A stretch of 64,000 bases of DNA, taken from NCBI RefSeq assembly GCF_001027285.1, contig NZ_CP011509.1:2302501-2366500 (forward strand), read 5' to 3'. Below, piece by piece: positions 1 through 64,000 of this stretch; position 1 is the stretch's first letter; each line of letters opens with the position of its first letter. The notes under the pieces were generated by a model. That model did no database searches. It had not been told where the DNA came from and saw nothing but the letters and a program-made list of their open reading frames with translations. Source of the stretch: Archangium gephyra. Its GTDB lineage: Bacteria; Myxococcota; Myxococcia; Myxococcales; Myxococcaceae. A program made the position numbers and the translations under genes.

Positions 1-1
1 G

Positions 2-910
2 GGAGACCTCGTCGAGTGGGGGGACGATGCGCAGTTCGAGGATGCGAGGGGCTGGCTTGAGAAGGTCCTCGAGCACCTGGAGGAGCACCCGCGCCTGAGG
101 CCCGACGAGCCCCACCTGTTGCTCGCCGGGGGAAACCACGATGTGGACTGGCGGCAGACGGAGGGGGAGGCGGGGGCTCGCAAGCGGCACGTGCCCTTCG
201 CGCGGGCCTTCGACTCGTTGTCCCGCTCGCTGCGCGTGCGGCTTGAGGAGGCTCCCGAGTCGAGGCAGCTCGCCATTGCCCGCTATCCGGAGCTCGGCCT
301 GGAGATCCTCCTGCTGGGCTCGGCGGAGTTCGGAGGTGAGCAGGAGAAGGACCCGGCACGCGAGGGGCTGCTCGAGCTGGTGGAGCGGCTGCGCAAGGAG
401 GCGATGGCGAAGCCGGAGCACGAGCGGGCGGCGGCGTTGCATCAGCAGGTGGCGAGGATCGATCCGGGGCTGGTGCACGGCGAGGACCTGGCGAGGGTTC
501 GCCGGGAGCCCTGGTCCCAACCGGTGCGGTTGGCGGTGCTCCACCATCCGGTCTCGCCCCTGCCGATGACGGAACTCGGCCGTTATGTGGGGTTGATCAA
601 CGCGGGAGAAGTGAAGGACCGGTTGATGGAGAAGGGGTTCTGCCTGGTGTTGCATGGGCATGCGCACACGGGCTGGTTTGGCAAGGAGGCGTGGCCCGGG
701 CGGCATGGGGACCAGGTGCTGTGGATTGCCTCGGCGCCTTCGCTGGGAAGCCGCGAGGTGCAGGAGCACCATGGGTTCAACGAGATCGTACTCTCCCGCG
801 AGCCCCATGGAAGCGAGACTACGTACTCGCTCACGGTGCTTCGCCACAGCCGGGAGGGCGGGAGTTGGGTGGAGCGCTCTCGGATGGACTGCCGGCCGGG
901 TTCAGTCTGA
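2..910 (+). CDS. Metallophosphoesterase, calcineurin-like (5' end outside window)
   Basis: The frame is already open at the first bases of the window and has no start here, so the N-terminus lies upstream. The visible part carries calcineurin-like metal-binding motifs: GDLVEW at the very beginning, GNHDVDW about 40 residues later, and LHGHAHTGWFG near the C-terminus, matching the GD, GNHD and GHxH blocks of the fold. A metal-dependent phosphoesterase is therefore well supported, but the substrate is not visible. No signal peptide can be assessed. It is followed after 117 bp by the first toxin/immunity pair on the same strand. Confidence 0.85.
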   Translation, partial: GDLVEWGDDAQFEDARGWLEKVLEHLEEHPRLRPDEPHLLLAGGNHDVDWRQTEGEAGARKRHVPFARAFDSLSRSLRVRLEEAPESRQLAIARYPELGLEILLLGSAEFGGEQEKDPAREGLLELVERLRKEAMAKPEHERAAALHQQVARIDPGLVHGEDLARVRREPWSQPVRLAVLHHPVSPLPMTELGRYVGLINAGEVKDRLMEKGFCLVLHGHAHTGWFGKEAWPGRHGDQVLWIASAPSLGSREVQEHHGFNEIVLSREPHGSETTYSLTVLRHSREGGSWVERSRMDCRPGSV

Positions 911-1027
911 GCGAGCCGTGCTGGCAGGCAAAGGTTTCGTGGCGAGCACCACCTGACAGGATTGCTCCAGGGCTGGGCAGGGCGCTGCATGGTAGGTTCC
1001 GGACGTCACCCCGGAGCCGTCACACTC

Positions 1028-1600
1028 ATGAATCTCCTGCCGTTGATCCTGGTACTCGTCACCACGCAGATCCCATGTGGACCCAGGGAACTCTCGGTCA
1101 CTTGCAAGTGCAAGCAGGGGATGGCCACCGCCTGTGAGGCGTTGCGCCAGACAGACAAGAAGCTGGCGGATGCGCTGGAAGCGGCGGCCAGGCAGGCGGT
1201 GAGGGAGGTGGTGCAGGCCGCCCATGCGCAGCAAGGCGCCGAGGAGTCAGGGGCGTCGGAGTCCGAGGGAGAGGAAGCCGCGCAGGCATCCTCCGATGCG
1301 CCAGAGCCTCCCGAGTGCACGGGCCAGGAGCACCACATCATCTCCAGGCGGATAGCCAGGGAGTTGGACAATCACCGCATACTTCGAGGTGCTTACAAAG
1401 CTCGGGACCGGCGATTCGTTGCGCAGGCCAAGGACGAAGAATCACACTGCGGATACCAACAATGGCATCGTGACGTGGACGATGAGGTTGTCGAGTGGCT
1501 CAAAACGAATAAAGCCGCGACCTCAAGAACGTTCGAGGATTTTCTGCGGGAGATCTACTCCCGGCCAGAGATGCTCGCGAGATTCCCCAATGGCTATTGA
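1028..1600 (+). CDS. Predicted secreted polymorphic toxin with HH-type nuclease-like C-terminal domain (Sit-like)
   Basis: 190 aa from the ATG at 1028; the frame is open further upstream only through a TTG at 962, which would put a charged stretch before the hydrophobic signal, so the ATG is preferred. The N-terminus is a short hydrophobic signal (MNLLPLILVLV) followed by a Cys at residue 17 in a poor lipobox context (TQIPC). Residues ~30-105 are a Cys-containing then Glu/Ala-rich linker. The C-terminal ~90 residues begin with EHHIISRR and continue with GYQQWHRDVDDEV, resembling toxin tips of WapA/Rhs-type proteins of the HNH/endonuclease VII group. The next gene overlaps its end by 11 bp and encodes a CxxC protein like SitI6, which is why this is read as toxin plus immunity. 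Toxin activity is inference; a nuclease role is likely but unproven. Confidence 0.65.
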   Translation: MNLLPLILVLVTTQIPCGPRELSVTCKCKQGMATACEALRQTDKKLADALEAAARQAVREVVQAAHAQQGAEESGASESEGEEAAQASSDAPEPPECTGQEHHIISRRIARELDNHRILRGAYKARDRRFVAQAKDEESHCGYQQWHRDVDDEVVEWLKTNKAATSRTFEDFLREIYSRPEMLARFPNGY

Positions 1601-2276
1601 ATCCTCCACATCCCCACGCTTCTTCGTTTTGAAGCATGAAAGAGGGGGGAGTCACGACGTCGATTTCACCAGCAGCGATAACAATGTAGGCGAAGCAGCG
1701 AGATGCCCGCAGTGTGGAGACTTCATTGGCTCGCTGCCGTGGTTGCCACCTCACCGAGGCACATTGGAACTTTACGGAAAGGACCCTGGCGATTTCGTCA
1801 GGGGGGTCGGTGATGAAGTCCTCATCAGCGAACGCCTGGTTGAGGCTTTCCGTGCGGAGGGCCTCACTGGCTTGATAGGCTTCCATCCCGTGGAAGTGCT
1901 GCGGGTGCGCAGGCAGCGCCGCGGCCCCAAGACACCCACGACGCCCAGATATTTCGTGGTCACTCCCGTGTTTGGCGGTGCGGCTGTAGACGAACACCGC
2001 AGCCGTATTCGGCGCTCCTCGCCCATCACGTGTCACTGGTGCCGTGAGACCGGAGTGGACTCCATTCACGGGGTTGTTCTCGAGCAGGGCAGTTGGAATG
2101 GCGATGACATTTTTACCGCCCGCGGTCTGCCCGGTTCCATTGTCGTCTCCGAGCGCTTCGCGGACTTCGTGGCCCGGCACGGCTTCACCAACATGAAGCT
2201 GACGCCCACGGAGGAGTACACGTGGGACCCCCTGCGGCGTGGCCCTCCGCCCTCGACTCCGGGCGGACAGGCCTGA
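1590..2276 (+). CDS. Predicted immunity protein, duplicated CxxC architecture
   Basis: 228 aa. The ATG at 1590 lies inside the end of the preceding toxin gene (11-bp overlap), implying translational coupling. Two CxxC pairs (Cys39/42 in CPQCGD and Cys148/151 in CHWCRE) each precede a matching segment: ISERLVE at ~79-85 and VSERFAD at ~186-192. The protein therefore looks like two copies of one unit, probably each binding a metal such as zinc. The layout is the same as in the SitI6-like protein at 12844-13566, although the toxins differ. No signal peptide, so it should act inside the cell, as expected for immunity to a delivered toxin. It also recalls the double-CXXCG and Imm11 families. Function is inferred from pairing and architecture. 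Confidence 0.65.
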   Translation: MAIESSTSPRFFVLKHERGGSHDVDFTSSDNNVGEAARCPQCGDFIGSLPWLPPHRGTLELYGKDPGDFVRGVGDEVLISERLVEAFRAEGLTGLIGFHPVEVLRVRRQRRGPKTPTTPRYFVVTPVFGGAAVDEHRSRIRRSSPITCHWCRETGVDSIHGVVLEQGSWNGDDIFTARGLPGSIVVSERFADFVARHGFTNMKLTPTEEYTWDPLRRGPPPSTPGGQA

Positions 2277-2304
2277 GACTCCCTGGCTCGTCGCGCCTCG
2301 CCGC

Positions 2305-4323
2305 TCAGGAGGCGTTGGGCAGCGGCATGGGCACAGCCTGCTCAGGGGCCGACCCAGTGGCTTCCCCGCGCAGCAGCCACAGCGCTACCACCCCGGGCAC
2401 ACACAGCGCGAGCGCCACCTGCCAGGACTGTGTCCACGCCGGCTGCGTCTCCATCCGTGACAACAGCACGCTGGTGGCGTTGTTGACGAAGTGCAGGACG
2501 ACTCCGGCCAGCAGCGAGCGCGTGCCCAGTGTGGCGTAGCCGAGCACCAGCCCCACCACCGCGGCGATGAGCACGTGCACCGGGTGGATGTGGAGCAGGC
2601 CGAAGGTCAGTGCGCTGCCCACCACCGCCACCGTGCGAGAGCCCGTGCGCGACAGCCCCGACAACATCACCCCTCGGAACGCCGCCTCCTCGCACACCGC
2701 CGGAGCCAGCGCCACCACCGCCAGCGCCAACGCGAGCGGCCAGCGGGCGCTCTCCTTCATCAGCAGCTCCATCAGCCGCATGAACTCCTCCGTCCCCGGC
2801 GGCGACACGGCGCCCAGCACCCGGCTCAGCACCCCCTGCAGGCCGAGCATTCCCGGCACCAGCAGCAGCACCGCGAGCACCCCGCGCCGCGTGGGCAGCC
2901 GCAGCGAGAACACCTCCCGCATGTCCGCTCCGGAGCGCTTCACCCACAGCACCGCCACCGCCAGGAAGATGCCCACCTGGCTCACCGCCAGCACGCCCCA
3001 CATCGGCAAGCGCTTCCACAGCAGCACGCCCGCGAACAGCGAGGCCACCAGCACCACCGCGAAGTAGAGCAGGGCGCTCCCCGGCGAGAAGTGGTCTCCC
3101 CGCCGCACCTTCCGGCCGAACACGTCCCTCCACGGCTTCTCTCCCGACAGCAGCACCTGCTCGCTCTCGAAGACCCGCGCCGCGAAGAGCAGCCCCACCA
3201 CCGCCCACGCCAGCGTGCTCGTGAACACCACCCCGAAAATCCCCGCGGACACCTTCGCCGTCAGCAGCTCGCGCAGCAGCAGCGCCACGTTGACGAGCGG
3301 CACCGTGGCCAGCGCGGGCGTCAGCTCCAGCCCCGGCACCATGGCCGCATGCGCCGCCACCATCACCCCCAGCAGCAGCGGGGTGAGGTAGTTCTGGCCC
3401 TCCTTGAAGCTGCGCGCCATCACCCCCACCGCCACGAGCAGCGCGCTCACCAGCAGCGACAGCGGCACCAGCGCGGCGAACACCGCTCCCAGCACCCCCA
3501 CGCTCACGTGCACCCGCCCCACCGCTCCTCCCGCGATTCCCACGATGGCCAGTCCCATCGCCCCCAGGTTCACCAGCGCCCCGCCCAGCGTGAAGAGGCT
3601 CACCACCCCGTACTTGCCCAGCACCACCTCCAGCGGCCGCACCGGCGCGCACAGCAGCGTCTGCAGCGTGCCCCGCTCCTTCTCGCCCGCCGTCACGTCG
3701 ATGGCCGGGTAGAAGCCCGACATCACCAGCGCGCACAGCAGCAGGTACGGCAACCCCCACGCCAGCCACATGCCCATCGAGCGGAAGTCCGTCTCCTTCA
3801 CCTGGAGCGGCTCGGCCAGCTCCGGGGACAGCCCCGCCTGCTCGAAGCGGCCTCGCACCGCGTGCAGCTTCACCCCGTCCAACACCTTGTCCAACCGCTT
3901 GCGCGCCACCCCCGAGCCGGGCCGCCCCGTGTCGAAGTAGAGCTCCAGCCCGAGGTTCTCCCCGGCTCCCTCCACCGGTACCGTCTTCAGCGCGAGCACC
4001 GCCTGGACCTTGCGCTCCTCCATCAGCGTCAGGGCCTCCCGGGCGGGCGCCTCTGGAATCGCCTCGCGGCGCTCCACCCACTCCACGCGCTCGGCCTTCC
4101 CCAGCTCCTCCAGGAGCGAGGCGGGCGCGGGCCCCCAGACGGCCAGCTTCAAGGGCTGCTCCTGGAGTTTCTGGTTGGCCGCACCCGCCATCAGCGCGGA
4201 GCCCACCAGCAGCAGCGGGTAGAGCAGCATCGGCACCCCCACGAGCAGCGCGAGCGTGCGCCGGTCTCGCAGGGCCTCCAGCAAGTCACGGCGGAAGAGG
4301 GCGTAGGCGATGGAGAAACGCAT
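2305..4323 (-). CDS. ABC transporter permease fused to CPBP intramembrane protease
   Basis: 672 aa. The N-terminal ~440 residues are a NatB-like ABC-2 exporter permease: one membrane helix, a large extracytoplasmic domain, then several helices (LLLCALVMSGFYP onward). The C-terminal ~200 residues hold the CPBP (CAAX protease and bacteriocin-processing) signature: EEAAFRG (EExxxR), FGLLHIH (FxxxH) and HFVNN (HxxxN), all intact, so the protease part may be active. Start is the ATG at 4323, 10 bp after the ATPase gene's stop; open sequence further upstream overlaps that gene. Last gene of a four-gene operon. Such fusions are known next to NatA-type ATPases. The exported substrate is not visible. 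Confidence 0.88.
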   Translation of the reverse strand: MRFSIAYALFRRDLLEALRDRRTLALLVGVPMLLYPLLLVGSALMAGAANQKLQEQPLKLAVWGPAPASLLEELGKAERVEWVERREAIPEAPAREALTLMEERKVQAVLALKTVPVEGAGENLGLELYFDTGRPGSGVARKRLDKVLDGVKLHAVRGRFEQAGLSPELAEPLQVKETDFRSMGMWLAWGLPYLLLCALVMSGFYPAIDVTAGEKERGTLQTLLCAPVRPLEVVLGKYGVVSLFTLGGALVNLGAMGLAIVGIAGGAVGRVHVSVGVLGAVFAALVPLSLLVSALLVAVGVMARSFKEGQNYLTPLLLGVMVAAHAAMVPGLELTPALATVPLVNVALLLRELLTAKVSAGIFGVVFTSTLAWAVVGLLFAARVFESEQVLLSGEKPWRDVFGRKVRRGDHFSPGSALLYFAVVLVASLFAGVLLWKRLPMWGVLAVSQVGIFLAVAVLWVKRSGADMREVFSLRLPTRRGVLAVLLLVPGMLGLQGVLSRVLGAVSPPGTEEFMRLMELLMKESARWPLALALAVVALAPAVCEEAAFRGVMLSGLSRTGSRTVAVVGSALTFGLLHIHPVHVLIAAVVGLVLGYATLGTRSLLAGVVLHFVNNATSVLLSRMETQPAWTQSWQVALALCVPGVVALWLLRGEATGSAPEQAVPMPLPNAS

Positions 4324-4333
4324 GGGACACCTC

Positions 4334-5059
4334 TCAGGCGGACCGCGAGGGCAGGTAGTGGAGGAAGGCCTCGGTGAGCGTGCGGACTCCGGCGCGGGCG
4401 CACACCTCGGGGATGGGGCCCTGATCGAGCGCCTCGCCCTGGTGCAGCAGCACCACCCGGTCACACAGGTAGTCCACCTCTCCCATCACGTGCGTGGAGA
4501 AGAGGATGGCCTTGCCCTCGTCCCTCGCCGCGCGGATGGCGTCCAGCAGGAAGCGCCCGGACAGCACGTCCAGCGCCGTGGTGGGCTCGTCCAGGATGAG
4601 CGCCGGTGGATCATGCAGGAACGCACGCGCCACGTTCGCCCGCTGCTTCTGCCCCGCCGACAGCGTCCCGCAGGGCTTGTCCGCGAAGGGCCCCATCTCG
4701 AAGCGCGCGATGAGCTCCTCCGTGCGCCGCTTCAGGTGCGCCGGCTCCAGCTCGTGCAGCTGCCCGAAGAAGGTGAGCACCTCGCGCGGGCTCAGCCGCT
4801 GCGACAGCGCCGTGTCCCCCGAGAGGAAGCCCAGCCGCTGCTTGACGCGGAAGGCGTCCGCCGCCGTGCTCGCCCCGTCCACCACGCCCTCTCCCTCCGA
4901 GGGCGTCAGCACTCCGGCCAGCATGCGCAGCAGCGTCGTCTTCCCCGCGCCGTTGGGGCCCAGCAGCCCCACCACCTCTCCGGCGGCCACCGTGAAGCTC
5001 ACCTCCTTCACGGCCGTGAAGTCTCCGTAGTGCTTCGTCAACCTCCGGGCTTCGATCAT
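4334..5059 (-). CDS. ABC transporter ATP-binding protein, NatA-like
   Basis: 241 aa, the usual length for a single nucleotide-binding domain. Walker A is GPNGAGKTT (~35-43), the signature is LSAGQKQRA (~135), and Walker B is ALILDEPTTALD (~157). It should power the permease/CPBP protein encoded immediately downstream. A short 72-bp gap separates it from the upstream regulator gene. NatA-type ATPases drive exporters of ions, drugs or peptides; the cargo cannot be read from this sequence. Confidence 0.93.
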   Translation of the reverse strand: MIEARRLTKHYGDFTAVKEVSFTVAAGEVVGLLGPNGAGKTTLLRMLAGVLTPSEGEGVVDGASTAADAFRVKQRLGFLSGDTALSQRLSPREVLTFFGQLHELEPAHLKRRTEELIARFEMGPFADKPCGTLSAGQKQRANVARAFLHDPPALILDEPTTALDVLSGRFLLDAIRAARDEGKAILFSTHVMGEVDYLCDRVVLLHQGEALDQGPIPEVCARAGVRTLTEAFLHYLPSRSA

Positions 5060-5131
5060 GGCGTACCCCTCCCGTGACGGCCCCTCCCGCGGAGCGCGAG
5101 GGCCGTGTGCACTTCCGCGATGTACCTGTGC

Positions 5132-5464
5132 TCAGTCCGTGCCCTGCGGCACCCAGCGCCGGGCCTTGCTGCGCAACTGCTCCAGCTGCTGCCAGTGCCG
5201 CTCCACCGCCTCGCGCCCCGGCTTCGTCACCGCGATGCGCGTCAGCGGCGTCTTGCCCTTGAACTGCTTCTCCACCGTCACCAGCCCCGCCTCCTCCAGC
5301 TTCGCCAGGTGGCTGGACAGGTTTCCCTTGGACAGGCCGGTGAGCCGCTGCAGGTAGAGGAAGTCCGCGCTCTCGCACGACGTCAGCGCGGTGAGCAGTG
5401 CCAGCCGCGCCGGCTCGTGGATGAGCCTGTCCAGCGCCGCCAGCTCCTCGAAAGGCGCCTTCAT
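5132..5464 (-). CDS. Winged-helix transcriptional regulator
   Basis: 110 aa, a single winged helix-turn-helix domain of the small MarR/ArsR-like type. The HTH is visible in YLQRLTGLSKGNLSSHLAKL, followed by the wing with TPLTRIAVTKPG. Its ATG overlaps the stop codon of the upstream membrane-protein gene (ATGA at 5461-5464), so the two are translationally coupled. It sits between a membrane protein and the ABC genes of one operon, a common place for a regulator that controls its own operon. Two GTTTG-N5-CAAAC palindromes around the operon promoter are the obvious candidate targets. That link is inference. Confidence 0.85.
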   Translation of the reverse strand: MKAPFEELAALDRLIHEPARLALLTALTSCESADFLYLQRLTGLSKGNLSSHLAKLEEAGLVTVEKQFKGKTPLTRIAVTKPGREAVERHWQQLEQLRSKARRWVPQGTD

Positions 5465-6159
5465 CCCGGTACCTCCTCGGTCTCCGTCTCGGGCTCGGGC
5501 TCATGGCCCAGCGTGCGCACGAGCAGCCGGTGATCCAGCACGCCGAGCACCACCACGGCCAGGCCCCATATCCCCGTCAGGGTGACCGCCGCGGCCCGGG
5601 CCTCCGAGGTGAAGGGCAGGGTCCTCAGCAGCGCGTACACCGGGTTGGCCTCCAGCGCGTGCAGCACCGCCAGCGCCGCGAAGCCACCGGCCACGCCCAG
5701 GTAGTGGCGCGCCACCCGGCCGCTCCACTGCCAGTACCACACCAGGCTCAGCGCCGAGACGACGAGGATCCACAGGACCGGGGGCTCCGCCGAGAACACC
5801 TGCGTGGACTTGCGGATCACCGCGGTGAGGATTCCCACCACGAGCCCGGCGACCGCCGACACGCCGATGGCCTTCTGCATGCGCTGATTCGTGGTGGCGC
5901 TCCGGCGCACCTCGCCGAACCTCCGGCGGTAGTACGCCCCCAACAGCGCGTAGCACCCCACCGCCAGCAGCGACCCGCCCAGCATGACGAGCAGGCCCCG
6001 CCCCAGGTGCGCCTTCGCGTCCACCCCCTCCGGCGTGGGCAGCGCCAACCAGGCCGCGAAGCCCAGCTGCACCACGCCCAGGGGCACGAAGCGCAGGCCC
6101 TGGACCCAGTCGTAGTACGTCGTCACGAACTGGATGCGCTGCAGCTGTTGCTCGGACAT
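5461..6159 (-). CDS. Hypothetical polytopic membrane protein
   Basis: 232 aa, first gene of the ABC operon. The ATG at 6159 has a strong purine-rich ribosome site (GGGGGGAGG) just upstream. About six hydrophobic segments can be read, for example VPLGVVQLGFAAWLAL, LLVMLGGSLLAVGCYALL and VLWILVVSALSLVWYW, with a charged C-terminal tail rich in Glu. I do not recognise the family. Translational coupling to the winged-helix regulator suggests it belongs to the same response system, possibly as a sensor or a partner of the exporter. Its function is unknown. Confidence 0.8.
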   Translation of the reverse strand: MSEQQLQRIQFVTTYYDWVQGLRFVPLGVVQLGFAAWLALPTPEGVDAKAHLGRGLLVMLGGSLLAVGCYALLGAYYRRRFGEVRRSATTNQRMQKAIGVSAVAGLVVGILTAVIRKSTQVFSAEPPVLWILVVSALSLVWYWQWSGRVARHYLGVAGGFAALAVLHALEANPVYALLRTLPFTSEARAAAVTLTGIWGLAVVVLGVLDHRLLVRTLGHEPEPETETEEVPG

Positions 6160-6188
6160 GACGGCCTCCCCCCTCAGCGGGGCAGACA

Positions 6189-6205
6189 GGTTTGCGTGAC
6201 AAACC
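6189..6205. promoter_or_regulatory. Operator-like palindrome 1 (GGTTTG-N5-CAAACC)
   Basis: A perfect inverted repeat with 6-bp arms and a 5-nt spacer (CGTGA). It lies just downstream of the proposed -10 element of the ABC operon promoter, where a bound repressor would block transcription. It shares the GTTTG-N5-CAAAC core with the second site; the centres are 54 bp apart, about five helical turns. Confidence 0.6.
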
Positions 6206-6208
6206 AAG

Positions 6209-6237
6209 AGGTAACCCGCCCGCCTGCTCGGTGTCAA
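6209..6237 (-). promoter_or_regulatory. Probable sigma-70-type promoter of the ABC/CPBP operon
   Basis: On the minus strand a perfect -35 hexamer TTGACA (6237-6232) is followed after 17 nt by TTACCT (6214-6209), a weak -10. The predicted start is near 6202, about 40 nt before the ATG at 6159. The promoter lies exactly between the two palindromes. The -10 is poor, so confidence is moderate. Confidence 0.5.
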
Positions 6238-6241
6238 CAAC

Positions 6242-6260
6242 CAGTTTGTGGTGCAAACTG
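6242..6260. promoter_or_regulatory. Operator-like palindrome 2 (CAGTTTG-N5-CAAACTG)
   Basis: A perfect inverted repeat with 7-bp arms and 5-nt spacer (TGGTG), immediately upstream of the -35 element of the ABC operon and 8 bp after the end of the next gene. It shares the core with the palindrome at 6189-6205, so the two are probably bound by the same dimeric regulator, most simply the winged-helix protein of the operon. Confidence 0.6.
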
Positions 6261-6268
6261 CGTCCGGC

Positions 6269-7981
6269 TCACCAGATGCCGACGCCGAGGTGCAGCCCGC
6301 CGCGGGCTTCAATCTCCTCCAGCAGCGCGGAGCCGCCGAGCGCCAGGCCATAGGCGGGCATGGACTCGGTGACGAGCCGGCCGTCGTCGCGGGCGAGGTA
6401 CGTCACGGGGGCGCCGAGGCGGGAGAAGCCGGAGGCGCGCAGCAGCTTCTCCGCGGCGCGGGTGATGAGGAAGGCGAGGGCGAGCTCCACGCCGTGTCCG
6501 GCGAGCAGCCCCAGCACGTGTTGGGTGAGGAGCGTGCCCAGTCCCCGCCGCTGGTGCTCGGGCGCCACGGAGATGCCCATGCCCGCCACCTTCACCATGC
6601 GGCCGCCCAGCATCACCTCGCGGAAGGTGATGGAGCGGAAGCCCGCGAGCATTCCGCCCCGCCGCACCGTCACCACCAGGTCCGGCCGCGTGTCGTAGTA
6701 GTAGCGGCCCTGGAGCGCGGGCTCTCCCGGGATGCAGCGGGCCACCAGCGCGCACAGCTCCGCCTCCAGCCCGGGCGGCAGCTCCCGGGTGTCGTGCACC
6801 TCGAGCGACTCGTCCACGCTCGTGGCGGGCCGCACCCGCCCGCGTGCCTTCACCGTCTCGTTGTAGAGCACCACCTTGTGCAGCTCCACGGTGCCGCCGA
6901 AGACGGAGAGGCACAGCAAGTCCCTCAGCATGCCCTCGGCGCCCTCGCCCCGGCGCAGGCCCTTGCCCCCCAGAATGCGGATGAGCCCCTGGGCCGCGTC
7001 CACCGCCGCCTCCACACCGTGCAGCTTGATGATGGAGAGGGTGCCGAACACCTCCTCGCCCCGGGCGAGTGTGCCGAGCGCCGAGTCCAGCAGCGCCTCC
7101 AGCGTCTCCTCGGCCACGCGCATGCGCACCAGCCGCTCTTGAATGTACTGGTGGCGCCCCAGGGGCTCGCCGAAGGTGCGGCGCGACTGCGCGTGGGCCA
7201 GTCCGCGCTCCAGGCAGCGGCGCACCGCCGCGAGGTACAACACGCCGGTGAGCAACCGTTCCTCGGTGAAGGTGGCGCGGAACAGACGCACGCCGTCCCC
7301 CAGCTCGCCGAGCCGCGCGTCCGCGGGCAGCAGTACCCGCCGGGCGATGAGGTTGCCGGTGGCGGAGGTGGCCAGGCCCGTGAGGTCCGTCACCGGGCGC
7401 AGGTGCACGCCCGGCCAGGCCGTCTCCACCAGGAAGAGGTTCACCGCGTGGGCCGGAGGCACGCCGCCCAGCCGCGCGGAGACGATGGCCAGGTCCGCCG
7501 GCCCCACGTTGGTGATGCTGCACTTGCGCGCGTCGAGCCGAGGGCCCTCCGGCGTGGGCACCACGCGCGCGCGCAGGGCGAGGATGTCCGTGCCCGCGCG
7601 CGGCTCGGTGTTGGCCACCGCGCCCACCCACTCGCCGGACAGCAACCGGGGCAGGTGCCGTGCCCGTTGGGCCTCCGTTCCAGCCCGGGCCAGCAGCCGC
7701 ACGCACACGAGGTGCGAGAGCAGCGAGGTGGCCAGCCCGAGGTCCCCCGAGCCCGCCGCGAAGCCCGCGAGCGCATGCACCGCGCCCGGCAGCCCCTCGC
7801 CCCCCAGGGAGGGCTCCAGGGCCACGCGGAACATGCCCGCGTCGCCGAGCCACCGGAACGCCGCGCGGTCGAAACCCGGGGACGTCCCCTGGCTCCCTCG
7901 CCGCTTGCGGCCTGCCTTCGTCCGCTCGGTGCGGTAGCGCTCACCCAGGGCGCGGAACCGCTCGTGAAGCGCGCTCCTCAT
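6269..7981 (-). CDS. Acyl-CoA dehydrogenase fused to a GNAT acetyltransferase domain
   Basis: 570 aa. Residues ~1-385 are an acyl-CoA dehydrogenase: substrate/FAD region AVANTEPRAGTD (~121-132), C-terminal helical domain with QSRRTFGEPL (~265) and the RDLLCLSVFGGT block (~353-364). At the position where medium-chain enzymes carry the catalytic Glu (YEGT) this protein has Gly (FGGT). A Glu-Arg pair in the preceding helix (FTEERLLTG, Glu240/241) sits where isovaleryl- and long-chain-type enzymes carry theirs, so activity is still plausible. Residues ~400-570 form a GNAT domain with the acetyl-CoA loop PEHQRRGLGT. The two folds in one chain suggest chemistry on an acyl-CoA or acyl carrier followed by acyl transfer. 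Substrate unknown; no biosynthetic cluster surrounds it. Confidence 0.82.
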   Translation of the reverse strand: MRSALHERFRALGERYRTERTKAGRKRRGSQGTSPGFDRAAFRWLGDAGMFRVALEPSLGGEGLPGAVHALAGFAAGSGDLGLATSLLSHLVCVRLLARAGTEAQRARHLPRLLSGEWVGAVANTEPRAGTDILALRARVVPTPEGPRLDARKCSITNVGPADLAIVSARLGGVPPAHAVNLFLVETAWPGVHLRPVTDLTGLATSATGNLIARRVLLPADARLGELGDGVRLFRATFTEERLLTGVLYLAAVRRCLERGLAHAQSRRTFGEPLGRHQYIQERLVRMRVAEETLEALLDSALGTLARGEEVFGTLSIIKLHGVEAAVDAAQGLIRILGGKGLRRGEGAEGMLRDLLCLSVFGGTVELHKVVLYNETVKARGRVRPATSVDESLEVHDTRELPPGLEAELCALVARCIPGEPALQGRYYYDTRPDLVVTVRRGGMLAGFRSITFREVMLGGRMVKVAGMGISVAPEHQRRGLGTLLTQHVLGLLAGHGVELALAFLITRAAEKLLRASGFSRLGAPVTYLARDDGRLVTESMPAYGLALGGSALLEEIEARGGLHLGVGIW

Positions 7982-8045
7982 GCCGGCCTCCTGTCGAGGC
8001 CGAGTCTACACCCGTGCGGCGCCCCGGCCGGGAGCCGCCAGGGCG

Positions 8046-9233
8046 TCAGGCCTTCGCCAGCGCCTGCTCCAGGCGGGCGGCCTCCTGCCGTACCTCGTCC
8101 GTCTCGGGCAGGGGCAGGGCCAGCACCTTCTTCACCTGCTCGCGCGCCTTGGCCTGCTGTCCCGCCTGCGCGAAGGCCAGGGCGAGGTTGAGCTGGGGCT
8201 CGGGCCGCTGGGGGGCTCGCCGGATGGCCTCCTCCAGCACGGTGATGGCGCGGGGGAGGTGCTCCTGCCCCGTCTCGGTGGACATGCGCAGCAGCAGCTG
8301 GCCGAGGTTGTTGGCGGCGCGCCAGCCCTCGGGCGCCAGGCCCATGCCCGCCTCGTAGGCCGCCACCGCCTTGTCGTACGCGGGCGGCTCCTCCGCCTCG
8401 TAGCAGGTGGCCTCCGCCATCTTGAGGGACTCGGTGGCCAGGCCCAGCGAGTCCATGGTGCGGCACAGGTGCAGCACCTGCTGGTACTGGCCGCGCGCCA
8501 GCATGAGCTGCGCCAGGTTGGCCTGCGCGTCTGGATCCCTCGGCCGGCTCGCCGCCAGCGCCGAGGCCGCCTTGTAGGAGGCGTTCACGTCGCGCAGCGC
8601 CATGCTCAGCACGGTGAGGGAGCCGAGCAGACGCGGGTGACGGGGCAGCTCCTTGAGTCCCTGCTCCAGCAGGCGCTTGGCCCCCAACAGGTCATCCCGC
8701 GACGCGAGCGCGTGCGACAGGCTGAGGTAGGCGGGCAGGAAGCGGGGATGCTGGGTGAGGACCTGGCGCAGCGTGGCGAGGCCCTCCGCGTCCTTGCCCG
8801 CCTCCAGCTGCACCTGCCCCAGCCGGTAGCGGAAGACGGCGTTGTCCGGGGCGAGCTGCGCCGCCTTGGAGAGCGACTCCAGCGCCTGCTCCGTCTTGTC
8901 CTGCTTGATGAGCATCATCCCGCGGCCGAAGTGGGCCTCGGCGCGCTTGGGCTCCTTCGCCATCACCTGCTGGTAGGCCTTGAGGGCCACGTCCAGCTGG
9001 CCCTTCTGGGCGGCGACGTTCGCGCGCAGCAGCACGGTGTCTCCGGTGGGGCCCTGGGCCTCGGCCTTGGCGGTGAGCTCCTCGGCCTGGGGGAGATTGC
9101 CCTGCAGCAGGGCCAGCTTGGCCAGGACGACCAGGGCATCCCGGTTCGCCGGCTGGCGGGCGAGCACCTTCTTCGCCTCCGCATGGGCCTGGGCCAGCTG
9201 TCCCGCCGCGAGGAGCTTCTCGAGAGGATTCAT
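8046..9233 (-). CDS. Tetratricopeptide-repeat protein
   Basis: 395 aa made almost entirely of TPR helices, with typical unit ends such as LAPDNAVFRYRLGQ, KEPKRAEAHFGRG and RAPQRPEPQLNLALAF; I count roughly nine to ten repeats. No signal peptide or membrane helix, so it is probably cytoplasmic. TPR arrays act as protein-binding scaffolds; the partner is unknown. It lies upstream (in its direction) of the dehydrogenase-GNAT gene with a 64-bp gap, so co-transcription is possible. Confidence 0.88.
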   Translation of the reverse strand: MNPLEKLLAAGQLAQAHAEAKKVLARQPANRDALVVLAKLALLQGNLPQAEELTAKAEAQGPTGDTVLLRANVAAQKGQLDVALKAYQQVMAKEPKRAEAHFGRGMMLIKQDKTEQALESLSKAAQLAPDNAVFRYRLGQVQLEAGKDAEGLATLRQVLTQHPRFLPAYLSLSHALASRDDLLGAKRLLEQGLKELPRHPRLLGSLTVLSMALRDVNASYKAASALAASRPRDPDAQANLAQLMLARGQYQQVLHLCRTMDSLGLATESLKMAEATCYEAEEPPAYDKAVAAYEAGMGLAPEGWRAANNLGQLLLRMSTETGQEHLPRAITVLEEAIRRAPQRPEPQLNLALAFAQAGQQAKAREQVKKVLALPLPETDEVRQEAARLEQALAKA

Positions 9234-9289
9234 GGGGGGTGAGTGTCCCCCAGGGTCCGGGGGCTGTCGAGCGTGGGCTGGAAACGCGA

Positions 9290-9315
9290 AGGGGCCCCGC
9301 CGAAGCGAGGCCCCT
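9290..9315 (-). terminator. Hairpin between the repetitive protein gene and the TPR gene
   Basis: AGGGGCC pairs with GGCCCCT around an inner CGC/GCG stem with one mismatch and a CGAA loop. It lies 24 bp past the stop of the minus-strand gene at 9340. The downstream minus-strand sequence has only a weak T run, so it may be a poor terminator or simply an mRNA-stabilising hairpin. Confidence 0.45.
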
Positions 9316-9339
9316 GGGAAAAGCGGTCAGCGGAAGGGA

Positions 9340-10290
9340 CTACCAGGAGGTGACGAAGTCCTTGACGCCCTCGGCGGCGTCCTTGATGCCACCGCCGATG
9401 TCCTTCACGGTGTCCACGGCCTTGCCCACGTCCAGCTCCACACCGAACTCCACGCTGCCGCCGATGCCCAGCGCGGCGCCCACGTCGAAGTTGGCCGACA
9501 GCTTGCCGTCCTGCAGGCCCACGTTGGCCTCGAACTCGGCGCCGACACCGGCGAAGGCCTCCGCGCCCACCGTGGCCGTCGCGGGCCCGATCTCCTGCGA
9601 CACCTCGCCGCTGGCGCGGGCACCGGCGAACGCCTCGCCGCCCACCGTGGCCGCCACGTCACCGTGGAGCGGATCCACCACCACCTGGCCCTGCACGCTG
9701 GCCTCGGCGCCCACGTTGCCCTCGGCCTGCCACGACGTCTTGCCCACGGGGCTGTCCACGTGGCCCTCGACGGAGCCGCGCACCAGGTTGGCCTGGGCCT
9801 CGGCGCCGCCCGAGGCGATCACCTTGCCGTTGGCCGGATCGAAGGCCACCGAGCCGTTGGCGCTGGCGCCGGCCGTGAGGGCCTGGCCCTCCACCGTGTT
9901 GTGGAAGGAGCCGTTCACATCACCCGAGGTGTGCGAGCCCTGGAAGGCCGCCCACTCCTTGCCCACGTTCCCGGAAGCCAGCTCCTGCTCGTAGCCGCTC
10001 GTCTCGAGCGTCTTCTGCGTGGCCGTCTGGCCGGGGCTGTTGGTCTGCGTGGTGCTGGTGGTGCGGCGCTGGCCGTCGATCAGCCCCTGCTCGTGCGGGT
10101 TGAGCGTCTCGCCGCGCTTCTGCTTGGCGACCGCGGCGTCGATGTCCGCCTGGCGCTGCGGGTTGGTGTCCGCGCGGAAGTCCCGCTGAACCTCGCGATA
10201 CGCCTGGTTGCGCTCCGCACCGGGCTCAGCGCGGGTCTGCGACACGGGGCGGTAGCGGTTGAACTCAGCGGAACGCGAGATCGAGGTCAT
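9340..10290 (-). CDS. Hypothetical repetitive Gly/Ala/Val-rich protein
   Basis: 316 aa, no recognised family. Residues ~1-100 are hydrophilic and rich in Arg, Gln and Thr, with no signal peptide. Residues ~130-275 are low-complexity and alternating, with internal repeats such as ATVGGEAFAGARA and ATVGAEAFAGVGA and many QGQV/EGHV/EANV-type strands, suggesting a repeated beta structure. The last ~30 residues (KAVDTVKDIGGGIKDAAEG) would make an amphipathic helix of the kind seen in pore- or membrane-associated tails. The ATG has GGAG 9 nt upstream. It might be a structural or secreted effector-like protein; that is speculation. The upstream region is unusually AT-rich. Confidence 0.7.
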   Translation of the reverse strand: MTSISRSAEFNRYRPVSQTRAEPGAERNQAYREVQRDFRADTNPQRQADIDAAVAKQKRGETLNPHEQGLIDGQRRTTSTTQTNSPGQTATQKTLETSGYEQELASGNVGKEWAAFQGSHTSGDVNGSFHNTVEGQALTAGASANGSVAFDPANGKVIASGGAEAQANLVRGSVEGHVDSPVGKTSWQAEGNVGAEASVQGQVVVDPLHGDVAATVGGEAFAGARASGEVSQEIGPATATVGAEAFAGVGAEFEANVGLQDGKLSANFDVGAALGIGGSVEFGVELDVGKAVDTVKDIGGGIKDAAEGVKDFVTSW

Positions 10291-10395
10291 GGCGGGGGCT
10301 CCAGGGGATTTTGGCGAGTGCGGCTTTGAATGGGTTATCGGGGGTGATCGCGAGAAGTTTCCTGGGCACTTATTTTTCGCGAATTTTTCCCGGGC

Positions 10396-11931
10396 CTATT
10401 CCGGGTCATTCCCAGGAATTCCGGGCACATAGCGCCCCGGGGCGAGGATGCCGGCTGGATCAACGGCCTGTTTCAGCCGCCGCAGGAGCGCGAGCGAGTC
10501 ATCCCCCGTGGGCAGGGAGTCGTCCGCGGACTGGAGGCCCAGGCGGGTGGGGTAGTAGCCAGCGGTGGTCAGCTCGCGGGCCAGCGCCCGGTAGCAGGCC
10601 AGGGCGCGCTCGTCCTCGCCGCGCTTGTCGCGATCAAAGGCGAGGGCCACGACGAGGTACAGGCAGCGGGCGGAGTGGGCCAGCAGGGCGAGGTTGGGCT
10701 CGAAGCCGAACATGCGGGGGAGGCGGTCCGCGATGGCCACGGCGCGCTGGGCCTCCTCGCCGGTGAAGGGCAGGGCCACCGAGCACCAGATGAAGCCGCA
10801 GCGGTCCCGGTCCGGGTGCGGCTCGTCCGGCCTGGGCGTGCGCTTGCGCCAGTACGTCATGGACAGGTTGATGTCCGTGGGGACGCCCTGGAAGGGGCTC
10901 TCTCCGTCCACGGGGGGAGGCGAGAGGCGCAGGGGGCGGGGCAGACCCTCGAGCGCGGCGGCCAGCCGCCGCTCCAGCACCGCGCCCAGGTCCACGTCCG
11001 GGGCGTGGAGGGCGCCGCTGATGGCCCAGCGGCCGAAGCCCTCGCGGAACTGGTCCAGGAGGACGGGCGGCAGGGGCGTGCGCCCACTGGTGGCGGCATA
11101 CGGGTACTGCTGCGCGATGCTGAGCGCCTTGAGGTCGTTCCAGAAGAAGAAGCTGCTGCGCAGCGTGCCGTCCAGGGCGAGCTCCTGGAGCCTGTCCAGC
11201 CGCTCGAAGAGCTGCGCGTCCTCGTCCACGGAGATGAAGAACTCGCGCAGGTAGGGCTGCTTGCGCGCGAGCCAGAACGTCATGCGCGTCACCACGCCCA
11301 GCGAGGACTGGCTGAAGAGTCCGTCCAGCGAGGGGCCCACGCCCCAGCGGAAGACGGGGGCCGCCCGGGCGCCGGGAAAGCGCGCCAGCCCCGTCTCCAC
11401 CCGCTCGCCCGTGGGAAGCACCACCTCCAGGGCACACACGTACTGGAAGATGTCCGCGTGCGGCCCGCGTCCGTCCCCCCGCTCGAGCGCGTTGCCCACC
11501 ATGCTCGCATCCGGAGAGCCGCCGATGCTGGTGATGAAGGTCCGCGAGCCCTGGGTCCGCAGCCACGCATGGGCCTGGCGGAAGGTGACGCCGGGCTCCA
11601 CGGTGAGGTACGCGAGCTTCTCGTCATGGGCGAGGATGCGGTTCATCCGGCCCAGCTCCATCAACACGCTGCCGTCCCGGGGCGGCACGCGCGAGCCGTA
11701 GCCCCAGTTGCGTCCGGTGCTCACCGGGTAGACGGGGACGCGGTGCTCCTGGGCGATGCGCAGACAGGCCTGGACCTCGGCGGTGCTCGCCGGGCGGAGG
11801 ATGGCGGGGATGCGCTGGGTGGTGGCGAAGGTGGCCGTCTCCGCGGCCGCGAGCGCCTCCGGCTCGGTGACGACGTGCTCCTCGCCCAGCGCGGAGCGCC
11901 ACGCGGCCAGGGCGGACTCCAGCGCGCTCAT
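10396..11931 (-). CDS. FAD-dependent oxidoreductase, vanillyl-alcohol oxidase/4-cresol dehydrogenase type
   Basis: 511 aa from the ATG at 11931, which has AGGAGG 6 nt upstream. The FAD-binding PCMH-type domain is clear: ILRPASTAEVQACLRIA (~44-60), VYPVSTGRNWGYGSRVPP (~66-83), LTVEPGVTFRQAHAWL (~106-121) and SIGGSPDASMVGNALERG. The C-terminal cap and substrate domain follow, ending in KQAVDPAGILAPGRYVPG, the usual end of the family. Members oxidise para-substituted phenols such as vanillyl alcohol, eugenol or p-cresol, often with covalently attached FAD. The substrate here is not evident. It stands alone between a divergent toxin gene and the repetitive protein. Confidence 0.9.
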   Translation of the reverse strand: MSALESALAAWRSALGEEHVVTEPEALAAAETATFATTQRIPAILRPASTAEVQACLRIAQEHRVPVYPVSTGRNWGYGSRVPPRDGSVLMELGRMNRILAHDEKLAYLTVEPGVTFRQAHAWLRTQGSRTFITSIGGSPDASMVGNALERGDGRGPHADIFQYVCALEVVLPTGERVETGLARFPGARAAPVFRWGVGPSLDGLFSQSSLGVVTRMTFWLARKQPYLREFFISVDEDAQLFERLDRLQELALDGTLRSSFFFWNDLKALSIAQQYPYAATSGRTPLPPVLLDQFREGFGRWAISGALHAPDVDLGAVLERRLAAALEGLPRPLRLSPPPVDGESPFQGVPTDINLSMTYWRKRTPRPDEPHPDRDRCGFIWCSVALPFTGEEAQRAVAIADRLPRMFGFEPNLALLAHSARCLYLVVALAFDRDKRGEDERALACYRALARELTTAGYYPTRLGLQSADDSLPTGDDSLALLRRLKQAVDPAGILAPGRYVPGIPGNDPE

Positions 11932-12098
11932 GGGCGCCTCCTGGAGGGAGACGGGGACGGGCGCGGGGATGGAGGGCACGGCTTCCGGTGGTGGAGGCTC
12001 ACGCGCTCCAGTATGCCAGACAGCACGAGAGGGGACGCGCGGGCCTCCGCGTGCGTCGCGGTGCCTCCGCGCCATTGATATTGATACAAGGGGAGGGG

Positions 12099-13566
<1,468 letters not shown>

Positions 13567-13576
13567 TGCGTGCGGC

Positions 13577-15655
13577 TCAGTTCACGGTGAACTCGCGCGA
13601 CGTGCCGCTGTAGGCGCGGATGAGCCCGTCCCAGCCGGACTTCCAGTCGCCGTCATGGCGGATGCGGTAGGTGCCCGGCACCGTGTCCGCCGGAATCGTC
13701 CACTCGGTGGTGACGTGCGAGCAGCCGTAGGTGGGGGCGCAGTCGTAGCGCTGCCAGCGGTACTTCGTCTCCCAGTCCCAGTCGTTGGCCACCGTCACCC
13801 ACGAGGTGCCCGACTTGCGCTGCACCTGCAGATAGCTGCCCTGGCGGCGGAGGTTGTTCTTGGGGTGGCCACCCCAGAACTTCACGCTCACCGTCTGGCC
13901 CCGGGTGTAGCTGGCGAGCGCGTTCGTCACGACGCTGCCGAAGCTCACCGTCAGCAGCTTGTCGTCGTACACCACGCCCGTCTGCACCGTGGACTGCTCG
14001 TTGCGCAGATCTCGCGGGGCGGGGCCCGTGGCCACCGTGGCGCCCGTGCGCAGGGCCACCGCCAGCTTGTCCACCTCCTGCTGCACCGCCGCGAGCGTCC
14101 ACGGGCCGAAGTGCGTGGAGGCGCCCTCGTAGTCCTGCTTCGCGTACTCCTCGCGCGTGGACAGGTAGCCCGCGTAGGCGTTGGACAGGCCGGCGATGAC
14201 CACCTGGTTCACCCCCACCGAGGAGAGCTGCGCGAGTACCTGCTGCCGCACCCGCCGCCCCGCCATGGTGGTGGGCTCGAAGGGCAGCCCCACCAGCGCC
14301 ACGTTGCCCAGCCGTACCACCTGCAACGGCAGCACCTCGGGCGTCCACGGGTAGGGCGTCATCGTGCCCATCTCCAGGACGATGGGCTTCTCCCCCTGGC
14401 ACGGCGTGGTGGAGACGGTGCAGTTGAAGACGCTCCACACGCTGTCGATGCTCTCACAGGTGGAGCCCTCGTGGCCGTAGCCCGGACCATCCTCGGCGCC
14501 GGCGAGCATGGAGTCTCCAATGGCCGCCTCGCAGGTGGTGCGCCACACCCCGTCCGTGTACGTGGGCGCCACCTGCACCGAGTCCATCGCCACGTACGCG
14601 TGCCGGAAGTCCACCCCGCCCGTCAGCGGCGCCGAGGCCGTGTCATAGAGCGTCTTCGCCAGGTTGTACTGCTTGCGCGCGGAGAGCTCCGTGCTCTCGA
14701 AGTCATTGGCGCCACCGCCGTTGGTGCCACCGTAGATGTTGGGCGTCACGTCCCCCTCGTTGCTCTGCGCGAAGGCCGCCACGAAGGTGCGCTGCGCGGT
14801 GTAGCTCGTCCCCTTGAGCTTCTCGAAGAGGTAGGAGGCGTAGCCCTTGTTGTCGCCGCTGATGAGCAGGTTGTCGTTGCCCATGGAGGTGGCGTGCACG
14901 GCGAACCAGTTGATGAGGCCCACCTCGCGCCCGTCATCCCCCTGCAGCCGCAGCAGCGTCATGCGCTTGTCCGTGTCGTAGGCGTACTGCGCGCGCTCGG
15001 TGGCGGGGTTGCGCAGGTAGGCCTCGGGCGAGCGGTTGATGCTCGCGTCGAGCAGATCTCCGGAAGCGACGCGGATGGTGCCGGGCGCCAGGTTGTCGTG
15101 GGCCCGGACGATGGACTGGAAGATGCCGTCCACGATGGCGTCGAAGCCCTGCTTGTCGTAGCCGAGGACGGTGAGGTTGTAGAGGGCGTAGTGCGAGTGC
15201 CCCCCCGGCCCCGAGTGCGTGTGCGTGGCGCTCAGCAGCACGTTGTCGTCCGTGTAGAGGGTGCCGTAGCGGGCGCGCAGCTTCTCCACCACCTGCTGCC
15301 GCACGCCTTGGAAGACCTGGCCGAGGTCCGCGCTCACGAACACCGCGCGCTTGCCGTTGCACGGCGAGGCGATGACGAAGGCGCGCGAGCGCAGGCGCTG
15401 GTGGATGCCCGCCGTCTTCTGGTCCACCATGGCGTAGCCCATCATGCCGACCTCCGCCGCCGGGCCGGTGATGTCATAGATGCCGGCGCCCAGCTGGAAG
15501 CTCTGGTTGGCCGAGCAGGGGTCCGTGAGCGCGGCGCTCTGCTTGGAGAGGGCGTCCTCGTCCGGTGCCGGGGCTTGCGTGTCGCAGGCACCCAGGGCGA
15601 GCGCGAGCACCACGGCCGCCAACAGGCGGGGTGAGGAGAAGAAACGTCGTTGCAT
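13577..15655 (-). CDS. Neutral/alkaline ceramidase-like lipoprotein
   Basis: 692 aa. The lipoprotein signal ends in LALGAC (Cys24) and AGGAG precedes the ATG at 15655. The ceramidase amidase domain is clear: GAGIYDITGP near the N-terminus, zinc-binding ATHTHSGPGGH, NWFAVHATSMGNDN, and the STREEY region, followed by a C-terminal Ig-like domain. The family hydrolyses the amide bond of ceramides. The hexapeptide that normally reads GDVSPN with the nucleophilic Ser reads GDVTPN here (Thr304, codon 14746-14744), so the nucleophile would be Thr. The protein should sit on the outer membrane or be secreted, fitting prey- or self-lipid degradation. It is divergent from the porin gene. Confidence 0.88.
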   Translation of the reverse strand: MQRRFFSSPRLLAAVVLALALGACDTQAPAPDEDALSKQSAALTDPCSANQSFQLGAGIYDITGPAAEVGMMGYAMVDQKTAGIHQRLRSRAFVIASPCNGKRAVFVSADLGQVFQGVRQQVVEKLRARYGTLYTDDNVLLSATHTHSGPGGHSHYALYNLTVLGYDKQGFDAIVDGIFQSIVRAHDNLAPGTIRVASGDLLDASINRSPEAYLRNPATERAQYAYDTDKRMTLLRLQGDDGREVGLINWFAVHATSMGNDNLLISGDNKGYASYLFEKLKGTSYTAQRTFVAAFAQSNEGDVTPNIYGGTNGGGANDFESTELSARKQYNLAKTLYDTASAPLTGGVDFRHAYVAMDSVQVAPTYTDGVWRTTCEAAIGDSMLAGAEDGPGYGHEGSTCESIDSVWSVFNCTVSTTPCQGEKPIVLEMGTMTPYPWTPEVLPLQVVRLGNVALVGLPFEPTTMAGRRVRQQVLAQLSSVGVNQVVIAGLSNAYAGYLSTREEYAKQDYEGASTHFGPWTLAAVQQEVDKLAVALRTGATVATGPAPRDLRNEQSTVQTGVVYDDKLLTVSFGSVVTNALASYTRGQTVSVKFWGGHPKNNLRRQGSYLQVQRKSGTSWVTVANDWDWETKYRWQRYDCAPTYGCSHVTTEWTIPADTVPGTYRIRHDGDWKSGWDGLIRAYSGTSREFTVN

Positions 15656-15855
15656 GGGGGGCTCCTGTGTGGGGATTCGGAGATTGTCGGCGGGAGTCTG
15701 CCCTGGTTGCCGCCCCATTCGGTTGGTGCGGTGCGTCGAAGGGGAGGGTTCTGTCCGCGACAATGAAGCCGCCTCGGGCCCGCGAGCGCTGACCGGGAGC
15801 GGAGGCCCCATGCTCTCCTGTCCCCGGACACAGATGCCGGGGAGGTGCTCGCCGC

Positions 15856-17187
15856 ATGCGGAGACTCAGCCGTCTCGGAGGGGTGTTGAGCGCGTTGCTC
15901 GCCGTCGCCGGAGGGAGCGCCTCCGCGCAATCCAAGGACACCGCCGTCCCCGAGGCGCCCGAGACGCCCGGCGGCGTGAAGACTCCGGAGTCGCCGCCGG
16001 AGCAGGGGACGGCGCCGGACGCGGAGCCGGGGGGCGCGCGGCCCTTCGGCGAGTCCCCGGGCTCGGAGCCGGCGGTGGTGGACCCCACCCTCACGGGCAT
16101 GGTGATGAAGGTGGGCCCGGCCACCGAGGAGGACCTGAAGCGCGGCTACGTCTCCTTCCGCGCCCGCCTCAAGGTGGACCTCAACTACGACTTCCGGCCC
16201 ATCCTCAACGAGGAGGACTTCGCCCCCGCCTCCATCCCGGTGGGCGCGGAGCCGCGTGGGCCGAACCTGAACTTCAACGCGAAGCAGAGCCGGCTCTTCT
16301 TCGAGGGCGGGAAGCTGACGCTGCTGGGGCCGCTCATCGGCCACATCTCCGCGGACTTCTACGGCGAGGGCTCCAGCGGCGGTGACTTCCGCGTGTACGA
16401 GGCCTACGCCATCATCGGCCCGCTGCTGGCGGGGCGGAAGTGGACGACGTTCATGGACCTGGAGGCCGTGCCCGACACGCTCGACTTCCAGGGGCCGGGC
16501 TCCATGCTGGCCTCACGGCGCGAGGTGCTGCGCTACGGCAACACCTTCGGCCCGCTGCTGGTGCAGCTGTCGCTGGAGCGGCCGCAGCCGGACCTCTCGC
16601 TCTCCAACCCGGACACGCAGGATGCGCGCAAGCCCGCGCCAGACGTGGTGGGCGCGGTGGAGTGGAGCCTCGGCAAGGGCCGTCATGTGCGCGCGGCGGG
16701 CCTCGCGCGGTGGCTCTCCTATTACGAGACCGGCGGTGCGGCGGGCACGGTGCTGGGGTGGGGCGGCACGTTGAGCGGGCTCTGGACGTGGGGCCAGCGG
16801 GGCTGGCGCACCTCGGCCCAGGTGCACTACGGCTCCGGACTTGGCGCCTACACGGCGGATGTCGCCGGGCTGGGGCTCGACGCCGTGGTGGTGGCCCCGG
16901 GCCGGTTGGAGGCGGTGCCCACCTTCGGGATGTTCGCCGCCCTCGAGCCGAAGTGGACCGAGCACCTCTCCTCCTCGTTCGTCTACGGCTACCACGAGCT
17001 GTTCCCCCTCGACGCCCAGCCGGGCGGCACGCTCAAGCGCACGCACTACCTTTCCGGCAACCTGCTCGTCTCCCCGGTGCGCTCCGTCACGTTCGGCGCG
17101 GAGCTGCTCTTCGGACGGCGGGAGAACAAGGACGGCGCCGGGGACAACGCCGTGCGGCTCATCTTCTCCACCCGCGTCTTCTACTGA
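15856..17187 (+). CDS. DcaP-like outer-membrane porin
   Basis: 443 aa with a cleavable signal peptide (LSALLAVAGGSASA). Residues ~25-80 are a Pro/Glu-rich linker, then a beta-barrel pattern of alternating strands ending in aromatic VFY. The blocks GHISADFYGE, FRVYEAYAIIG and EAVPDTLDFQGPGS resemble the DcaP trimeric porins, which pass dicarboxylates and other anions. No neighbour indicates a substrate. It is divergent from the ceramidase-like gene with a 200-bp shared upstream region. Confidence 0.75.
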   Translation: MRRLSRLGGVLSALLAVAGGSASAQSKDTAVPEAPETPGGVKTPESPPEQGTAPDAEPGGARPFGESPGSEPAVVDPTLTGMVMKVGPATEEDLKRGYVSFRARLKVDLNYDFRPILNEEDFAPASIPVGAEPRGPNLNFNAKQSRLFFEGGKLTLLGPLIGHISADFYGEGSSGGDFRVYEAYAIIGPLLAGRKWTTFMDLEAVPDTLDFQGPGSMLASRREVLRYGNTFGPLLVQLSLERPQPDLSLSNPDTQDARKPAPDVVGAVEWSLGKGRHVRAAGLARWLSYYETGGAAGTVLGWGGTLSGLWTWGQRGWRTSAQVHYGSGLGAYTADVAGLGLDAVVVAPGRLEAVPTFGMFAALEPKWTEHLSSSFVYGYHELFPLDAQPGGTLKRTHYLSGNLLVSPVRSVTFGAELLFGRRENKDGAGDNAVRLIFSTRVFY

Positions 17188-17314
17188 GCCGCTACCGGGC
17201 CGTCAGCGTCCGGTGGCCGCCGAGCAATGGCCTGGTCGAAGACGTCGCTCCTGAAATCCTCCGGGCCCGTAGAATCTTCGAATACGCGGCCCCTCCCTCC
17301 GTCTGGATGACATC

Positions 17315-18082
17315 ATGAACCGATTCCTTGGCCCCGCTTCCCTCGGACTGTCCGTCCTGGCCCTCGTGATCGCCCTCACCGGCTCTCGTGGCGAGCCGGC
17401 GGCCCCTCCTCCGGCCAACGAGCCCGCCGACGCCTTCACTTCACTGGAGCTGGAGGCCATTGAACGCCGGGTGGAATCCCTGGAGCAGACCTCGCTGAGC
17501 CTGTCCAAGCGGCTGATGTTGCTGGAGCAGCGGCCGGTGGTGGCGTCCGACGGGGGCGTGGTGGCCGTGGCCCCGTCCCTGGCCGCCGAGGTGGAGCAGC
17601 TCCGCTCGGAGGTGCGCGGGATGATCGCCGGCGAGGCCCTCAACTCCCAGGGCGGGCGCGACTACCTCAAGGAGGCGGTGCGCTCGGTGCAGGATGAGCT
17701 GCGGACCGAGCAGCGCGAGCTCCGGCAGCAGCAGATGCTCCAGGCGCAAGCCGAGGCTCAGGCGGGCCGTGCCGAGCGCCTGCGCCAGTTCGTCTCCGAC
17801 GCGAAGCTGAGCTACGGCCAGGAGCAGGAGCTCACGCGCCGCATGCAGAACGAGGACACGCAGCGGCAGGCGCTCTTCGACGCGGTGCGGGCCGGGACGA
17901 AGTCGCCCCGGGATGCCCGGCAGGAGGTGCGCCAGCTGCGCCAGCAGACGGACAAGGAGATGGCGGCCGTGCTCGATGAGTCGCAGCGGGCCCGGTACGA
18001 GGAGATGCGCCGCGAGGAGCGCCGGGAGGAGCGTCCCCGCGGAGGCCAGTGGCGGGGACAGGCCGGGGATGATCAGCCCTGA
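17315..18082 (+). CDS. Periplasmic coiled-coil protein, Spy/CpxP-like C-terminal half
   Basis: 255 aa. An N-terminal hydrophobic helix (LGLSVLALVIALTG) acts as signal or anchor. Residues ~45-65 and ~85-170 are heptad-rich coiled coil, much of it Gln/Glu/Arg. Two LTxxQ-like motifs, KLSYGQEQEL (~164) and LDESQRARYEEM (~219), are spaced like those of Spy/CpxP periplasmic chaperones and metal-resistance proteins. The family assignment is a resemblance, not certain. Its end overlaps the convergent ATP-grasp gene by 10 bp. Confidence 0.7.
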   Translation: MNRFLGPASLGLSVLALVIALTGSRGEPAAPPPANEPADAFTSLELEAIERRVESLEQTSLSLSKRLMLLEQRPVVASDGGVVAVAPSLAAEVEQLRSEVRGMIAGEALNSQGGRDYLKEAVRSVQDELRTEQRELRQQQMLQAQAEAQAGRAERLRQFVSDAKLSYGQEQELTRRMQNEDTQRQALFDAVRAGTKSPRDARQEVRQLRQQTDKEMAAVLDESQRARYEEMRREERREERPRGGQWRGQAGDDQP

Positions 18083-19155
18083 CGCCGCGCCCGGCCCAGG
18101 GCTCCGTCGATGATGAGGCCGAGAAAGGCCGCGTAGGACAGGCCCGCCTCCTTCGCGGCCAGCACGCACGGGGCACTCGGGGCCAGGTACGAGTTGGGCG
18201 TGATGTCGATGAGCAGCGGCACTCCGCCCGAGTCCAGCCGGAACTCCACCCGGCCCCAGTCCCGGCCTCCCGCGAGCCGGAAGGCCCTCACGCACAGCTC
18301 CTCCACCGTCTCGCGCCGCCGCCAGGGTGAGGCCGGTTGCCGCCGGGGCACCGGCTGGCTCCACCGCGCGTCCCGCTCGAGCAGCGGTGCGTCTCCGGAC
18401 AGGCCCGGCTCCGTGAACCACTTCGTGTCGAAGGTGCGCATCCGCAGGTAGCCGTTGGGCAGGTCGTCGAAGGTCTGCTCCATCACCGGCAGCGCCCGCG
18501 GCGGCTCTCCCGCCACCGACACGTGGAACTCGCGGCCGTCCACGTACTCCTCCACCAGCACCGGGCCGCCGAAACGGCCGAGCAGGTGCCTCGCCCGGGC
18601 CCGGACCTCGGCGTCGTTCCACGCCACGCTCGCCGCCTCCAGGCCGATGGAGGCGTGCTCTCCGCAGGGCTTGAGGACGACAGGGGGCTCCAGTGCCAGC
18701 GTGAAGCCCTCCGCGTCCGCCGCGTCGTGGATGCACTGGAAGCGCGGCGTGGGCACGCCCTCGCTGGCCAGCAGCGCCTTGAGGGCGTGCTTGCTCTTCG
18801 AGAGGGCCAGCCCCTTCGCGTCCGCGCCCGTGTACGGGATGGCCAGCGCGTCGAGCACCGTGGGCACCAGCAGCGCTGGAGCTCCCTCTCCGCCGAGCGT
18901 GTCGCACAGGTTGAAGACGAGCGGCGGACGCTCGCGGGCCAGGGCGTGGAGGCTCTCGAGTGCGTTCGCGTCCAGCGCGAGCGGCGTGGCCGGGCGGCCC
19001 GCCTGGGTGAGCGCCTTGGCGAGCGGGAAGGCGTCGGCGCTCTGCTTCATCCGCTCGAGGTCGGGCGCGTACGGGTGGAGCGGGTTGTGGCGCGTGAGGA
19101 CGGTGGCGGCCTCCACGTCGTAGGCCACGCGCAGCGGAAGGCTCGGGGGAGACAT
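18073..19155 (-). CDS. ATP-grasp enzyme, D-alanine-D-alanine ligase-like
   Basis: 360 aa. The ATP-grasp fold is visible: SKSKHALKALLASEGVPTP (~118), the nucleotide lysine strand PVVLKPCGEHASIGL (~153-167), VLVEEYVDGREFHVSV (~195) and the metal-binding end VEFRLDSGGVPLLIDITPN. These match D-Ala-D-Ala ligase-type carboxylate-amine ligases. It lacks the cell-wall neighbourhood of ddl, and the N-terminal region (DVEAATVLTRHNPLHPYAP) is not typical, so it more likely ligates other amino acids or peptides. Its 3' end overlaps the convergent gene by 10 bp. Confidence 0.82.
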   Translation of the reverse strand: MSPPSLPLRVAYDVEAATVLTRHNPLHPYAPDLERMKQSADAFPLAKALTQAGRPATPLALDANALESLHALARERPPLVFNLCDTLGGEGAPALLVPTVLDALAIPYTGADAKGLALSKSKHALKALLASEGVPTPRFQCIHDAADAEGFTLALEPPVVLKPCGEHASIGLEAASVAWNDAEVRARARHLLGRFGGPVLVEEYVDGREFHVSVAGEPPRALPVMEQTFDDLPNGYLRMRTFDTKWFTEPGLSGDAPLLERDARWSQPVPRRQPASPWRRRETVEELCVRAFRLAGGRDWGRVEFRLDSGGVPLLIDITPNSYLAPSAPCVLAAKEAGLSYAAFLGLIIDGALGRARRQG

Positions 19156-19173
19156 GGGGTGGGGCGCGCTCCC

Positions 19174-19728
19174 CTATTCCTTGACCGCGGCCTGGGTGCC
19201 GCCGTCGGTGTCGCGGATGACGTGGATGATCTCACTGCGCTTCATGCCGCCGCCCTTGCCGAACTGACGGAACCGCCCCGTCTCCAGCCGCTCCTTCGCG
19301 AGCTGCTGGCGGCGCTGGCCCGCGATGTCCTTGGGCACCGGGCCCATCACCAGGGCCTCGTCCGCCGCCCTCTCCTCGAGTGTCCTCTCGATGCCCGCGT
19401 CCCGCAGCGCCGCGTCCTCCTGCAACTGCTGCATGCGCTGCTCGTAGATCTGACGGCGCTGCTCCGCGTAGTCCGGAGAGGAGCTTCCCGCGTCCTCGGG
19501 TTCGACGGACGCATCCCAGCCCTCGGGGACGGGGAGGGGCCGTGGGAAGAGGCTCGCGCGCTCCTCGGGCGAGAGCGCACGGACGCTGGAGCCCTTGGGG
19601 GTGTCCTCTCCCTTCAGCCGCTGGAGGAGTTGGCCGTCATCGTCCGGCGCTTCGCCCGGGGCGGAAGCGTCCTGGGTGCAGCCCATGGCACCCATGAGCG
19701 CGACGAGCGGGAGTGGCGAGCGGAGCAT
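19174..19728 (-). CDS. Hypothetical small lipoprotein
   Basis: 184 aa from the ATG at 19728; a GTG at 19758 is an alternative. The short signal ends in a lipobox (LMGAMGC). The mature part is very hydrophilic, with a helical, charged stretch (YAEQRRQIYEQRMQQLQED) and no known domain. It lies 18 bp upstream of the ATP-grasp gene and is probably co-transcribed with it. Function unknown. Confidence 0.72.
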   Translation of the reverse strand: MLRSPLPLVALMGAMGCTQDASAPGEAPDDDGQLLQRLKGEDTPKGSSVRALSPEERASLFPRPLPVPEGWDASVEPEDAGSSSPDYAEQRRQIYEQRMQQLQEDAALRDAGIERTLEERAADEALVMGPVPKDIAGQRRQQLAKERLETGRFRQFGKGGGMKRSEIIHVIRDTDGGTQAAVKE

Positions 19729-19774
19729 CCGCCGAGCGTACGTCAGGCGATGCGCCACCGGCCAGCCCGCGCGC

Positions 19775-20794
19775 TCACGCGGGCTGCTCCTCGGGGGGAA
19801 GCTGGAGGGGCTCGATGCGGGAGAAGGCGTCGAGGATGGCCCGGATGATGGCGCTCCTCCCGGTGAAGAAGGCGCTGATGTGTCCCCCCGTCAGGTAGCG
19901 CAGCTCCGCCCCGCGCCAGTGCTGCAGCAGGCGCAGCGTGGAGGAGGAGGGGACGAAACCGTCGTGGCGCGCGGCCAGGAGGATGGCGCGGCGCGGGTTG
20001 GATAGGGGTGGCAGCGCGGTGGTGGCCGCGGCCGAGAGAAGCTCGTTCAGCCGCTGGCGCGCCGCCTCGGGGCCTCCGGTGGTGCGGCCCAGCACCTCCC
20101 AGTGGGGCACGGCGGACAGCACGCCCTCGGTGAAGACGGGCGCCGACGAGTGCGCCGCGGCCAGCGGAATGACGGCCGCGGGCAGTGGGAACATGGCGGC
20201 GGCATAGGCGGCGATGCTGCCCCCCATGCTGTAGCCGGAGATGCCCACCTTGGGGTGGCCGGTGGCCAGCAGCCACCCGAGCAGCGCCGTGGCCTCCACC
20301 GCCGTGGCGCGGAACATGAGGAGCAGGTCCACCACCGTGCGCACCGCCGGGCCCTTCTGTCCGGGCGGGCGGCGCGAGCCGTAGAAGGGATTCTCCAGCA
20401 GCAGCGCGCCCACGCCCTCCCGGGCCAGCTCCTTCGCGATGAAGCGGCGCAAGCCGAAGCCCTCGTCTCCGGAGGCGGCCAGGAAGACGCACACCGGTGG
20501 ACGCGGGCCGGCGTCCTGGGGCAGCAGCAGCTGGAAGCGTGCTTCCCGGCAGGCCTCGGGCAGCGAGCCCACGGCGGCGGGGCTGGGGAAGCGGCCCTCC
20601 TGGACGAGCAGGTGCCCCTCGCGCCGCGCCGGGCGCATCGTCACCTCGGAGAGCTCGGGGAAGGCGAAGCCCTGGGGGCCCCGGGTGAGCTTCTCCAACA
20701 GCGCGTTGGAGCCCCAGCCGTCCTCGAAGAAGCGGGGCTGGCGCGCCACCGTCACTCTCGCGGCGAGCGCGTCCAACCAGTGCATGCGATTCAT
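19775..20794 (-). CDS. Alpha/beta hydrolase, ABHD18 (DUF2048)-like
   Basis: 339 aa. The motif LLLENPFYGSRRPPGQKG (~134-151) followed by the nucleophile elbow GYSMGGSIAAY (~189) is characteristic of the ABHD18/DUF2048 branch of alpha/beta hydrolases. A late acidic/His pair is suggested by LAARHDGFVP and LTGGHISAF. No signal peptide, so cytoplasmic. Substrate unknown. It sits upstream of the small lipoprotein and ATP-grasp genes on the same strand. Confidence 0.85.
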   Translation of the reverse strand: MNRMHWLDALAARVTVARQPRFFEDGWGSNALLEKLTRGPQGFAFPELSEVTMRPARREGHLLVQEGRFPSPAAVGSLPEACREARFQLLLPQDAGPRPPVCVFLAASGDEGFGLRRFIAKELAREGVGALLLENPFYGSRRPPGQKGPAVRTVVDLLLMFRATAVEATALLGWLLATGHPKVGISGYSMGGSIAAYAAAMFPLPAAVIPLAAAHSSAPVFTEGVLSAVPHWEVLGRTTGGPEAARQRLNELLSAAATTALPPLSNPRRAILLAARHDGFVPSSSTLRLLQHWRGAELRYLTGGHISAFFTGRSAIIRAILDAFSRIEPLQLPPEEQPA

Positions 20795-20869
20795 TCTCTT
20801 GGGACTCCCGGGGAATGCCGCCCGGCATCCTCGCCGCGTCCGGGCGGCATTCCAACCGGAAGTACCAGG

Positions 20870-22816
20870 TTACTGCTGCTCGAGGGCGGTGGCGGGCACC
20901 GGCTCGGGCGCGTCCGCCACGGACTCCAGCGTGTCGGCCGGGGGCACCGGCTTCTGGTTGCGCAGGAACTCGGGCAGCTGCTTGGGGTCGTACATGGGGC
21001 CCTGGGGCGCGTCCGCGGACATCGCCGAGACACCGGACGGCTGCGCCACCGCGGCGGGCAGCGTCTTCGTCAGCGTGAGGCTGTCGCGCACGGTGCCGCT
21101 CGAGGTGATGAACTTCGTGGTCAGCGTGCCGCCGTCCACCACCACATCCAGGTAGCCCACGTTGGTGTTGTCGCGGAAGGCCGTCCAGTCCGGCTGCGCG
21201 CCGGGGAAGGGGCGCAGGGTCGCGCCGCCGCTGCCCACCACCAGGTAGGGGATGCCGCGCGTGCCCGCGGGGGCCACCGCGTCGCCCTTCATCGGCCTGG
21301 TGCGCTCGTAGTTGTGATCATGTCCGGTGAGGACCAGGTCCACCCCGTACTGCTCGAAGAGGGGCGCGAAGTCGCGGCGCATGGCCGTGCTCGACAGGTG
21401 CTCGCCGCTGGACCAGGGCGGGTGGTGGAAGAAGACGACCTTCCAGGGGCGGCTCGTGGCGGCCAGGTCCTGGGCCAGCCACGTCTTCTGCAGGGCCGTC
21501 GTGCAGTCGCTGATCGTGAAGCTGCGGCAGTTGGAGTCCAGCGAGACGAAGTGCACAGGGCCCCAATCGAAGGAGTAGTAGCGCTCGCTTTTCGCGGGGT
21601 TGTTGGCCGGCAGGTAGAAGTTGTCCAGGTACGGCTTGCCCGTGCTGGTGACGTACTCGTGGTTGCCCGGCGTGGGGAAGAGCGGCACCTCGCGCAGCAG
21701 GGCCGCCATGGGCTTGAACATGTTGCTCTGGAACTCGGCGTCCGTGCCGGAGGAGTACGCGTTGTCGCCGAGCGTGAGGAGGAACTCGCCCGCGCGCGCG
21801 ACCGTGAGCTGCTGGAGCACCTTGGCCTGCAGCGAGCCGCCCGTGCCGAAGTCACCCATGGCGGTGAAGTGCACGCGCGTCGTCTCGGGGCCGGTGGCCG
21901 TCTGGAAGCGCCGCACGCCGGTGACGGAGCCGCAGGCCTCGACGACGTAGCTGTACGTCCTGCCCGGGAGCAGGCCGCTGAGCTTCACCCCGTGCTGCCA
22001 CCCGGCCGCCGTGGCCGTGGCGGTGCGCGAGATGTCCGAGCCCTCGCCGTAACGCACGAAGGGCGTGCAGGACACGCCGGTGCGGAAGGCCACCAGGGCG
22101 CTGGTGGTGCCCACGCTCTGCAGGTACGGCTGGCGCGGCAGCACCGGGCCCGAGTCGGTGGTGGGGGCGGTGGGCGGCGGCGTCGTGGTGTCGTCGCCAC
22201 AAGCGCGCGCCTCGATGATGGAGGCCCAGTCGTTGACGGTGTTGCCGTTGACGGTGACGCGCAGGTAGCGCGCCTTGCGCGTGCCGGTGAAGCGGTACGT
22301 CTGGGCGTCGGCCGTCAGCGTGCTGGTGGCCGCGTAGGCCTGGGTGTAGGTGGCGTCGTCCTCGGAGGTCTCGAGCGTGAAGTGGTTCTGGCGCACGGTG
22401 CCCTGGTGCCAGGCGATGGTGGCGCCGGCGAGCGTCTGCGCGCTGCCCAGATCAAGCTTGAGCCACGAGCCCTTGCCGAAGCCGCTCCAGCGTGTGGCCA
22501 GGTTGTCGTCCTGGGTGTTGGCGGCCACGCTGCCCGCGCCGTCATCGCCGCTGGCGGTCGCCAGGGTGGTGGAGAGCTGGCGGCAGTTGCTCGCGGTGAG
22601 CCCGGAGCTGGTGGTGCCCAGGTTCCCGGCGGCCGGGGTCGCGGGGCCATCCAAAGCCGGCGGGCTGGCGGCGGGCGGACCGGCCGGAGCCTGCGCCGGG
22701 GCCTCGGCGGCCGGGGCCTCCGCGGCGGGAGAGGGGGTGGAGGGTGCTTCACAGGCCGTGGTGAGCAGGGCGCCCAGCAGACACGAGGATGAGAGCAGTC
22801 GGTTTCGTTTGTGCAT
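20870..22816 (-). CDS. Secreted purple acid phosphatase-like metallophosphoesterase with discoidin-like domain
   Basis: 648 aa. Lipoprotein-type signal (LLTTAC), a long Pro/Ala linker (~23-60), then a discoidin-like (F5/8 type C) carbohydrate-binding domain (~70-210). A fibronectin-like N-terminal PAP domain (~225-315, RQPYLQSVGTTSALVAFRTG) precedes the phosphatase core with GDFGTGGS, GDNAYSSG, GNHEY, HHPPW and GHDHNYER, the five metal-ligand blocks of purple acid phosphatases. An outer-membrane or extracellular phosphomonoesterase is likely. The ATG at 22816 has no clear ribosome site. Divergent from the pilin operon. Confidence 0.9.
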   Translation of the reverse strand: MHKRNRLLSSSCLLGALLTTACEAPSTPSPAAEAPAAEAPAQAPAGPPAASPPALDGPATPAAGNLGTTSSGLTASNCRQLSTTLATASGDDGAGSVAANTQDDNLATRWSGFGKGSWLKLDLGSAQTLAGATIAWHQGTVRQNHFTLETSEDDATYTQAYAATSTLTADAQTYRFTGTRKARYLRVTVNGNTVNDWASIIEARACGDDTTTPPPTAPTTDSGPVLPRQPYLQSVGTTSALVAFRTGVSCTPFVRYGEGSDISRTATATAAGWQHGVKLSGLLPGRTYSYVVEACGSVTGVRRFQTATGPETTRVHFTAMGDFGTGGSLQAKVLQQLTVARAGEFLLTLGDNAYSSGTDAEFQSNMFKPMAALLREVPLFPTPGNHEYVTSTGKPYLDNFYLPANNPAKSERYYSFDWGPVHFVSLDSNCRSFTISDCTTALQKTWLAQDLAATSRPWKVVFFHHPPWSSGEHLSSTAMRRDFAPLFEQYGVDLVLTGHDHNYERTRPMKGDAVAPAGTRGIPYLVVGSGGATLRPFPGAQPDWTAFRDNTNVGYLDVVVDGGTLTTKFITSSGTVRDSLTLTKTLPAAVAQPSGVSAMSADAPQGPMYDPKQLPEFLRNQKPVPPADTLESVADAPEPVPATALEQQ

Positions 22817-23047
22817 CGTGGGAGCCCAAACGGAAGGCCCGGACAGGCATTCCTCGGCGCGGCTCCCCCGTCGAGTGCCCGGCTGCTGGCCTGACGGGCC
22901 CGTGCGCCCCGTTTCCCAGCCCACCTCGGCCCGGGTCCGGCTCCCCCAGGTGTCGTTTTTTGTGAGCGATGTACGTCCTGTGGGGTCTTCTCCCACGTAC
23001 TCATTTTTCAAGACGGGCCGGAGAGCGGTAGGATGGAAGCACCCTTC

Positions 23048-23581
23048 ATGCCACACAAGACACGCGGATTCACATTGACCGAGGTGCTCGTGACGGTGGC
23101 GTTGCTGGGCCTGTTCACGAGCCTGGCCCTCGTGTCGCTCGGGCCCCTCAACGGGCGCTATCGCCGCAGGCAGGCCGCGGAGCTGGTCGCCGCGGGGGCC
23201 GCGCGGGCCCGGCTCTTCGCCCGGGACTCGGGGCGGTGCTTCCACCTGGAGGTCTACCAGGACGACACGCCGGTGGTGACCGGGAGCCCGGGCAACCGGC
23301 TGCGCCTGTCGCGCCGCGCGACCGCCGATTGCGAGCGCCCCGTCACCGTGGGGGACCTGCAGCCCGTCGAGTGGATTGCCATGCCTTCGTTGACGACGGT
23401 GCGCGTGGAGCCCGGCGTGGAGGCGGTGTGGCGGCCCAGCGGCCGGCTGTACAAAGAGGACATGACGAAGACGCCCGCGAAGCTGCGGGTGACGTCCGGG
23501 AGCGAGGAGCTGTCCATCCTGCTGGCGGTCAACGGCCCGGTATGCGTGAGGGATGAGCCCTCGTCGGAGGTATGCCCATGA
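23048..23581 (+). CDS. Minor pilin, FimT/GspH-like
   Basis: 177 aa. The leader MPHKTRG is followed by the type III prepilin signal FTLTEVLVTVALLGLF with Glu5, so PilD would cut after Gly7 and methylate Phe. The ATG at 23048 is chosen over one at 23033 because purines (GGATGGAAG) sit at a suitable distance and the leader length is typical. The globular part contains a Cys pair. First gene of a four-gene operon; overlaps the next start by ATGA. Expected to be part of the tip complex that primes type IV pili. Confidence 0.88.
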   Translation: MPHKTRGFTLTEVLVTVALLGLFTSLALVSLGPLNGRYRRRQAAELVAAGAARARLFARDSGRCFHLEVYQDDTPVVTGSPGNRLRLSRRATADCERPVTVGDLQPVEWIAMPSLTTVRVEPGVEAVWRPSGRLYKEDMTKTPAKLRVTSGSEELSILLAVNGPVCVRDEPSSEVCP

Positions 23582-23988
23582 GCGGACCGAAGCACGGGCG
23601 CGAGCGCGGGTACGTGCTCGCCGAGGCCCTGGTGGGCGGCGTGGTGATGATGCTCGCCCTCGTCGGCGTGTTCGGCGCCCTCTCGCGGGGGGGCGAGCAC
23701 GTGGGCCGCGCCCTGGCGGATCAAAACGCGGCGCAGCGGGCCACCGAGCAGCTCGAGTGGATGCGCGGGCAGTCTTCCACGGCCGCGGCCTGGACGGCGG
23801 GAGGCCCCAAGCCCTGCCAGGCGCTGCTGGTGGCGCTGCCCCCCGGGTGGACGTGCACCGTCACCGTGACGGAGGTGACGGACACGCTCGTGGACACCTC
23901 GGTCACCGGTCCCCTCTTCTACAAGAGGGCCGTGGTCCAGGTGAGCTACCGCGACACCTCGCTGTCCCTGGAGGCGCTGCGATGGTGA
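23578..23988 (+). CDS. Minor pilin, PilV-like
   Basis: 136 aa. Prepilin-type leader ending RERG, then YVLAEALVGGVVMMLAL with Glu5. The ATG at 23578 overlaps the previous stop (ATGA) and has GGAGG 7 nt upstream, which rules out the ATG at 23572. Two Cys residues (Cys81 and Cys93 approx.) may form a disulfide. A PilV/PilX-class minor pilin by size and operon position. Confidence 0.85.
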   Translation: MSGPKHGRERGYVLAEALVGGVVMMLALVGVFGALSRGGEHVGRALADQNAAQRATEQLEWMRGQSSTAAAWTAGGPKPCQALLVALPPGWTCTVTVTEVTDTLVDTSVTGPLFYKRAVVQVSYRDTSLSLEALRW

Positions 23989-25028
23989 AGGGGCGGCGGG
24001 GCTTCACGCTCATCGAGCTGCTGGTGGGCGGCGCGGTGGCGGTCGTCGTGCTGGCCGTGGCGTTCGCCGCCTTCGTCCGCACCACCGTCATGCATCGCCG
24101 GCAGGTGGACCTCGCGGAGATGAAGCGCAGCGCCGCGCTCGTGCTGGGGCAGCTGGGCGCGGAGCTGCGGCAGGCCGGGCTGGGGTGCCCCCGGCATGCG
24201 CGTGTCGATGGCCCCGCCGAGCTCTTCCCGCCCACCTTCCTGGTCGCGGAGGAGAATCGGCTCGGCTTCCTCGCGGACCTGCCCCGGCGGGATTCGAACT
24301 TCAACGGGTACTCGCAGCTCGCGGATGACCAGACCACGGGGCTCCCGGCCAATGGGATTGCCCTGCTCAACGAGCTCAACGGCGGCTGCGACATCACCAA
24401 CGCCCCCTCCCACTGCTCCTCCAGCGAGGAGAGCCTGCTCTTCGCCCCGGACGCGGGCATCGGCGACTGCGCGAGCGATGACGCCTCGCCCACCTGTCCC
24501 TGGGGCCTCAACCGCTACCAGGGCAACGAGTTCCTCATCGTGGCCAACTCGAAGGGGGGCTGGGTGGAGCGGCAGATCCAGTCGTCACTCCATGCCGAGG
24601 TCCCCGGGGGCCGCAGGACGATCGTCCTGGATCAGGCGCCCCCGCCGGACTTCCTCTTCGGCCCCAACCGGGGCTTCGTCTCCACGCCGGACCGTGTCTA
24701 CTACGGGCTCGATGCCGGCCAGGTGAGACGCAACCAGTGCTGGGGCAGCATCTTCTCCTCGCCAGGCGGTCCGTTCGAGCTGGGCTGTCCGGACGCCTTC
24801 GCGGCCAACGCCACGGGCTGGGAGGCGCTGACCACCGGCGTGGCCGCCAGCGGGCTGCGCTTCACCTACTGGAGCGCCGGTGGAACCCTGCTCCCCGTTC
24901 CCGTGACGGACGAGACCGACCTGCGCAGCATCCGCCGGGTGGACATCGAGCTCGACCTCGAGCGCCCGCTGCCGGATGGCGAGGTGCTGCGCCACTCCGC
25001 TTCCCTCTCCATCACCCTGAGGCAATGA
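23982..25028 (+). CDS. Minor pilin, PilW-like
   Basis: 348 aa. Leader MVKGRRG then FTLIELLVGGAVAVVVLAV, a clear N-methylation site and hydrophobic helix. The large globular region (Cys-rich in the middle) and the ending VDIELDLERPLPDGEV-type strands are usual for PilW. The start overlaps the preceding gene by 7 bp. It should join the other three in a priming/tip complex of type IV pili, the motor of twitching in myxobacteria. Confidence 0.88.
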   Translation: MVKGRRGFTLIELLVGGAVAVVVLAVAFAAFVRTTVMHRRQVDLAEMKRSAALVLGQLGAELRQAGLGCPRHARVDGPAELFPPTFLVAEENRLGFLADLPRRDSNFNGYSQLADDQTTGLPANGIALLNELNGGCDITNAPSHCSSSEESLLFAPDAGIGDCASDDASPTCPWGLNRYQGNEFLIVANSKGGWVERQIQSSLHAEVPGGRRTIVLDQAPPPDFLFGPNRGFVSTPDRVYYGLDAGQVRRNQCWGSIFSSPGGPFELGCPDAFAANATGWEALTTGVAASGLRFTYWSAGGTLLPVPVTDETDLRSIRRVDIELDLERPLPDGEVLRHSASLSITLRQ

Positions 25029-26876
25029 ATGCGTCTGCCCGTGTGTAGCGCGAGAGCAGTCCCGCGAGGTGGGCGCGCCGGCTTCACGCTGCTGGCCCTC
25101 CTCCTCGTCCTGGCCGCGATGACCCTGGTGGTCGCCACGACGATGCAGCTCGGTGAAGACGAGCGGCGCAGTGCGAGCCTCGTGCGTCACGACGCGCGTG
25201 CGCTGGCGCTCGCCGAGCTCGGTGTGGAGCGGTCCCGCGCGTACCTGGCCGCCCTGCTCGCCAGGGACGTGGACCTGGACCGGGCGTTGGACCCGAAGCT
25301 GAACACCGAATGCATCCTGCTCCCCGCGCTCGGGGCCGGGCAGGAGGATGACCACCTGCCCCTCTTCGATGATCCCGGTGCGGATGAGGTGGAACTGCCG
25401 GGGACGGGCAAGCGCTTCCGCCGCGTCCCCCATGCGGATGGGGCGTACCTGGTGCGCTTCGACGACAACGACGATGACGGGGATTCACCCGCCTCCGAGG
25501 CCGCCACCTCCAACAACCCCGGGCTCGGCTGCGAGGAAGGGGATTTGCTGGCGCCGGGAAAGAGCAACCCGGTGCGGGACAGGGATCAGACGGTCATCCT
25601 CACCGTGGTGGGCCTCTACCCGGGCTCGGACCCGGCCACCGCCCAGGCGCGCAAGGTGCTGCGCGTGCGCGTCGGGCCGCAGCCCGCGGCGGGCATCATC
25701 GCCGGAGGCACCATCGACCTGGATGGGGCCTCGCACGTGTGCGGCGCCCATGGCGACATCTTCGCCACCGGGGACATCGCCGGCACCGGCTGCATCTGTG
25801 GCACGGGCTGCAAGGGCGGCCCGCCGAAGAAGCAGGCGTGCGATGCCAACACCACCTGTGTGGCGCAGTCGGGCGGGGATGTCTGTTCCGCCACGGGGGG
25901 CGGCTCGTCGAGCCAGTGCATTCCCGGCACCTCCGTCCCCCCGCCTCCGCCCGTGAGGGTGTGGAGCAGCCTCAACGCGCCTCCGGGTTGTACCGGCGGT
26001 GTCTGCACGCCCTTCTACTACCTGCGTGAGCAGGGCGGCGGGGCGCAGGTGTTCATGTGGAACTACACCAGGACGGGCTGCGCGAAGCCCCTGGCGTGCC
26101 CCCGCATCTTCCATCCCGGGGAGTCGTCGACCACCACGGAGCCCTGCGGCAAATGCTGGGACAAGGTCTACGATGTCTCGAGCTGCTCGGGTGCCAAGAG
26201 CAAGGAGGTTCGCAAGCTCGACGACGTGAGCCTGACGGCGCCCATCCCACTCCCCTGGGTGAGCACCTGCACCAACTCGGCTCCGGTGATCTGGAAGACG
26301 AGCAACCCGGCCTTTGGCTCCATCGTGAAGGACTGCGACCTGAGCACGGGTCCCTACCCGGAGCTGTCGCCCGGCAAGTGGAGCAAGGACGCGGTCTTCA
26401 ACGGCAGCTTCCAGGCGACAGGCGCACTGCTGCCGCGCGGCGTCTGGATGGTGGAGGGCAACGTGGATTTCTCGGGCAACTCGCTGGCCTGTACGGCCTT
26501 CCCGTCCGGCTGGAAGCTCTCCGTCCTGGCCCAGGGGAGCATGGACATCAACGCCGAGCTGAGCCTGCGCCCCGCCCTCCCCACGGGCGTCGCCCTGCTC
26601 GCCGGCCGCGACATGAAGGTCTGGAAGGGCAACACCTTCATCGAGACGTGCGGTGAGAGCGCGGCCCTGCTCGTCCACGAGCAGTTCTACATGGTCGCCG
26701 ACACCCACCTGACGGGGCAGCTCGTGGTGGAGAACGCGGCGGATTGCTCGGGGACCGTCAACGGCCCCTCCGGCATCACCCTGAAGGGCAACGCCACCAT
26801 CGAGGTGTCGGCGTCACCGCCCATCTCCTCGGGCCGGCCCGCCGCCGTGCTCGAGTGGAGCGAGTCCTCCTACTGA
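25029..26876 (+). CDS. PilX-like minor pilin with large beta-helix-like C-terminal domain
   Basis: 615 aa, much longer than ordinary PilX proteins (usually under 250). Leader ending GGRAG, then FTLLALLLVLAAMTLVVATT; position 5 is Ala rather than Glu, which is seen in PilX/GspK-type tip subunits. Residues ~20-210 form the PilX part. From ~225 there is a Cys-rich region (ICGTGCKGG and further pairs), then repeated short strands such as GNVDFSGNSL, GSMDINAELSL, GQLVVENAADC and GITLKGNATIEV, suggesting a right-handed beta-helix. It starts directly after the PilW stop. A tip adhesin is a plausible role. Its end overlaps the convergent esterase gene by 7 bp. Confidence 0.82.
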   Translation: MRLPVCSARAVPRGGRAGFTLLALLLVLAAMTLVVATTMQLGEDERRSASLVRHDARALALAELGVERSRAYLAALLARDVDLDRALDPKLNTECILLPALGAGQEDDHLPLFDDPGADEVELPGTGKRFRRVPHADGAYLVRFDDNDDDGDSPASEAATSNNPGLGCEEGDLLAPGKSNPVRDRDQTVILTVVGLYPGSDPATAQARKVLRVRVGPQPAAGIIAGGTIDLDGASHVCGAHGDIFATGDIAGTGCICGTGCKGGPPKKQACDANTTCVAQSGGDVCSATGGGSSSQCIPGTSVPPPPPVRVWSSLNAPPGCTGGVCTPFYYLREQGGGAQVFMWNYTRTGCAKPLACPRIFHPGESSTTTEPCGKCWDKVYDVSSCSGAKSKEVRKLDDVSLTAPIPLPWVSTCTNSAPVIWKTSNPAFGSIVKDCDLSTGPYPELSPGKWSKDAVFNGSFQATGALLPRGVWMVEGNVDFSGNSLACTAFPSGWKLSVLAQGSMDINAELSLRPALPTGVALLAGRDMKVWKGNTFIETCGESAALLVHEQFYMVADTHLTGQLVVENAADCSGTVNGPSGITLKGNATIEVSASPPISSGRPAAVLEWSESSY

Positions 26877-27583
26877 GGCACCGGCGCCCTTTGCGTCGGG
26901 ACGAGGAAGGGGCGCAGGAAGTCATCCGCCTCGGCGGCGATGCGCCCGAGTGACTCCACCAGCTCGTGGCCATCGTCCACCTCGACGAGGCGGACGTGGC
27001 GCTTGCCGTGCGCCCACTCGCGCGAGTAGCGGATGTGGGTCGTCGTGTCCTGGCGTCCGTGGATGAGGAGCGTGGGCACGCGCACGTCCGGCCAGCCGCC
27101 CGAGCGGTTGTCGACGGTGTCGAGGTCGTGGATGAGGCCGAAGTGCACGCGCACCGGGCGCTTCTCCGCGTAGTCCTGCGTCTCCATCCAGCCCGTCTCC
27201 CGCCAGCGGCGCAGGCCCTCCTCGCCCACGTTGCGCCGCATCTGCTCCGGGGAGCGCAGGGCGGGGGCCAGCAGCACCAGCGCGCACACCCGCGCGTCCT
27301 CCTCCGCCACGCGGCAGGCCGTCAGCCCGCCCAGGCTGGAGCCGAAGACGATGGCCCGGTCCCGCTCGCCGCCGATGGCGTCGCGCACCGTGCGCATCAT
27401 CGCGCTCAGGCTCAGGTGCTCGAGCGAGGGCTGCCGCAGGTTCAACCGCTCCAGGTGGATGCCCTGGCGCGCATAGTGCTCGGCGAGCATCACGCCCTTG
27501 GCGGACTGGGGCCCCGAGGCGAAGCCGTGCAGGTAGAGCCAGCGGGGGCCAGCGGGGGAGGACGGGGCAGGGGGGGTGTTCAT
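26870..27583 (-). CDS. YqiA-like esterase (alpha/beta hydrolase)
   Basis: 237 aa. Begins with the strand RWLYLHGFASGPQSAKG, typical of YqiA/UPF0227-type esterases, followed by the nucleophile elbow VFGSSLGGLTA (~79), Asp in LIHGRQDTTTH and the His in EVDDGHELVES. All three triad positions are therefore present. Cytoplasmic; substrate unknown. Located downstream of the secreted protease on the same strand but separated from it by a terminator. Confidence 0.85.
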   Translation of the reverse strand: MNTPPAPSSPAGPRWLYLHGFASGPQSAKGVMLAEHYARQGIHLERLNLRQPSLEHLSLSAMMRTVRDAIGGERDRAIVFGSSLGGLTACRVAEEDARVCALVLLAPALRSPEQMRRNVGEEGLRRWRETGWMETQDYAEKRPVRVHFGLIHDLDTVDNRSGGWPDVRVPTLLIHGRQDTTTHIRYSREWAHGKRHVRLVEVDDGHELVESLGRIAAEADDFLRPFLVPTQRAPVPQ

Positions 27584-27623
27584 GCCCGCGCACTCTACCG
27601 CCGGGGGCTCCGGTGAAAATGAT

Positions 27624-27658
27624 GAGGGCCCCGGGTTGGTGGGAAACCCGGGGCCCTC
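27624..27658 (-). terminator. Intrinsic terminator of the secreted protease gene
   Basis: A perfect 14-bp GC-rich stem (27624-27637 with 27645-27658) with a 7-nt loop. It lies 33 bp past the protease stop codon. On the minus strand the stem is followed by ATCATTTTC, a short T run, as in rho-independent terminators. Confidence 0.75.
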
Positions 27659-27690
27659 CAGCTCGCATCACGGACTGCGTGCGACGCGAA

Positions 27691-28473
27691 TCACAAACCG
27701 ATGCCGGCCAGCGCCGACTTGATGAGGCTCGCCCTCACGCCGCTGTTGTGCGTGCCGCGGCCGAGCGAGTCCCCGCCGAAACCGTAGTGGTGCAACGCGA
27801 CGACCTCGTGCGAGGTGGCGGAGAGCACCGGCGAGCCCGAGGAGCCTCCCAGCGTGTCCGCGTTGTAGGAGGCATCCGTGGAGCTGTAGTTGGCGTTGAG
27901 GATGGAGCCCGGCGAGTACTTCTTCGTCGGGGAGCAGCCGGACTGCGTGTTGTAGTCGCAGTTCTGGTGCACCACGTAGATGCTGGCGTTGCTGGCCGCG
28001 TCGGTGCTGGAGAGGGTCAGCTTGCCGTACACCTGGCCCGGGAGCTGGCCGTTGAGCGGCGCGCAGCGCAGCGCCGTCATGTCCAGGTTCTTCCACGTCT
28101 GCACGAAGGTGGAGCAGTCGTACCAGAGGCGGGCCGTGGAGCTCACGCCGTCGATGTAGTTGAAGGACACCCTGGCGCCGCGGGCCTCGGCGGCGCGGGA
28201 CACGCAGTGGTTGTTGGTGATGACGACGTCATCGGCCACCAGCCACGCCGTGCAGCGCGAGCCCACCTGGGGGATGGAGATGTAGCCCACCGCGTTCGCA
28301 CGGGCGGCCTCGGTCCCGGACAGCAGCGTGCTGCTCGTCCAGTCCACGGAGCCGACGATGACGTTCGACTCGGAGGACATGAGCATGTCCTGCTCCAGCT
28401 CGTCCGCCTCCGGGGCGCCGCACGCCGTGAGGAAGCCAGCCGCCGCCAGACCCAGGTACCGAAGCTTGCGCAT
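27691..28473 (-). CDS. Secreted trypsin-like serine protease (lipoprotein)
   Basis: 260 aa. A lipoprotein signal ends in FLTAC (Cys18), and AGGGAGAG precedes the ATG. The chymotrypsin-fold triad is visible: His in VITNNHCVS (~90), Asp in NLDMTALRC (~133) and Ser in GGSSGSPVLS (~215), the last in the V8/glutamyl-endopeptidase style rather than GDSGGP. Several Cys pairs suggest disulfides. An outer-membrane or secreted protease fits the predatory, proteolytic life of myxobacteria. A sigma-54-type promoter lies just upstream. Confidence 0.9.
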   Translation of the reverse strand: MRKLRYLGLAAAGFLTACGAPEADELEQDMLMSSESNVIVGSVDWTSSTLLSGTEAARANAVGYISIPQVGSRCTAWLVADDVVITNNHCVSRAAEARGARVSFNYIDGVSSTARLWYDCSTFVQTWKNLDMTALRCAPLNGQLPGQVYGKLTLSSTDAASNASIYVVHQNCDYNTQSGCSPTKKYSPGSILNANYSSTDASYNADTLGGSSGSPVLSATSHEVVALHHYGFGGDSLGRGTHNSGVRASLIKSALAGIGL

Positions 28474-29572
<1,099 letters not shown>

Positions 29573-29586
29573 GGAAGAGGTCATCC

Positions 29587-30378
29587 ATGCCCACCCGCCT
29601 GCGCCTCTACCAGGTCGATGCCTTCTCCTCCCAGGTCTTCGGAGGCAACCCCGCCGCGGTGTGTCCGCTCGACGCGTGGCTGCCGGACGACGTGCTCCAG
29701 GCGATCGCCGCGGAGAACAACCTCTCCGAGACGGCCTTCGTGCTGCGTGACGAGGTGCGCGGCTGGCAGATCCGCTGGTTCACGCCCTCGCAGGAGGTGG
29801 ACCTGTGCGGCCATGCCACGCTGGCGGCGGCCTACATCCTCTTCACGCGCCTGGCGCCGGGACTGGAGCGGGCGCAGTTCAACTCGCGCTCGGGGCCGCT
29901 GGTGGTGACGCAGCAAGAGGGGGAGTGGATGGAGATGGACTTCCCCTCGAGGCCGCCGGAGCCGTGCACGGTGCCGGAGGGGCTGGTGGAGGCGCTGGGC
30001 GCCGCGCCGCGCGAGACGCTGCTGTCGAGGGACTTGCTGGCCGTCTTCGACACCGAGGAGCAGGTGAGGGCGCTGGCCCCGGACATGGGGAAGCTGGCGC
30101 AGCTGGAGTACTTCGCGGTGACGGCGACGGCGAGGGGCTCGGAGGCGGACTTCGTCTCGCGCTTCTTCGCGCCGCGGGTGGGCGTGCCGGAGGATCCGGT
30201 GACGGGCTCGGCGCACTGCACGCTGGTGCCCTACTGGGCGCAGAAGCTGGGCAAGAAGCAGCTGCTGGCGCACCAGATCTCCCACCGGGGCGGCGTGCTC
30301 CAGTGCGAGGACCGCGGTGAGCGCGTGGGCATCTCCGGCCAGGCCGTGCTGTACCTCGAGGGCCACATCACGCTGTGA
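29587..30378 (+). CDS. PhzF family isomerase/epimerase
   Basis: 263 aa, normal for the family. Typical blocks: YQVDAFSSQVFGGNPAAV at the N-terminus, AENNLSETAF with the catalytic Glu (~43), LCGHATLAA and, in the second half-barrel, PEDPVTGSAHCTL. AGGAAGAGG precedes the ATG. PhzF proteins isomerise small molecules; phenazine PhzF is one member, but there is no phenazine cluster here. Co-transcribed with the SDR upstream. Confidence 0.92.
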   Translation: MPTRLRLYQVDAFSSQVFGGNPAAVCPLDAWLPDDVLQAIAAENNLSETAFVLRDEVRGWQIRWFTPSQEVDLCGHATLAAAYILFTRLAPGLERAQFNSRSGPLVVTQQEGEWMEMDFPSRPPEPCTVPEGLVEALGAAPRETLLSRDLLAVFDTEEQVRALAPDMGKLAQLEYFAVTATARGSEADFVSRFFAPRVGVPEDPVTGSAHCTLVPYWAQKLGKKQLLAHQISHRGGVLQCEDRGERVGISGQAVLYLEGHITL

Positions 30379-30387
30379 AGCTCAATC

Positions 30388-30409
30388 CACTTGTCGCCGA
30401 CGACAAGTG
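30388..30409. promoter_or_regulatory. Palindrome A (CACTTGTCG-N4-CGACAAGTG)
   Basis: A 22-bp inverted repeat, 9-bp perfect arms, starting 9 bp after the phzF-like stop. A second copy of the same design lies 41 bp further on. It may be an operator for the sbcDC operon downstream, or a hairpin at the end of the phzF mRNA; there is no T run. Confidence 0.55.
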
Positions 30410-30428
30410 AAACGAGGCGCCCGCATTC

Positions 30429-30450
30429 CACTTCTCGCCGGCGAGAAGTG
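30429..30450. promoter_or_regulatory. Palindrome B (CACTTCTCGCC/GGCGAGAAGTG)
   Basis: A perfect 22-bp palindrome, the same as palindrome A except for the coupled change G/C to C/G in each arm and the centre. Both are followed by AAA and preceded by TC. A spacing of 41 bp (four helical turns) places both on one face of the DNA. Confidence 0.58.
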
Positions 30451-30650
30451 AAATGGCCTGAGCTGGTTCCAGTCCGTACTTTTTACCGGGTTCTGGTGTC
30501 AGCCCCCGGCTGCCGAGGGATCCACCATGTAGGTGTACGCCCGGGATTGGCGCCGCGCCCCCCAGCGGGCACACTGCGCGCGCCTGAACGTGCGAGCAGG
30601 ACGGGGACCCACCCCACTGCTCGCAGCGGATACAGGAGGGGAGCGCACGG

Positions 30651-31895
30651 ATGCGCCTGCTGCACACGTCGGACTGGCACCTGGGGCACACGCTGTACGA
30701 CACCTCGCGCGAGGCCGAGCACGCGGCCTTCCTCGAGTGGCTGCTCGACACGCTCGAGTCCCACAAGGTGGATGCGCTCCTGGTGGCCGGCGACATCTTC
30801 GACACCGCCAACCCCAGCGCCGAGGCCCAGGCCGCCTGGTACCGCTTCGTCGCCCAGGCCCGCATCCGCTGCCCCAAGCTCGACGTCGTCGTCATCGGCG
30901 GCAACCATGACTCGGCGGCCCGGCTGGATGCGCCGGACCCCCTTTTCGCCGCGCTCGACGTGCGCGTGGTGGGCGGCCTGCCCAAGGCCGGGGGCTCGGT
31001 GGACCTGGAGCGTCTGCTCGTGCCGCTGAAGAACGCCCAGGGCAAGGTGGGCGCGTGGGTGGCGGCCGTGCCCTACCTGCGGCCCGCGGATCTTCCGCTC
31101 GTCTCCGAGGAAGCGGGAGACAAACTCATCGAGGGCGTGCGCTCGGTGTACGCCGAGGTGCTGGAGGGCGCGCGGGCGAAGCGCAAACCGGGCCAGGCCC
31201 TCGTGGCCATGGGCCACTGCTACATGGTGGGCACCGAGCTGTCCGCGCTCAGCGAGCGCAAGATTCTCGGCGGCAACCAGCATGCGCTGCCGGTGGAGCT
31301 CTTCCCCGAGGACGTGGTGTACGCGGCGCTCGGGCACCTGCACAAGGCGCAGCGCGTGGGCGGACGCGAGGGCGTGCGCTACAGCGGCTCGCCCATTCCC
31401 CTGTCACTCTCCGAGGCCAGCTACGCGCACCAGGTGCTGCTGGTGGAACTGGACGGCGCGCAGCTCTCCTCCGTGCGGCCGCTGCACGTGCCGCGTAGGG
31501 TGGAGATCGAACGGGTGCCCAAGCGCGACGCGGCCACGCTGGATGACGTGGTGCAGATGTTGGAGGCCCTGCCTCCGTTGGAGGAGGGCACGCCCGACTG
31601 GCGGCGTCCCTACCTGGAGGTGTGCGTTGCGCTGCCCCGTCCCGAGCCCGCCCTGCGCCGCCGGGTGGAGGCCGTGCTCGAGGGCAAGGCCGCGCGGCTG
31701 GTGAAGCTCACCCCCGCCTATACCGGCAGCGGCCACACGCTCGCGGAAGCGCGGCCGGGTGTCTCCCTCAAGGAGCGCACGCCCGAGGACGTCTTCCGGG
31801 CCCGTTACGCGCGCGACTACACCGAGCCCCTGGAGCCCGCGCTGCTCGAGGCCTTCCACGCGCTGCTCACCCAGGTGCAGGAGGACGCGTCATGA
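30651..31895 (+). CDS. sbcD: Exonuclease SbcD (Mre11 homologue)
   Basis: 414 aa. Mre11-type nuclease motifs in order: TSDWHLGHTLYD (~6-17), AGDIFDTANPS (~46), IGGNHDSAARL (~83), MGHCYM and LGHLHKAQ. The partner gene sbcC overlaps by ATGA (31892-31895). AGGAGGGG lies just upstream of the ATG. With SbcC it forms the ATP-dependent complex that opens hairpins and trims protein-blocked DNA ends. The C-terminal capping and SbcC-binding region is present and the length is normal. Confidence 0.96.
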   Translation: MRLLHTSDWHLGHTLYDTSREAEHAAFLEWLLDTLESHKVDALLVAGDIFDTANPSAEAQAAWYRFVAQARIRCPKLDVVVIGGNHDSAARLDAPDPLFAALDVRVVGGLPKAGGSVDLERLLVPLKNAQGKVGAWVAAVPYLRPADLPLVSEEAGDKLIEGVRSVYAEVLEGARAKRKPGQALVAMGHCYMVGTELSALSERKILGGNQHALPVELFPEDVVYAALGHLHKAQRVGGREGVRYSGSPIPLSLSEASYAHQVLLVELDGAQLSSVRPLHVPRRVEIERVPKRDAATLDDVVQMLEALPPLEEGTPDWRRPYLEVCVALPRPEPALRRRVEAVLEGKAARLVKLTPAYTGSGHTLAEARPGVSLKERTPEDVFRARYARDYTEPLEPALLEAFHALLTQVQEDAS

Positions 31896-34800
31896 GGATT
31901 CTCGCCATTCGTGGCTGCAACCTGACGAGCCTCGCGGGGGACTTCGCGCTGGAGCTGGACCAGCCGCCGCTCGACAAGCTGGGGCTGTTCGCCATCACCG
32001 GTGCCACCGGCTCGGGCAAGAGCACGCTGCTGGACGCCATGTGCCTGGCCCTCTTCGACCGCACGCCGCGCCTGGGCGAGCGCGGCGGTGTCCCCGTGGG
32101 GCGTGCCGACGAGGACGAGGACGCGCGGCTGATGGCCAACGACGTGCGCGGCATGTTGCGGCGCGGCGCGGGCGAGGGCTTCGCCGAGGTGGACTTCCTG
32201 GGCAAGGACGGCCGGCGCTACCGCGCGCGCTGGTCCGTGTGGCGGGCGCGCAAGCTCGCCGAGGGCCGTTTCCGGCCGCAGGAGATGAGCCTCACCGACG
32301 TGGTCAGCCAGCAGTCATTCGGGCGCACCAAGTCCGAGGTGCTCAAGGCGATTGAAGAGCGGCTGGGCCTGTCCTTCGACCAGTTCCGGCGCTCGGCGCT
32401 GCTGGCGCAGGGCGAGTTCGCCGCCTTCCTGCGCGCGGACGCCAACGAGCGCGCGGAGCTGCTGGAGCGGATGACGGGCACGGAGGTGTACAGCCGGGTG
32501 TCCATGGCCGCGCACCAGCGCCAGAAGGAGGTGCAGGAGGAGCTGTCGAAGTTGGAGCAGGGCGTGGCGGCGATTGCCCGGCTGTCCGACGAGGAGCGCA
32601 CGGTGGTGGAGGCGCAGCGCGCGCGGGAGGAAGCGGCGCTGGGTGAGGCGCGGGCGGTGCAGGAGCGGGCCGAGCAGGCGCTGCAGTGGTACACGGAGCG
32701 GGCGCGGCGGGTGGCGCAGGAGGCCGAGGCGGAGCAGTCGCGTCAGCGCGCGGCCCAGGCGCTGGAGGCCGCGGAGCCCCGGAAGACGGAGCTGGAGCGG
32801 GTGCGCGCGGCGGAGGTGCTGCGGGCTCCGTTGAACCGGGTGGACGAGGCGTCCCGGAGACTCGCGGAGGCGGAAGCGGCGCTGGCGGCTCGGCGCGCGG
32901 AGGCGGAAGCGGCACGGGCCTCGGCACAGGTGTGCGAGGAGGCGCGGGCGAAGGCGGAGGCGCGGCGGAGCGCGGCGGTGGAGGCGGAGGCGGCCGCCCG
33001 TCCGGCGCTGGAGGAAGCGCTGAAGCTGGACGCGGAGCTGACGCGGGCGCGGAGTGATGAGCAGGAGGCCGCGCGCAAGCTGGAGGCCGCCCGCGAGTCC
33101 GAGCGCGTGGCCCAGGAGGCGCTGGCGCGGGTGGCCGGAGACGAGGAGGCCGCGCGCGCGGAGCAGAAGGCGGCGGAGGCGTGGCTCGTCGAGAACAAGC
33201 GCCTGGAGGCGATGGCTCGCGAGTGGCCCCGGTGGGAGGCGGAGCTCCTCCGCTACGGCCGCGCGGCCCAGGACGAGACGAAGGCGCGCGACGCCCTCGC
33301 GCAGGTGCGCTCGCGAGCCGGAGCACTCCGCGCGGAAGCCGAGCGCCGCGAAAAGGAGAAGCGCGAGGCGGACGCGGCCCTGGAGGAGGCGAAGGCCCGG
33401 GTGGCCAGCGCCGAGGCCGCGCAGGGCCAGGAGGCGGGTGCGGAGCGGCGCGCGCGCCGTGTGGAGCTGCAGTCCCGGCAGGAGGGGCTGAGGGCGTTGA
33501 CGGATGCGCGCAAGGGCGCGAGCGAGGCGGCCCGGGCGGAGCAGGAGGCGGCCGAGGAGGCTGGCAAGGCCCGGGCGGAGCAGGCGTCCGCGACGGCCGA
33601 GGCCGAGGCCGCCAAGGTGCGCCGCCTCGAGCGGGAGGCCGCGCTGAAGGAGGCTCGCCGGGCGTTCGCCGAGGCGCGGGCGACAGTGGACCTCGCGGAG
33701 CACCGCGCGGAGCTGCGAGCGGGCCAGCCCTGCCCGCTCTGTGGTGCCACCGAGCACCCCTACCGGCAGACGGGGACGGCGCTGGAGGGGCTCGCCACGA
33801 AGGCGCGGGCGCGGGTGGAGGAGCTGGAAGGGGAGGCCGCGGAGGGGACCCGGGCGGAGGCCGAGGCCCGTGCGCGAGCGGCGGCGGCGGGCCCTCGCGC
33901 GGCGCAGGCGGAGGCTCGGAGGGAGGCCGCGGCGCAGCGGCGGGTGCAGCAGCGCGCCGCCTGGAGTGACGCCCGTGCGAAGCTCTCGGGGGCCTTGCCT
34001 CCCGAGGACGTGGCGGCCGAGGGACTCGAGGCCTGGCTGGAGAAGGCGCTCGCGGAGGTGAAGGCGCTGCAGGCCGAGCTGAATGCCGCGGAGGAAGCGG
34101 CGGAGAAGCTGGAGCGTGTGGCGAAGGAGGCCCGCACGGCGCTCACCGCCGCGCTCGAGCACCAGGAGGTGGTGGAGAAGGCCGTGCGTGAGGCCGGGGA
34201 GGCGCTGCGCGAGAGCACGGACGCCGAGACCGCCGCCGGACGCGAGGTGGAGCAGGCCGCGCGCGTCCGCCAGGAAGTGCTGGAGGTGCTGGCGGTGCCC
34301 TTCAAGGACCTGCCACCCTGGCAGGAGTCGCTGTCCTCGAAGCCTGTCGACTTCCGCGCGCGCTGCGCGAAGCGGGTGGCGGAGTGGAACACCCGCGAGC
34401 AGGCCTCGAAGGACGCGGAGACGCGCGTCGCGCAGGCCCGGGACAGGCGGGCTCCGGCGGAGACGGAGGCCGGAGTGAAGCGCGCCCTCACCGAGAGCTG
34501 CGTCCAGGCGCTCTCCCGGGCCCAGGAGGTGCTGCGGGAGAAGCAGGCCGCGCGCGCGGCGCTGCTCGGCGGACGTCCCACCGCCGAGGTGCGTGAGGGG
34601 CTCCAGCGGGAGTTGGAGGACGCTTCTCGCGCCTTCGAGTCCGTCCGCGCCGGGGCCGAGAAGGCGAAGCAGGAGGCCGCCGCCGCGGTCGCGCGTGTCG
34701 AGGCAGCGACGCAGACCCAGGCCTCCGCGGGGACGGCCAGGGCCGAGGCCGAGGCGGCGCTCTCGGCGCTGCTGTCGGCGCGGAGCCTCACGCTGGAGGC

Positions 34801-35677
34801 CGTGCGTGTCCTGCTCGCGCGGGATGCCGCCTGGTGTGAGGCCGAGGAGCGTGCGCTCTCGGCGCTGCGTCAGGCCCAGGAGCACGCGCTGGCCGTGCTG
34901 ACGGAGCGCCAGACGCAGCGCACCCGGCACGAGGCCTCCGGTCTCCCCGCCATCGCCGAGGGGGAGGCTCCGGCCGCCTGCGAGCGGGCCCGCGCGGACA
35001 CCGAGGCCCGGCGTCAGGCCGCCGCCACGTTGAAGGCCCGGCTCGACCAGGACGACGAGGCCCGCCGCCGCCACGGGGAGCAGGCCCGGCTCCTCGAGGA
35101 GAAGCAGCGTGCCAGCGGCGTGTGGCGCACCCTCAGTGAGCTCATCGGCTCGCACGATGGCCGCAAGTTCAAGGTGTTCGCCCAGAGCCTCACCCTGGAC
35201 GCGCTCCTGCACTACGCCAACGCGCACCTCGAGGAGCTCGCCCCGCGCTACCGCCTCATGCGCGTGCCCGGCTACGACCTCGACCTGCAGGTGGTGGACG
35301 GCGACATGGGCGACGAGGTGCGCGGTGTCTCCAGCCTCTCGGGCGGGGAGAGCTTCCTCGTCTCCCTGGCGCTCGCCCTGGGGCTCGCCTCGCTCTCCTC
35401 GGAGACGACGCAGGTGGAGACGCTCTTCATCGACGAGGGCTTCGGCACCCTGGATCCGGAGACGCTGGAGATGGCCCTGGCCACGCTCGACGCGCTCCAG
35501 GCCACGGGCCGGCAGGTGGGCATCATCTCCCACGTGTCCGGGCTCGCCGAGCGCATCGGTGCGCAGGTGCGCGTGGTGAAGCAGGGCGCTGGACGCAGCC
35601 GGCTCGTCGTGGTGGGCGAGCCGGGGCTCCTGGCCTCCTCGGCTCCCGCGCCACGGCCCACGGCGTCGGTGGGGTAG
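31892..35677 (+). CDS. sbcC: Exonuclease SbcC (Rad50 homologue)
   Basis: 1261 aa. Walker A GATGSGKSTLLDA (~36) and Q-loop region at the N-terminus; two long Ala/Glu/Arg-rich coiled coils (~170-600 and ~640-1040); between them the zinc hook GQPCPLCGATEHPY (~613-626, CxxC). The C-terminal half-ATPase has signature LSGGESFLVSLALALGLA and Walker B ETLFIDEGFGTLDPE. The reading frame is open further upstream but the ATG at 31892 is coupled to the sbcD stop. Forms the SMC-like partner of SbcD in DNA-end processing. The coiled coils are unusually Ala-rich from high GC. Confidence 0.96.
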   Translation: MRILAIRGCNLTSLAGDFALELDQPPLDKLGLFAITGATGSGKSTLLDAMCLALFDRTPRLGERGGVPVGRADEDEDARLMANDVRGMLRRGAGEGFAEVDFLGKDGRRYRARWSVWRARKLAEGRFRPQEMSLTDVVSQQSFGRTKSEVLKAIEERLGLSFDQFRRSALLAQGEFAAFLRADANERAELLERMTGTEVYSRVSMAAHQRQKEVQEELSKLEQGVAAIARLSDEERTVVEAQRAREEAALGEARAVQERAEQALQWYTERARRVAQEAEAEQSRQRAAQALEAAEPRKTELERVRAAEVLRAPLNRVDEASRRLAEAEAALAARRAEAEAARASAQVCEEARAKAEARRSAAVEAEAAARPALEEALKLDAELTRARSDEQEAARKLEAARESERVAQEALARVAGDEEAARAEQKAAEAWLVENKRLEAMAREWPRWEAELLRYGRAAQDETKARDALAQVRSRAGALRAEAERREKEKREADAALEEAKARVASAEAAQGQEAGAERRARRVELQSRQEGLRALTDARKGASEAARAEQEAAEEAGKARAEQASATAEAEAAKVRRLEREAALKEARRAFAEARATVDLAEHRAELRAGQPCPLCGATEHPYRQTGTALEGLATKARARVEELEGEAAEGTRAEAEARARAAAAGPRAAQAEARREAAAQRRVQQRAAWSDARAKLSGALPPEDVAAEGLEAWLEKALAEVKALQAELNAAEEAAEKLERVAKEARTALTAALEHQEVVEKAVREAGEALRESTDAETAAGREVEQAARVRQEVLEVLAVPFKDLPPWQESLSSKPVDFRARCAKRVAEWNTREQASKDAETRVAQARDRRAPAETEAGVKRALTESCVQALSRAQEVLREKQAARAALLGGRPTAEVREGLQRELEDASRAFESVRAGAEKAKQEAAAAVARVEAATQTQASAGTARAEAEAALSALLSARSLTLEAVRVLLARDAAWCEAEERALSALRQAQEHALAVLTERQTQRTRHEASGLPAIAEGEAPAACERARADTEARRQAAATLKARLDQDDEARRRHGEQARLLEEKQRASGVWRTLSELIGSHDGRKFKVFAQSLTLDALLHYANAHLEELAPRYRLMRVPGYDLDLQVVDGDMGDEVRGVSSLSGGESFLVSLALALGLASLSSETTQVETLFIDEGFGTLDPETLEMALATLDALQATGRQVGIISHVSGLAERIGAQVRVVKQGAGRSRLVVVGEPGLLASSAPAPRPTASVG

Positions 35678-35681
35678 GGCG

Positions 35682-36584
35682 TCAGCTCGCCGGGGTGCTG
35701 GCCAGGCTCGCCAGGTAGCGGTCCAGCGTCTCGGCGAAGCTGGGGTCGTCGTTGAGGAAGGCGAGCCCCACGCCGCCCTTGTATGGATCGTCCACCACGT
35801 GCACCACCAGCGCGTCTCCCTGGAGGCGCTCGCCGTTGGGCAGCTTCACCTGCACCGTCACCACGCTGTCCACGGGGGGGCGGTGCGCCGTGCGCACGAA
35901 GAGGCCGCCGTTGGAGATGTTCGTCGCGTGCTCCCGCACGAAGTCCAGCTCCGTGCGGAACACCATCTCCAGCTTCACCGCGAAGCGGCGTCCGTGGCGC
36001 TGCGTGTCGAACGTCTCGTAGGCGCGGGTGCCCTCCTGGGCCGTCTCCTCCACTGGAGCGGGCTCGGAGGCCGCGGGCTCCGGCGTGGCGGCTTCCGGGG
36101 CCTCGGCCGGTGAGGGCGTGGCCGCGGCGTTGCTCCCCTGAGCGAAGAAGTCGATGGTGACGGAGGTGGGCCCCGCGGGTGGCCCTTCCGGAATGGGCTC
36201 GCGCACGGCGAGCTGCTGCAGGTGCCCGTGCAGGACGATGGCCGCGGCCTCGTAGTCCTCCAACTCGTGGGTGTCCGGGCCGGTGAGCGAGTCGTTGCGG
36301 AACGCGTCGCGAGCCGCCTTGGGCAGGCGCCACAGCTCCACCAGGGTGCCACCACTCTGTTGCACCTGCTGCGTCAGCTCCTCCAGGGCGGTGCGCGGGT
36401 AGCTGGGCGCCTCCACCTTCAGCTCCAGGGTGGCTTCCGCTTCCCGCAAGGCCACGACGATGCCTGGCGGTTTCGGCGAGGGCAGCAACGCCCCCAGCCC
36501 CTCCACCAGCTCTCTCACCCGCTCTGCACGGGCTGAGCCATTCCACAACGCCGCGAGACCGAACACAGGCACGTCGACGGACAA
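35682..36584 (-). CDS. PilZ-domain protein (probable cyclic-di-GMP receptor)
   Basis: 300 aa with a TTG start at 36584; GTG codons at 36572 and 36566 are alternatives without better ribosome sites. The N-terminal ~125 residues are an unrecognised domain, followed by a Pro/Ala/Glu-rich linker (~125-185). The C-terminal PilZ domain has RHGRRFAVKLEM (~197) and NISNGGLFVRTAHR (~220-233), the paired RxxxR and (D/N)xSxxG motifs for cyclic-di-GMP, here with Asn in the Asp position. In myxobacteria such proteins link the second messenger to motility or polysaccharide export. It ends 4 bp from the convergent sbcC. Confidence 0.85.
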   Translation of the reverse strand: MSVDVPVFGLAALWNGSARAERVRELVEGLGALLPSPKPPGIVVALREAEATLELKVEAPSYPRTALEELTQQVQQSGGTLVELWRLPKAARDAFRNDSLTGPDTHELEDYEAAAIVLHGHLQQLAVREPIPEGPPAGPTSVTIDFFAQGSNAAATPSPAEAPEAATPEPAASEPAPVEETAQEGTRAYETFDTQRHGRRFAVKLEMVFRTELDFVREHATNISNGGLFVRTAHRPPVDSVVTVQVKLPNGERLQGDALVVHVVDDPYKGGVGLAFLNDDPSFAETLDRYLASLASTPAS

Positions 36585-36803
36585 TAGCCGAGCCCGCCCT
36601 CCGGTGGGTCAACCATCGTGCATCCACCAGTGAACGCCCAGAGAGCAGGCGGGCGCAAATGTGTGGTCTGCCTGGACGCGTTCCGTCCTGCCTCGGGCAG
36701 TTCGGGCCCCGCGCCTACACACCCACCTGGGCAGCGGAGGACTGGGTTCCCAGTTTGGCGGACCGAGTTTTCAACCCCCCCCTTTCCGCCGGTCTTGATT
36801 GCC

Positions 36804-39800
36804 ATGAGTACCCAATCCCGATTCCTGGCGGCCGCGCTGCTCGTGGCCGCGCTTGTCGCTGGCTGTGGAAATACCGAGGGTAATGGTCCTGACACCCCGG
36901 GTGGTGGGACCGAGGTGCCCGGTACCACCCCGCCGCCGCCCCCGCCGCCTCCGCCGCCTCCGCCGGAGCTGCCCACCGCGGAGGATCCGTTCGGAGAGCC
37001 TCCGGGGCCGATCAACCCCACCAACGCGTCGATCGACACCGACTGCGATGGGCTCACGGACGAGGAGGAGTACGGCAACGTCTACCCCGGTGGCCTGCGG
37101 ACCAACCCGAGCCGGTGGGACACCGATAGCGATGGCGTGCGGGATGGTGTCGAGCTGGGCCGCACCACCACCGTCAACAAGAGCGCGGAGTGCCAGGCCG
37201 TCTTCATCGCGAGCGCGGACCCGTCCAGGGCGTCCCGGATGAATCCGACCGTCGCGGACTCGGACGGCGATGGGCTGAAGGATGGCTTCGAGGACCGCAA
37301 CTACAACGGCAAGCTGGAAGCGGGCGAGACGGATCCGGTCAACCCCGACATGGATGGGGACGGGCTGAAGGACGGTGCGGAGGATGCCAACCAGAACACC
37401 GTGGTGGACTTCGGCGAGACCGATCCGCGCAAGCGGGACACGGACGCGGATGGCCTCTCGGACTCCATCGAGCTGAACGTCACCAAGACGGAAGCGCTCA
37501 AGGCCGACACCGATGGGGACTCGTGCATGGACGGGGCCGAGGATCGCAACGGCAACGGCGTGCAGGACCCGGGTGAGACCAACCCGAAGAATGGTTCCGA
37601 CTGCGGCGGCAGGACCAGCTCCCAGGACACGGATGGCGATGGCCTGCCGGACGAGATCGAGGACACCAACGGCAATGGCACCCGGGACGCGACCGAGACC
37701 GACCTCCGCAGCGCGGACACGGACGGAGACGGCCTGACGGACGGTGTGGAGGACCGCAACCACAACGGCGTGGTGGACTCCAGCGAGAGCGATCCGCGCC
37801 TGAAGGACACGGACTGTGACGGCCTGCTCGACGGCGCGGACCAGGGCGGCTTCAAGGGGGAGGACACCAACGGCAACGGCCTGCGCGACCTGGGCGAGAC
37901 GGACCCGTCCAAGCGCGACACGGACGGGGACGGCCTGGTGGATGGCGTGGAGCGCGGCATTCCCGCGGGCTCGGCGCCCATCACCACCTGCGGCTACCCG
38001 GGGGACGCGAACCCGGCCAGCACCACGGATCCGCTCACCTCCGACTCCGATGGGGACGGCATCGCCGACGGTGCCGAGGACTCCAACCAGAACGGCCAGA
38101 AGGATCCGGGCGAGCTGGATCCCCGCGACCGCTCCGATGGTGCCGGGAGCACGCCGGCCGGCCAGGCCTGCGCGGCGGGCAACCTGCGCCAGGTCGTCTT
38201 CAAGGAGGACAGCGGTGGGGACATCCGTCTGGCGCTCCGTCCCTCCTTCACGGAGGTGAAGCAGATTTCGGTCGGCGGCAAGGGCCGGGGCTTCATCGGC
38301 TATGACGACACGAACAAGGTGGCCTTCATCGCCTACAAGCGGGGCCAGGCGGGCATGTCCACCACCGTGGTGGGGGACGAGCTGTTCGTGCGCGGCCAGT
38401 TCTCCCCGTCGGTGACGGCGGGCACCACGCAGACCTTCACCACGTGGGACGGCCACCCCGCGCTGCAGGCCTTCTATGACCAGAGCGCGACCACCAACCT
38501 GCGCGACTACGCCAACGCGGTGGCCAACCAGCTCGTCGGCGCGGGCGCCGGGACGCTCACGGGCGGCTCGGGCGTGAGCGGCGGGTACAAGCTTCAGGCG
38601 CAGTACGTCCACCGCTCCAACGCGAGCGTGCTGGTGGTGCTGGCCATCACGCCGGCGAACCTCTACAGGGACCCGGGGCTCTTCGTCATGGGCGACACCG
38701 CGGGTGGCACGGCGCTGGCCCAGTTCGGTGACGCGGACGCGGTGCAGTGCGAGACCTTCACCACGGGCAACGGCATGGCCGACTTCCTCTTCGTGGTGGA
38801 CGACAGCGGCTCCATGCAGACGTCGCAGGGCGCTCTGGGTGATGCCGCCCGGGCCATGACCGACCGGCTGGGCAACTCGCAGCTCGACTGGCGCATCGCC
38901 ATGGTGACCACGTCCTATACCCAGCCGGACTACTCGTGGCCCAACCGCAACGTGTTCCGCGGCTTCACGCGCAACATCGACCAGTTCAAGGCGTGGTTGC
39001 AGCAGGGCGCGACGTGCCCGGACCCCACGCAGGGCTGCTGGGTGGGCATCGACGGTGCCAGCGAGGAGCGCTCCCTGGAGGGCGCGCGCGTGGCGGTGGA
39101 CTACATGACCAACGCCAGCACGCCCGCGGACAAGAAGTACCGCCCGGGGGCCCGGCTCGTGGTCATCCTCCTCACGGACGTGCGCGACCAGCCCGACACC
39201 GTCCCGGTCAGCACGTACATCGACTACTTCAAGGGGGCCAACCCCACCGGCGGGCTCATCCAGATGCACGGCATCATCTGTGACCCGGCCGGTGGTGACT
39301 GCTACCCGGGTGAGCCCTCCGCCAACCCGCGCCACCTGGACGTCATCCAGGCCACCGGTGGCATCGTGGGCAGCATCCGCAGCACCACGTCCATCCAGGG
39401 CGCCATCAACACCATCGTGGACAGCGTCATCGCCTCCACGGGCTACCGGACGCTCAAGCCGCCCATTGGTGCCTCGGTGCGGGTGGCGCTGGAGTCGGTG
39501 CAGAACCCCGCGGCGTGCGCGGCGAGCGACCTGCCCCGCAGCCGGACGAACGGCTTCGACGTGGATGGCATCAGCCGGGCGCTGTCCTTCTACGGCGCGT
39601 GCCGCCCGGCCTCGGCGGGGGCGACGAAGGCCGCCATCTCCTACCGCTACTGGAGCGACCTCACGCCCAACCAGGACGGCAACCCGCCGCCCTGCTCGAC
39701 GGACACGGGCTACTACGACCCGGCGGCTCCGGACTTCTGCAAGGGCAACCTCACGTGCAACCGGCAGACGAACCGGTGCGAGTGCCCCGCGGACTGCGGT

Positions 39801-40139
39801 GGAGTGGGCGCGCCAGGCCAGGTGTGCAACACCAGCAAGGACGTGTGCGCCTTCACGTGCACGGCGGACTGCGGTGGCACGTGCGGCGGCTACCAGACGT
39901 GCAACACGTCCACGTGCTCCTGCCAGTGCGTGGCGAGCTCCACGTGCGCGCCGGGCTTCAAGTTCGACCCGGCGGCCTGCGCGTGCGTCTGTGACACGGC
40001 GGCGCTCAACTGCGGCTCCACCTACCAGGCCGACGCCAACGCCTGCGCCTGTGTCTGCAAGGCCAACTGCGGCGGCAGCTGCCCGGCCGGGACGGAGTGC
40101 AGGCAGAGCATGTGCCGCTGTGAGCCCAAGCTGAACTGA
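36804..40139 (+). CDS. Large lipoprotein: thrombospondin type 3 repeats, VWA domain, Cys-rich tail
   Basis: 1111 aa. A lipobox ends in LVAGC (Cys21), followed by a poly-Pro linker (~45-55). Residues ~70-450 contain about eleven thrombospondin-3-type calcium repeats, each built on DTDGDGLxDGxED. After a ~200-residue middle region comes a VWA domain (~655-880) with the MIDAS start FLFVVDDSGSM and VVILLTDVRD. The last ~150 residues are Cys-rich EGF-like (CPADCGG, CTADCGGTCGG). It should sit on the outer-membrane surface and bind calcium; an adhesive role is inferred. The ATG has a weak ribosome site but directly precedes the signal. Confidence 0.9.
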   Translation: MSTQSRFLAAALLVAALVAGCGNTEGNGPDTPGGGTEVPGTTPPPPPPPPPPPPELPTAEDPFGEPPGPINPTNASIDTDCDGLTDEEEYGNVYPGGLRTNPSRWDTDSDGVRDGVELGRTTTVNKSAECQAVFIASADPSRASRMNPTVADSDGDGLKDGFEDRNYNGKLEAGETDPVNPDMDGDGLKDGAEDANQNTVVDFGETDPRKRDTDADGLSDSIELNVTKTEALKADTDGDSCMDGAEDRNGNGVQDPGETNPKNGSDCGGRTSSQDTDGDGLPDEIEDTNGNGTRDATETDLRSADTDGDGLTDGVEDRNHNGVVDSSESDPRLKDTDCDGLLDGADQGGFKGEDTNGNGLRDLGETDPSKRDTDGDGLVDGVERGIPAGSAPITTCGYPGDANPASTTDPLTSDSDGDGIADGAEDSNQNGQKDPGELDPRDRSDGAGSTPAGQACAAGNLRQVVFKEDSGGDIRLALRPSFTEVKQISVGGKGRGFIGYDDTNKVAFIAYKRGQAGMSTTVVGDELFVRGQFSPSVTAGTTQTFTTWDGHPALQAFYDQSATTNLRDYANAVANQLVGAGAGTLTGGSGVSGGYKLQAQYVHRSNASVLVVLAITPANLYRDPGLFVMGDTAGGTALAQFGDADAVQCETFTTGNGMADFLFVVDDSGSMQTSQGALGDAARAMTDRLGNSQLDWRIAMVTTSYTQPDYSWPNRNVFRGFTRNIDQFKAWLQQGATCPDPTQGCWVGIDGASEERSLEGARVAVDYMTNASTPADKKYRPGARLVVILLTDVRDQPDTVPVSTYIDYFKGANPTGGLIQMHGIICDPAGGDCYPGEPSANPRHLDVIQATGGIVGSIRSTTSIQGAINTIVDSVIASTGYRTLKPPIGASVRVALESVQNPAACAASDLPRSRTNGFDVDGISRALSFYGACRPASAGATKAAISYRYWSDLTPNQDGNPPPCSTDTGYYDPAAPDFCKGNLTCNRQTNRCECPADCGGVGAPGQVCNTSKDVCAFTCTADCGGTCGGYQTCNTSTCSCQCVASSTCAPGFKFDPAACACVCDTAALNCGSTYQADANACACVCKANCGGSCPAGTECRQSMCRCEPKLN

Positions 40140-40163
40140 GCGTTTCCCCGAGAGGCGCAGTCC

Positions 40164-40201
40164 AGGGCCGGAGCCGCGGAGTCCCAGCGGTCTCCGGCCC
40201 T
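40164..40201. terminator. Bidirectional hairpin between convergent genes
   Basis: A 10-bp stem (AGGGCCGGAG with CTCCGGCCCT) extended by a CCGC/GCGG inner stem, located between the stops of the VWA lipoprotein and the methyltransferase. It is placed to end transcription from both sides; the T runs are short (CGTGTTTC on the plus strand). Confidence 0.65.
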
Positions 40202-40207
40202 CGTGTT

Positions 40208-40951
40208 TCAGGGCTTCGCCGCCACGCCCCCATTCATGTACGCGGGGACGCTGGCGGGCGTCTCCGGGTTGCGCCAGACGGCGACGGGCTGGACTCCCTC
40301 CTCGGTGAGCCGCCACGGCCCGAGCACCGCCTCGAGCTGCGCCGGGGTGCGCATGTGGAAGCCGGGCCCCATCATCCGCACCAGCTCGGGGTGCTCCAGG
40401 GCCTTGGGGCTGTCGCAGTCGAAGGCGAGGTAGCTGCCCGGCGGCGCCAGGTCATGGAGCTTCTGGAAGCAGGTGCGGATCTGCTCGTCCGTCATGAAGG
40501 CCTCGACGCCCACCACGATGATGCCGAGCCGGCGCAGGGGGCCGAGCACCTGCCGCATGAGGCCCAGGTCCAGGGTGGACAGGTCCGTGGCGTCGCACCG
40601 GGTGTAGCCCGTGCCCGGCACGTTGGCGAGGATGCGCTGGCCCAGCGCCACGTTGGAGTCGTCGATGTCCGTGTACAGCACACGCGCCCCGGGCACCGTC
40701 TCGTGCACGTTGCCCTGCGTGGGCAGGCCGGCGCCCAGCACGAGGAATTGATCCACGCCCTGGGCCTGGATGTAGCGCGAGGCGCGCCCGATGAAGTCTC
40801 GCAGCGCGCGGAACACCGGGCGGAAGTCCTTGAAGACGACCTCGAAGGCCTGTGCCGCCGCCACGTCGACGGGGTAGTGGTGCTTGCCTCCGAGCCAGTA
40901 GTCGAACATCCGGCCCGTGTTGGGCACTGTCGGCTCCGCTTCGTGACCCAT
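40208..40951 (-). CDS. SAM-dependent methyltransferase, DUF574-type
   Basis: 247 aa from the ATG at 40951 (GGGGAGG upstream). The N-terminal PNTGRMFDYWLGGKHHYP motif is characteristic of the PF04672 S-adenosylmethionine methyltransferases. Next come QFLVLGAGLPTQGNVHE (SAM-binding loop) and VLYTDIDDSNVALG. Members are frequent in actinobacteria and myxobacteria and mostly uncharacterised. Substrate unknown. Divergent from the YceI-like gene. Confidence 0.87.
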   Translation of the reverse strand: MGHEAEPTVPNTGRMFDYWLGGKHHYPVDVAAAQAFEVVFKDFRPVFRALRDFIGRASRYIQAQGVDQFLVLGAGLPTQGNVHETVPGARVLYTDIDDSNVALGQRILANVPGTGYTRCDATDLSTLDLGLMRQVLGPLRRLGIIVVGVEAFMTDEQIRTCFQKLHDLAPPGSYLAFDCDSPKALEHPELVRMMGPGFHMRTPAQLEAVLGPWRLTEEGVQPVAVWRNPETPASVPAYMNGGVAAKP

Positions 40952-41079
40952 GTCTGCCTCCCCTCTCCCGCCATGGCGGGGACGGGCGCCACCATAGCCG
41001 ACGGGAAAGGGAGGTGACGGGGCTGCTAGACTCCTCGGCTCCGGGAGACCGGATCCTTCCCCCCGTGATGGAGTCATCG

Positions 41080-41829
41080 ATGCAGAGCCGATTCCCCCTT
41101 GCGCTGGCCGCGACGTTGTTGGGCGCGGCCTCCCTCTCCGCTTGTGGCACCACCCCCGCCGAGGACCGCGAGCGCATCACCTTCCCCGCCCGGGACGACT
41201 TCCCGGGCCTGGGCGGCGTGGAGTCCCTGTCGCCCCTCTCTCGCACCTATACGTTCGAGCCGGGCCTGGAGCGCAGCCACCTCTACGTGCAGCTCTTCAG
41301 CGCCTCGCTCGGGCATGACCACGTGGTGCGCGCCACGGACTGGTGGGGCTCGCTCGCCTTCGACCCCTCGAAGCTGTCCGCGTGCGTGGTGTCGGTGACG
41401 GTGCAGGTGGAGGGGCTCGACCCGGAGCGCGACGAGATGCGAGACCTCACGGGCCAGGAGCGCGTCCCCGCGAGCGACCGGGAGCAGATCCGCGAGCACC
41501 TGCGGGCCAAGGAGCAGCTGAACCTGGAGGAGCACAAGACGCTCGAGTTCACCTCGAAGTCCTGCGCGCTCACCGGTGAGAAGGGGCGGGACGGGCGCTC
41601 GGTGGTGGCGGTGACGGGGGACCTGAAGCTGCGCGGCGCCACGCGGGAGGTGGTGCTGCCCCTGGAGGTGGCGGTGGACGAGGAGCAGGTCGCGGCCCGG
41701 GGCGTGCTGACGACGCGCCACACGGACTTCGGCTTCGAGCCCTATTCGGCGCTGGGCGGGCTCTTCAAGAACAAGGACGAGCTCTACTTCGTCGTCGACG
41801 TGCGCGGCCGGCGCGTGGCGGGCAGGTGA
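41080..41829 (+). CDS. YceI-like lipoprotein
   Basis: 249 aa. The ATG at 41080 is preferred over that at 41068 because GGAG sits 6 nt upstream. Signal ends in SLSAC (lipobox). The rest has the YceI-type order of strands: YTFEPGLERSHLYVQL, SLGHDHVVRA, WGSLAFDPSKLSACVVSV, LEFTSKSC, VTGDLKLRGATREVVLPL and a final YFVVDVRG. YceI proteins form a lipocalin-like barrel for isoprenoids or fatty amides. The ligand is not known here. Confidence 0.8.
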   Translation: MQSRFPLALAATLLGAASLSACGTTPAEDRERITFPARDDFPGLGGVESLSPLSRTYTFEPGLERSHLYVQLFSASLGHDHVVRATDWWGSLAFDPSKLSACVVSVTVQVEGLDPERDEMRDLTGQERVPASDREQIREHLRAKEQLNLEEHKTLEFTSKSCALTGEKGRDGRSVVAVTGDLKLRGATREVVLPLEVAVDEEQVAARGVLTTRHTDFGFEPYSALGGLFKNKDELYFVVDVRGRRVAGR

Positions 41830-41908
41830 GGGCCTGACGCGCCGTGGGGCCGCTCCATGCTCCCCTGGAGGCCACCAGGGGAGCTGGGGCACTGCTTGCG
41901 GCGGGGTG

Positions 41909-42292
41909 TTACTGGACCTGCACCTGGAAGCTGGTGGAGGCCAGCTCGGTGCCGTCCGCGCCCACCACCTTGGCGGTCCAGGCGCCGCTGTCACCCGCGC
42001 GGAAGGTGCGGTAGGCGTGCGTGCGGTAGGACGCGCGGGGCACCTTCAGCTCCGTCTTGGAGACTTCCTTGCCGTCCTTGGACCAGACGACGTTCACGAC
42101 GCCGGGCTCCACGCCGGTGAGCTTGGTGGCGGCGTAGATGCGGGTGTTGGGGGCGACGGTGAAGTTGTCGGAGGCGCCGGTGAGTTCGTACTTCTCCACG
42201 CCGGTGCCGACCTTCAGGGTGGCCTCGGCGGAGTAGGCGGTGGTGGCGAGCAGCAGGGTGGGCAGCAGGAGCTTCAGGGCAGTCTTGAGCAT
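41909..42292 (-). CDS. Small secreted DUF2914-like protein
   Basis: 127 aa with a clear signal peptide (LLLPTLLLATTAYSA). The mature ~105 residues form beta strands such as IYAATKLTGVEPGVVNVVW, and the ending GAWTAKVVGADGTELASTSF resembles DUF2914. It lies 27 bp downstream of the cyclase gene's... opposite-side neighbour order is: this gene is upstream of nothing on its strand, and it follows the cyclase only in map order. Function unknown; a small periplasmic or surface Ig-like protein. Confidence 0.75.
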   Translation of the reverse strand: MLKTALKLLLPTLLLATTAYSAEATLKVGTGVEKYELTGASDNFTVAPNTRIYAATKLTGVEPGVVNVVWSKDGKEVSKTELKVPRASYRTHAYRTFRAGDSGAWTAKVVGADGTELASTSFQVQVQ

Positions 42293-42319
42293 GGTTGTGT
42301 CCCTCGCGGAGAGGAGCCC

Positions 42320-45300
42320 CTACGCTAGTCCATCCCCCTGACGCGTCGAGCTTTCGGCGTGGCGGCCGGCCTCCTCCAGCAGCCTGCGGTGCGCGGGGAT
42401 GGCGAGGAACGAGCGCCGCAGCGCCTCGTCCTGGAGCTTTCCCGCCCACTCCTGGAGTTGACGGTGGGCCGTCTCCAGGACGCGGGCCGCGCGGGGGTCC
42501 TCCTGGTCACGCAGGACGCGGAAGCACGTGAGCCACATCCAGAAGGGCTCCTCCACCCCATGCAGCGAGCCCTGCTCCAGGTGGGGGAGGAGCTCCTCGG
42601 CGTACCCGCGGGCCTGCTGCCGCTCGCCGGCCGCCAGCGCGACGGAGGCCAGGCCGGCGACGGACTCCAGCTCCAGGTGCCGCATCCGCGTCTCCACCCG
42701 GATTCTCCGGGCCTGCTGGAAGGACTCCCGGGCCTCGGCCAGGCGCTCCAGGGCGAGCAGCGCGTGGCCCCGGGCCATCCAGGCATAGCCCTGGTTGCGG
42801 GGGCTGCCGATCTCCTGGGCGATGCGCAGGGCCTGGTCGGCGGCCTCGAGCGCGGCCGGCTCGTCTCCCAGGTGGTGGTGGACGAGCGCCAGCGTGCAGC
42901 GGTCCACGCACTCCCAGAAGCGGTAGCCGATGACGCGGCTGAACTGGAGGGTCTGCTCCAGCTCGGTCCTGGCTCCGGCGAAGTCGCCCAGGCTCTTGCG
43001 CACGTAGCCCAGGTGCCGGAGGGCGGAGAACTCCAGCCAGCGGTTGCCCATGGCCCGGCAGAAGGGGAGGACGCGGAGGATGTAGCCGAGGCTCGGCCCC
43101 AGGTCCCCCATCTCGTTGAGGGTCGCGCTGAGGTTGAGGATGCTCTCCACCTCCAGCTGCTCGAGCCGCGCGGATTCCGCGAGCGCCAGGCTGCGCTCGA
43201 ACTGGGTGCGGGCGCCCTCGAAGTCCCCCTGGTGGTGGCGCAGCATGCGTCCCCAGCGCAGGTGGCCGAGCGCCTCGCTGGCTACGTCTCCCGTCTGCTG
43301 GGCCAGCCGGATGGCCTTGCGCACCGCCTCCACGCCCTCGGCGATCTCTCCAATCTCCGTGGCGTAGAGGGCGCGGCGCAGGGCCACCTCCGTCTGCCGC
43401 CGGTCGTCGGCGAGCAGCTCGGCCAGCGCCTCCATCAGCTCCAGGTCCAACCGCTGCGCCTGCCGCTCGCCGAGCACGCCGTGGACCTTCTCGAGCGCGG
43501 CGACGATGGCGTAGCGCTCGGCGAGGTCCGCCTCGGACGTCACGTCCAGGGCCCGGTCCAGGAAGGCGCGCGCCTCCGCGTTGGCGAACAGGGACAGGGC
43601 CTCCTCGCCCGCGCGCCGCAGGTAGACGGCGGCCCGGGCGCCCTGGCCGGAGGCCTCCAGGTGGTCGGCGATGAGCCCGAGGTGCTCCCGGGAGCGCTCG
43701 CCTCCACGCGCCAGCAGCCACTCGGCGATGCGTCCGTGGAAGGCGCGCCGCTCGCGCTTGAGCACCGTGTCGTAGGTGACCTCGCGCACGATGGCGTGCT
43801 TGAAGATGTACTCGCGCGTCCCGGCGAAGGCGGGGGTGGACTGCTCGAAGATGAGCTCGCGCTCCTGGAGGGCGGCCAGGGCCTGGTGGACGGGGATGCG
43901 GGGCTCCTCGCCCTGCCCCATGCGCTCGAGCGCCTCGTCCCAGAAGAGGCGGCCCACCACCGAGGCGCGCTGGAGGATTTCCCGCTCGTCGGCGGGGAGG
44001 CTGTCCAGGCGGGACTGGAGGACGCCGCTCAACGTGGAGGGCACCTTGAGCGAGGTGAGCCGGCGGGGCTCCACGCGCCAGTGCTCGCCCTCGGCGAGGA
44101 TGACGCCCTCCTCGAGCAGCATCTGGATGAGCTCCTCGAGGTAGAAGGGGTTGCCCTCGGCGCGGGAGACGACGAGCTCGTGGAGGGCCGGGGGAATGGC
44201 CTCCACCTTGCGCAGCAACTCCGCCACGAGCACCTGGCTGTCCTGCTGGGAGAGCGGCCGCAGCTCGAGCCGGGTGTGGGGGGCGGTGGCCCACTGCGGG
44301 CGCCGCTCGAAGAACTCCGGCCGCGCGGTGCACAGCACGAGCAGCCGCTCCGGGGCGAGCGTCTGGAGCAGGCGCTCCAGCAAGTCCAGGGCGCTGTCAT
44401 CCGCCCAGTGGACGTCCTCGAGGAAGAGGACCATGGGCTCGCGGCTCAGCAGGGCGCGGAAGTACTCGCTGAGGGCGGCGAGGCCGCGGGCCCTCAGGCC
44501 CTGCTCGTCCAGGGGCGTGCCCTTGAGCAGCGGGCTGTCGCTGAAGTCGAAGCCGATGAGCGAGCCGGCGAGGTGGGCGCGGAAGCGGCTGGAGGTCTCC
44601 GGGCCGAGCGCCTCGAAGAAGCTCTCCTCCAGGCGGGCGCGCACCACGCTGGGCAGGTCGCTCTCCTGCACCTGGAGGTGGAAGGAGAACAAGTCCCGGA
44701 GCAGGGCGTTGGGGTGCCGGCGCATCTCCGGGCTGGCGCGGCCGCGCAGACACCGGGGAGGCGAGGGCAGCGACTCGAGCCACGTCTCGAACTCGCCGAG
44801 CAGCCGGGACTTGCCGATGCCCGCCTCGCCGGTGAGGGTGACGCGCTGGCACCCGTCGCCGGAGAGCGCCGCGGACAGGGCGGAGCGCAGCTGGCGCGAC
44901 TCCTCCTCGCGTCCCACCAGCCGGGCCCAGATGCCGTCCAGGCCGCGTCCCTGGCGGTGGAAGGTGCGGGGCCGGGCCGCCGTCACCCGGTACACCTGGA
45001 GTGGCTCCTGCTTGCCCTTGAGCTTGAGGGGAGGCTGGGAGGAGACCTCGAAGGCGCCGCTCACGTGGCGGTGCGTGGCGTGGGAGATGAGGATGCCGCC
45101 CTCGGGGGCGGCCTGCTCCAGGCGGCTGGCGGTGTTGACGGTGTCCCCCATCACCGTGAGCTCGCCGAGGGTGCCCACCACGCCCAGCAGGACGGGGCCG
45201 GTGTGGATGCCGATGCGCATGCGCAGGCCCTCGGGGGGGCCGGCCAGGAAGGACTCGAGCTGGGCCTGGATGTCCAGGGCGGCGTGGATGGCCTGCTCGG

Positions 45301-45652
45301 CGTCATCCTCGCGCGCGCCGTCCGCGCCCCAGAGCGCCATCACCGCGTCACCGATGTGTTTGTCGATGCGGCCCCCGTGCCGGACGATGGCGGCGTCCAC
45401 GCGCGCCCAGAGCTGGTTCATCAGCTCGCTGACGTCCTCGGGGTCCATCTGCTCGCTCAGGGAGGTGAAGCCGCACAGGTCGCCGAAGAGCACCGTGACG
45501 TGCCGGCGCTCCAGGGGAACGCGGGAGGCGAGGGCCGCGAGCCGAGCGCGCAAGGCCGCCAGAGCGGCCTCGGTGGCCTCCTGGCCCAGGGTGGGGCGCT
45601 GGGCCTCCAGCAGGGCCATGGCTTGCTCGAGCAGGTGGCGTTCTTTGCTCAT
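42320..45652 (-). CDS. Class III adenylate/guanylate cyclase fused to AAA-type ATPase and TPR domain
   Basis: 1110 aa; the ATG at 45652 follows GGAGGA closely. Residues ~48-225: class III cyclase with metal Asp in VLFGDLCGFTSLSE (~53-66), the second in KHIGDAVMALWG and GDTVNTASRLEQ. Residues ~270-650: STAND/AAA ATPase with P-loop TGEAGIGKSRLLGEF and the acidic strand MVLFLEDVHWADDSALD. Residues ~700-1110: helical TPR-like repeats. The layout is common in myxobacteria and actinobacteria as a large ligand-sensing signal protein. Catalytic residues look intact, so cAMP or cGMP synthesis is likely. Confidence 0.92.
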   Translation of the reverse strand: MSKERHLLEQAMALLEAQRPTLGQEATEAALAALRARLAALASRVPLERRHVTVLFGDLCGFTSLSEQMDPEDVSELMNQLWARVDAAIVRHGGRIDKHIGDAVMALWGADGAREDDAEQAIHAALDIQAQLESFLAGPPEGLRMRIGIHTGPVLLGVVGTLGELTVMGDTVNTASRLEQAAPEGGILISHATHRHVSGAFEVSSQPPLKLKGKQEPLQVYRVTAARPRTFHRQGRGLDGIWARLVGREEESRQLRSALSAALSGDGCQRVTLTGEAGIGKSRLLGEFETWLESLPSPPRCLRGRASPEMRRHPNALLRDLFSFHLQVQESDLPSVVRARLEESFFEALGPETSSRFRAHLAGSLIGFDFSDSPLLKGTPLDEQGLRARGLAALSEYFRALLSREPMVLFLEDVHWADDSALDLLERLLQTLAPERLLVLCTARPEFFERRPQWATAPHTRLELRPLSQQDSQVLVAELLRKVEAIPPALHELVVSRAEGNPFYLEELIQMLLEEGVILAEGEHWRVEPRRLTSLKVPSTLSGVLQSRLDSLPADEREILQRASVVGRLFWDEALERMGQGEEPRIPVHQALAALQERELIFEQSTPAFAGTREYIFKHAIVREVTYDTVLKRERRAFHGRIAEWLLARGGERSREHLGLIADHLEASGQGARAAVYLRRAGEEALSLFANAEARAFLDRALDVTSEADLAERYAIVAALEKVHGVLGERQAQRLDLELMEALAELLADDRRQTEVALRRALYATEIGEIAEGVEAVRKAIRLAQQTGDVASEALGHLRWGRMLRHHQGDFEGARTQFERSLALAESARLEQLEVESILNLSATLNEMGDLGPSLGYILRVLPFCRAMGNRWLEFSALRHLGYVRKSLGDFAGARTELEQTLQFSRVIGYRFWECVDRCTLALVHHHLGDEPAALEAADQALRIAQEIGSPRNQGYAWMARGHALLALERLAEARESFQQARRIRVETRMRHLELESVAGLASVALAAGERQQARGYAEELLPHLEQGSLHGVEEPFWMWLTCFRVLRDQEDPRAARVLETAHRQLQEWAGKLQDEALRRSFLAIPAHRRLLEEAGRHAESSTRQGDGLA

Positions 45653-45759
45653 CGTCCTCCCGGCTCCGGCACGGGCTGTATTCCACCACATGCGCGGCGA
45701 TCGACCCACCACCATAACGGGGGCCTCCGGGGTGTGCCACCTACACGGAGTGAGGGGCG

Positions 45760-47517
45760 TCAGCGCGCCGGCTTGAGGCCCGCGGGGGCCGAGTCGGTGC
45801 GGAAGACGGGGTAGAGGTTGAAGCGGGTGTCGTGGGCGGGGTGGCGCTCGTAGAAGAAGCGCATGCGGGCGCGCGGGTTGCGGGCGAACTCCGGGTCTTT
45901 CAGCTTCTCGTCCCAGGCGGCCTTCACGGCGGCGTCGCGGGCGAGCAGCTCCCGCGCGAAGGGCTCCAGCACGTAGTCCTCGACGTACTCCTTCTGCTCG
46001 AAGTGGTTGTTGAAGAAGCCCCAGGCGAGCAGCGAGTCCGGCCCGAGCGGCTCGAGCAGGTGCGCCAGCAGGGACACATTCGTCTGCGCCGCGGGCACGT
46101 AGAGGCTGCCGGCGGGGAGCGGCTGGCCCTCCTTTGTCCACTGGCCCTTCACGGAGAGGCCCTGGCGGCCCTCGACGGAGGCGGGGCGGAACTTCGCCTC
46201 GGTGGCGCGGAACACCTCCACGGGGGCGGAGGGGACATCCTGGCCGAGCCGCTGGTAGCGCAGGCCGTGCATGGCGAGCTTCTCCGCCACCCAGCCCGCG
46301 TGGGCCGGGGGAACCAGGTAGCCGCCCGAGGGCAGCGACGCGGTGAGGACGGGGCGGAGCTCCTCGTAATAGGGAAGGGTCCACACCTGGGGTTTGGTGT
46401 CGTCGTAGCGGATCCACGGCTGGGTGGTGAGCTCGGAGGGGATGCGCTCGTAGGCGTAGCCGCGGAAGGCGATGGGGCGGCTCTTGTCCGTGTTGTCCCA
46501 GGCGAGCACCACCTCGCGGACCTTGCCGGAGGTGGCCTCGGTGTCGGCGGCCTTCACGGCGGACAGCAGCGCCTGGCCATCGCGGGCGGTGAGGCGCAGC
46601 AGGCCCTCGAGCACGTGGCGCGTGGTGGCCACGCGGTGCGCGTAGGGCTTCCAGGAGTGGGTCTCCACCAGCACGCCGTAGCGCCGGTGGGCGGCCCAGT
46701 ACTGGTGGCTGAAGCGCGGGGGAGACACGCCGTAGGTCACCCCCGAGGCGGGGTCATCGTTCTCCCGGAAGGACGGGTAGAAGGGCAGGGGCAGGTGCTG
46801 CTTGGACTCCAGCTCGGTGAAGAGCTCCTCGCGCAGCTTCGCGCCCAGGGTGCGCATCGTCTCCGGGCCCACCTTCTGGGGCTCCAGCTGCACGCTGACG
46901 TCGTGCTCGAACTTGGCGCCGTCGGTGACGTGCAGGTCCACGTAGAAGAGCGGATCCCAGGCGTTCAGCAGCTTGAGCAGGGCCACCATCTCGGGGGCGT
47001 CTGCCTTCACGTAGTCGCGGTTGAGGTTGAGGTTCTGCCCGGTGACGCGCCAGCCCATCTCCTCGGGGCCCACCTGGTTGGGGCGGTGGTTGGGGCCGAA
47101 GCGCTCGTGGCCATCCACGTTGAAGACGGGGACGAAGACGGCCGTCACCTGCTTGAGCACGCCCGGCAGCGCCTTGCCGTCGAGCAGGTCGCGCAGCAGC
47201 CAGAAGCCGGCGTCCTTGCCGTCGATCTCCCCGGCGTGGATGCCGCCCTGGAAGAGGACGATGGGGCGGCCCTTCTTCGCGGCGGCGGCGGGGGAGAGGG
47301 TGCCATCCGCGCTGGCCACGAGGGCGAGCATGGGGCGGCCCTCGGGGGTGGTGCCGAAGGTGTCGCAGCGCACCTTGCCGGGGTAGCGCTGGGGGAAGGC
47401 GCGGCAGAGGGACTCCACCTCCGCGTAGCGGCCGGTGCGGGTCCACCCGCTCTGCTCGGCGACGGTGGTGAGGGGAGCCTGGTGGAGGGTGAGGGCGAGG
47501 AGGACGGGCAGGAGCAT
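45760..47517 (-). CDS. M14-family zinc carboxypeptidase, secreted
   Basis: 585 aa from the ATG at 47517 (GGGGGGAG just upstream). N-terminal signal peptide (MLLPVLLALTLHQA). Zinc ligands: GGIHAGEIDGKD (HxxE, ~93) and DLHVTDG (His ~197); the general base is the Glu of VLVETHSWKPY (~284). Substrate loop NLNRDYVKADAPE is also typical. It cuts C-terminal or peptidoglycan-type peptide bonds outside the cytoplasm. It follows the frameshifted metallo-hydrolase gene by 48 bp on the same strand. Confidence 0.9.
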   Translation of the reverse strand: MLLPVLLALTLHQAPLTTVAEQSGWTRTGRYAEVESLCRAFPQRYPGKVRCDTFGTTPEGRPMLALVASADGTLSPAAAAKKGRPIVLFQGGIHAGEIDGKDAGFWLLRDLLDGKALPGVLKQVTAVFVPVFNVDGHERFGPNHRPNQVGPEEMGWRVTGQNLNLNRDYVKADAPEMVALLKLLNAWDPLFYVDLHVTDGAKFEHDVSVQLEPQKVGPETMRTLGAKLREELFTELESKQHLPLPFYPSFRENDDPASGVTYGVSPPRFSHQYWAAHRRYGVLVETHSWKPYAHRVATTRHVLEGLLRLTARDGQALLSAVKAADTEATSGKVREVVLAWDNTDKSRPIAFRGYAYERIPSELTTQPWIRYDDTKPQVWTLPYYEELRPVLTASLPSGGYLVPPAHAGWVAEKLAMHGLRYQRLGQDVPSAPVEVFRATEAKFRPASVEGRQGLSVKGQWTKEGQPLPAGSLYVPAAQTNVSLLAHLLEPLGPDSLLAWGFFNNHFEQKEYVEDYVLEPFARELLARDAAVKAAWDEKLKDPEFARNPRARMRFFYERHPAHDTRFNLYPVFRTDSAPAGLKPAR

Positions 47518-47565
47518 GGCTCCCCCCTCACAGCACACCGTCCGCCCTGTCTCAACCCTGGAGCG

Positions 47566-48503
47566 TCATCCCGCGCGACGCACGGAGAGGCTCTCTCCCA
47601 CGGCGAGCACGTGGAGCGGCTCGCGGGGCAGCTTCCGGCGGCCCCACTCGGCGTCCAGGCGCTGGGGGGCTCGTCCAGGGGCTCGTCGGTGAGCTTGAAG
47701 GTGCCCCAGTGCATGGCGAGGAAGTGCCGGGCGCCGAGGTCCTCGTAGGCCCGCACCGCCTGCTCGGGGTTCATGTGCTGCTTCTCCATGAACCAGCCCG
47801 GATCATACGCGCCAATGGGCAGCATGGCCGCGTCCAGCGCGGGGAAGCGCCGGCCAATCTCCTGGAAGCCGTCGAAGTACGCGGTGTCTCCCGAGTGGTA
47901 GACGCACGCGCTGGAGCCCTCCACCACGAAGCCGCCCCAGAGCGTCTCGTTGACGTCGTTGAGGCCGCGGCGGCTCCAGTGCTGGGCGGGGACGAAGTGC
48001 ACCGTCACCGGCCCCACCTTCGTGGAGCCCCACCAGTCCAGCTCGGTGACGGGCGGCGAGCCGGCGTGGAAGTAGCGCGCCATGCCCAGTCCGCTGACGA
48101 CGGGCGCGCCCACCTGGCGCACGGTGGGCATGTCGAGGTGATCGAAGTGGTTGTGCGACACCAGGGTGGCGGTGATGGGGGGCAGCTTCTCCATCGGTAC
48201 GCCCGGGCCCACGTTGCGGCGGATGAAACCGGTGATGGTGTCGCGCAGGGCGGGGTCGATGAGCAGCGACACGCCGTCGAGCTGCACCAGCCAGCTCGCA
48301 TGGCCCAGCCAGGTGAGGCGCGCGCCCTCGCCCGCGGCGGGAGGCGTGGCCAGCACGGCGAGGTCCGGTTCCACGCGGCGCATGGGAGCGGTGTCCGGGC
48401 TCTTGCGACGCTTGCCCGCCAGCTTGTCCCCCACGGCCCACTTGAAGACGTTGCCAAGAGGGTGGGGGAGGCTGCCATCCAGGTTCTTGAAGCGCGCTGC
48501 CAT
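47566..48503 (-). pseudogene. Frameshifted metallo-beta-lactamase-fold hydrolase (NAPE-PLD/UlaG-like)
   Basis: From the ATG at 48503 the frame encodes a clean MBL-fold enzyme: WLGHASWLVQLDGVSLLIDP, metal motif SHNHFDHLD, HSGDTAYFDGFQEIG and MHWGTFKLTDEPLDEPP. At the six-base G run 47664-47669 (C run on the coding strand) the frame breaks; the continuation EWGRRKLPREPLHVLAVGE ending at a TGA (47568-47566) is one frame off. The span is 938 bp, one base short of 313 codons, so a single missing base explains it. The intact product would be 312 aa. Either a real null mutation or a homopolymer sequencing error; all metal ligands lie before the break. Families of this type hydrolyse phospholipid-like or lactone substrates. 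Confidence 0.8.
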
Positions 48504-48752
48504 GACGCTCTCCCGTGGGCCGGGGCGAGGGGGTGGCCCGGGTCCTGTCTTGTCCCGGCGCTGGCCTCGGATGCAAGGGCGATGTGGGAACGAGATTGCC
48601 CACTCCGGGTACCGGCGGACTGTCCGGTGGGGACGGCGGGGGCGTCCCTTCTTCCGCCTGCTGACAGATGCGGGTGTTTCCCCCGTGCGCGGGCGCTCGG
48701 GGATGAAGACAAATTCCCACCGTGGGTAGGGGAAGGAAGGGGTGGAGGCGTC

Positions 48753-51338
48753 ATGCGACTCGGTCGCTTGCTGGTGGTGGTGTGGGTGTGGGGTGTGGCG
48801 CTGTTCCAGGTGGGGTGCAGCGGGTGTGGAGATCCCCCGGTCACCTACGGGCTGCCGGGCGTCCCGGGCGAGCTGTGCGCCGACGGCCTGCGCAACGGGG
48901 ATGAGCTGGACGTGGACTGCGGTGGGAGCTGCCAGCCGTGCGGCGGCCGCGGAGACACCTCCGGGCCGTCGGGCTGCACGGGGAACGCGTGTGCGGCGCC
49001 CACGTGCACGGACGGGGTGAAGAACGGCGCGGAGACGGGCGTGGACTGCGGCGGTGGGTGCCCCGCGTGCGCCGAGGGGGAGAGCTGCGGCGGGGACGCG
49101 GATTGCTCCTCTTCGCTTCTCTGCCTCGAGAGCGTGTGCGCGCGGTGCCGGGAGGACGCGCACTGCGGGGCCGGCTTCGCGTGCCGGGCGGGCGCCTGCG
49201 TGGAGGATGACTTCTCGCCCCGGGTGCAGATGGCCTTCCTGCCGGGGAGCACGGTGCTCCGCGTGCGCTTCTCCGAGCCCATGGTGCGGGACGGCTCCCC
49301 CGCCAGCATGCTCAACCCCGACAACTACTGCGTGGAGCTGACGGATGAGACGCCCCACGAGTGCACGCCCTCGGATGCCTTCTGGTTGGGCAGCGAGCTC
49401 TCCTCGGTGGACCCCAACACCGTCGACATCCAGCTTCCCTTCGCGCCGGGCAATGGCCGCTACACCGTGCATGTGTCCGGCGTGGTGGACCGCGCGGCCA
49501 ATGGGTTGGGCTCGCCGCGCCACGCGGACTTCGAGGTGGGGAGCCCGCTGCGCCTCATGAGTGCCACCACGCTGGGGCGAGACCGGGTCGTGCTCACCTT
49601 CTCCCGTCCCATGCTGGCCGGGCCGGATGCCCCGGGGAGCGCCGGCTGCTCCTCGACCGCCACCTGCGCCTCGCGCTACCAGCTGACGGGGGCCAGCTCG
49701 CTGGGCGCCGTGCTCTCCGCCCGGGTGCTCTCCGCTCCGCGAGACAACGAGGTGATCCTCACCCATGTGACCGCTCAGGGCGGCGGGCAGTACACGGCCC
49801 TCGCCGCCAACGGGGCGGATGGCCACGGGCTGCAGTCCGTGTGGGGCGAGCGCCTGGGGGCCTCGCCGCTGGACCGCGTCACCTTCACCGGATTCGGCCC
49901 GCTCGTGAGCAGCTGGCAGGACGGGCCGGTGCAGGTGGACCCGTTCGCGGACGGCGTCGCCGCCACCTCGGCCGTCGCGTACCGGGGCCGCATGTACCTG
50001 GGCCCCAATGCGGATGGCACGCGCGCGGTGGGCATGGACCAGGATGGCGTCCGGCCGGATGACCTGGCCTTCCGCTTCCGCAAGGACACGCAGAAGCTCG
50101 CCGGCTCGCGCAGCTCCAACGCCGCGGGTGCGCCCTTCCCGTCCATCGGCTTCGCCGGCTGCCGGGAGAATTCGTACCAGTGCGGCCCGGACAACGAGGA
50201 CGGCCGCGCCCTCTTCGCCTCCGGCTTCTTCGGTGGCACCGAGTGGTTGATGATCGGCGGTAGCCGGAGTGGGGGCGGGCTCGACTACGTGTACATGTCC
50301 CGGGATGACGACGCGACGCTGGACCTGAAGTACGTGGACCTGGGCCAGGCGCTGGAGGGGACGGCGGCGCGGAGCTTCTCCGCCCTGGGCTTCCACGAGG
50401 GCCGGGCGTACCTGGGTGTTCCCATCAGTGGAGGCACGCGCCGTCCCGAGCTCCTCGCGCTCCTGCGCGCTCCGGCGGAGACGGCCGGGGGCCTGGATGC
50501 GCGGGGCAATGGCACCGGGGCGTGCAATCCCTCGGCGCATGACGTGTGCAACCTGGCGGCGCACCGGATGCCGGGCATCGGCGCGGCGGGCTCTCCCGCC
50601 AACCCCGCGCGCACGGTGGGCATCGACTTCGTCGGCGAGTTCAACGGCAAGCTCTACCTGGGCAACAACGGAGGCCTCGTGCGCGCCACCGTCCAGCAGC
50701 CGCTGGACTACGAGAGCTCGCCCGCGCACTGGGTGTCCATCACCCCGAGCGCGCCGGAGTACCGCGCGAAGCAATCCCTCACCACGGACAAGGACATGGA
50801 GCTCGAGCCGTCGGACCGGGCCTGGTCGCGGATGGCTGTCTTCAATGGACACGTGTACCTGGGGCGCAACACCACGGCGGGCCCGCAGCTGTGGCGGTGT
50901 GACCCGGCCCTCGTCTCCGGTCCGTCGCCGGCCACTGTCCAGGACTGCGACGCGGGGGACTGGGTGCTCGTCGCCGCCAACGGCAAGGGGGATGGGCAGC
51001 TCAGCCAGTTCGACAACCCGAACAACACGCGGCTGACGCTGCTGGCCGTCAACGGGGGCGCCCTGTACGTGGGCTTCGACAACGCGGTGGACGGGGCGGT
51101 GGTGTACCGCTCGGTGGTGGAGGCTCCCGCGAGCCGCTCGGACTTCACGGGCCAGGGTGGGTGTCTGGCGGCCACGGCGGGCTGCGTGGGCCTGGGCGGC
51201 AATGGCTTCGGTCAGCGCTCGGTGAATACGCGGCTCGGGGAAGCCGCCACCCTGGCGGATGGGGAGCGCGGCTTCCTCTATGTGCCGGTGAGTGGCGGCC
51301 CGGGGACGCCCGTGCGCCTCTACCGCCAGCAGGACTGA
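48753..51338 (+). CDS. Large Cys-rich surface lipoprotein, hypothetical
   Basis: 861 aa. GGAGG precedes the ATG at 48753, and the lipobox is LFQVGC (Cys22). Residues ~40-150 contain Cys-rich repeats (LCADGLRNGDELDVDCGG, CTDGVKNGAETGVDCGG), each about 40 residues, common in myxobacterial surface proteins. Then two Ig-like domains with LRVRFSEPMV and VVLTFSRPML (Big-type). The rest (~390-861) looks like a beta-propeller-type repeat with MYLGPN, AYLGVP, LYLGNNG, VYLGRN and LYVGFDN strands, about 80-100 residues apart. Outer-surface, probably binding; no enzyme motif seen. Confidence 0.82.
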   Translation: MRLGRLLVVVWVWGVALFQVGCSGCGDPPVTYGLPGVPGELCADGLRNGDELDVDCGGSCQPCGGRGDTSGPSGCTGNACAAPTCTDGVKNGAETGVDCGGGCPACAEGESCGGDADCSSSLLCLESVCARCREDAHCGAGFACRAGACVEDDFSPRVQMAFLPGSTVLRVRFSEPMVRDGSPASMLNPDNYCVELTDETPHECTPSDAFWLGSELSSVDPNTVDIQLPFAPGNGRYTVHVSGVVDRAANGLGSPRHADFEVGSPLRLMSATTLGRDRVVLTFSRPMLAGPDAPGSAGCSSTATCASRYQLTGASSLGAVLSARVLSAPRDNEVILTHVTAQGGGQYTALAANGADGHGLQSVWGERLGASPLDRVTFTGFGPLVSSWQDGPVQVDPFADGVAATSAVAYRGRMYLGPNADGTRAVGMDQDGVRPDDLAFRFRKDTQKLAGSRSSNAAGAPFPSIGFAGCRENSYQCGPDNEDGRALFASGFFGGTEWLMIGGSRSGGGLDYVYMSRDDDATLDLKYVDLGQALEGTAARSFSALGFHEGRAYLGVPISGGTRRPELLALLRAPAETAGGLDARGNGTGACNPSAHDVCNLAAHRMPGIGAAGSPANPARTVGIDFVGEFNGKLYLGNNGGLVRATVQQPLDYESSPAHWVSITPSAPEYRAKQSLTTDKDMELEPSDRAWSRMAVFNGHVYLGRNTTAGPQLWRCDPALVSGPSPATVQDCDAGDWVLVAANGKGDGQLSQFDNPNNTRLTLLAVNGGALYVGFDNAVDGAVVYRSVVEAPASRSDFTGQGGCLAATAGCVGLGGNGFGQRSVNTRLGEAATLADGERGFLYVPVSGGPGTPVRLYRQQD

Positions 51339-51351
51339 GGGGCTCGCTCTC

Positions 51352-51376
51352 GGCGGCGGGTTCGATTCCCGCCGCC
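51352..51376 (+). terminator. Hairpin built from a tRNA 3'-end sequence
   Basis: A 9-bp perfect stem (GGCGGCGGG/CCCGCCGCC) around a TTCGATT loop, 13 bp after the Cys-rich lipoprotein stop. It overlaps repeat copy 1 and could act as a terminator, although only TTGATT follows. Confidence 0.5.
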
Positions 51377-51377
51377 T
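51356..51377 (+). repeat. Direct repeat copy 1, tRNA TPsiC-arm/acceptor end (att-like)
   Basis: A 22-bp sequence with a T-arm (GCGGG-TTCGATT-CCCGC) followed by the start of an acceptor strand (CGCCT). It is identical to 53571-53592, in the same orientation, 2.2 kb away. Only a tRNA 3' end is present here, with no upstream tRNA body, as expected for an attachment-site duplicate. Confidence 0.65.
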
Positions 51378-51557
51378 TGATTCGAACCTACCCGGATGCG
51401 TATAGGCGAGATGGGGGCCGTGTTGAGGGAGAGGGCTGGAGCGGTCCCGCCGCTGCGGAGATGTCGCCCGAGGTGAGGGTCGGGATAGTGTGCCGAGTGC
51501 TTGGCCGATCCTTTGATCCAAGGTGGTTCCGTGGGCATTTCAAGGCGACTCGCGCGG

Positions 51558-52003
51558 ATGTCCGCGCTCCTGCGGTTGCTGGGGTTGTTTCTGCCAGTGC
51601 TCTGGGGATGCAGCATCAATCAGTACCAACCCAGCCACTTCCAATTCACCACCATTATCGAAAAAATCGAAGCAGGAGCAGATGGCTAGCGTGCGCGTGT
51701 ATCCATGCAACCGTGGTCAACAAATCGACCTTGGAGCCTTATTTCTGCAGGTTCGGCGTAGGCATGCCCATCGCGACCGAAAAGTTTGGATTGATGTCCG
51801 AGCCGCTTGCTCAGCGAATCGCCGCCGATTGTGCCAACGAGGCGTTGAGGGAGGTGATCGCCTCCCCCGTCGCTCCACTTCCTGGCCTCGTCTGTAGGCA
51901 ATTCACGAGCACCTTCAACGTCGTTTTGAATCGCGCCGTGCTTGGCTCGAGAGTGACAGCCTGGTGTGAAGAGGAAACAAAGCCCATCCGAATTGACTTC
52001 TAG
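51558..52003 (+). pseudogene. Sit-like toxin lipoprotein broken by two frameshifts
   Basis: A lipoprotein signal ending in LPVLWGC (Cys18) runs into a stop at 51687. Coding character continues in the next frame (SVRVYPCNRGQQIDLGALFLQ) and then a third (VGMPIATEKFGLMSEPLAQR) to a TAG at 52001-52003. One extra A in the run 51661-51666 and one extra T at 51752-51753 explain both shifts. The span of 446 bp minus two gives 148 codons. The C-terminal pattern recalls small SitA-type toxins of M. xanthus; certainty is moderate. The putative immunity gene follows after 4 bp. GC is visibly lower than around it, suggesting transfer. Confidence 0.6.
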
Positions 52004-52007
52004 GCCC

Positions 52008-52604
52008 ATGCCAATTTCAGCGGAAGAGTTGCTTTCTGTCGTTCGGAAATACTGGCGTTCAGACCATGGGTTCGATGGCAAGCTGGAAAGCAGCCCCGAG
52101 CTGATGAGGTTCCAGGCTTTGTGGAAGCAAGAGTTCGAGAAGCTGGAGCAATGGCGCGTGCTCATGCGCGAACTCAGGGCGGTGCTTCCGCAATTCGAGA
52201 TCGGACATGCCACGGCCACCTCTACTTCCTGTTTTCGCTGTACCGTGTTTACGAATCGGCAGCCCGTGGAGGCGAGTCATGAGGATGGGCCGCGGGAGCG
52301 CCGCTGGGGGGTTGTCGGCTGCCTCAGCATCCTGGCGCCTGTCTATACGGTATATGGCTTGCAGTACGACTACACAGGTCAAGACGTGATCGCAGCCAAG
52401 GTCTTTTTCGATCCGCTTCCGCCCGAGATGCAGGCGCTCGCGGAGGTCGTTGGCAGGAAGATCGAGGCGATGTTCGGGGCTGAGGCCCTTCCTCGCGAGC
52501 TCGCGGAGACTCGAATCCCGCTCATCGTGGAGTTCCTGGAGCCGCCTGCTACCACGCTCTTTCATGCGCTATTCTCCACGGATCCTGAAAACGTGGCTGT
52601 GTAG
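52008..52604 (+). CDS. Putative immunity protein of the third Sit-like locus
   Basis: 198 aa from the ATG at 52008. No signal peptide, no membrane helix, intact frame. The C-terminal half (FFDPLPPEMQALAEVVGRKI, ETRIPLIVEFLEPPATTLFH) is unlike the double-CxxC immunity proteins elsewhere in the window. Its position 4 bp after a broken lipoprotein toxin gene is the reason for the immunity call. Lower GC than the flanks. An immunity gene kept intact beside a broken toxin is what selection would leave if kin still carry the toxin. Confidence 0.6.
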   Translation: MPISAEELLSVVRKYWRSDHGFDGKLESSPELMRFQALWKQEFEKLEQWRVLMRELRAVLPQFEIGHATATSTSCFRCTVFTNRQPVEASHEDGPRERRWGVVGCLSILAPVYTVYGLQYDYTGQDVIAAKVFFDPLPPEMQALAEVVGRKIEAMFGAEALPRELAETRIPLIVEFLEPPATTLFHALFSTDPENVAV

Positions 52605-52719
52605 GCAATATCGAGGAGCCCACGAATTGTGACCACTGCGCTCCCTGGCAGCGCGCTATGCTCGCATCGCGGCATCCCGCAGGACCGCTCCCGCGTCCCT
52701 CACCAAAGTGAACCACCAC

Positions 52720-53538
52720 ATGCCGACCCTCCGCTCGCCCGATGGAACGATGATCGCGTATGACCGGCTTGGGAGCGGGCCGCCAGTCGTCCTCGTTGAC
52801 GGGGCGCTCTGCTGCCGGAGCATGGGGCCGATGATGCCCATCGCCCGCCAGCTCGCCGCCTCGTACACGGTCGTCGTCTACGACCGTCGGGGGCGAGGCG
52901 AGAGCGGTGACACGCCGCCGTACGCGCCGGCGCGCGAGGTGGAGGACGTCCTCTCCCTCATCGAGGTCCTGGGCGGTACGGCGTCGTTGTTCGGCATCTC
53001 CTCGGGCGCGGCGCTGGCGCTCGAGGCAGCGAAGCGGCACGCCGGGGTGCGCCGCCTCGCCGTGTTCGAGGCGCCCTTCGTCGTCGACGACACGCGGCCG
53101 CCCATCCGCGAGGAGTGGGAGCGGATCGAGCAGGCGCTCGCCGACGGCCGCCCCGACGACGCGCTGCGCACCTTCCTCGGCTCCGTGGGGATGCCGCGCC
53201 CACTGCTCTGGCTCATGCGCCGACTTCCCCTCTGGAAGCGGCTGCGGACGCTGGCGCCGACGCTGCCGTACGACGGCGCCCTCGTCCAGCGGTTCCAGCT
53301 CGGGGCACCGCTCCGCGCTGAGGAGTGGGCAGGCGTTGCCGTGCCGACCCTGGTGCTCGATGGGGGGCGGAGCCACGCGTGGATGCGCCACGCCATGCGC
53401 GCGCTCGCCGACGTGCTGCCGTCGGCCCGCTATCACACGCTGCCCGGCCAGACCCACAACATCTCCGCGGCCGCCATCGCTCCCGTGCTGGCGGAGTTCT
53501 TCGCATCCGACGCCGTTCCGCGCCCGGCCGACGGGTGA
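52720..53538 (+). CDS. Alpha/beta hydrolase
   Basis: 272 aa. Starts at the ATG 52720 (an in-frame GTG at 52708 is less likely). The fold is clear: VVLVDGALCCRSMGPM (oxyanion region), VVYDRRGRGESGDTPP, nucleophile elbow FGISSGAALALEAAKR (~94), Asp in TLVLDGGRS and His in GQTHNISA. Substrate unknown. It lies inside the stretch bounded by the two tRNA-end repeats but has normal GC. Confidence 0.85.
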   Translation: MPTLRSPDGTMIAYDRLGSGPPVVLVDGALCCRSMGPMMPIARQLAASYTVVVYDRRGRGESGDTPPYAPAREVEDVLSLIEVLGGTASLFGISSGAALALEAAKRHAGVRRLAVFEAPFVVDDTRPPIREEWERIEQALADGRPDDALRTFLGSVGMPRPLLWLMRRLPLWKRLRTLAPTLPYDGALVQRFQLGAPLRAEEWAGVAVPTLVLDGGRSHAWMRHAMRALADVLPSARYHTLPGQTHNISAAAIAPVLAEFFASDAVPRPADG

Positions 53539-53570
53539 ACGGCGAGCCCCCCGCCGGGTGCCGTCCCCGC

Positions 53571-53592
53571 GCGGGTTCGATTCCCGCCGCCT
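53571..53592 (+). repeat. Direct repeat copy 2, tRNA TPsiC-arm/acceptor end (att-like)
   Basis: Identical to 51356-51377. Here the match to a tRNA end continues as CGCCTCCA, a full 7-base acceptor strand plus discriminator base, of a type common in serine tRNAs (GGAGGCG/CGCCTCC). Upstream there is no convincing tRNA body: a 5-bp stem with 7-nt loop exists but lacks the invariant U33. Together the copies flank the toxin/immunity/hydrolase segment. Confidence 0.6.
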
Positions 53593-53605
53593 CCACGCCT
53601 CACTC

Positions 53606-54628
53606 CTAGTCGTCCGCGGGAGCTTTCACCGCGACTGGCCGGATGCTGAACGGCACGTCGACGTAGGAGTCGAGGGTGTTCAGCACCCGGGCCATGACCG
53701 TCGGCCGCTCTCCTCGCGCCAGGGCCAGCCGCATCTGGGCCTGATGCCAGGCCGTGACGTAGCGGAGCTTGGGCGGGGTGAGATGGATGGCCCGGCGCAT
53801 CGTGCCCTTCAGGAGCTTCCACGCGCGCTGCTGTCCCGGTCCCCAGGCCAGCCCGTACGCCTCGCGCCAGCGCTCCGGCAGGAGGCCGGCGGTCAGCAAC
53901 TCATCGAGCTGTCCCCGGGTGAACGGAGAATTGAAGAGCAGGCCCGCCAGCTCGCGCGCCGTGTCTCCCACGCGCAGCGTCTCCCCCGCCAGCTGCTCAT
54001 GGTACCACTGGTAGAAGTCCTCGAGCGTGGGCGGCATCTGCTCCGGCAGGAGCCCGAACTGCGCCGCGGCGAGCCGCGTCTCCTGGTAATACCGGCGCTT
54101 CTCCTCGAGGCTGAGTGGCCGCACGAAGGTCTCGAAGACCTCGATGGCGCCGTCGATGAGGGTGGCGAGCACCCAACGCTGCAGCGAAGGATCGTTCGCG
54201 CGATAGCGGCCGTCCCCCTGAGGGGCGGCGCTGGCCGGAAGGGGGCCTTGGACGCGGCTGTGGAGGCTGTGGACCCGCTTCGCGGCGCCCATCGCCTCGC
54301 GGAGGCCACCGAAGACGAGCTGGTACATGGCCGTATAGGTGCGTCGCGCACGGCCGAGCAGGTCACCCCGGAAGTTGCTGTTCTGGGAGACGCCGAAGGC
54401 CACTGCCGGATGGGCGATCTGCAGCAGGATGGCGCGCAGTCCGCCGAGGAGGATCACCGGCTCCCGGTAGATGACCCAGGTCATGCTGCCGGGGCCGTAG
54501 ATGCCCTCGAGCTCGCCCGCCGAGTGCTCCCGCAGATAGTCGAGACACTTGCGGAAATGCTCGCTGTCCTGGCTGAGCTGCTGCTGCACTTCCGGGGGCA
54601 TCGACCGCCACATCGAGTTCGCCTTCAT
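53606..54628 (-). CDS. DUF2236 / MpaB-type oxygenase
   Basis: 340 aa. The block GIYGPGSMTWVIYREPVILLGG (shown in part as GPGSMTWVIYREP, ~45) followed by LLQIAHPAVAFGV (~69-81) is the signature of DUF2236, the family of fungal MpaB oxygenase and bacterial latex-clearing (Lcp) relatives, with conserved Arg and haem- or metal-binding His. All-helical; no signal peptide. The downstream part (FNSPFTRGQLDELLTAG, AWKLLKGTMRRAIHL) also fits. Substrate unknown. Next gene on the same strand upstream is the isochorismatase-like one, 89 bp away. Confidence 0.88.
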   Translation of the reverse strand: MKANSMWRSMPPEVQQQLSQDSEHFRKCLDYLREHSAGELEGIYGPGSMTWVIYREPVILLGGLRAILLQIAHPAVAFGVSQNSNFRGDLLGRARRTYTAMYQLVFGGLREAMGAAKRVHSLHSRVQGPLPASAAPQGDGRYRANDPSLQRWVLATLIDGAIEVFETFVRPLSLEEKRRYYQETRLAAAQFGLLPEQMPPTLEDFYQWYHEQLAGETLRVGDTARELAGLLFNSPFTRGQLDELLTAGLLPERWREAYGLAWGPGQQRAWKLLKGTMRRAIHLTPPKLRYVTAWHQAQMRLALARGERPTVMARVLNTLDSYVDVPFSIRPVAVKAPADD

Positions 54629-54717
54629 CCCACGACTCTACTTCCATCGCGCTTGTCACAGCAGTCCCCTGGGGCCCGAGCCCTTCTCGGGACGGGGCGG
54701 CGGCGGGCTCGAGTGTC

Positions 54718-55290
54718 TCAGGCCGCCTGTGCCGCGAGCGCCCGCAGCACGTCCGCGGTGTCCACCACGCGGCCGAACTCGGTCGCCAGGGTGGCCAGGT
54801 GCACGCGGTGCATGGTGTCCGAGTCGAACAGGGTGCCATCGGGTGCCCGCTGCGCCCAGGTATGGCAGGCATCTCCCACCACCACCAGGTCGAAGCCGAG
54901 GTTGGCCGCCATGCGCGCCGTAGTGGAGACGCACATGTCCGTGGCGATGCCGAAGAGGACGACCTGCCGCACGCCGGCGGCATGCAGGCGGGCCTCCAGG
55001 CCGGTGCCGATGAAGGCGCTGTTCACGCTCTTGGTGAGCAGCGGCTCGCCGGCGAGCGGCTCGAAGCCCGGCTTGAGCGCGTTGCCTGGCTGCCCCGGGC
55101 GCAGCAGCGAGGTGGGGGAGGGACTGTCATGGCGCACGATGACGAGCGGCCGTCCGGAGTGCCGCCAGGCCGCGAGGAGCTGGAGCCCGTGCGCCTCCAT
55201 GTGGGGGTTGTTGCGCGGGCCCCAGGAGGGGTCGTCGAAGCCCTGCTGCACGTCGATGGAGATGAGCGCTGCGCGGTCGTGGAGTTCCAT
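54718..55290 (-). CDS. Isochorismatase-like cysteine hydrolase
   Basis: 190 aa. Catalytic triad visible: Asp in ISIDVQQGFDD (~13), Lys in LLTKSVNSAF (~87) and Cys in FGIATDMCVSTTARM (~118), with the cis-peptide IATDMC loop. The family splits isochorismate or amides (nicotinamidase-type). No neighbour points to a substrate. GGGAG precedes the ATG. Divergent from the Lrp-type gene, which is likely its regulator. Confidence 0.9.
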   Translation of the reverse strand: MELHDRAALISIDVQQGFDDPSWGPRNNPHMEAHGLQLLAAWRHSGRPLVIVRHDSPSPTSLLRPGQPGNALKPGFEPLAGEPLLTKSVNSAFIGTGLEARLHAAGVRQVVLFGIATDMCVSTTARMAANLGFDLVVVGDACHTWAQRAPDGTLFDSDTMHRVHLATLATEFGRVVDTADVLRALAAQAA

Positions 55291-55351
55291 GTGCTTGCTC
55301 CCGTGGGTGGTGAAGCGGCACCCTAGGGAGGACGGCCGCCGGTCGACAGGT

Positions 55352-55383
55352 GGCGGAGTGCCGCTCCACCGGCGGAGTGTCGG
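55352..55383. promoter_or_regulatory. Tandem GGCGGAGTG direct repeats in the divergent Lrp region
   Basis: GGCGGAGTGCCG (55352-55363) and GGCGGAGTGTCG (55371-55382) are direct repeats 19 bp apart, about two helical turns, in the region shared by the isochorismatase and Lrp genes. They are possible Lrp-binding half-sites; GC-rich chance repeats cannot be excluded. Confidence 0.35.
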
Positions 55384-55423
55384 TGGGGGCTGGGGATGGG
55401 CCCACGGGAGGAGATGACGAGTC

Positions 55424-55858
55424 ATGGCGCTGGACGAGCTGGACGGGCGGCTCCTCGCCCTGCTGGAGGCCAACGGGCGGGAGTCCGCCACCAAGCTGGC
55501 GGCGAAGGTGGGCCTCTCGCGCTCCGCGGTCCAGGAGCGGGTGGCCCGGCTCGAGCGCGACGGCATCATCCAGGGCTACACCATCCGGCGGGGGAGCGGC
55601 GGGCCTCCAGCCGGCGTGGACGCCTACCTCTTCGTGCGGCTGGAGGGGCCTGCGTGCCCCCGTGTGGCTCCCCTGGTGCGCGAGCTGCCGGAGGTGCTCA
55701 GCATCGAGTCGCTCGCGGGCGAGCTCGACATGCTCATCCGCGCGCGCGTCCCCAGCATGACGGCGCTGAACACCTTGCGCGAGCGCGTGGCACACCTCCC
55801 CGAGGTACGCACTGTCACCACCGCACCGGTGCTCGCCGTGCACCTGGACCGGCGCTGA
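55424..55858 (+). CDS. Lrp/AsnC family transcriptional regulator
   Basis: 144 aa, standard size. N-terminal HTH (ATKLAAKVGLSRSAVQERVA, ~24-43) followed by the RAM ligand/oligomer domain (YLFVRLEGPACPRVAPL to VRTVTTAPVLA). Starts LDELDGRLLALLEANGR, as usual for the family. Divergent from the isochorismatase-like gene with a 133-bp shared region, the classical layout for an Lrp regulator and its target. Confidence 0.92.
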   Translation: MALDELDGRLLALLEANGRESATKLAAKVGLSRSAVQERVARLERDGIIQGYTIRRGSGGPPAGVDAYLFVRLEGPACPRVAPLVRELPEVLSIESLAGELDMLIRARVPSMTALNTLRERVAHLPEVRTVTTAPVLAVHLDRR

Positions 55859-55891
55859 CGCCCCCGCGAAGGAGCCGGAGCCTCCCCCGCT

Positions 55892-56308
55892 TCAGGCCTC
55901 GGCGCGGCGCTTCAGTCCCTCCACGAACTTCTGGAAGGCCTCGCTCATGTCGGGGATGGAGCCGCCGATCAGTGCGAGCATGGGCCCGCTGAACACCTCG
56001 TGGAGCGTGAACTCGACCTGGTCGCCCCTGGGCGTCAGCGTGAAGGTGCGGACGCCCTTGAAGAGACCGAGCGGCATGCCCCCCGACCAGGTCATCTTCT
56101 GGTGGGGCACGAACTCCGACACCTTCACTGGAAAGGCCCGGCCCGGACTCAGTTTGGTGAAGGCCTTGAGCTTCTCGCCGGGCGCGATGCGGCCTTCGAT
56201 CTTCTCGCAGGATGGATCCCACTGGGGCCAGGAGGCTCCATCGGTGAGGATCGTCCAGATCTTCTCGGGGGATGCACGGATGAGCGTGCTGGCTTTGTAT
56301 TCCTTCAT
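55892..56308 (-). CDS. SRPBCC (START-like) domain protein
   Basis: 138 aa, a single SRPBCC domain: start STLIRASPEKIWTILTDGAS and WPQWDPSCEKIEGRI, end MSEAFQKFVEGLKRRAEA (C-terminal helix). This fold binds hydrophobic ligands in a cavity. Convergent with the Lrp gene (33 bp gap). Function unknown. Confidence 0.9.
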   Translation of the reverse strand: MKEYKASTLIRASPEKIWTILTDGASWPQWDPSCEKIEGRIAPGEKLKAFTKLSPGRAFPVKVSEFVPHQKMTWSGGMPLGLFKGVRTFTLTPRGDQVEFTLHEVFSGPMLALIGGSIPDMSEAFQKFVEGLKRRAEA

Positions 56309-56433
56309 GGAGCTCCTCTGGGAATTGAGGGCTTCACGCTACCCGAGTTGTCACCAGGAGTCGTCTGACAGCCTTCTCCGGGCCCGGGCTGGAGCGGCGG
56401 ACGGGTACAGCCTCGTCCGTTGCCCCACGCCGG

Positions 56434-56940
56434 TTATTGCCGCTTCGCCTTCTGCTCCTCCAACTGGCGGATGGTGAAGCGGGCGGCGGCGGCCTGTGTT
56501 TCGAGCTCCGCGCGCTTCTTGCCTGGAACCCAGAAGCTGTTGAGCCTCGACTCGGCGGAGCGCAGCGACTCGCGCGCCAGCTCGAGCCCGCGCTCGATGT
56601 CGGCGAGCTCCTCGCCGCGGCGCTGGTCCGGCGGCAGCGACCGCACGGAGTCATGCCGGTTCGCGGCGCGCCACACGCTGAAGACGATTCCCGTGACAAG
56701 CCCCAGCGGTAGGGCGATGAGGAGGAAGACGCCGTTGCCAATGCCCGACGAGGGCTTGAAGAAGCAGGCCCACAGGCACCACGCCGTGGCGGCGCCGTAG
56801 AGGAGCCACGTGAACACCAGGTAGAGCCGCGCGTAGGTGCCGGTGGGAAGCGACGCCTTGAAGGCGAGGACTCCCGCGATGATGGGGCCGACGATCAGGG
56901 CGTAGAAGCCGAGCTGCAACAACGCCGAAGGATCCAACAC
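56434..56940 (-). CDS. Hypothetical membrane protein with C-terminal coiled coil
   Basis: 168 aa from a GTG at 56940 chosen because AGGG lies 6 nt upstream; the frame is open to a GTG at 56967. Three hydrophobic helices are visible (LQLGFYALIVGPIIAGVLA, LVFTWLLYGAATAWCLW, VFLLIALPLGLVTGIV), then a charged helical tail (~95-168) with heptads ERGLELARESLRSAESRL. I do not recognise the family. It faces away from the GST-like gene. Confidence 0.7.
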   Translation of the reverse strand: MLDPSALLQLGFYALIVGPIIAGVLAFKASLPTGTYARLYLVFTWLLYGAATAWCLWACFFKPSSGIGNGVFLLIALPLGLVTGIVFSVWRAANRHDSVRSLPPDQRRGEELADIERGLELARESLRSAESRLNSFWVPGKKRAELETQAAAARFTIRQLEEQKAKRQ

Positions 56941-57167
56941 GAAAACCCTCACATCGAGCGAAAGCACGAGCGTACCCGCGGCCCACCCCGCGGACAGCCG
57001 GAGAAGAGGCTCAATCCCCAGCGGAGTGCGGCGTGGGCCCGGGAAGTCGGAGGCTCGACAGTACCGGAGACACCGCGTGCGCTCCCCGACGCTCGACGGC
57101 CGCTCGAGCGCTTCCCCGTGGTGGAATGGGGATGCGTACTGCGCGAGGGCTTTTCAGGAGGAGAGAG

Positions 57168-57872
57168 ATGATCCGCAGCTTGAATGTGATGACGTCCTAC
57201 GCGGCCAGCGTGGCCCGGCTCGGGTCGGGCCAATACGTGACCGCGCTCGGCAAGCGCCCCGAGAAGCCGCTGGAGCTCTACGAGTTCGAGAACTGCCCCT
57301 TCTGCCGCAAGGTCCGCGAGGCCCTCTGCCTGCTCGACCTGGAGGTTTTCATCTATCCCTGTCCCAAGGGAGGCACCCGCTTCCGCCCGCGCGCCGTGGA
57401 GCTGGGGGGCAAGCAGCAGTTCCCCTACCTCGTGGATCCAAACACCGGCCAGCGGATGTACGAGTCCAATGACATCATCCGCTACCTCTTCGAGACCTAT
57501 GGTGACGTCAACGTGGCCAAGGGGGTGATGCCCGGACCGCTCACCACCGCCAGCTCCATGCTCGCGTCGTGGACGCGCGGGCTTGGCGGCTCGCGGGCAC
57601 GGCCGAGCCGGGCCCCGGAGAAGCCTCTGGAGTTGTGGAGCTTCGAGGCCTCCCCATACTGCCGCATCGTCCGCGAGACGCTCTGCCGGCTGGAGCTGCC
57701 CTACCTGCTGCACAACGTGGCCAAGGGCAGCCCGCGCCGCCCGGACTTCATCGCGCGCTCGGGGCGGATGATGGTGCCCTACCTCTCCGACCCCAACACC
57801 GGTGTGGCGATGTTCGAGTCCGCCGACATCGTCGCCTGGCTGGAGAAGACGTACGGCGCTCCAGGCACGTGA
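57168..57872 (+). CDS. Tandem GST N-terminal (thioredoxin-fold) domain protein
   Basis: 234 aa. Two consecutive thioredoxin-like GST-N domains: first ELYEFENCPFCRKVREALC (~36-54, CPFC redox site) through VDPNTGQRMYESNDIIRYL; second ELWSFEASPYCRIVRETLC (~155-173, SPYC, one Cys only) through SDPNTGVAMFESADIVAWL. Each lacks the helical GST C-terminal domain. AGGAGGAGA precedes the ATG at 57168. Duplicates of this type occur in cyanobacteria and plants; a glutathione- or glutaredoxin-like function is likely. Confidence 0.87.
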   Translation: MIRSLNVMTSYAASVARLGSGQYVTALGKRPEKPLELYEFENCPFCRKVREALCLLDLEVFIYPCPKGGTRFRPRAVELGGKQQFPYLVDPNTGQRMYESNDIIRYLFETYGDVNVAKGVMPGPLTTASSMLASWTRGLGGSRARPSRAPEKPLELWSFEASPYCRIVRETLCRLELPYLLHNVAKGSPRRPDFIARSGRMMVPYLSDPNTGVAMFESADIVAWLEKTYGAPGT

Positions 57873-57930
57873 CCGGGTGTACGTCGCGTGGGCCGAGACG
57901 AACGCCAGATGAGCCCTCCCTTCTCCGCGC

Positions 57931-59028
57931 TCAGCAGCCGGAGGGGAGCTGGAGCTCCAGCGTCTTGGCGGCACCGGAGGCGAGACGCAGACGGATGCGC
58001 ATGCGGTGGATGAACGGTCTGGCGATCTCCGGAGACCGCCGCAGCACCTCGAGCCAGCGCGACCGGTCCCCCTGAGACAGCGGCGCCCCGCGCTCGAACA
58101 CCGCTTCGAGCTCGCCGGGCGTGAAGGCGGGGAAGGGGGCCGGCAGCGCATCCAGGCCGAGGAGCTGCCAGCGTCCGGGAGCGAGCGCGGGCGCGGCCGT
58201 CCAGGCGGAGCTGCCCGTCTTCCAGTCGGGGAGCTCGACGTGCGGCCCATCATCCGAGATGCGCATCACCGACTCGGTCTGCTGGGCCACCTCCGCCGGT
58301 GCCGGCTGGCCGTCCGGCCCGTCCACGGAAAGCTCGAGCGCCCCGTCCGCGAGCGCCTCGTCCACCGGGCTCCCCAGCTCCAGCGGCACCGGCACGGTCT
58401 CGGCTGCGCTCGTGAGGAGCCGTACATGCAGCCTGCGGAAGACGAGCTCACGCCCGTGCAAGCCCCACTCCTCCGCCAGCCGGACGCCAGCGCCAGAGGG
58501 CAGGGGCAACGCGACGCGAATCGCGGTTCGCTCCAGGGCCCTCGGTACGAGGGCCCCCAACGACAGCAGTTCCCGCACCAGTTCGATGTCGCCACGCCGG
58601 GCCGCGACTTCCAGGGGCGTCTCACCTGCGCGGTGGGCCCGGTCCACGTCCGCCCCCGCGCGCACCACCGCGCGCAGGAGTTGGACAGCGGGCCCCTCAC
58701 GCGAGGCTGTCGCCGCGATACGTCCCACCAGGGTACGTCCCTGGGCATCCTCGGCGCGGGCGTTTGCTCCACCCGCCACGAGCAACTCGACCATGGGCGC
58801 ATCGGTGGCGAGCATCAGCGGCGTGTGGGCCCGGGCGTCCTGCGCGTTGGGATCCGCCCCCGCCTGGAGAAGTTGCCGCACCAGGGCGCGGTCGCCCCGG
58901 ACCACCGCGGCGTGCAGTGCGTCTGCCCGCCCACGCCGCGGCTGGCCGGAGACATCCTCCGCGCGGCCGGGAACAGGGGGCAACATCAGAGCGGCGAGCA
59001 ACGTCAGGAACAGGCCAGGGAGGCGCAT
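57931..59028 (-). CDS. Secreted ankyrin-repeat protein
   Basis: 365 aa. Signal peptide FLTLLAALMLPPVPGRA. Residues ~33-165 hold about four ankyrin repeats (ADALHAAVVRGDRALVRQLL, GADPNAQDARAHTPLMLA, GETPLEVAARRGDIELVREL), then an unrecognised domain (~170-365) with no repeats. Probably periplasmic and used for protein binding. Divergent from the TetR regulator with a 115-bp region between them. Confidence 0.87.
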   Translation of the reverse strand: MRLPGLFLTLLAALMLPPVPGRAEDVSGQPRRGRADALHAAVVRGDRALVRQLLQAGADPNAQDARAHTPLMLATDAPMVELLVAGGANARAEDAQGRTLVGRIAATASREGPAVQLLRAVVRAGADVDRAHRAGETPLEVAARRGDIELVRELLSLGALVPRALERTAIRVALPLPSGAGVRLAEEWGLHGRELVFRRLHVRLLTSAAETVPVPLELGSPVDEALADGALELSVDGPDGQPAPAEVAQQTESVMRISDDGPHVELPDWKTGSSAWTAAPALAPGRWQLLGLDALPAPFPAFTPGELEAVFERGAPLSQGDRSRWLEVLRRSPEIARPFIHRMRIRLRLASGAAKTLELQLPSGC

Positions 59029-59120
59029 CGTCAGCTTCCAATCTCGGGGTTCGACCCGCGTTCAGCAAGAAGCCCGCCACCGGCGCGCGGTCGACAAGGA
59101 GGAGGCAGCATGTTAAACGT

Positions 59121-59139
59121 GTTCATTGAACAGGTTCAA
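59121..59139. promoter_or_regulatory. Overlapping GTTCA/TGAAC palindromes at the TetR gene start
   Basis: GTTCA-T-TGAAC (59121-59131) overlaps TTGAAC-AG-GTTCAA (59126-59139), giving three half-sites in 19 bp just before the ATG at 59144. The position, over the predicted transcription start, fits an autoregulatory TetR operator. A possible promoter lies upstream (TCGACA at 59091 and TTAAAC at 59113). Confidence 0.6.
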
Positions 59140-59143
59140 CGAA

Positions 59144-59773
59144 ATGACCCCTCCTACCCGCCGCGCCATCCAGAAGGAAGAGACCCGCCGGGCGGTGCTG
59201 GACGCCGCGCGTGAAGAGTTCGAACGGGTCGGCTTCGAGAGCGCGAACCTCCGGGCCATCGCCGCTCGGGCAGGCGTGTCCGCGGGGACGGTGCTTCACC
59301 ACTACGGCGACAAGCGAGAGCTGCTTCATGCGGCGCTGTTCGACGATCTCGACGCGACCTGGCGCGCGGCGCTGGGAAACCTCGGCGGGGGACCGCTGGA
59401 GAAGCAGCTGTCCCGGCTCACGGCCGCGATGTTCGGCTACTACCAGGCGCGGCCGAAGCTCTCACGGACGCTGCTGAAGGAGTCGCTCTTCGCGGACGAG
59501 CCCTGGGCGACGAAGTTCGCTGCCCAGATCGTCACCGTCACCACGGAAATCACGCGGCTCGCGGTGGAGGCCATCGAGCGGGGGGAACTGCGCGAGGACT
59601 GCAACCCGGCGCTGCTCAGCGCGGCCTGGGTCTCGTTCTTCCACTTCGGACAGATCTCGTGGGCTCAGGGCGCGTACCCCACTCCGATTTCCCTCATTGA
59701 GCACCTCGTGCAGCAGCACCTGCAGGGGCTTCGGCCCGTCAAGAAACAGCGGTCCAAAAGGAGCGTCCGATGA
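59144..59773 (+). CDS. TetR-family transcriptional regulator
   Basis: 209 aa from the ATG at 59144; a TTG at 59126 is in frame but falls inside the operator. N-terminal HTH: TRRAVLDAAREEFERVGF and IAARAGVSAGTVLHHYGDKR (typical TetR recognition helix). The C-terminal ligand domain is less conserved. The stop overlaps the next gene (ATGA at 59770-59773), so it is the first gene of a two-gene operon with an alpha/beta hydrolase. Confidence 0.92.
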   Translation: MTPPTRRAIQKEETRRAVLDAAREEFERVGFESANLRAIAARAGVSAGTVLHHYGDKRELLHAALFDDLDATWRAALGNLGGGPLEKQLSRLTAAMFGYYQARPKLSRTLLKESLFADEPWATKFAAQIVTVTTEITRLAVEAIERGELREDCNPALLSAAWVSFFHFGQISWAQGAYPTPISLIEHLVQQHLQGLRPVKKQRSKRSVR

Positions 59774-60645
59774 AGTCCGTGTTCAAAGGCGAGCAGGCGA
59801 AGGCGTCGATGCTGCACTGGTTCGAGCGGTTCCGCGAGCGGATCCCCGTCCCCACCGAGAGCCGCGCGGTGAGCACGCGCTTCGGCGACACGCACGTGCT
59901 GGTGGCCGGACCCGAGAACGGTCCCAGTCTCGTCGTCCTCCACGGCGCGCTCGCCAACTCCGCCATCGCCCTCGTCGAGATGGCTCCCCTGCTGAAGCAT
60001 TTCCGGGTCTACTCCGTGGATGTCATCGGCCAGTCGGTGAAGAGCGCGGACACGCGGCCCTCGGTGTCGAACAACGATTACGGGCTGTGGCTGCGGGACG
60101 TGCTCGATGCGCTGTCGCTGAAGAAGCCGCACGTGGTGGGCATCAGCTGGGGCGGCTTCGTTGCCATCCGCCTGGCCGCCTGTGCCCCGGAGCGGATCAA
60201 CCGGCTCGCGCTGCTGGTGCCGGCGGGGATGGTGAACGGTCCGGCCTGGGCGGGGATCACCCGGATGGCGATCCCCATGATGCTCTATCTGAGGTCGCCG
60301 TCGGAGCGCCGTCTCAAGGCGTTCCTGAAGAACCTGCTCACCAACTGGGACGACAACTGGAGCCAGTACATGGGGGATGCCTTGCGCGCTTACGACACGC
60401 GCATGACCATGCCCGCCCTCGCCAGGCCTCACGAGCTGAAGAACTTCAGCGCACCGACGCTGGTCATCGGCGCGGACCGGGATCTCAGCTTCCCGGGAGA
60501 GAAGGTCCTCGCGCGCGCGGCCGAGCTCTTCCCTTCACTCACCGACAAGGAGCTCATCCGCGACTGCAACCACTGCCCGCCCACGACGGAGGAGTTCCGC
60601 GGCTGGGTGTCGAACCGGATCAGCCAGTTCCTGCTCGCGAACTGA
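59770..60645 (+). CDS. Alpha/beta hydrolase
   Basis: 291 aa, translationally coupled to the TetR gene. Visible: LVVLHGALANSAIALVEM (oxyanion), YSVDVIGQSVKS, nucleophile elbow HVVGISWGGFVAIRLA (~122), Asp in VIGADRDLSFPG and His in RDCNHCPPT. Probably the enzyme whose substrate or product is sensed by the TetR repressor. Substrate not known. Confidence 0.88.
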   Translation: MKSVFKGEQAKASMLHWFERFRERIPVPTESRAVSTRFGDTHVLVAGPENGPSLVVLHGALANSAIALVEMAPLLKHFRVYSVDVIGQSVKSADTRPSVSNNDYGLWLRDVLDALSLKKPHVVGISWGGFVAIRLAACAPERINRLALLVPAGMVNGPAWAGITRMAIPMMLYLRSPSERRLKAFLKNLLTNWDDNWSQYMGDALRAYDTRMTMPALARPHELKNFSAPTLVIGADRDLSFPGEKVLARAAELFPSLTDKELIRDCNHCPPTTEEFRGWVSNRISQFLLAN

Positions 60646-60661
60646 AACTTCTTTGGCATGG

Positions 60662-60725
60662 CGTTTCGCAAGGAAAACGGGTATTTCTTGTTCTCTTGAC
60701 GGGAAGAAGACCTGCCTGCGAAACG
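60662..60725. repeat. 9-bp inverted repeat flanking the upstream region of the PhoD-like gene
   Basis: CGTTTCGCA (60662-60670) and TGCGAAACG (60717-60725) are exact inverted copies 46 bp apart in the 110-bp gap before the phosphatase gene. Could be half-sites for a looping regulator; weak evidence. Confidence 0.35.
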
Positions 60726-60755
60726 GCACACCTGGTGGTGCCAGAGGAGAAGACA

Positions 60756-62048
60756 ATGACGAGGAGTTCCATCTCTGGCGTGCTGCTGGGGCTGTCCGTG
60801 GCCACCGGCCTCGTGGCGCCTGGTGTCGCGCAGGCCTACGCCGCGCCCCTCGTGCGTGTCCCCTTCGTGGGCCGTGCCTGGACGACGGGCGCCAGCATCT
60901 GGGTGGGCACCTCGGCGACCTTCGGGGACGCCACCGGTGAAACGCTGACCCTGCGCGCCCGGGAGGACACCGCCTGCGAGACGTGCTGGGTGGCCACGGT
61001 GCAGATGACGGATTCGGGAACCGGAGGGGGCTTCCGCTCCTGGAAGGGCGCCCTCGAGGGACTGAAGCCCAACACCCGGTATCACTATGGAATCTTCGCC
61101 TCGGGCTTCACGGGCGAGCGCGGTGGCTTCTATTTCAAGACCGAGCCCGCCGGGCCGGCGCGATTCAAGGTCGGTGTCGCCTCCTGCATGAATGGCGCGA
61201 CGGCGCCGAGCCAGCCCTCGTGGGACATCATGCACGAGCAGCTCAACACGGGAGAGCCCAACATCCAGCTGCTCGTGGGGGACAACATGTACACGACGGA
61301 GAGCCCCCCCTCGAAGGACCACTACTGGTTCAAGTACTTCCAGCAGCGCGCCGTGCCGGAGTTCACCAACGTCTTCCGCGCCTTCCCGACCTTCGCCGTC
61401 TGGGATGACCACGACTATGGTCCGAACGACGAGGATGCCACCTTCGCCCAGAAGGACGTGGCCCGCGAGGCGTACGCGAACCTCTATCCCCACCCGCCGT
61501 TCGCCGGCGACGGCATCAATCACCAGTTCAACTGGGGCGGCGTGGCGTTCTTCATGATGGATGACCGCTGGGGCCGCGACTGCCCCCGGTCCATGCCCGC
61601 GGGGTATTCGCCGAAGATGTACGGCGCCACGCAGTTCAGCTGGCTGAAGAGCGAGCTGCAGGCCTCCAATGCGACCTTCAAGGTGATCGTGAATGGCTCC
61701 ACCCTGGGCAACGAGTGCTGGGGCGCCCAGAAGCAAGCACTCTTCGACTACATCACCGCCAACAAGATTGGAGGCGTGCTCTTCGTGACGGGTGACATCC
61801 ACCGGAGTCTGATCACCGATCGGACCCCCACGGGGGGCTACCCCCTGTACGAGCTGATCTCTTCCGGGATTGGCTCGCCCAGCACGCCCGCCGAGTACAG
61901 CTTCGGCATCCTGGAGTTCAACACGACGCTGGCGGACCCCACCGTCACGATCAAGGTCATCCAGAACCCCGAGAAGCGCTCGAGCGTCGCGGGAGCGGGC
62001 GTCATCGTCACCACGAAGACGCTGAAGCGCTCGCAGCTGCAGAACTGA
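60756..62048 (+). CDS. PhoD-like alkaline phosphatase, secreted
   Basis: 430 aa; AGGAGA 7 nt before the ATG at 60756. Signal peptide GLSVATGLVAPGVAQAYA. N-terminal Fn3-like domain (~30-130), then the PhoD-type metallophosphatase core: VGVASCMNG, LLVGDNMY, VWDDHDYGPND (~217), NGSTLGNECW and VTGDIHRS. These match the PhoD/phospholipase D-type phosphodiesterase family that uses Fe/Ca. Exported. The second secreted phosphatase type in the window besides the purple acid phosphatase-like protein. Confidence 0.9.
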   Translation: MTRSSISGVLLGLSVATGLVAPGVAQAYAAPLVRVPFVGRAWTTGASIWVGTSATFGDATGETLTLRAREDTACETCWVATVQMTDSGTGGGFRSWKGALEGLKPNTRYHYGIFASGFTGERGGFYFKTEPAGPARFKVGVASCMNGATAPSQPSWDIMHEQLNTGEPNIQLLVGDNMYTTESPPSKDHYWFKYFQQRAVPEFTNVFRAFPTFAVWDDHDYGPNDEDATFAQKDVAREAYANLYPHPPFAGDGINHQFNWGGVAFFMMDDRWGRDCPRSMPAGYSPKMYGATQFSWLKSELQASNATFKVIVNGSTLGNECWGAQKQALFDYITANKIGGVLFVTGDIHRSLITDRTPTGGYPLYELISSGIGSPSTPAEYSFGILEFNTTLADPTVTIKVIQNPEKRSSVAGAGVIVTTKTLKRSQLQN

Positions 62049-62070
62049 GGACGGCTCGAACGGTGGAGAC

Positions 62071-63999
62071 TCACTCGAGCCCGGGGCCCTCCAGCCTCAG
62101 CTCCAGGTTCGACGTGGGCACCTCCACCTCCACCTCGCGCATCGGGTGGCGGAACTTCTCCACCCGGAGCCAGGCGCGACCCGGCACGAGGCCCGACAGG
62201 GTGAAGCGGCCCTGGGCATCCGTGCGGGTGCTGCTCACGCTCGTTCCGTCCCCCGTGAGAACCACATCCGCCTCGCCCACCGGCACGCCCCGCGCGTCCC
62301 GGACGCGGCCGGACAGCGAGAGGCCCTCTCGCAGCACCAGCGAGACAGGCGCGGTCTCCTCGTCCCAGGCCTCCACCGGGACGGGCTCGGACGAGAGGTA
62401 GCCCGGGGCACGCACCTTCGCGAGGTAGCGGCCCGGAACGAGCCCCCCGAAGTGGACGCCACCCCGGGCGTCCGTGCCTTCCTCCCGCACCGTCTCCCCA
62501 CGCCCCTCGCCCACCCGGGAAAGGGACACGGCCGCCGCCTCCACGGGCTCCCCGTGCGCGCCGAGCACCTTCACGGCCACCGCCGCCGCGGGCGCCAGGG
62601 AGAGCACCAGCGGCTCGGTCCGCGGCAACCGGAGCTCCCGCGTCACGGAGAGGTACCCCGGGCGCTCGACGCGCAGCTCATACGTGTCCTCCGTGAGCCC
62701 ACGCACCTCGAAGCGTCCCTCCGCGCCCGTGAGCACCTCCTCCGCCCCGCCGCGCCCTGGCCCCAGGAGGTGGAGCCGCGCGCCCTCCATTCCCAGCCCC
62801 TCGGGTCCGAGGACCCGGCCCGCGAGCACGCTCTCCGGCGGCAGCTCGACCTCGGCTTCCGTCTCGGAGCCCGCGCCCACCTCGAGGACCCGCTGCACGG
62901 CCCCATGGCCCGGTGCCCGGACGAGGAGGACCTGGGGGCCCGGCATCAGCGGCGCGGCCCGGAAGTGTCCCACGTCCTCCTCGCGCCAGACGGTCTCCGG
63001 TGCGGCCGGAGACTGGATGCTCGCGCCCTCGAGCAGCCGGCCCGAGCGTGCCTCCACCACCCGGACGCGGAGCCCGCCCGCCGTCTCCAGGGAGATGTCG
63101 AGCCCCGAGGTGTCCTCGCTCAGGGGCTCGAGGGCCCGCTCGCCCACGCCGGTGGCGCTCTCGGCGAGCAGCTCGGTGCGTCCGCTGCAGTCGAGCCCCT
63201 CCAGCACGAAGCGGCCCGCGCCGTCGGCCCGGACCTCCGGCCCCCCGCCGCGCGGCCTCACCCGGGCCGCTGGCGCGGCGACGCCACGCTCAAGCACCCG
63301 GCCCTCCAAGCGCAGCGCGCAGGGCAGCATCACGGTGGCGGGCCGCGACGCGGGAACGAGCACCACCCGCTGGCCATGGCCCGCCGCGCGGGCCCACACG
63401 CCATGGCGCGCCTGGGGAAGCAGCCCCTCCACCTCGAAGGCGCCCGTCTCGTCGCTCTCCACCTCTCGCAGGCGCCGCACGGGTGCCAGGCTCATCACGG
63501 TGACGCGGGCCCGGGCCACGCCCCCCGCCACGTCCACCACCTGGCCCATCAGGCGAACCCCGTCCGTCACCACCAGGCGCACCTCGGAAGGGCCCGGAGG
63601 CACGTCCAGGGCGAGCGCGGCGGGCCGCCCTCCCACCTCGGCCAGCAGGTGGTAGCGGCCCTCGGGCAGCCGCAGCAGGAAGTCTCCGTCCGGGCCCGTG
63701 GGGGCGGTGGCCCTCGGAGGGGCCTCCCGTGCTTCCGTGGCCACGTGCTGCTCCAGGCCCTCCCGTGTCAGGGCGGGCCCGGCCTCGAAGGCGAGCACCT
63801 GGGCCGCCACGGGCAGGCCCCGGGCATCCTGGACCCAGCCGCGCAGCGCGGCGCTCTCCTGGGCCTCTGGGTCGGGCGCGGAGGCGTCCGGGCCCGTGCC
63901 GGCGGCCCGCGTCCTGGCGGAGGCCCTTCGCCCCTCCGTGCCGCCGGGCGCGAGGGCCAGGAGGAGCGCCAGCAGCAGGAGCGACGCTCCGCCCGCGAC
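62071..63999 (-). CDS. Carboxypeptidase regulatory-like domain repeat protein (5' end outside window)
   Basis: At least 642 residues; the start lies just beyond 64000 because the last visible codons form a hydrophobic signal/anchor (LLLLALLLALAPGG). The mature part is a chain of ~80-residue carboxypeptidase-regulatory-like (Ig-like, transthyretin-type) domains. Each has the pattern GRVLGPEGLGMEGARLHL, EVLTGAEGRFEVRGL, GRYLAKVRAPGY; about seven are readable, the last ending LEVEVPTSNLELRLEG. Such proteins are exported and structural or adhesive. Opposite strand to and 22 bp from the PhoD-like gene end. Confidence 0.85.
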   Translation of the reverse strand, partial: VAGGASLLLLALLLALAPGGTEGRRASARTRAAGTGPDASAPDPEAQESAALRGWVQDARGLPVAAQVLAFEAGPALTREGLEQHVATEAREAPPRATAPTGPDGDFLLRLPEGRYHLLAEVGGRPAALALDVPPGPSEVRLVVTDGVRLMGQVVDVAGGVARARVTVMSLAPVRRLREVESDETGAFEVEGLLPQARHGVWARAAGHGQRVVLVPASRPATVMLPCALRLEGRVLERGVAAPAARVRPRGGGPEVRADGAGRFVLEGLDCSGRTELLAESATGVGERALEPLSEDTSGLDISLETAGGLRVRVVEARSGRLLEGASIQSPAAPETVWREEDVGHFRAAPLMPGPQVLLVRAPGHGAVQRVLEVGAGSETEAEVELPPESVLAGRVLGPEGLGMEGARLHLLGPGRGGAEEVLTGAEGRFEVRGLTEDTYELRVERPGYLSVTRELRLPRTEPLVLSLAPAAAVAVKVLGAHGEPVEAAAVSLSRVGEGRGETVREEGTDARGGVHFGGLVPGRYLAKVRAPGYLSSEPVPVEAWDEETAPVSLVLREGLSLSGRVRDARGVPVGEADVVLTGDGTSVSSTRTDAQGRFTLSGLVPGRAWLRVEKFRHPMREVEVEVPTSNLELRLEGPGLE

Positions 64000-64000
64000 A

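Follow-up and report, generated by a model that had tools for sequence, protein, structure and literature searches.

Two matching palindromes bracket a promoter on the minus strand of the Archangium gephyra DNA analysed here (the window, the whole stretch of 64,000 nucleotides), and the locus raises the question of which protein acts on them and whether it does so to hold down the operon behind. The first-pass annotation had proposed that a winged-helix protein encoded within the operon represses its own promoter from both palindromes cooperatively, perhaps with looping. Comparison of sequences across genomes strongly supports the autoregulatory part of that proposal, through site conservation, promoter position and covariation of regulator and operator, and does not support a fixed-geometry cooperation. 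With a probability of about 0.87 the two palindromes, O1 and O2, are operators of the HTH_34 regulator of the second gene, which would repress its own operon by promoter occlusion.

The elements first described are all in place (Table 1): both palindromes are exact copies of GTTTG-N5-CAAAC with centres 54 bp apart, TTGACA-N17-TTACCT stands between them on the minus strand, and the regulator gene is second in the operon, its start overlapping the stop of the first gene in an ATGA (5461-5464). Read along the minus strand, O1 is followed by TTGACA, 17 nt, TTACCT and then O2, which lies 30 nt from the first-gene start (6159); transcription would begin near 6202. The −10 hexamer agrees with TATAAT at 2 of 6 letters, and a promoter scan that demands an A at −10 position 2 listed none in the region. 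TTGACA is invariant in an alignment (A5) of 10 hand-picked two-site loci. The arrangement is intergenic, between the operon and a gene at 6269-7981 (−) for an acyl-CoA dehydrogenase fused to a GNAT acetyltransferase domain, whose stop codon is 10 nt from O1. The sole tRNA found in the window is a tRNA-Leu (gag) at 35135-35221 (−).

Table 1. Features of the operon and its promoter region in window coordinates.
Feature	Coordinates	Strand	Remarks
O1 operator, upstream of −35	6244..6258	−	GTTTGTGGTGCAAAC; 23-bp form 6240-6262
−35 hexamer TTGACA	6232..6237	−	begins 6 nt past O1
−10 hexamer TTACCT	6209..6214	−	weak consensus match, 17 nt after TTGACA
O2 operator, over inferred +1	6190..6204	−	GTTTGCGTGACAAAC; 23-bp form 6186-6208
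First gene, 232-aa membrane protein	5461..6159	−	5 hydropathy peaks; six long helices in model
Second gene, HTH_34 winged-helix regulator, 110 residues	5132..5464	−	PF13601
ABC transporter ATPase, accessory operon member	4334..5059	−	
ABC-2 permease fused to CPBP intramembrane protease	2305..4323	−	NF041647

The regulator scores 78 bits against HTH_34 (Pfam gathering cut-off 27); its best sequence match in the PDB, and the closest fold to its structural model (TMq 0.79), is 1ub9, the PH1061 protein of Pyrococcus horikoshii. The model consists of the winged helix and a C-terminal helix with no further domain, and its recognition helix spans residues 46-58. The permease-protease gene scores 599.7 bits against ABC_perm_CPBP, above the curated cut-off of 435. 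The 232-aa membrane protein matched no Pfam or NCBIfam family, and a PDB fold search with its model (pLDDT 88) gave no match at E ≤ 0.001, the best being 0.56.

Shuffles give an expectation of 0.01 for GTTTG-N5-CAAAC in the window, and a search of the whole 12,489,432-bp genome, as the first-pass annotation had advised, returned exactly two copies, O1 and O2. A reversed control pattern has three copies genome-wide; a lone copy is thus no more than chance would give, and what is striking is the two together. A relaxed search of the same genome with a degenerate 17-mer and one mismatch reached five places including O1 and O2, against nine for the reversed control, so there is no excess over control and no sign of further targets in this genome.

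Occurrence of the site with the gene pair

The expectation that the palindromes would stand before orthologous operons is borne out well beyond the order. The cross-phylum set comprised the best 80 loci from a scan of named genomes, with titles that include Chloroflexi, Acidobacteria, actinobacterial genera, Gemmatimonadota, Armatimonadetes, Aminicenantes, Hyalangium and Luteimonas. Two loci (L033, L062) were dropped as duplicates and five lay too near a contig end, and promoter motifs were counted at 73 of the 78 non-duplicate loci. The commonest 5-bp inverted repeat found de novo upstream is GTTTG-N5-CAAAC itself, exact in 35 of the 73 promoters with 0 for the reversed control, while the next in frequency, at 12 loci, is another register of the same motif; elsewhere in these loci the exact pattern has 0 copies in 527,692 bp. 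With up to one mismatch a site is present in 52/73 promoters versus 4 for the reversed control, and outside the promoters there are 14 matches versus 11. A 23-bp operator consensus, ACTRGTTTGYRNYRCAAACYAGT, was built from 38 exact sites. In 14 genomes (some 133 Mb from rounded sizes) GTTTGYRNYRCAAAC has 18 copies and the reversed control 0; the cognate promoter accounts for 15 of the 18, and 4 of the 14 genomes have no copy.

A gene with at least three hydropathy peaks lies directly upstream of the regulator at 72 of 76 evaluable loci of this set and at 17 of 18 loci of the order. An ABC ATPase is found downstream in only 21/71 evaluable loci (the 71 include L033 and L062). The name ABC/CPBP operon calls for correction: these genes are optional, and the constant unit is the multi-TM membrane protein with the HTH_34 regulator.

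Within the order 145 genomes were searched, and 31 of them held a regulator match, many weak. An upstream site with at most two mismatches was found at 15 of the 18 best homologues, a count that includes the window's own locus and was run without a control at such a loose setting; no site was found at L014, L019 or L020, and at L016 the site is located further up, at −1346. All four same-genus loci with the regulator (L003-L006) have two sites, and so do 8 of the 13 loci looked at in the window's family (L003-L014, L020), the centres being 54 bp apart in the window's own genus and 57-58 bp in another genus of the family; L008 and L012 retain the upstream site with TTGACG after it. One same-genus genome (L004/L324) retains both operators, of which one is mismatched, and lacks the ABC ATPase; tblastn around the gene pair in L324, L326, L327 and L330 found no ABC or permease gene. 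At L009/L330 (G118) the membrane gene is split over two frames, one mismatched site is left and no promoter is evident, which gives the impression of a module in decay. The duplicate L062 (BNCN01000006.1) has an N-terminally incomplete regulator match with no membrane gene found ahead of it; the record is labelled Comamonas sp. KCTC 72670 and coincides with G107:C6 of the window's family, so the label looks mis-assigned.

HTH_34 relatives at E ≤ 1e-8 occur in 138 of 297 sampled genomes of Acidobacteriota (the phylum of a Pyrinomonadaceae member of the set), 82/301 of Chloroflexota (that of Anaerolinea), 22/246 of Actinomycetota (that of Sphaerisporangium) and 22/195 of the window's own phylum; these are counts of relatives among the first candidates scored, with membership in the module established for only part. 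The Sphaerisporangium genome of L066 (G152) has six regulator-profile matches at that threshold.

Regulator residues and operator letters

Covariation of regulator and operator was tested on 261 distinct proteins with an HMM score of at least 60. Enough upstream DNA was available for 253, and at 154 a site scored higher than in any of 30 shuffles; an earlier run at other settings had a site in 139/216. Added beyond the loci first taken were 40 Chloroflexota and 40 Acidobacteriota places, the remaining matches being left out. The matrix used to find sites came from GTTTG sites; ±3, ±7 and ±8 to ±11 were made uninformative in it before the test, and the finder gave a bonus for symmetry irrespective of letters.

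The letters at ±7 are GG in 69 of 71 loci with K46 and in 11 of 12 with R46, and CC in 36 of 39 with D46; the few loci with G, A, S or N at residue 46 have mixed letters. The pairing of K or R with G and of D with C agrees at 116 of 122 loci, none of which has the opposite letter in both halves, and the other six have different letters at ±7, several of them resembling wrong picks of the site finder. Among 93 positions, residue 46 ranks first in mutual information with ±7 (0.87 bits, next 0.52), and residue 51 ranks first with ±3 (0.36, next 0.22). The second association is looser, as 15 of 38 loci with V, I or R at residue 51 keep GG and 3 of 96 with S, A or T have A at ±3. In a phylogeny from which the helix columns were left out, K and D switch about three times, two of them on supported branches, and every switch agrees with the operator change; this is too few for significance, so the strength of the result lies in the position ranking and its structural sense. 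A recognition code in which residue 46 goes with ±7 and residue 51 with ±3 is therefore likely on this comparison, with K46 and S51 the likely specificity residues of the window's regulator.

Some homologues that lack a GTTTG site have a different palindrome of the same geometry; the D46 homologues L047, L053, L059 and L019 have CTTTA or CTTTG half-sites (AGTACTTT...AAAGTACT) beside the promoter. A site above all shuffles is missing from 99 of the 253 evaluable upstream regions (31/102 with K46, 48/87 with D46), which may have other promoters, sites further up or none.

Promoter geometry and mode of action

Near the site a promoter with at least 10 of 12 matches was found at 77 of the 154 loci, against 2.0 in shuffled flanks. 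Of these 77 loci, 17 have the operator centred between −51 and −47, 2 at −16 and 58 between −14 and +14. An operator over −10/+1 is in a repressing position by established promoter biology, and at all these positions a bound dimer would block RNA polymerase. Single sites are mostly over or beside −10/+1, with some inside the spacer, and many of the single-site loci, not all, have a near-consensus promoter adjoining (L035, L036 and L038 show none). On hand-made lists that include weak sites, one site is present at 46 non-myxobacterial loci and two at 14.

The 22 two-site loci, likewise listed by hand with weak sites included, share one close constraint: in 20 of them the best promoter of the intervening DNA begins 3-7 nt past O1; L067 fits with its second-best promoter only and L112 has none there. 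An exact TTGACA follows the upstream site in 15 of the 22. The interval between centres varies because O2 sits at a variable distance after the −10, and the values seen are 44, 45, 49, 53, 54, 57, 58 and 64 bp with no common helical phase. Cooperative repression by looping or helical phasing has in its favour the 54 bp of the window, close to 5.1 helical turns, and the recurrence of paired sites across the genus and in much of the family. The spread from 44 to 64 bp in mixed phases, the many loci with one site and a regulator model that offers only the winged helix and C-terminal helix make this an unlikely account, and looping was rejected as a conserved feature.

An activating regulator, bound at O1 (centre near −49), or one with a dual role, would fit the 17 upstream operators, which keep a nearly fixed distance to the −35. 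It is improbable, however, given the 58 operators in the repressing position and the many single-site loci that have just that site, where a near-consensus promoter should need no activator. Service to another, unlinked regulator is less probable still: binding of the linked protein to the sites is a prediction, but the sites are found with the linked gene across several phyla, the letters in them follow its recognition helix, and 15 of the 18 occurrences in the 14 genomes are at the cognate promoter. That O1 or O2 is an RNA hairpin or a terminator of the upstream gene is hardly credible even with O1 so close to the upstream stop codon, as the stem is short and without a T run, what is conserved is the placement with respect to the promoter, and a scan of 5900-6600 found nothing terminator-like.

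The favoured account is repression by the linked regulator. A regulator dimer at O1 would compete with sigma for the −35 and another at O2 would cover the start point, and in this way transcription of the operon would be kept down by its own regulator. What would be repressed is the membrane protein, the regulator and, in this lineage, the ABC transporter with its CPBP protease-permease. A signal would relieve the repression, most simply by way of the membrane protein.

Relation to known systems

ArsR/SmtB proteins bind as dimers to imperfect palindromes over promoters, and SdpR is a winged-helix protein of the ArsR type. The window's regulator has a related winged helix, but against the ArsR/SmtB metalloregulator family (NF033788) it scores 37.5 bits, under the curated NCBIfam cut-off of 55, and identity as a metalloregulator was rejected. 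In the part of the open-licence literature searched no operator was found for the HTH_34 family, and HTH_34/PF13601, PH1061, palindromes of the AGTACTTTG or GTTTGC/GCAAAC type, pairs of ArsR with a membrane protein and CPBP with a winged helix brought up nothing recognised as this system.

Judged by analogy, the nearest functional analogue is SdpI/SdpR. In that Bacillus subtilis system (PMC1626106, PMC6818787) a membrane protein sequesters the autorepressor on signal (PMC1626106), and the likeness is that a small autorepressor, here a putative one, and a polytopic membrane protein share one operon. Such a pair, with an operator at the operon promoter and a repressive sign that we infer, is what the 17/18 and 72/76 loci present. 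The gene order is reversed relative to the window's operon, and window-type loci differ also in sometimes having ABC genes downstream. SdpI identity for the membrane protein was rejected: it has no Pfam family, and SdpI is absent from the 18 weak families matched by 33 relatives. Sequestration of the SdpI kind by the window's membrane protein is accordingly put forward as a hypothesis, by analogy of layout.

Promoter occlusion is an ordinary mechanism, and what is noteworthy here is the breadth of the system, the recognition code and the membrane partner. The observation holds up, and it amounts to more than was at first proposed: a conserved, dedicated operator/regulator pair. More tentatively, and with the odds somewhat against the full picture, it may represent a widespread and hitherto undescribed one-operon signalling pair, in which a membrane protein without a detectable PDB or Pfam relative gates a winged-helix autorepressor with SdpI/SdpR-like logic built from unrelated parts, with a two-residue operator code and with ABC exporters or proteases as lineage-specific outputs. 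The operator and the likely recognition code make target promoters predictable, and the uncharacterised membrane-protein family is the probable sensor.
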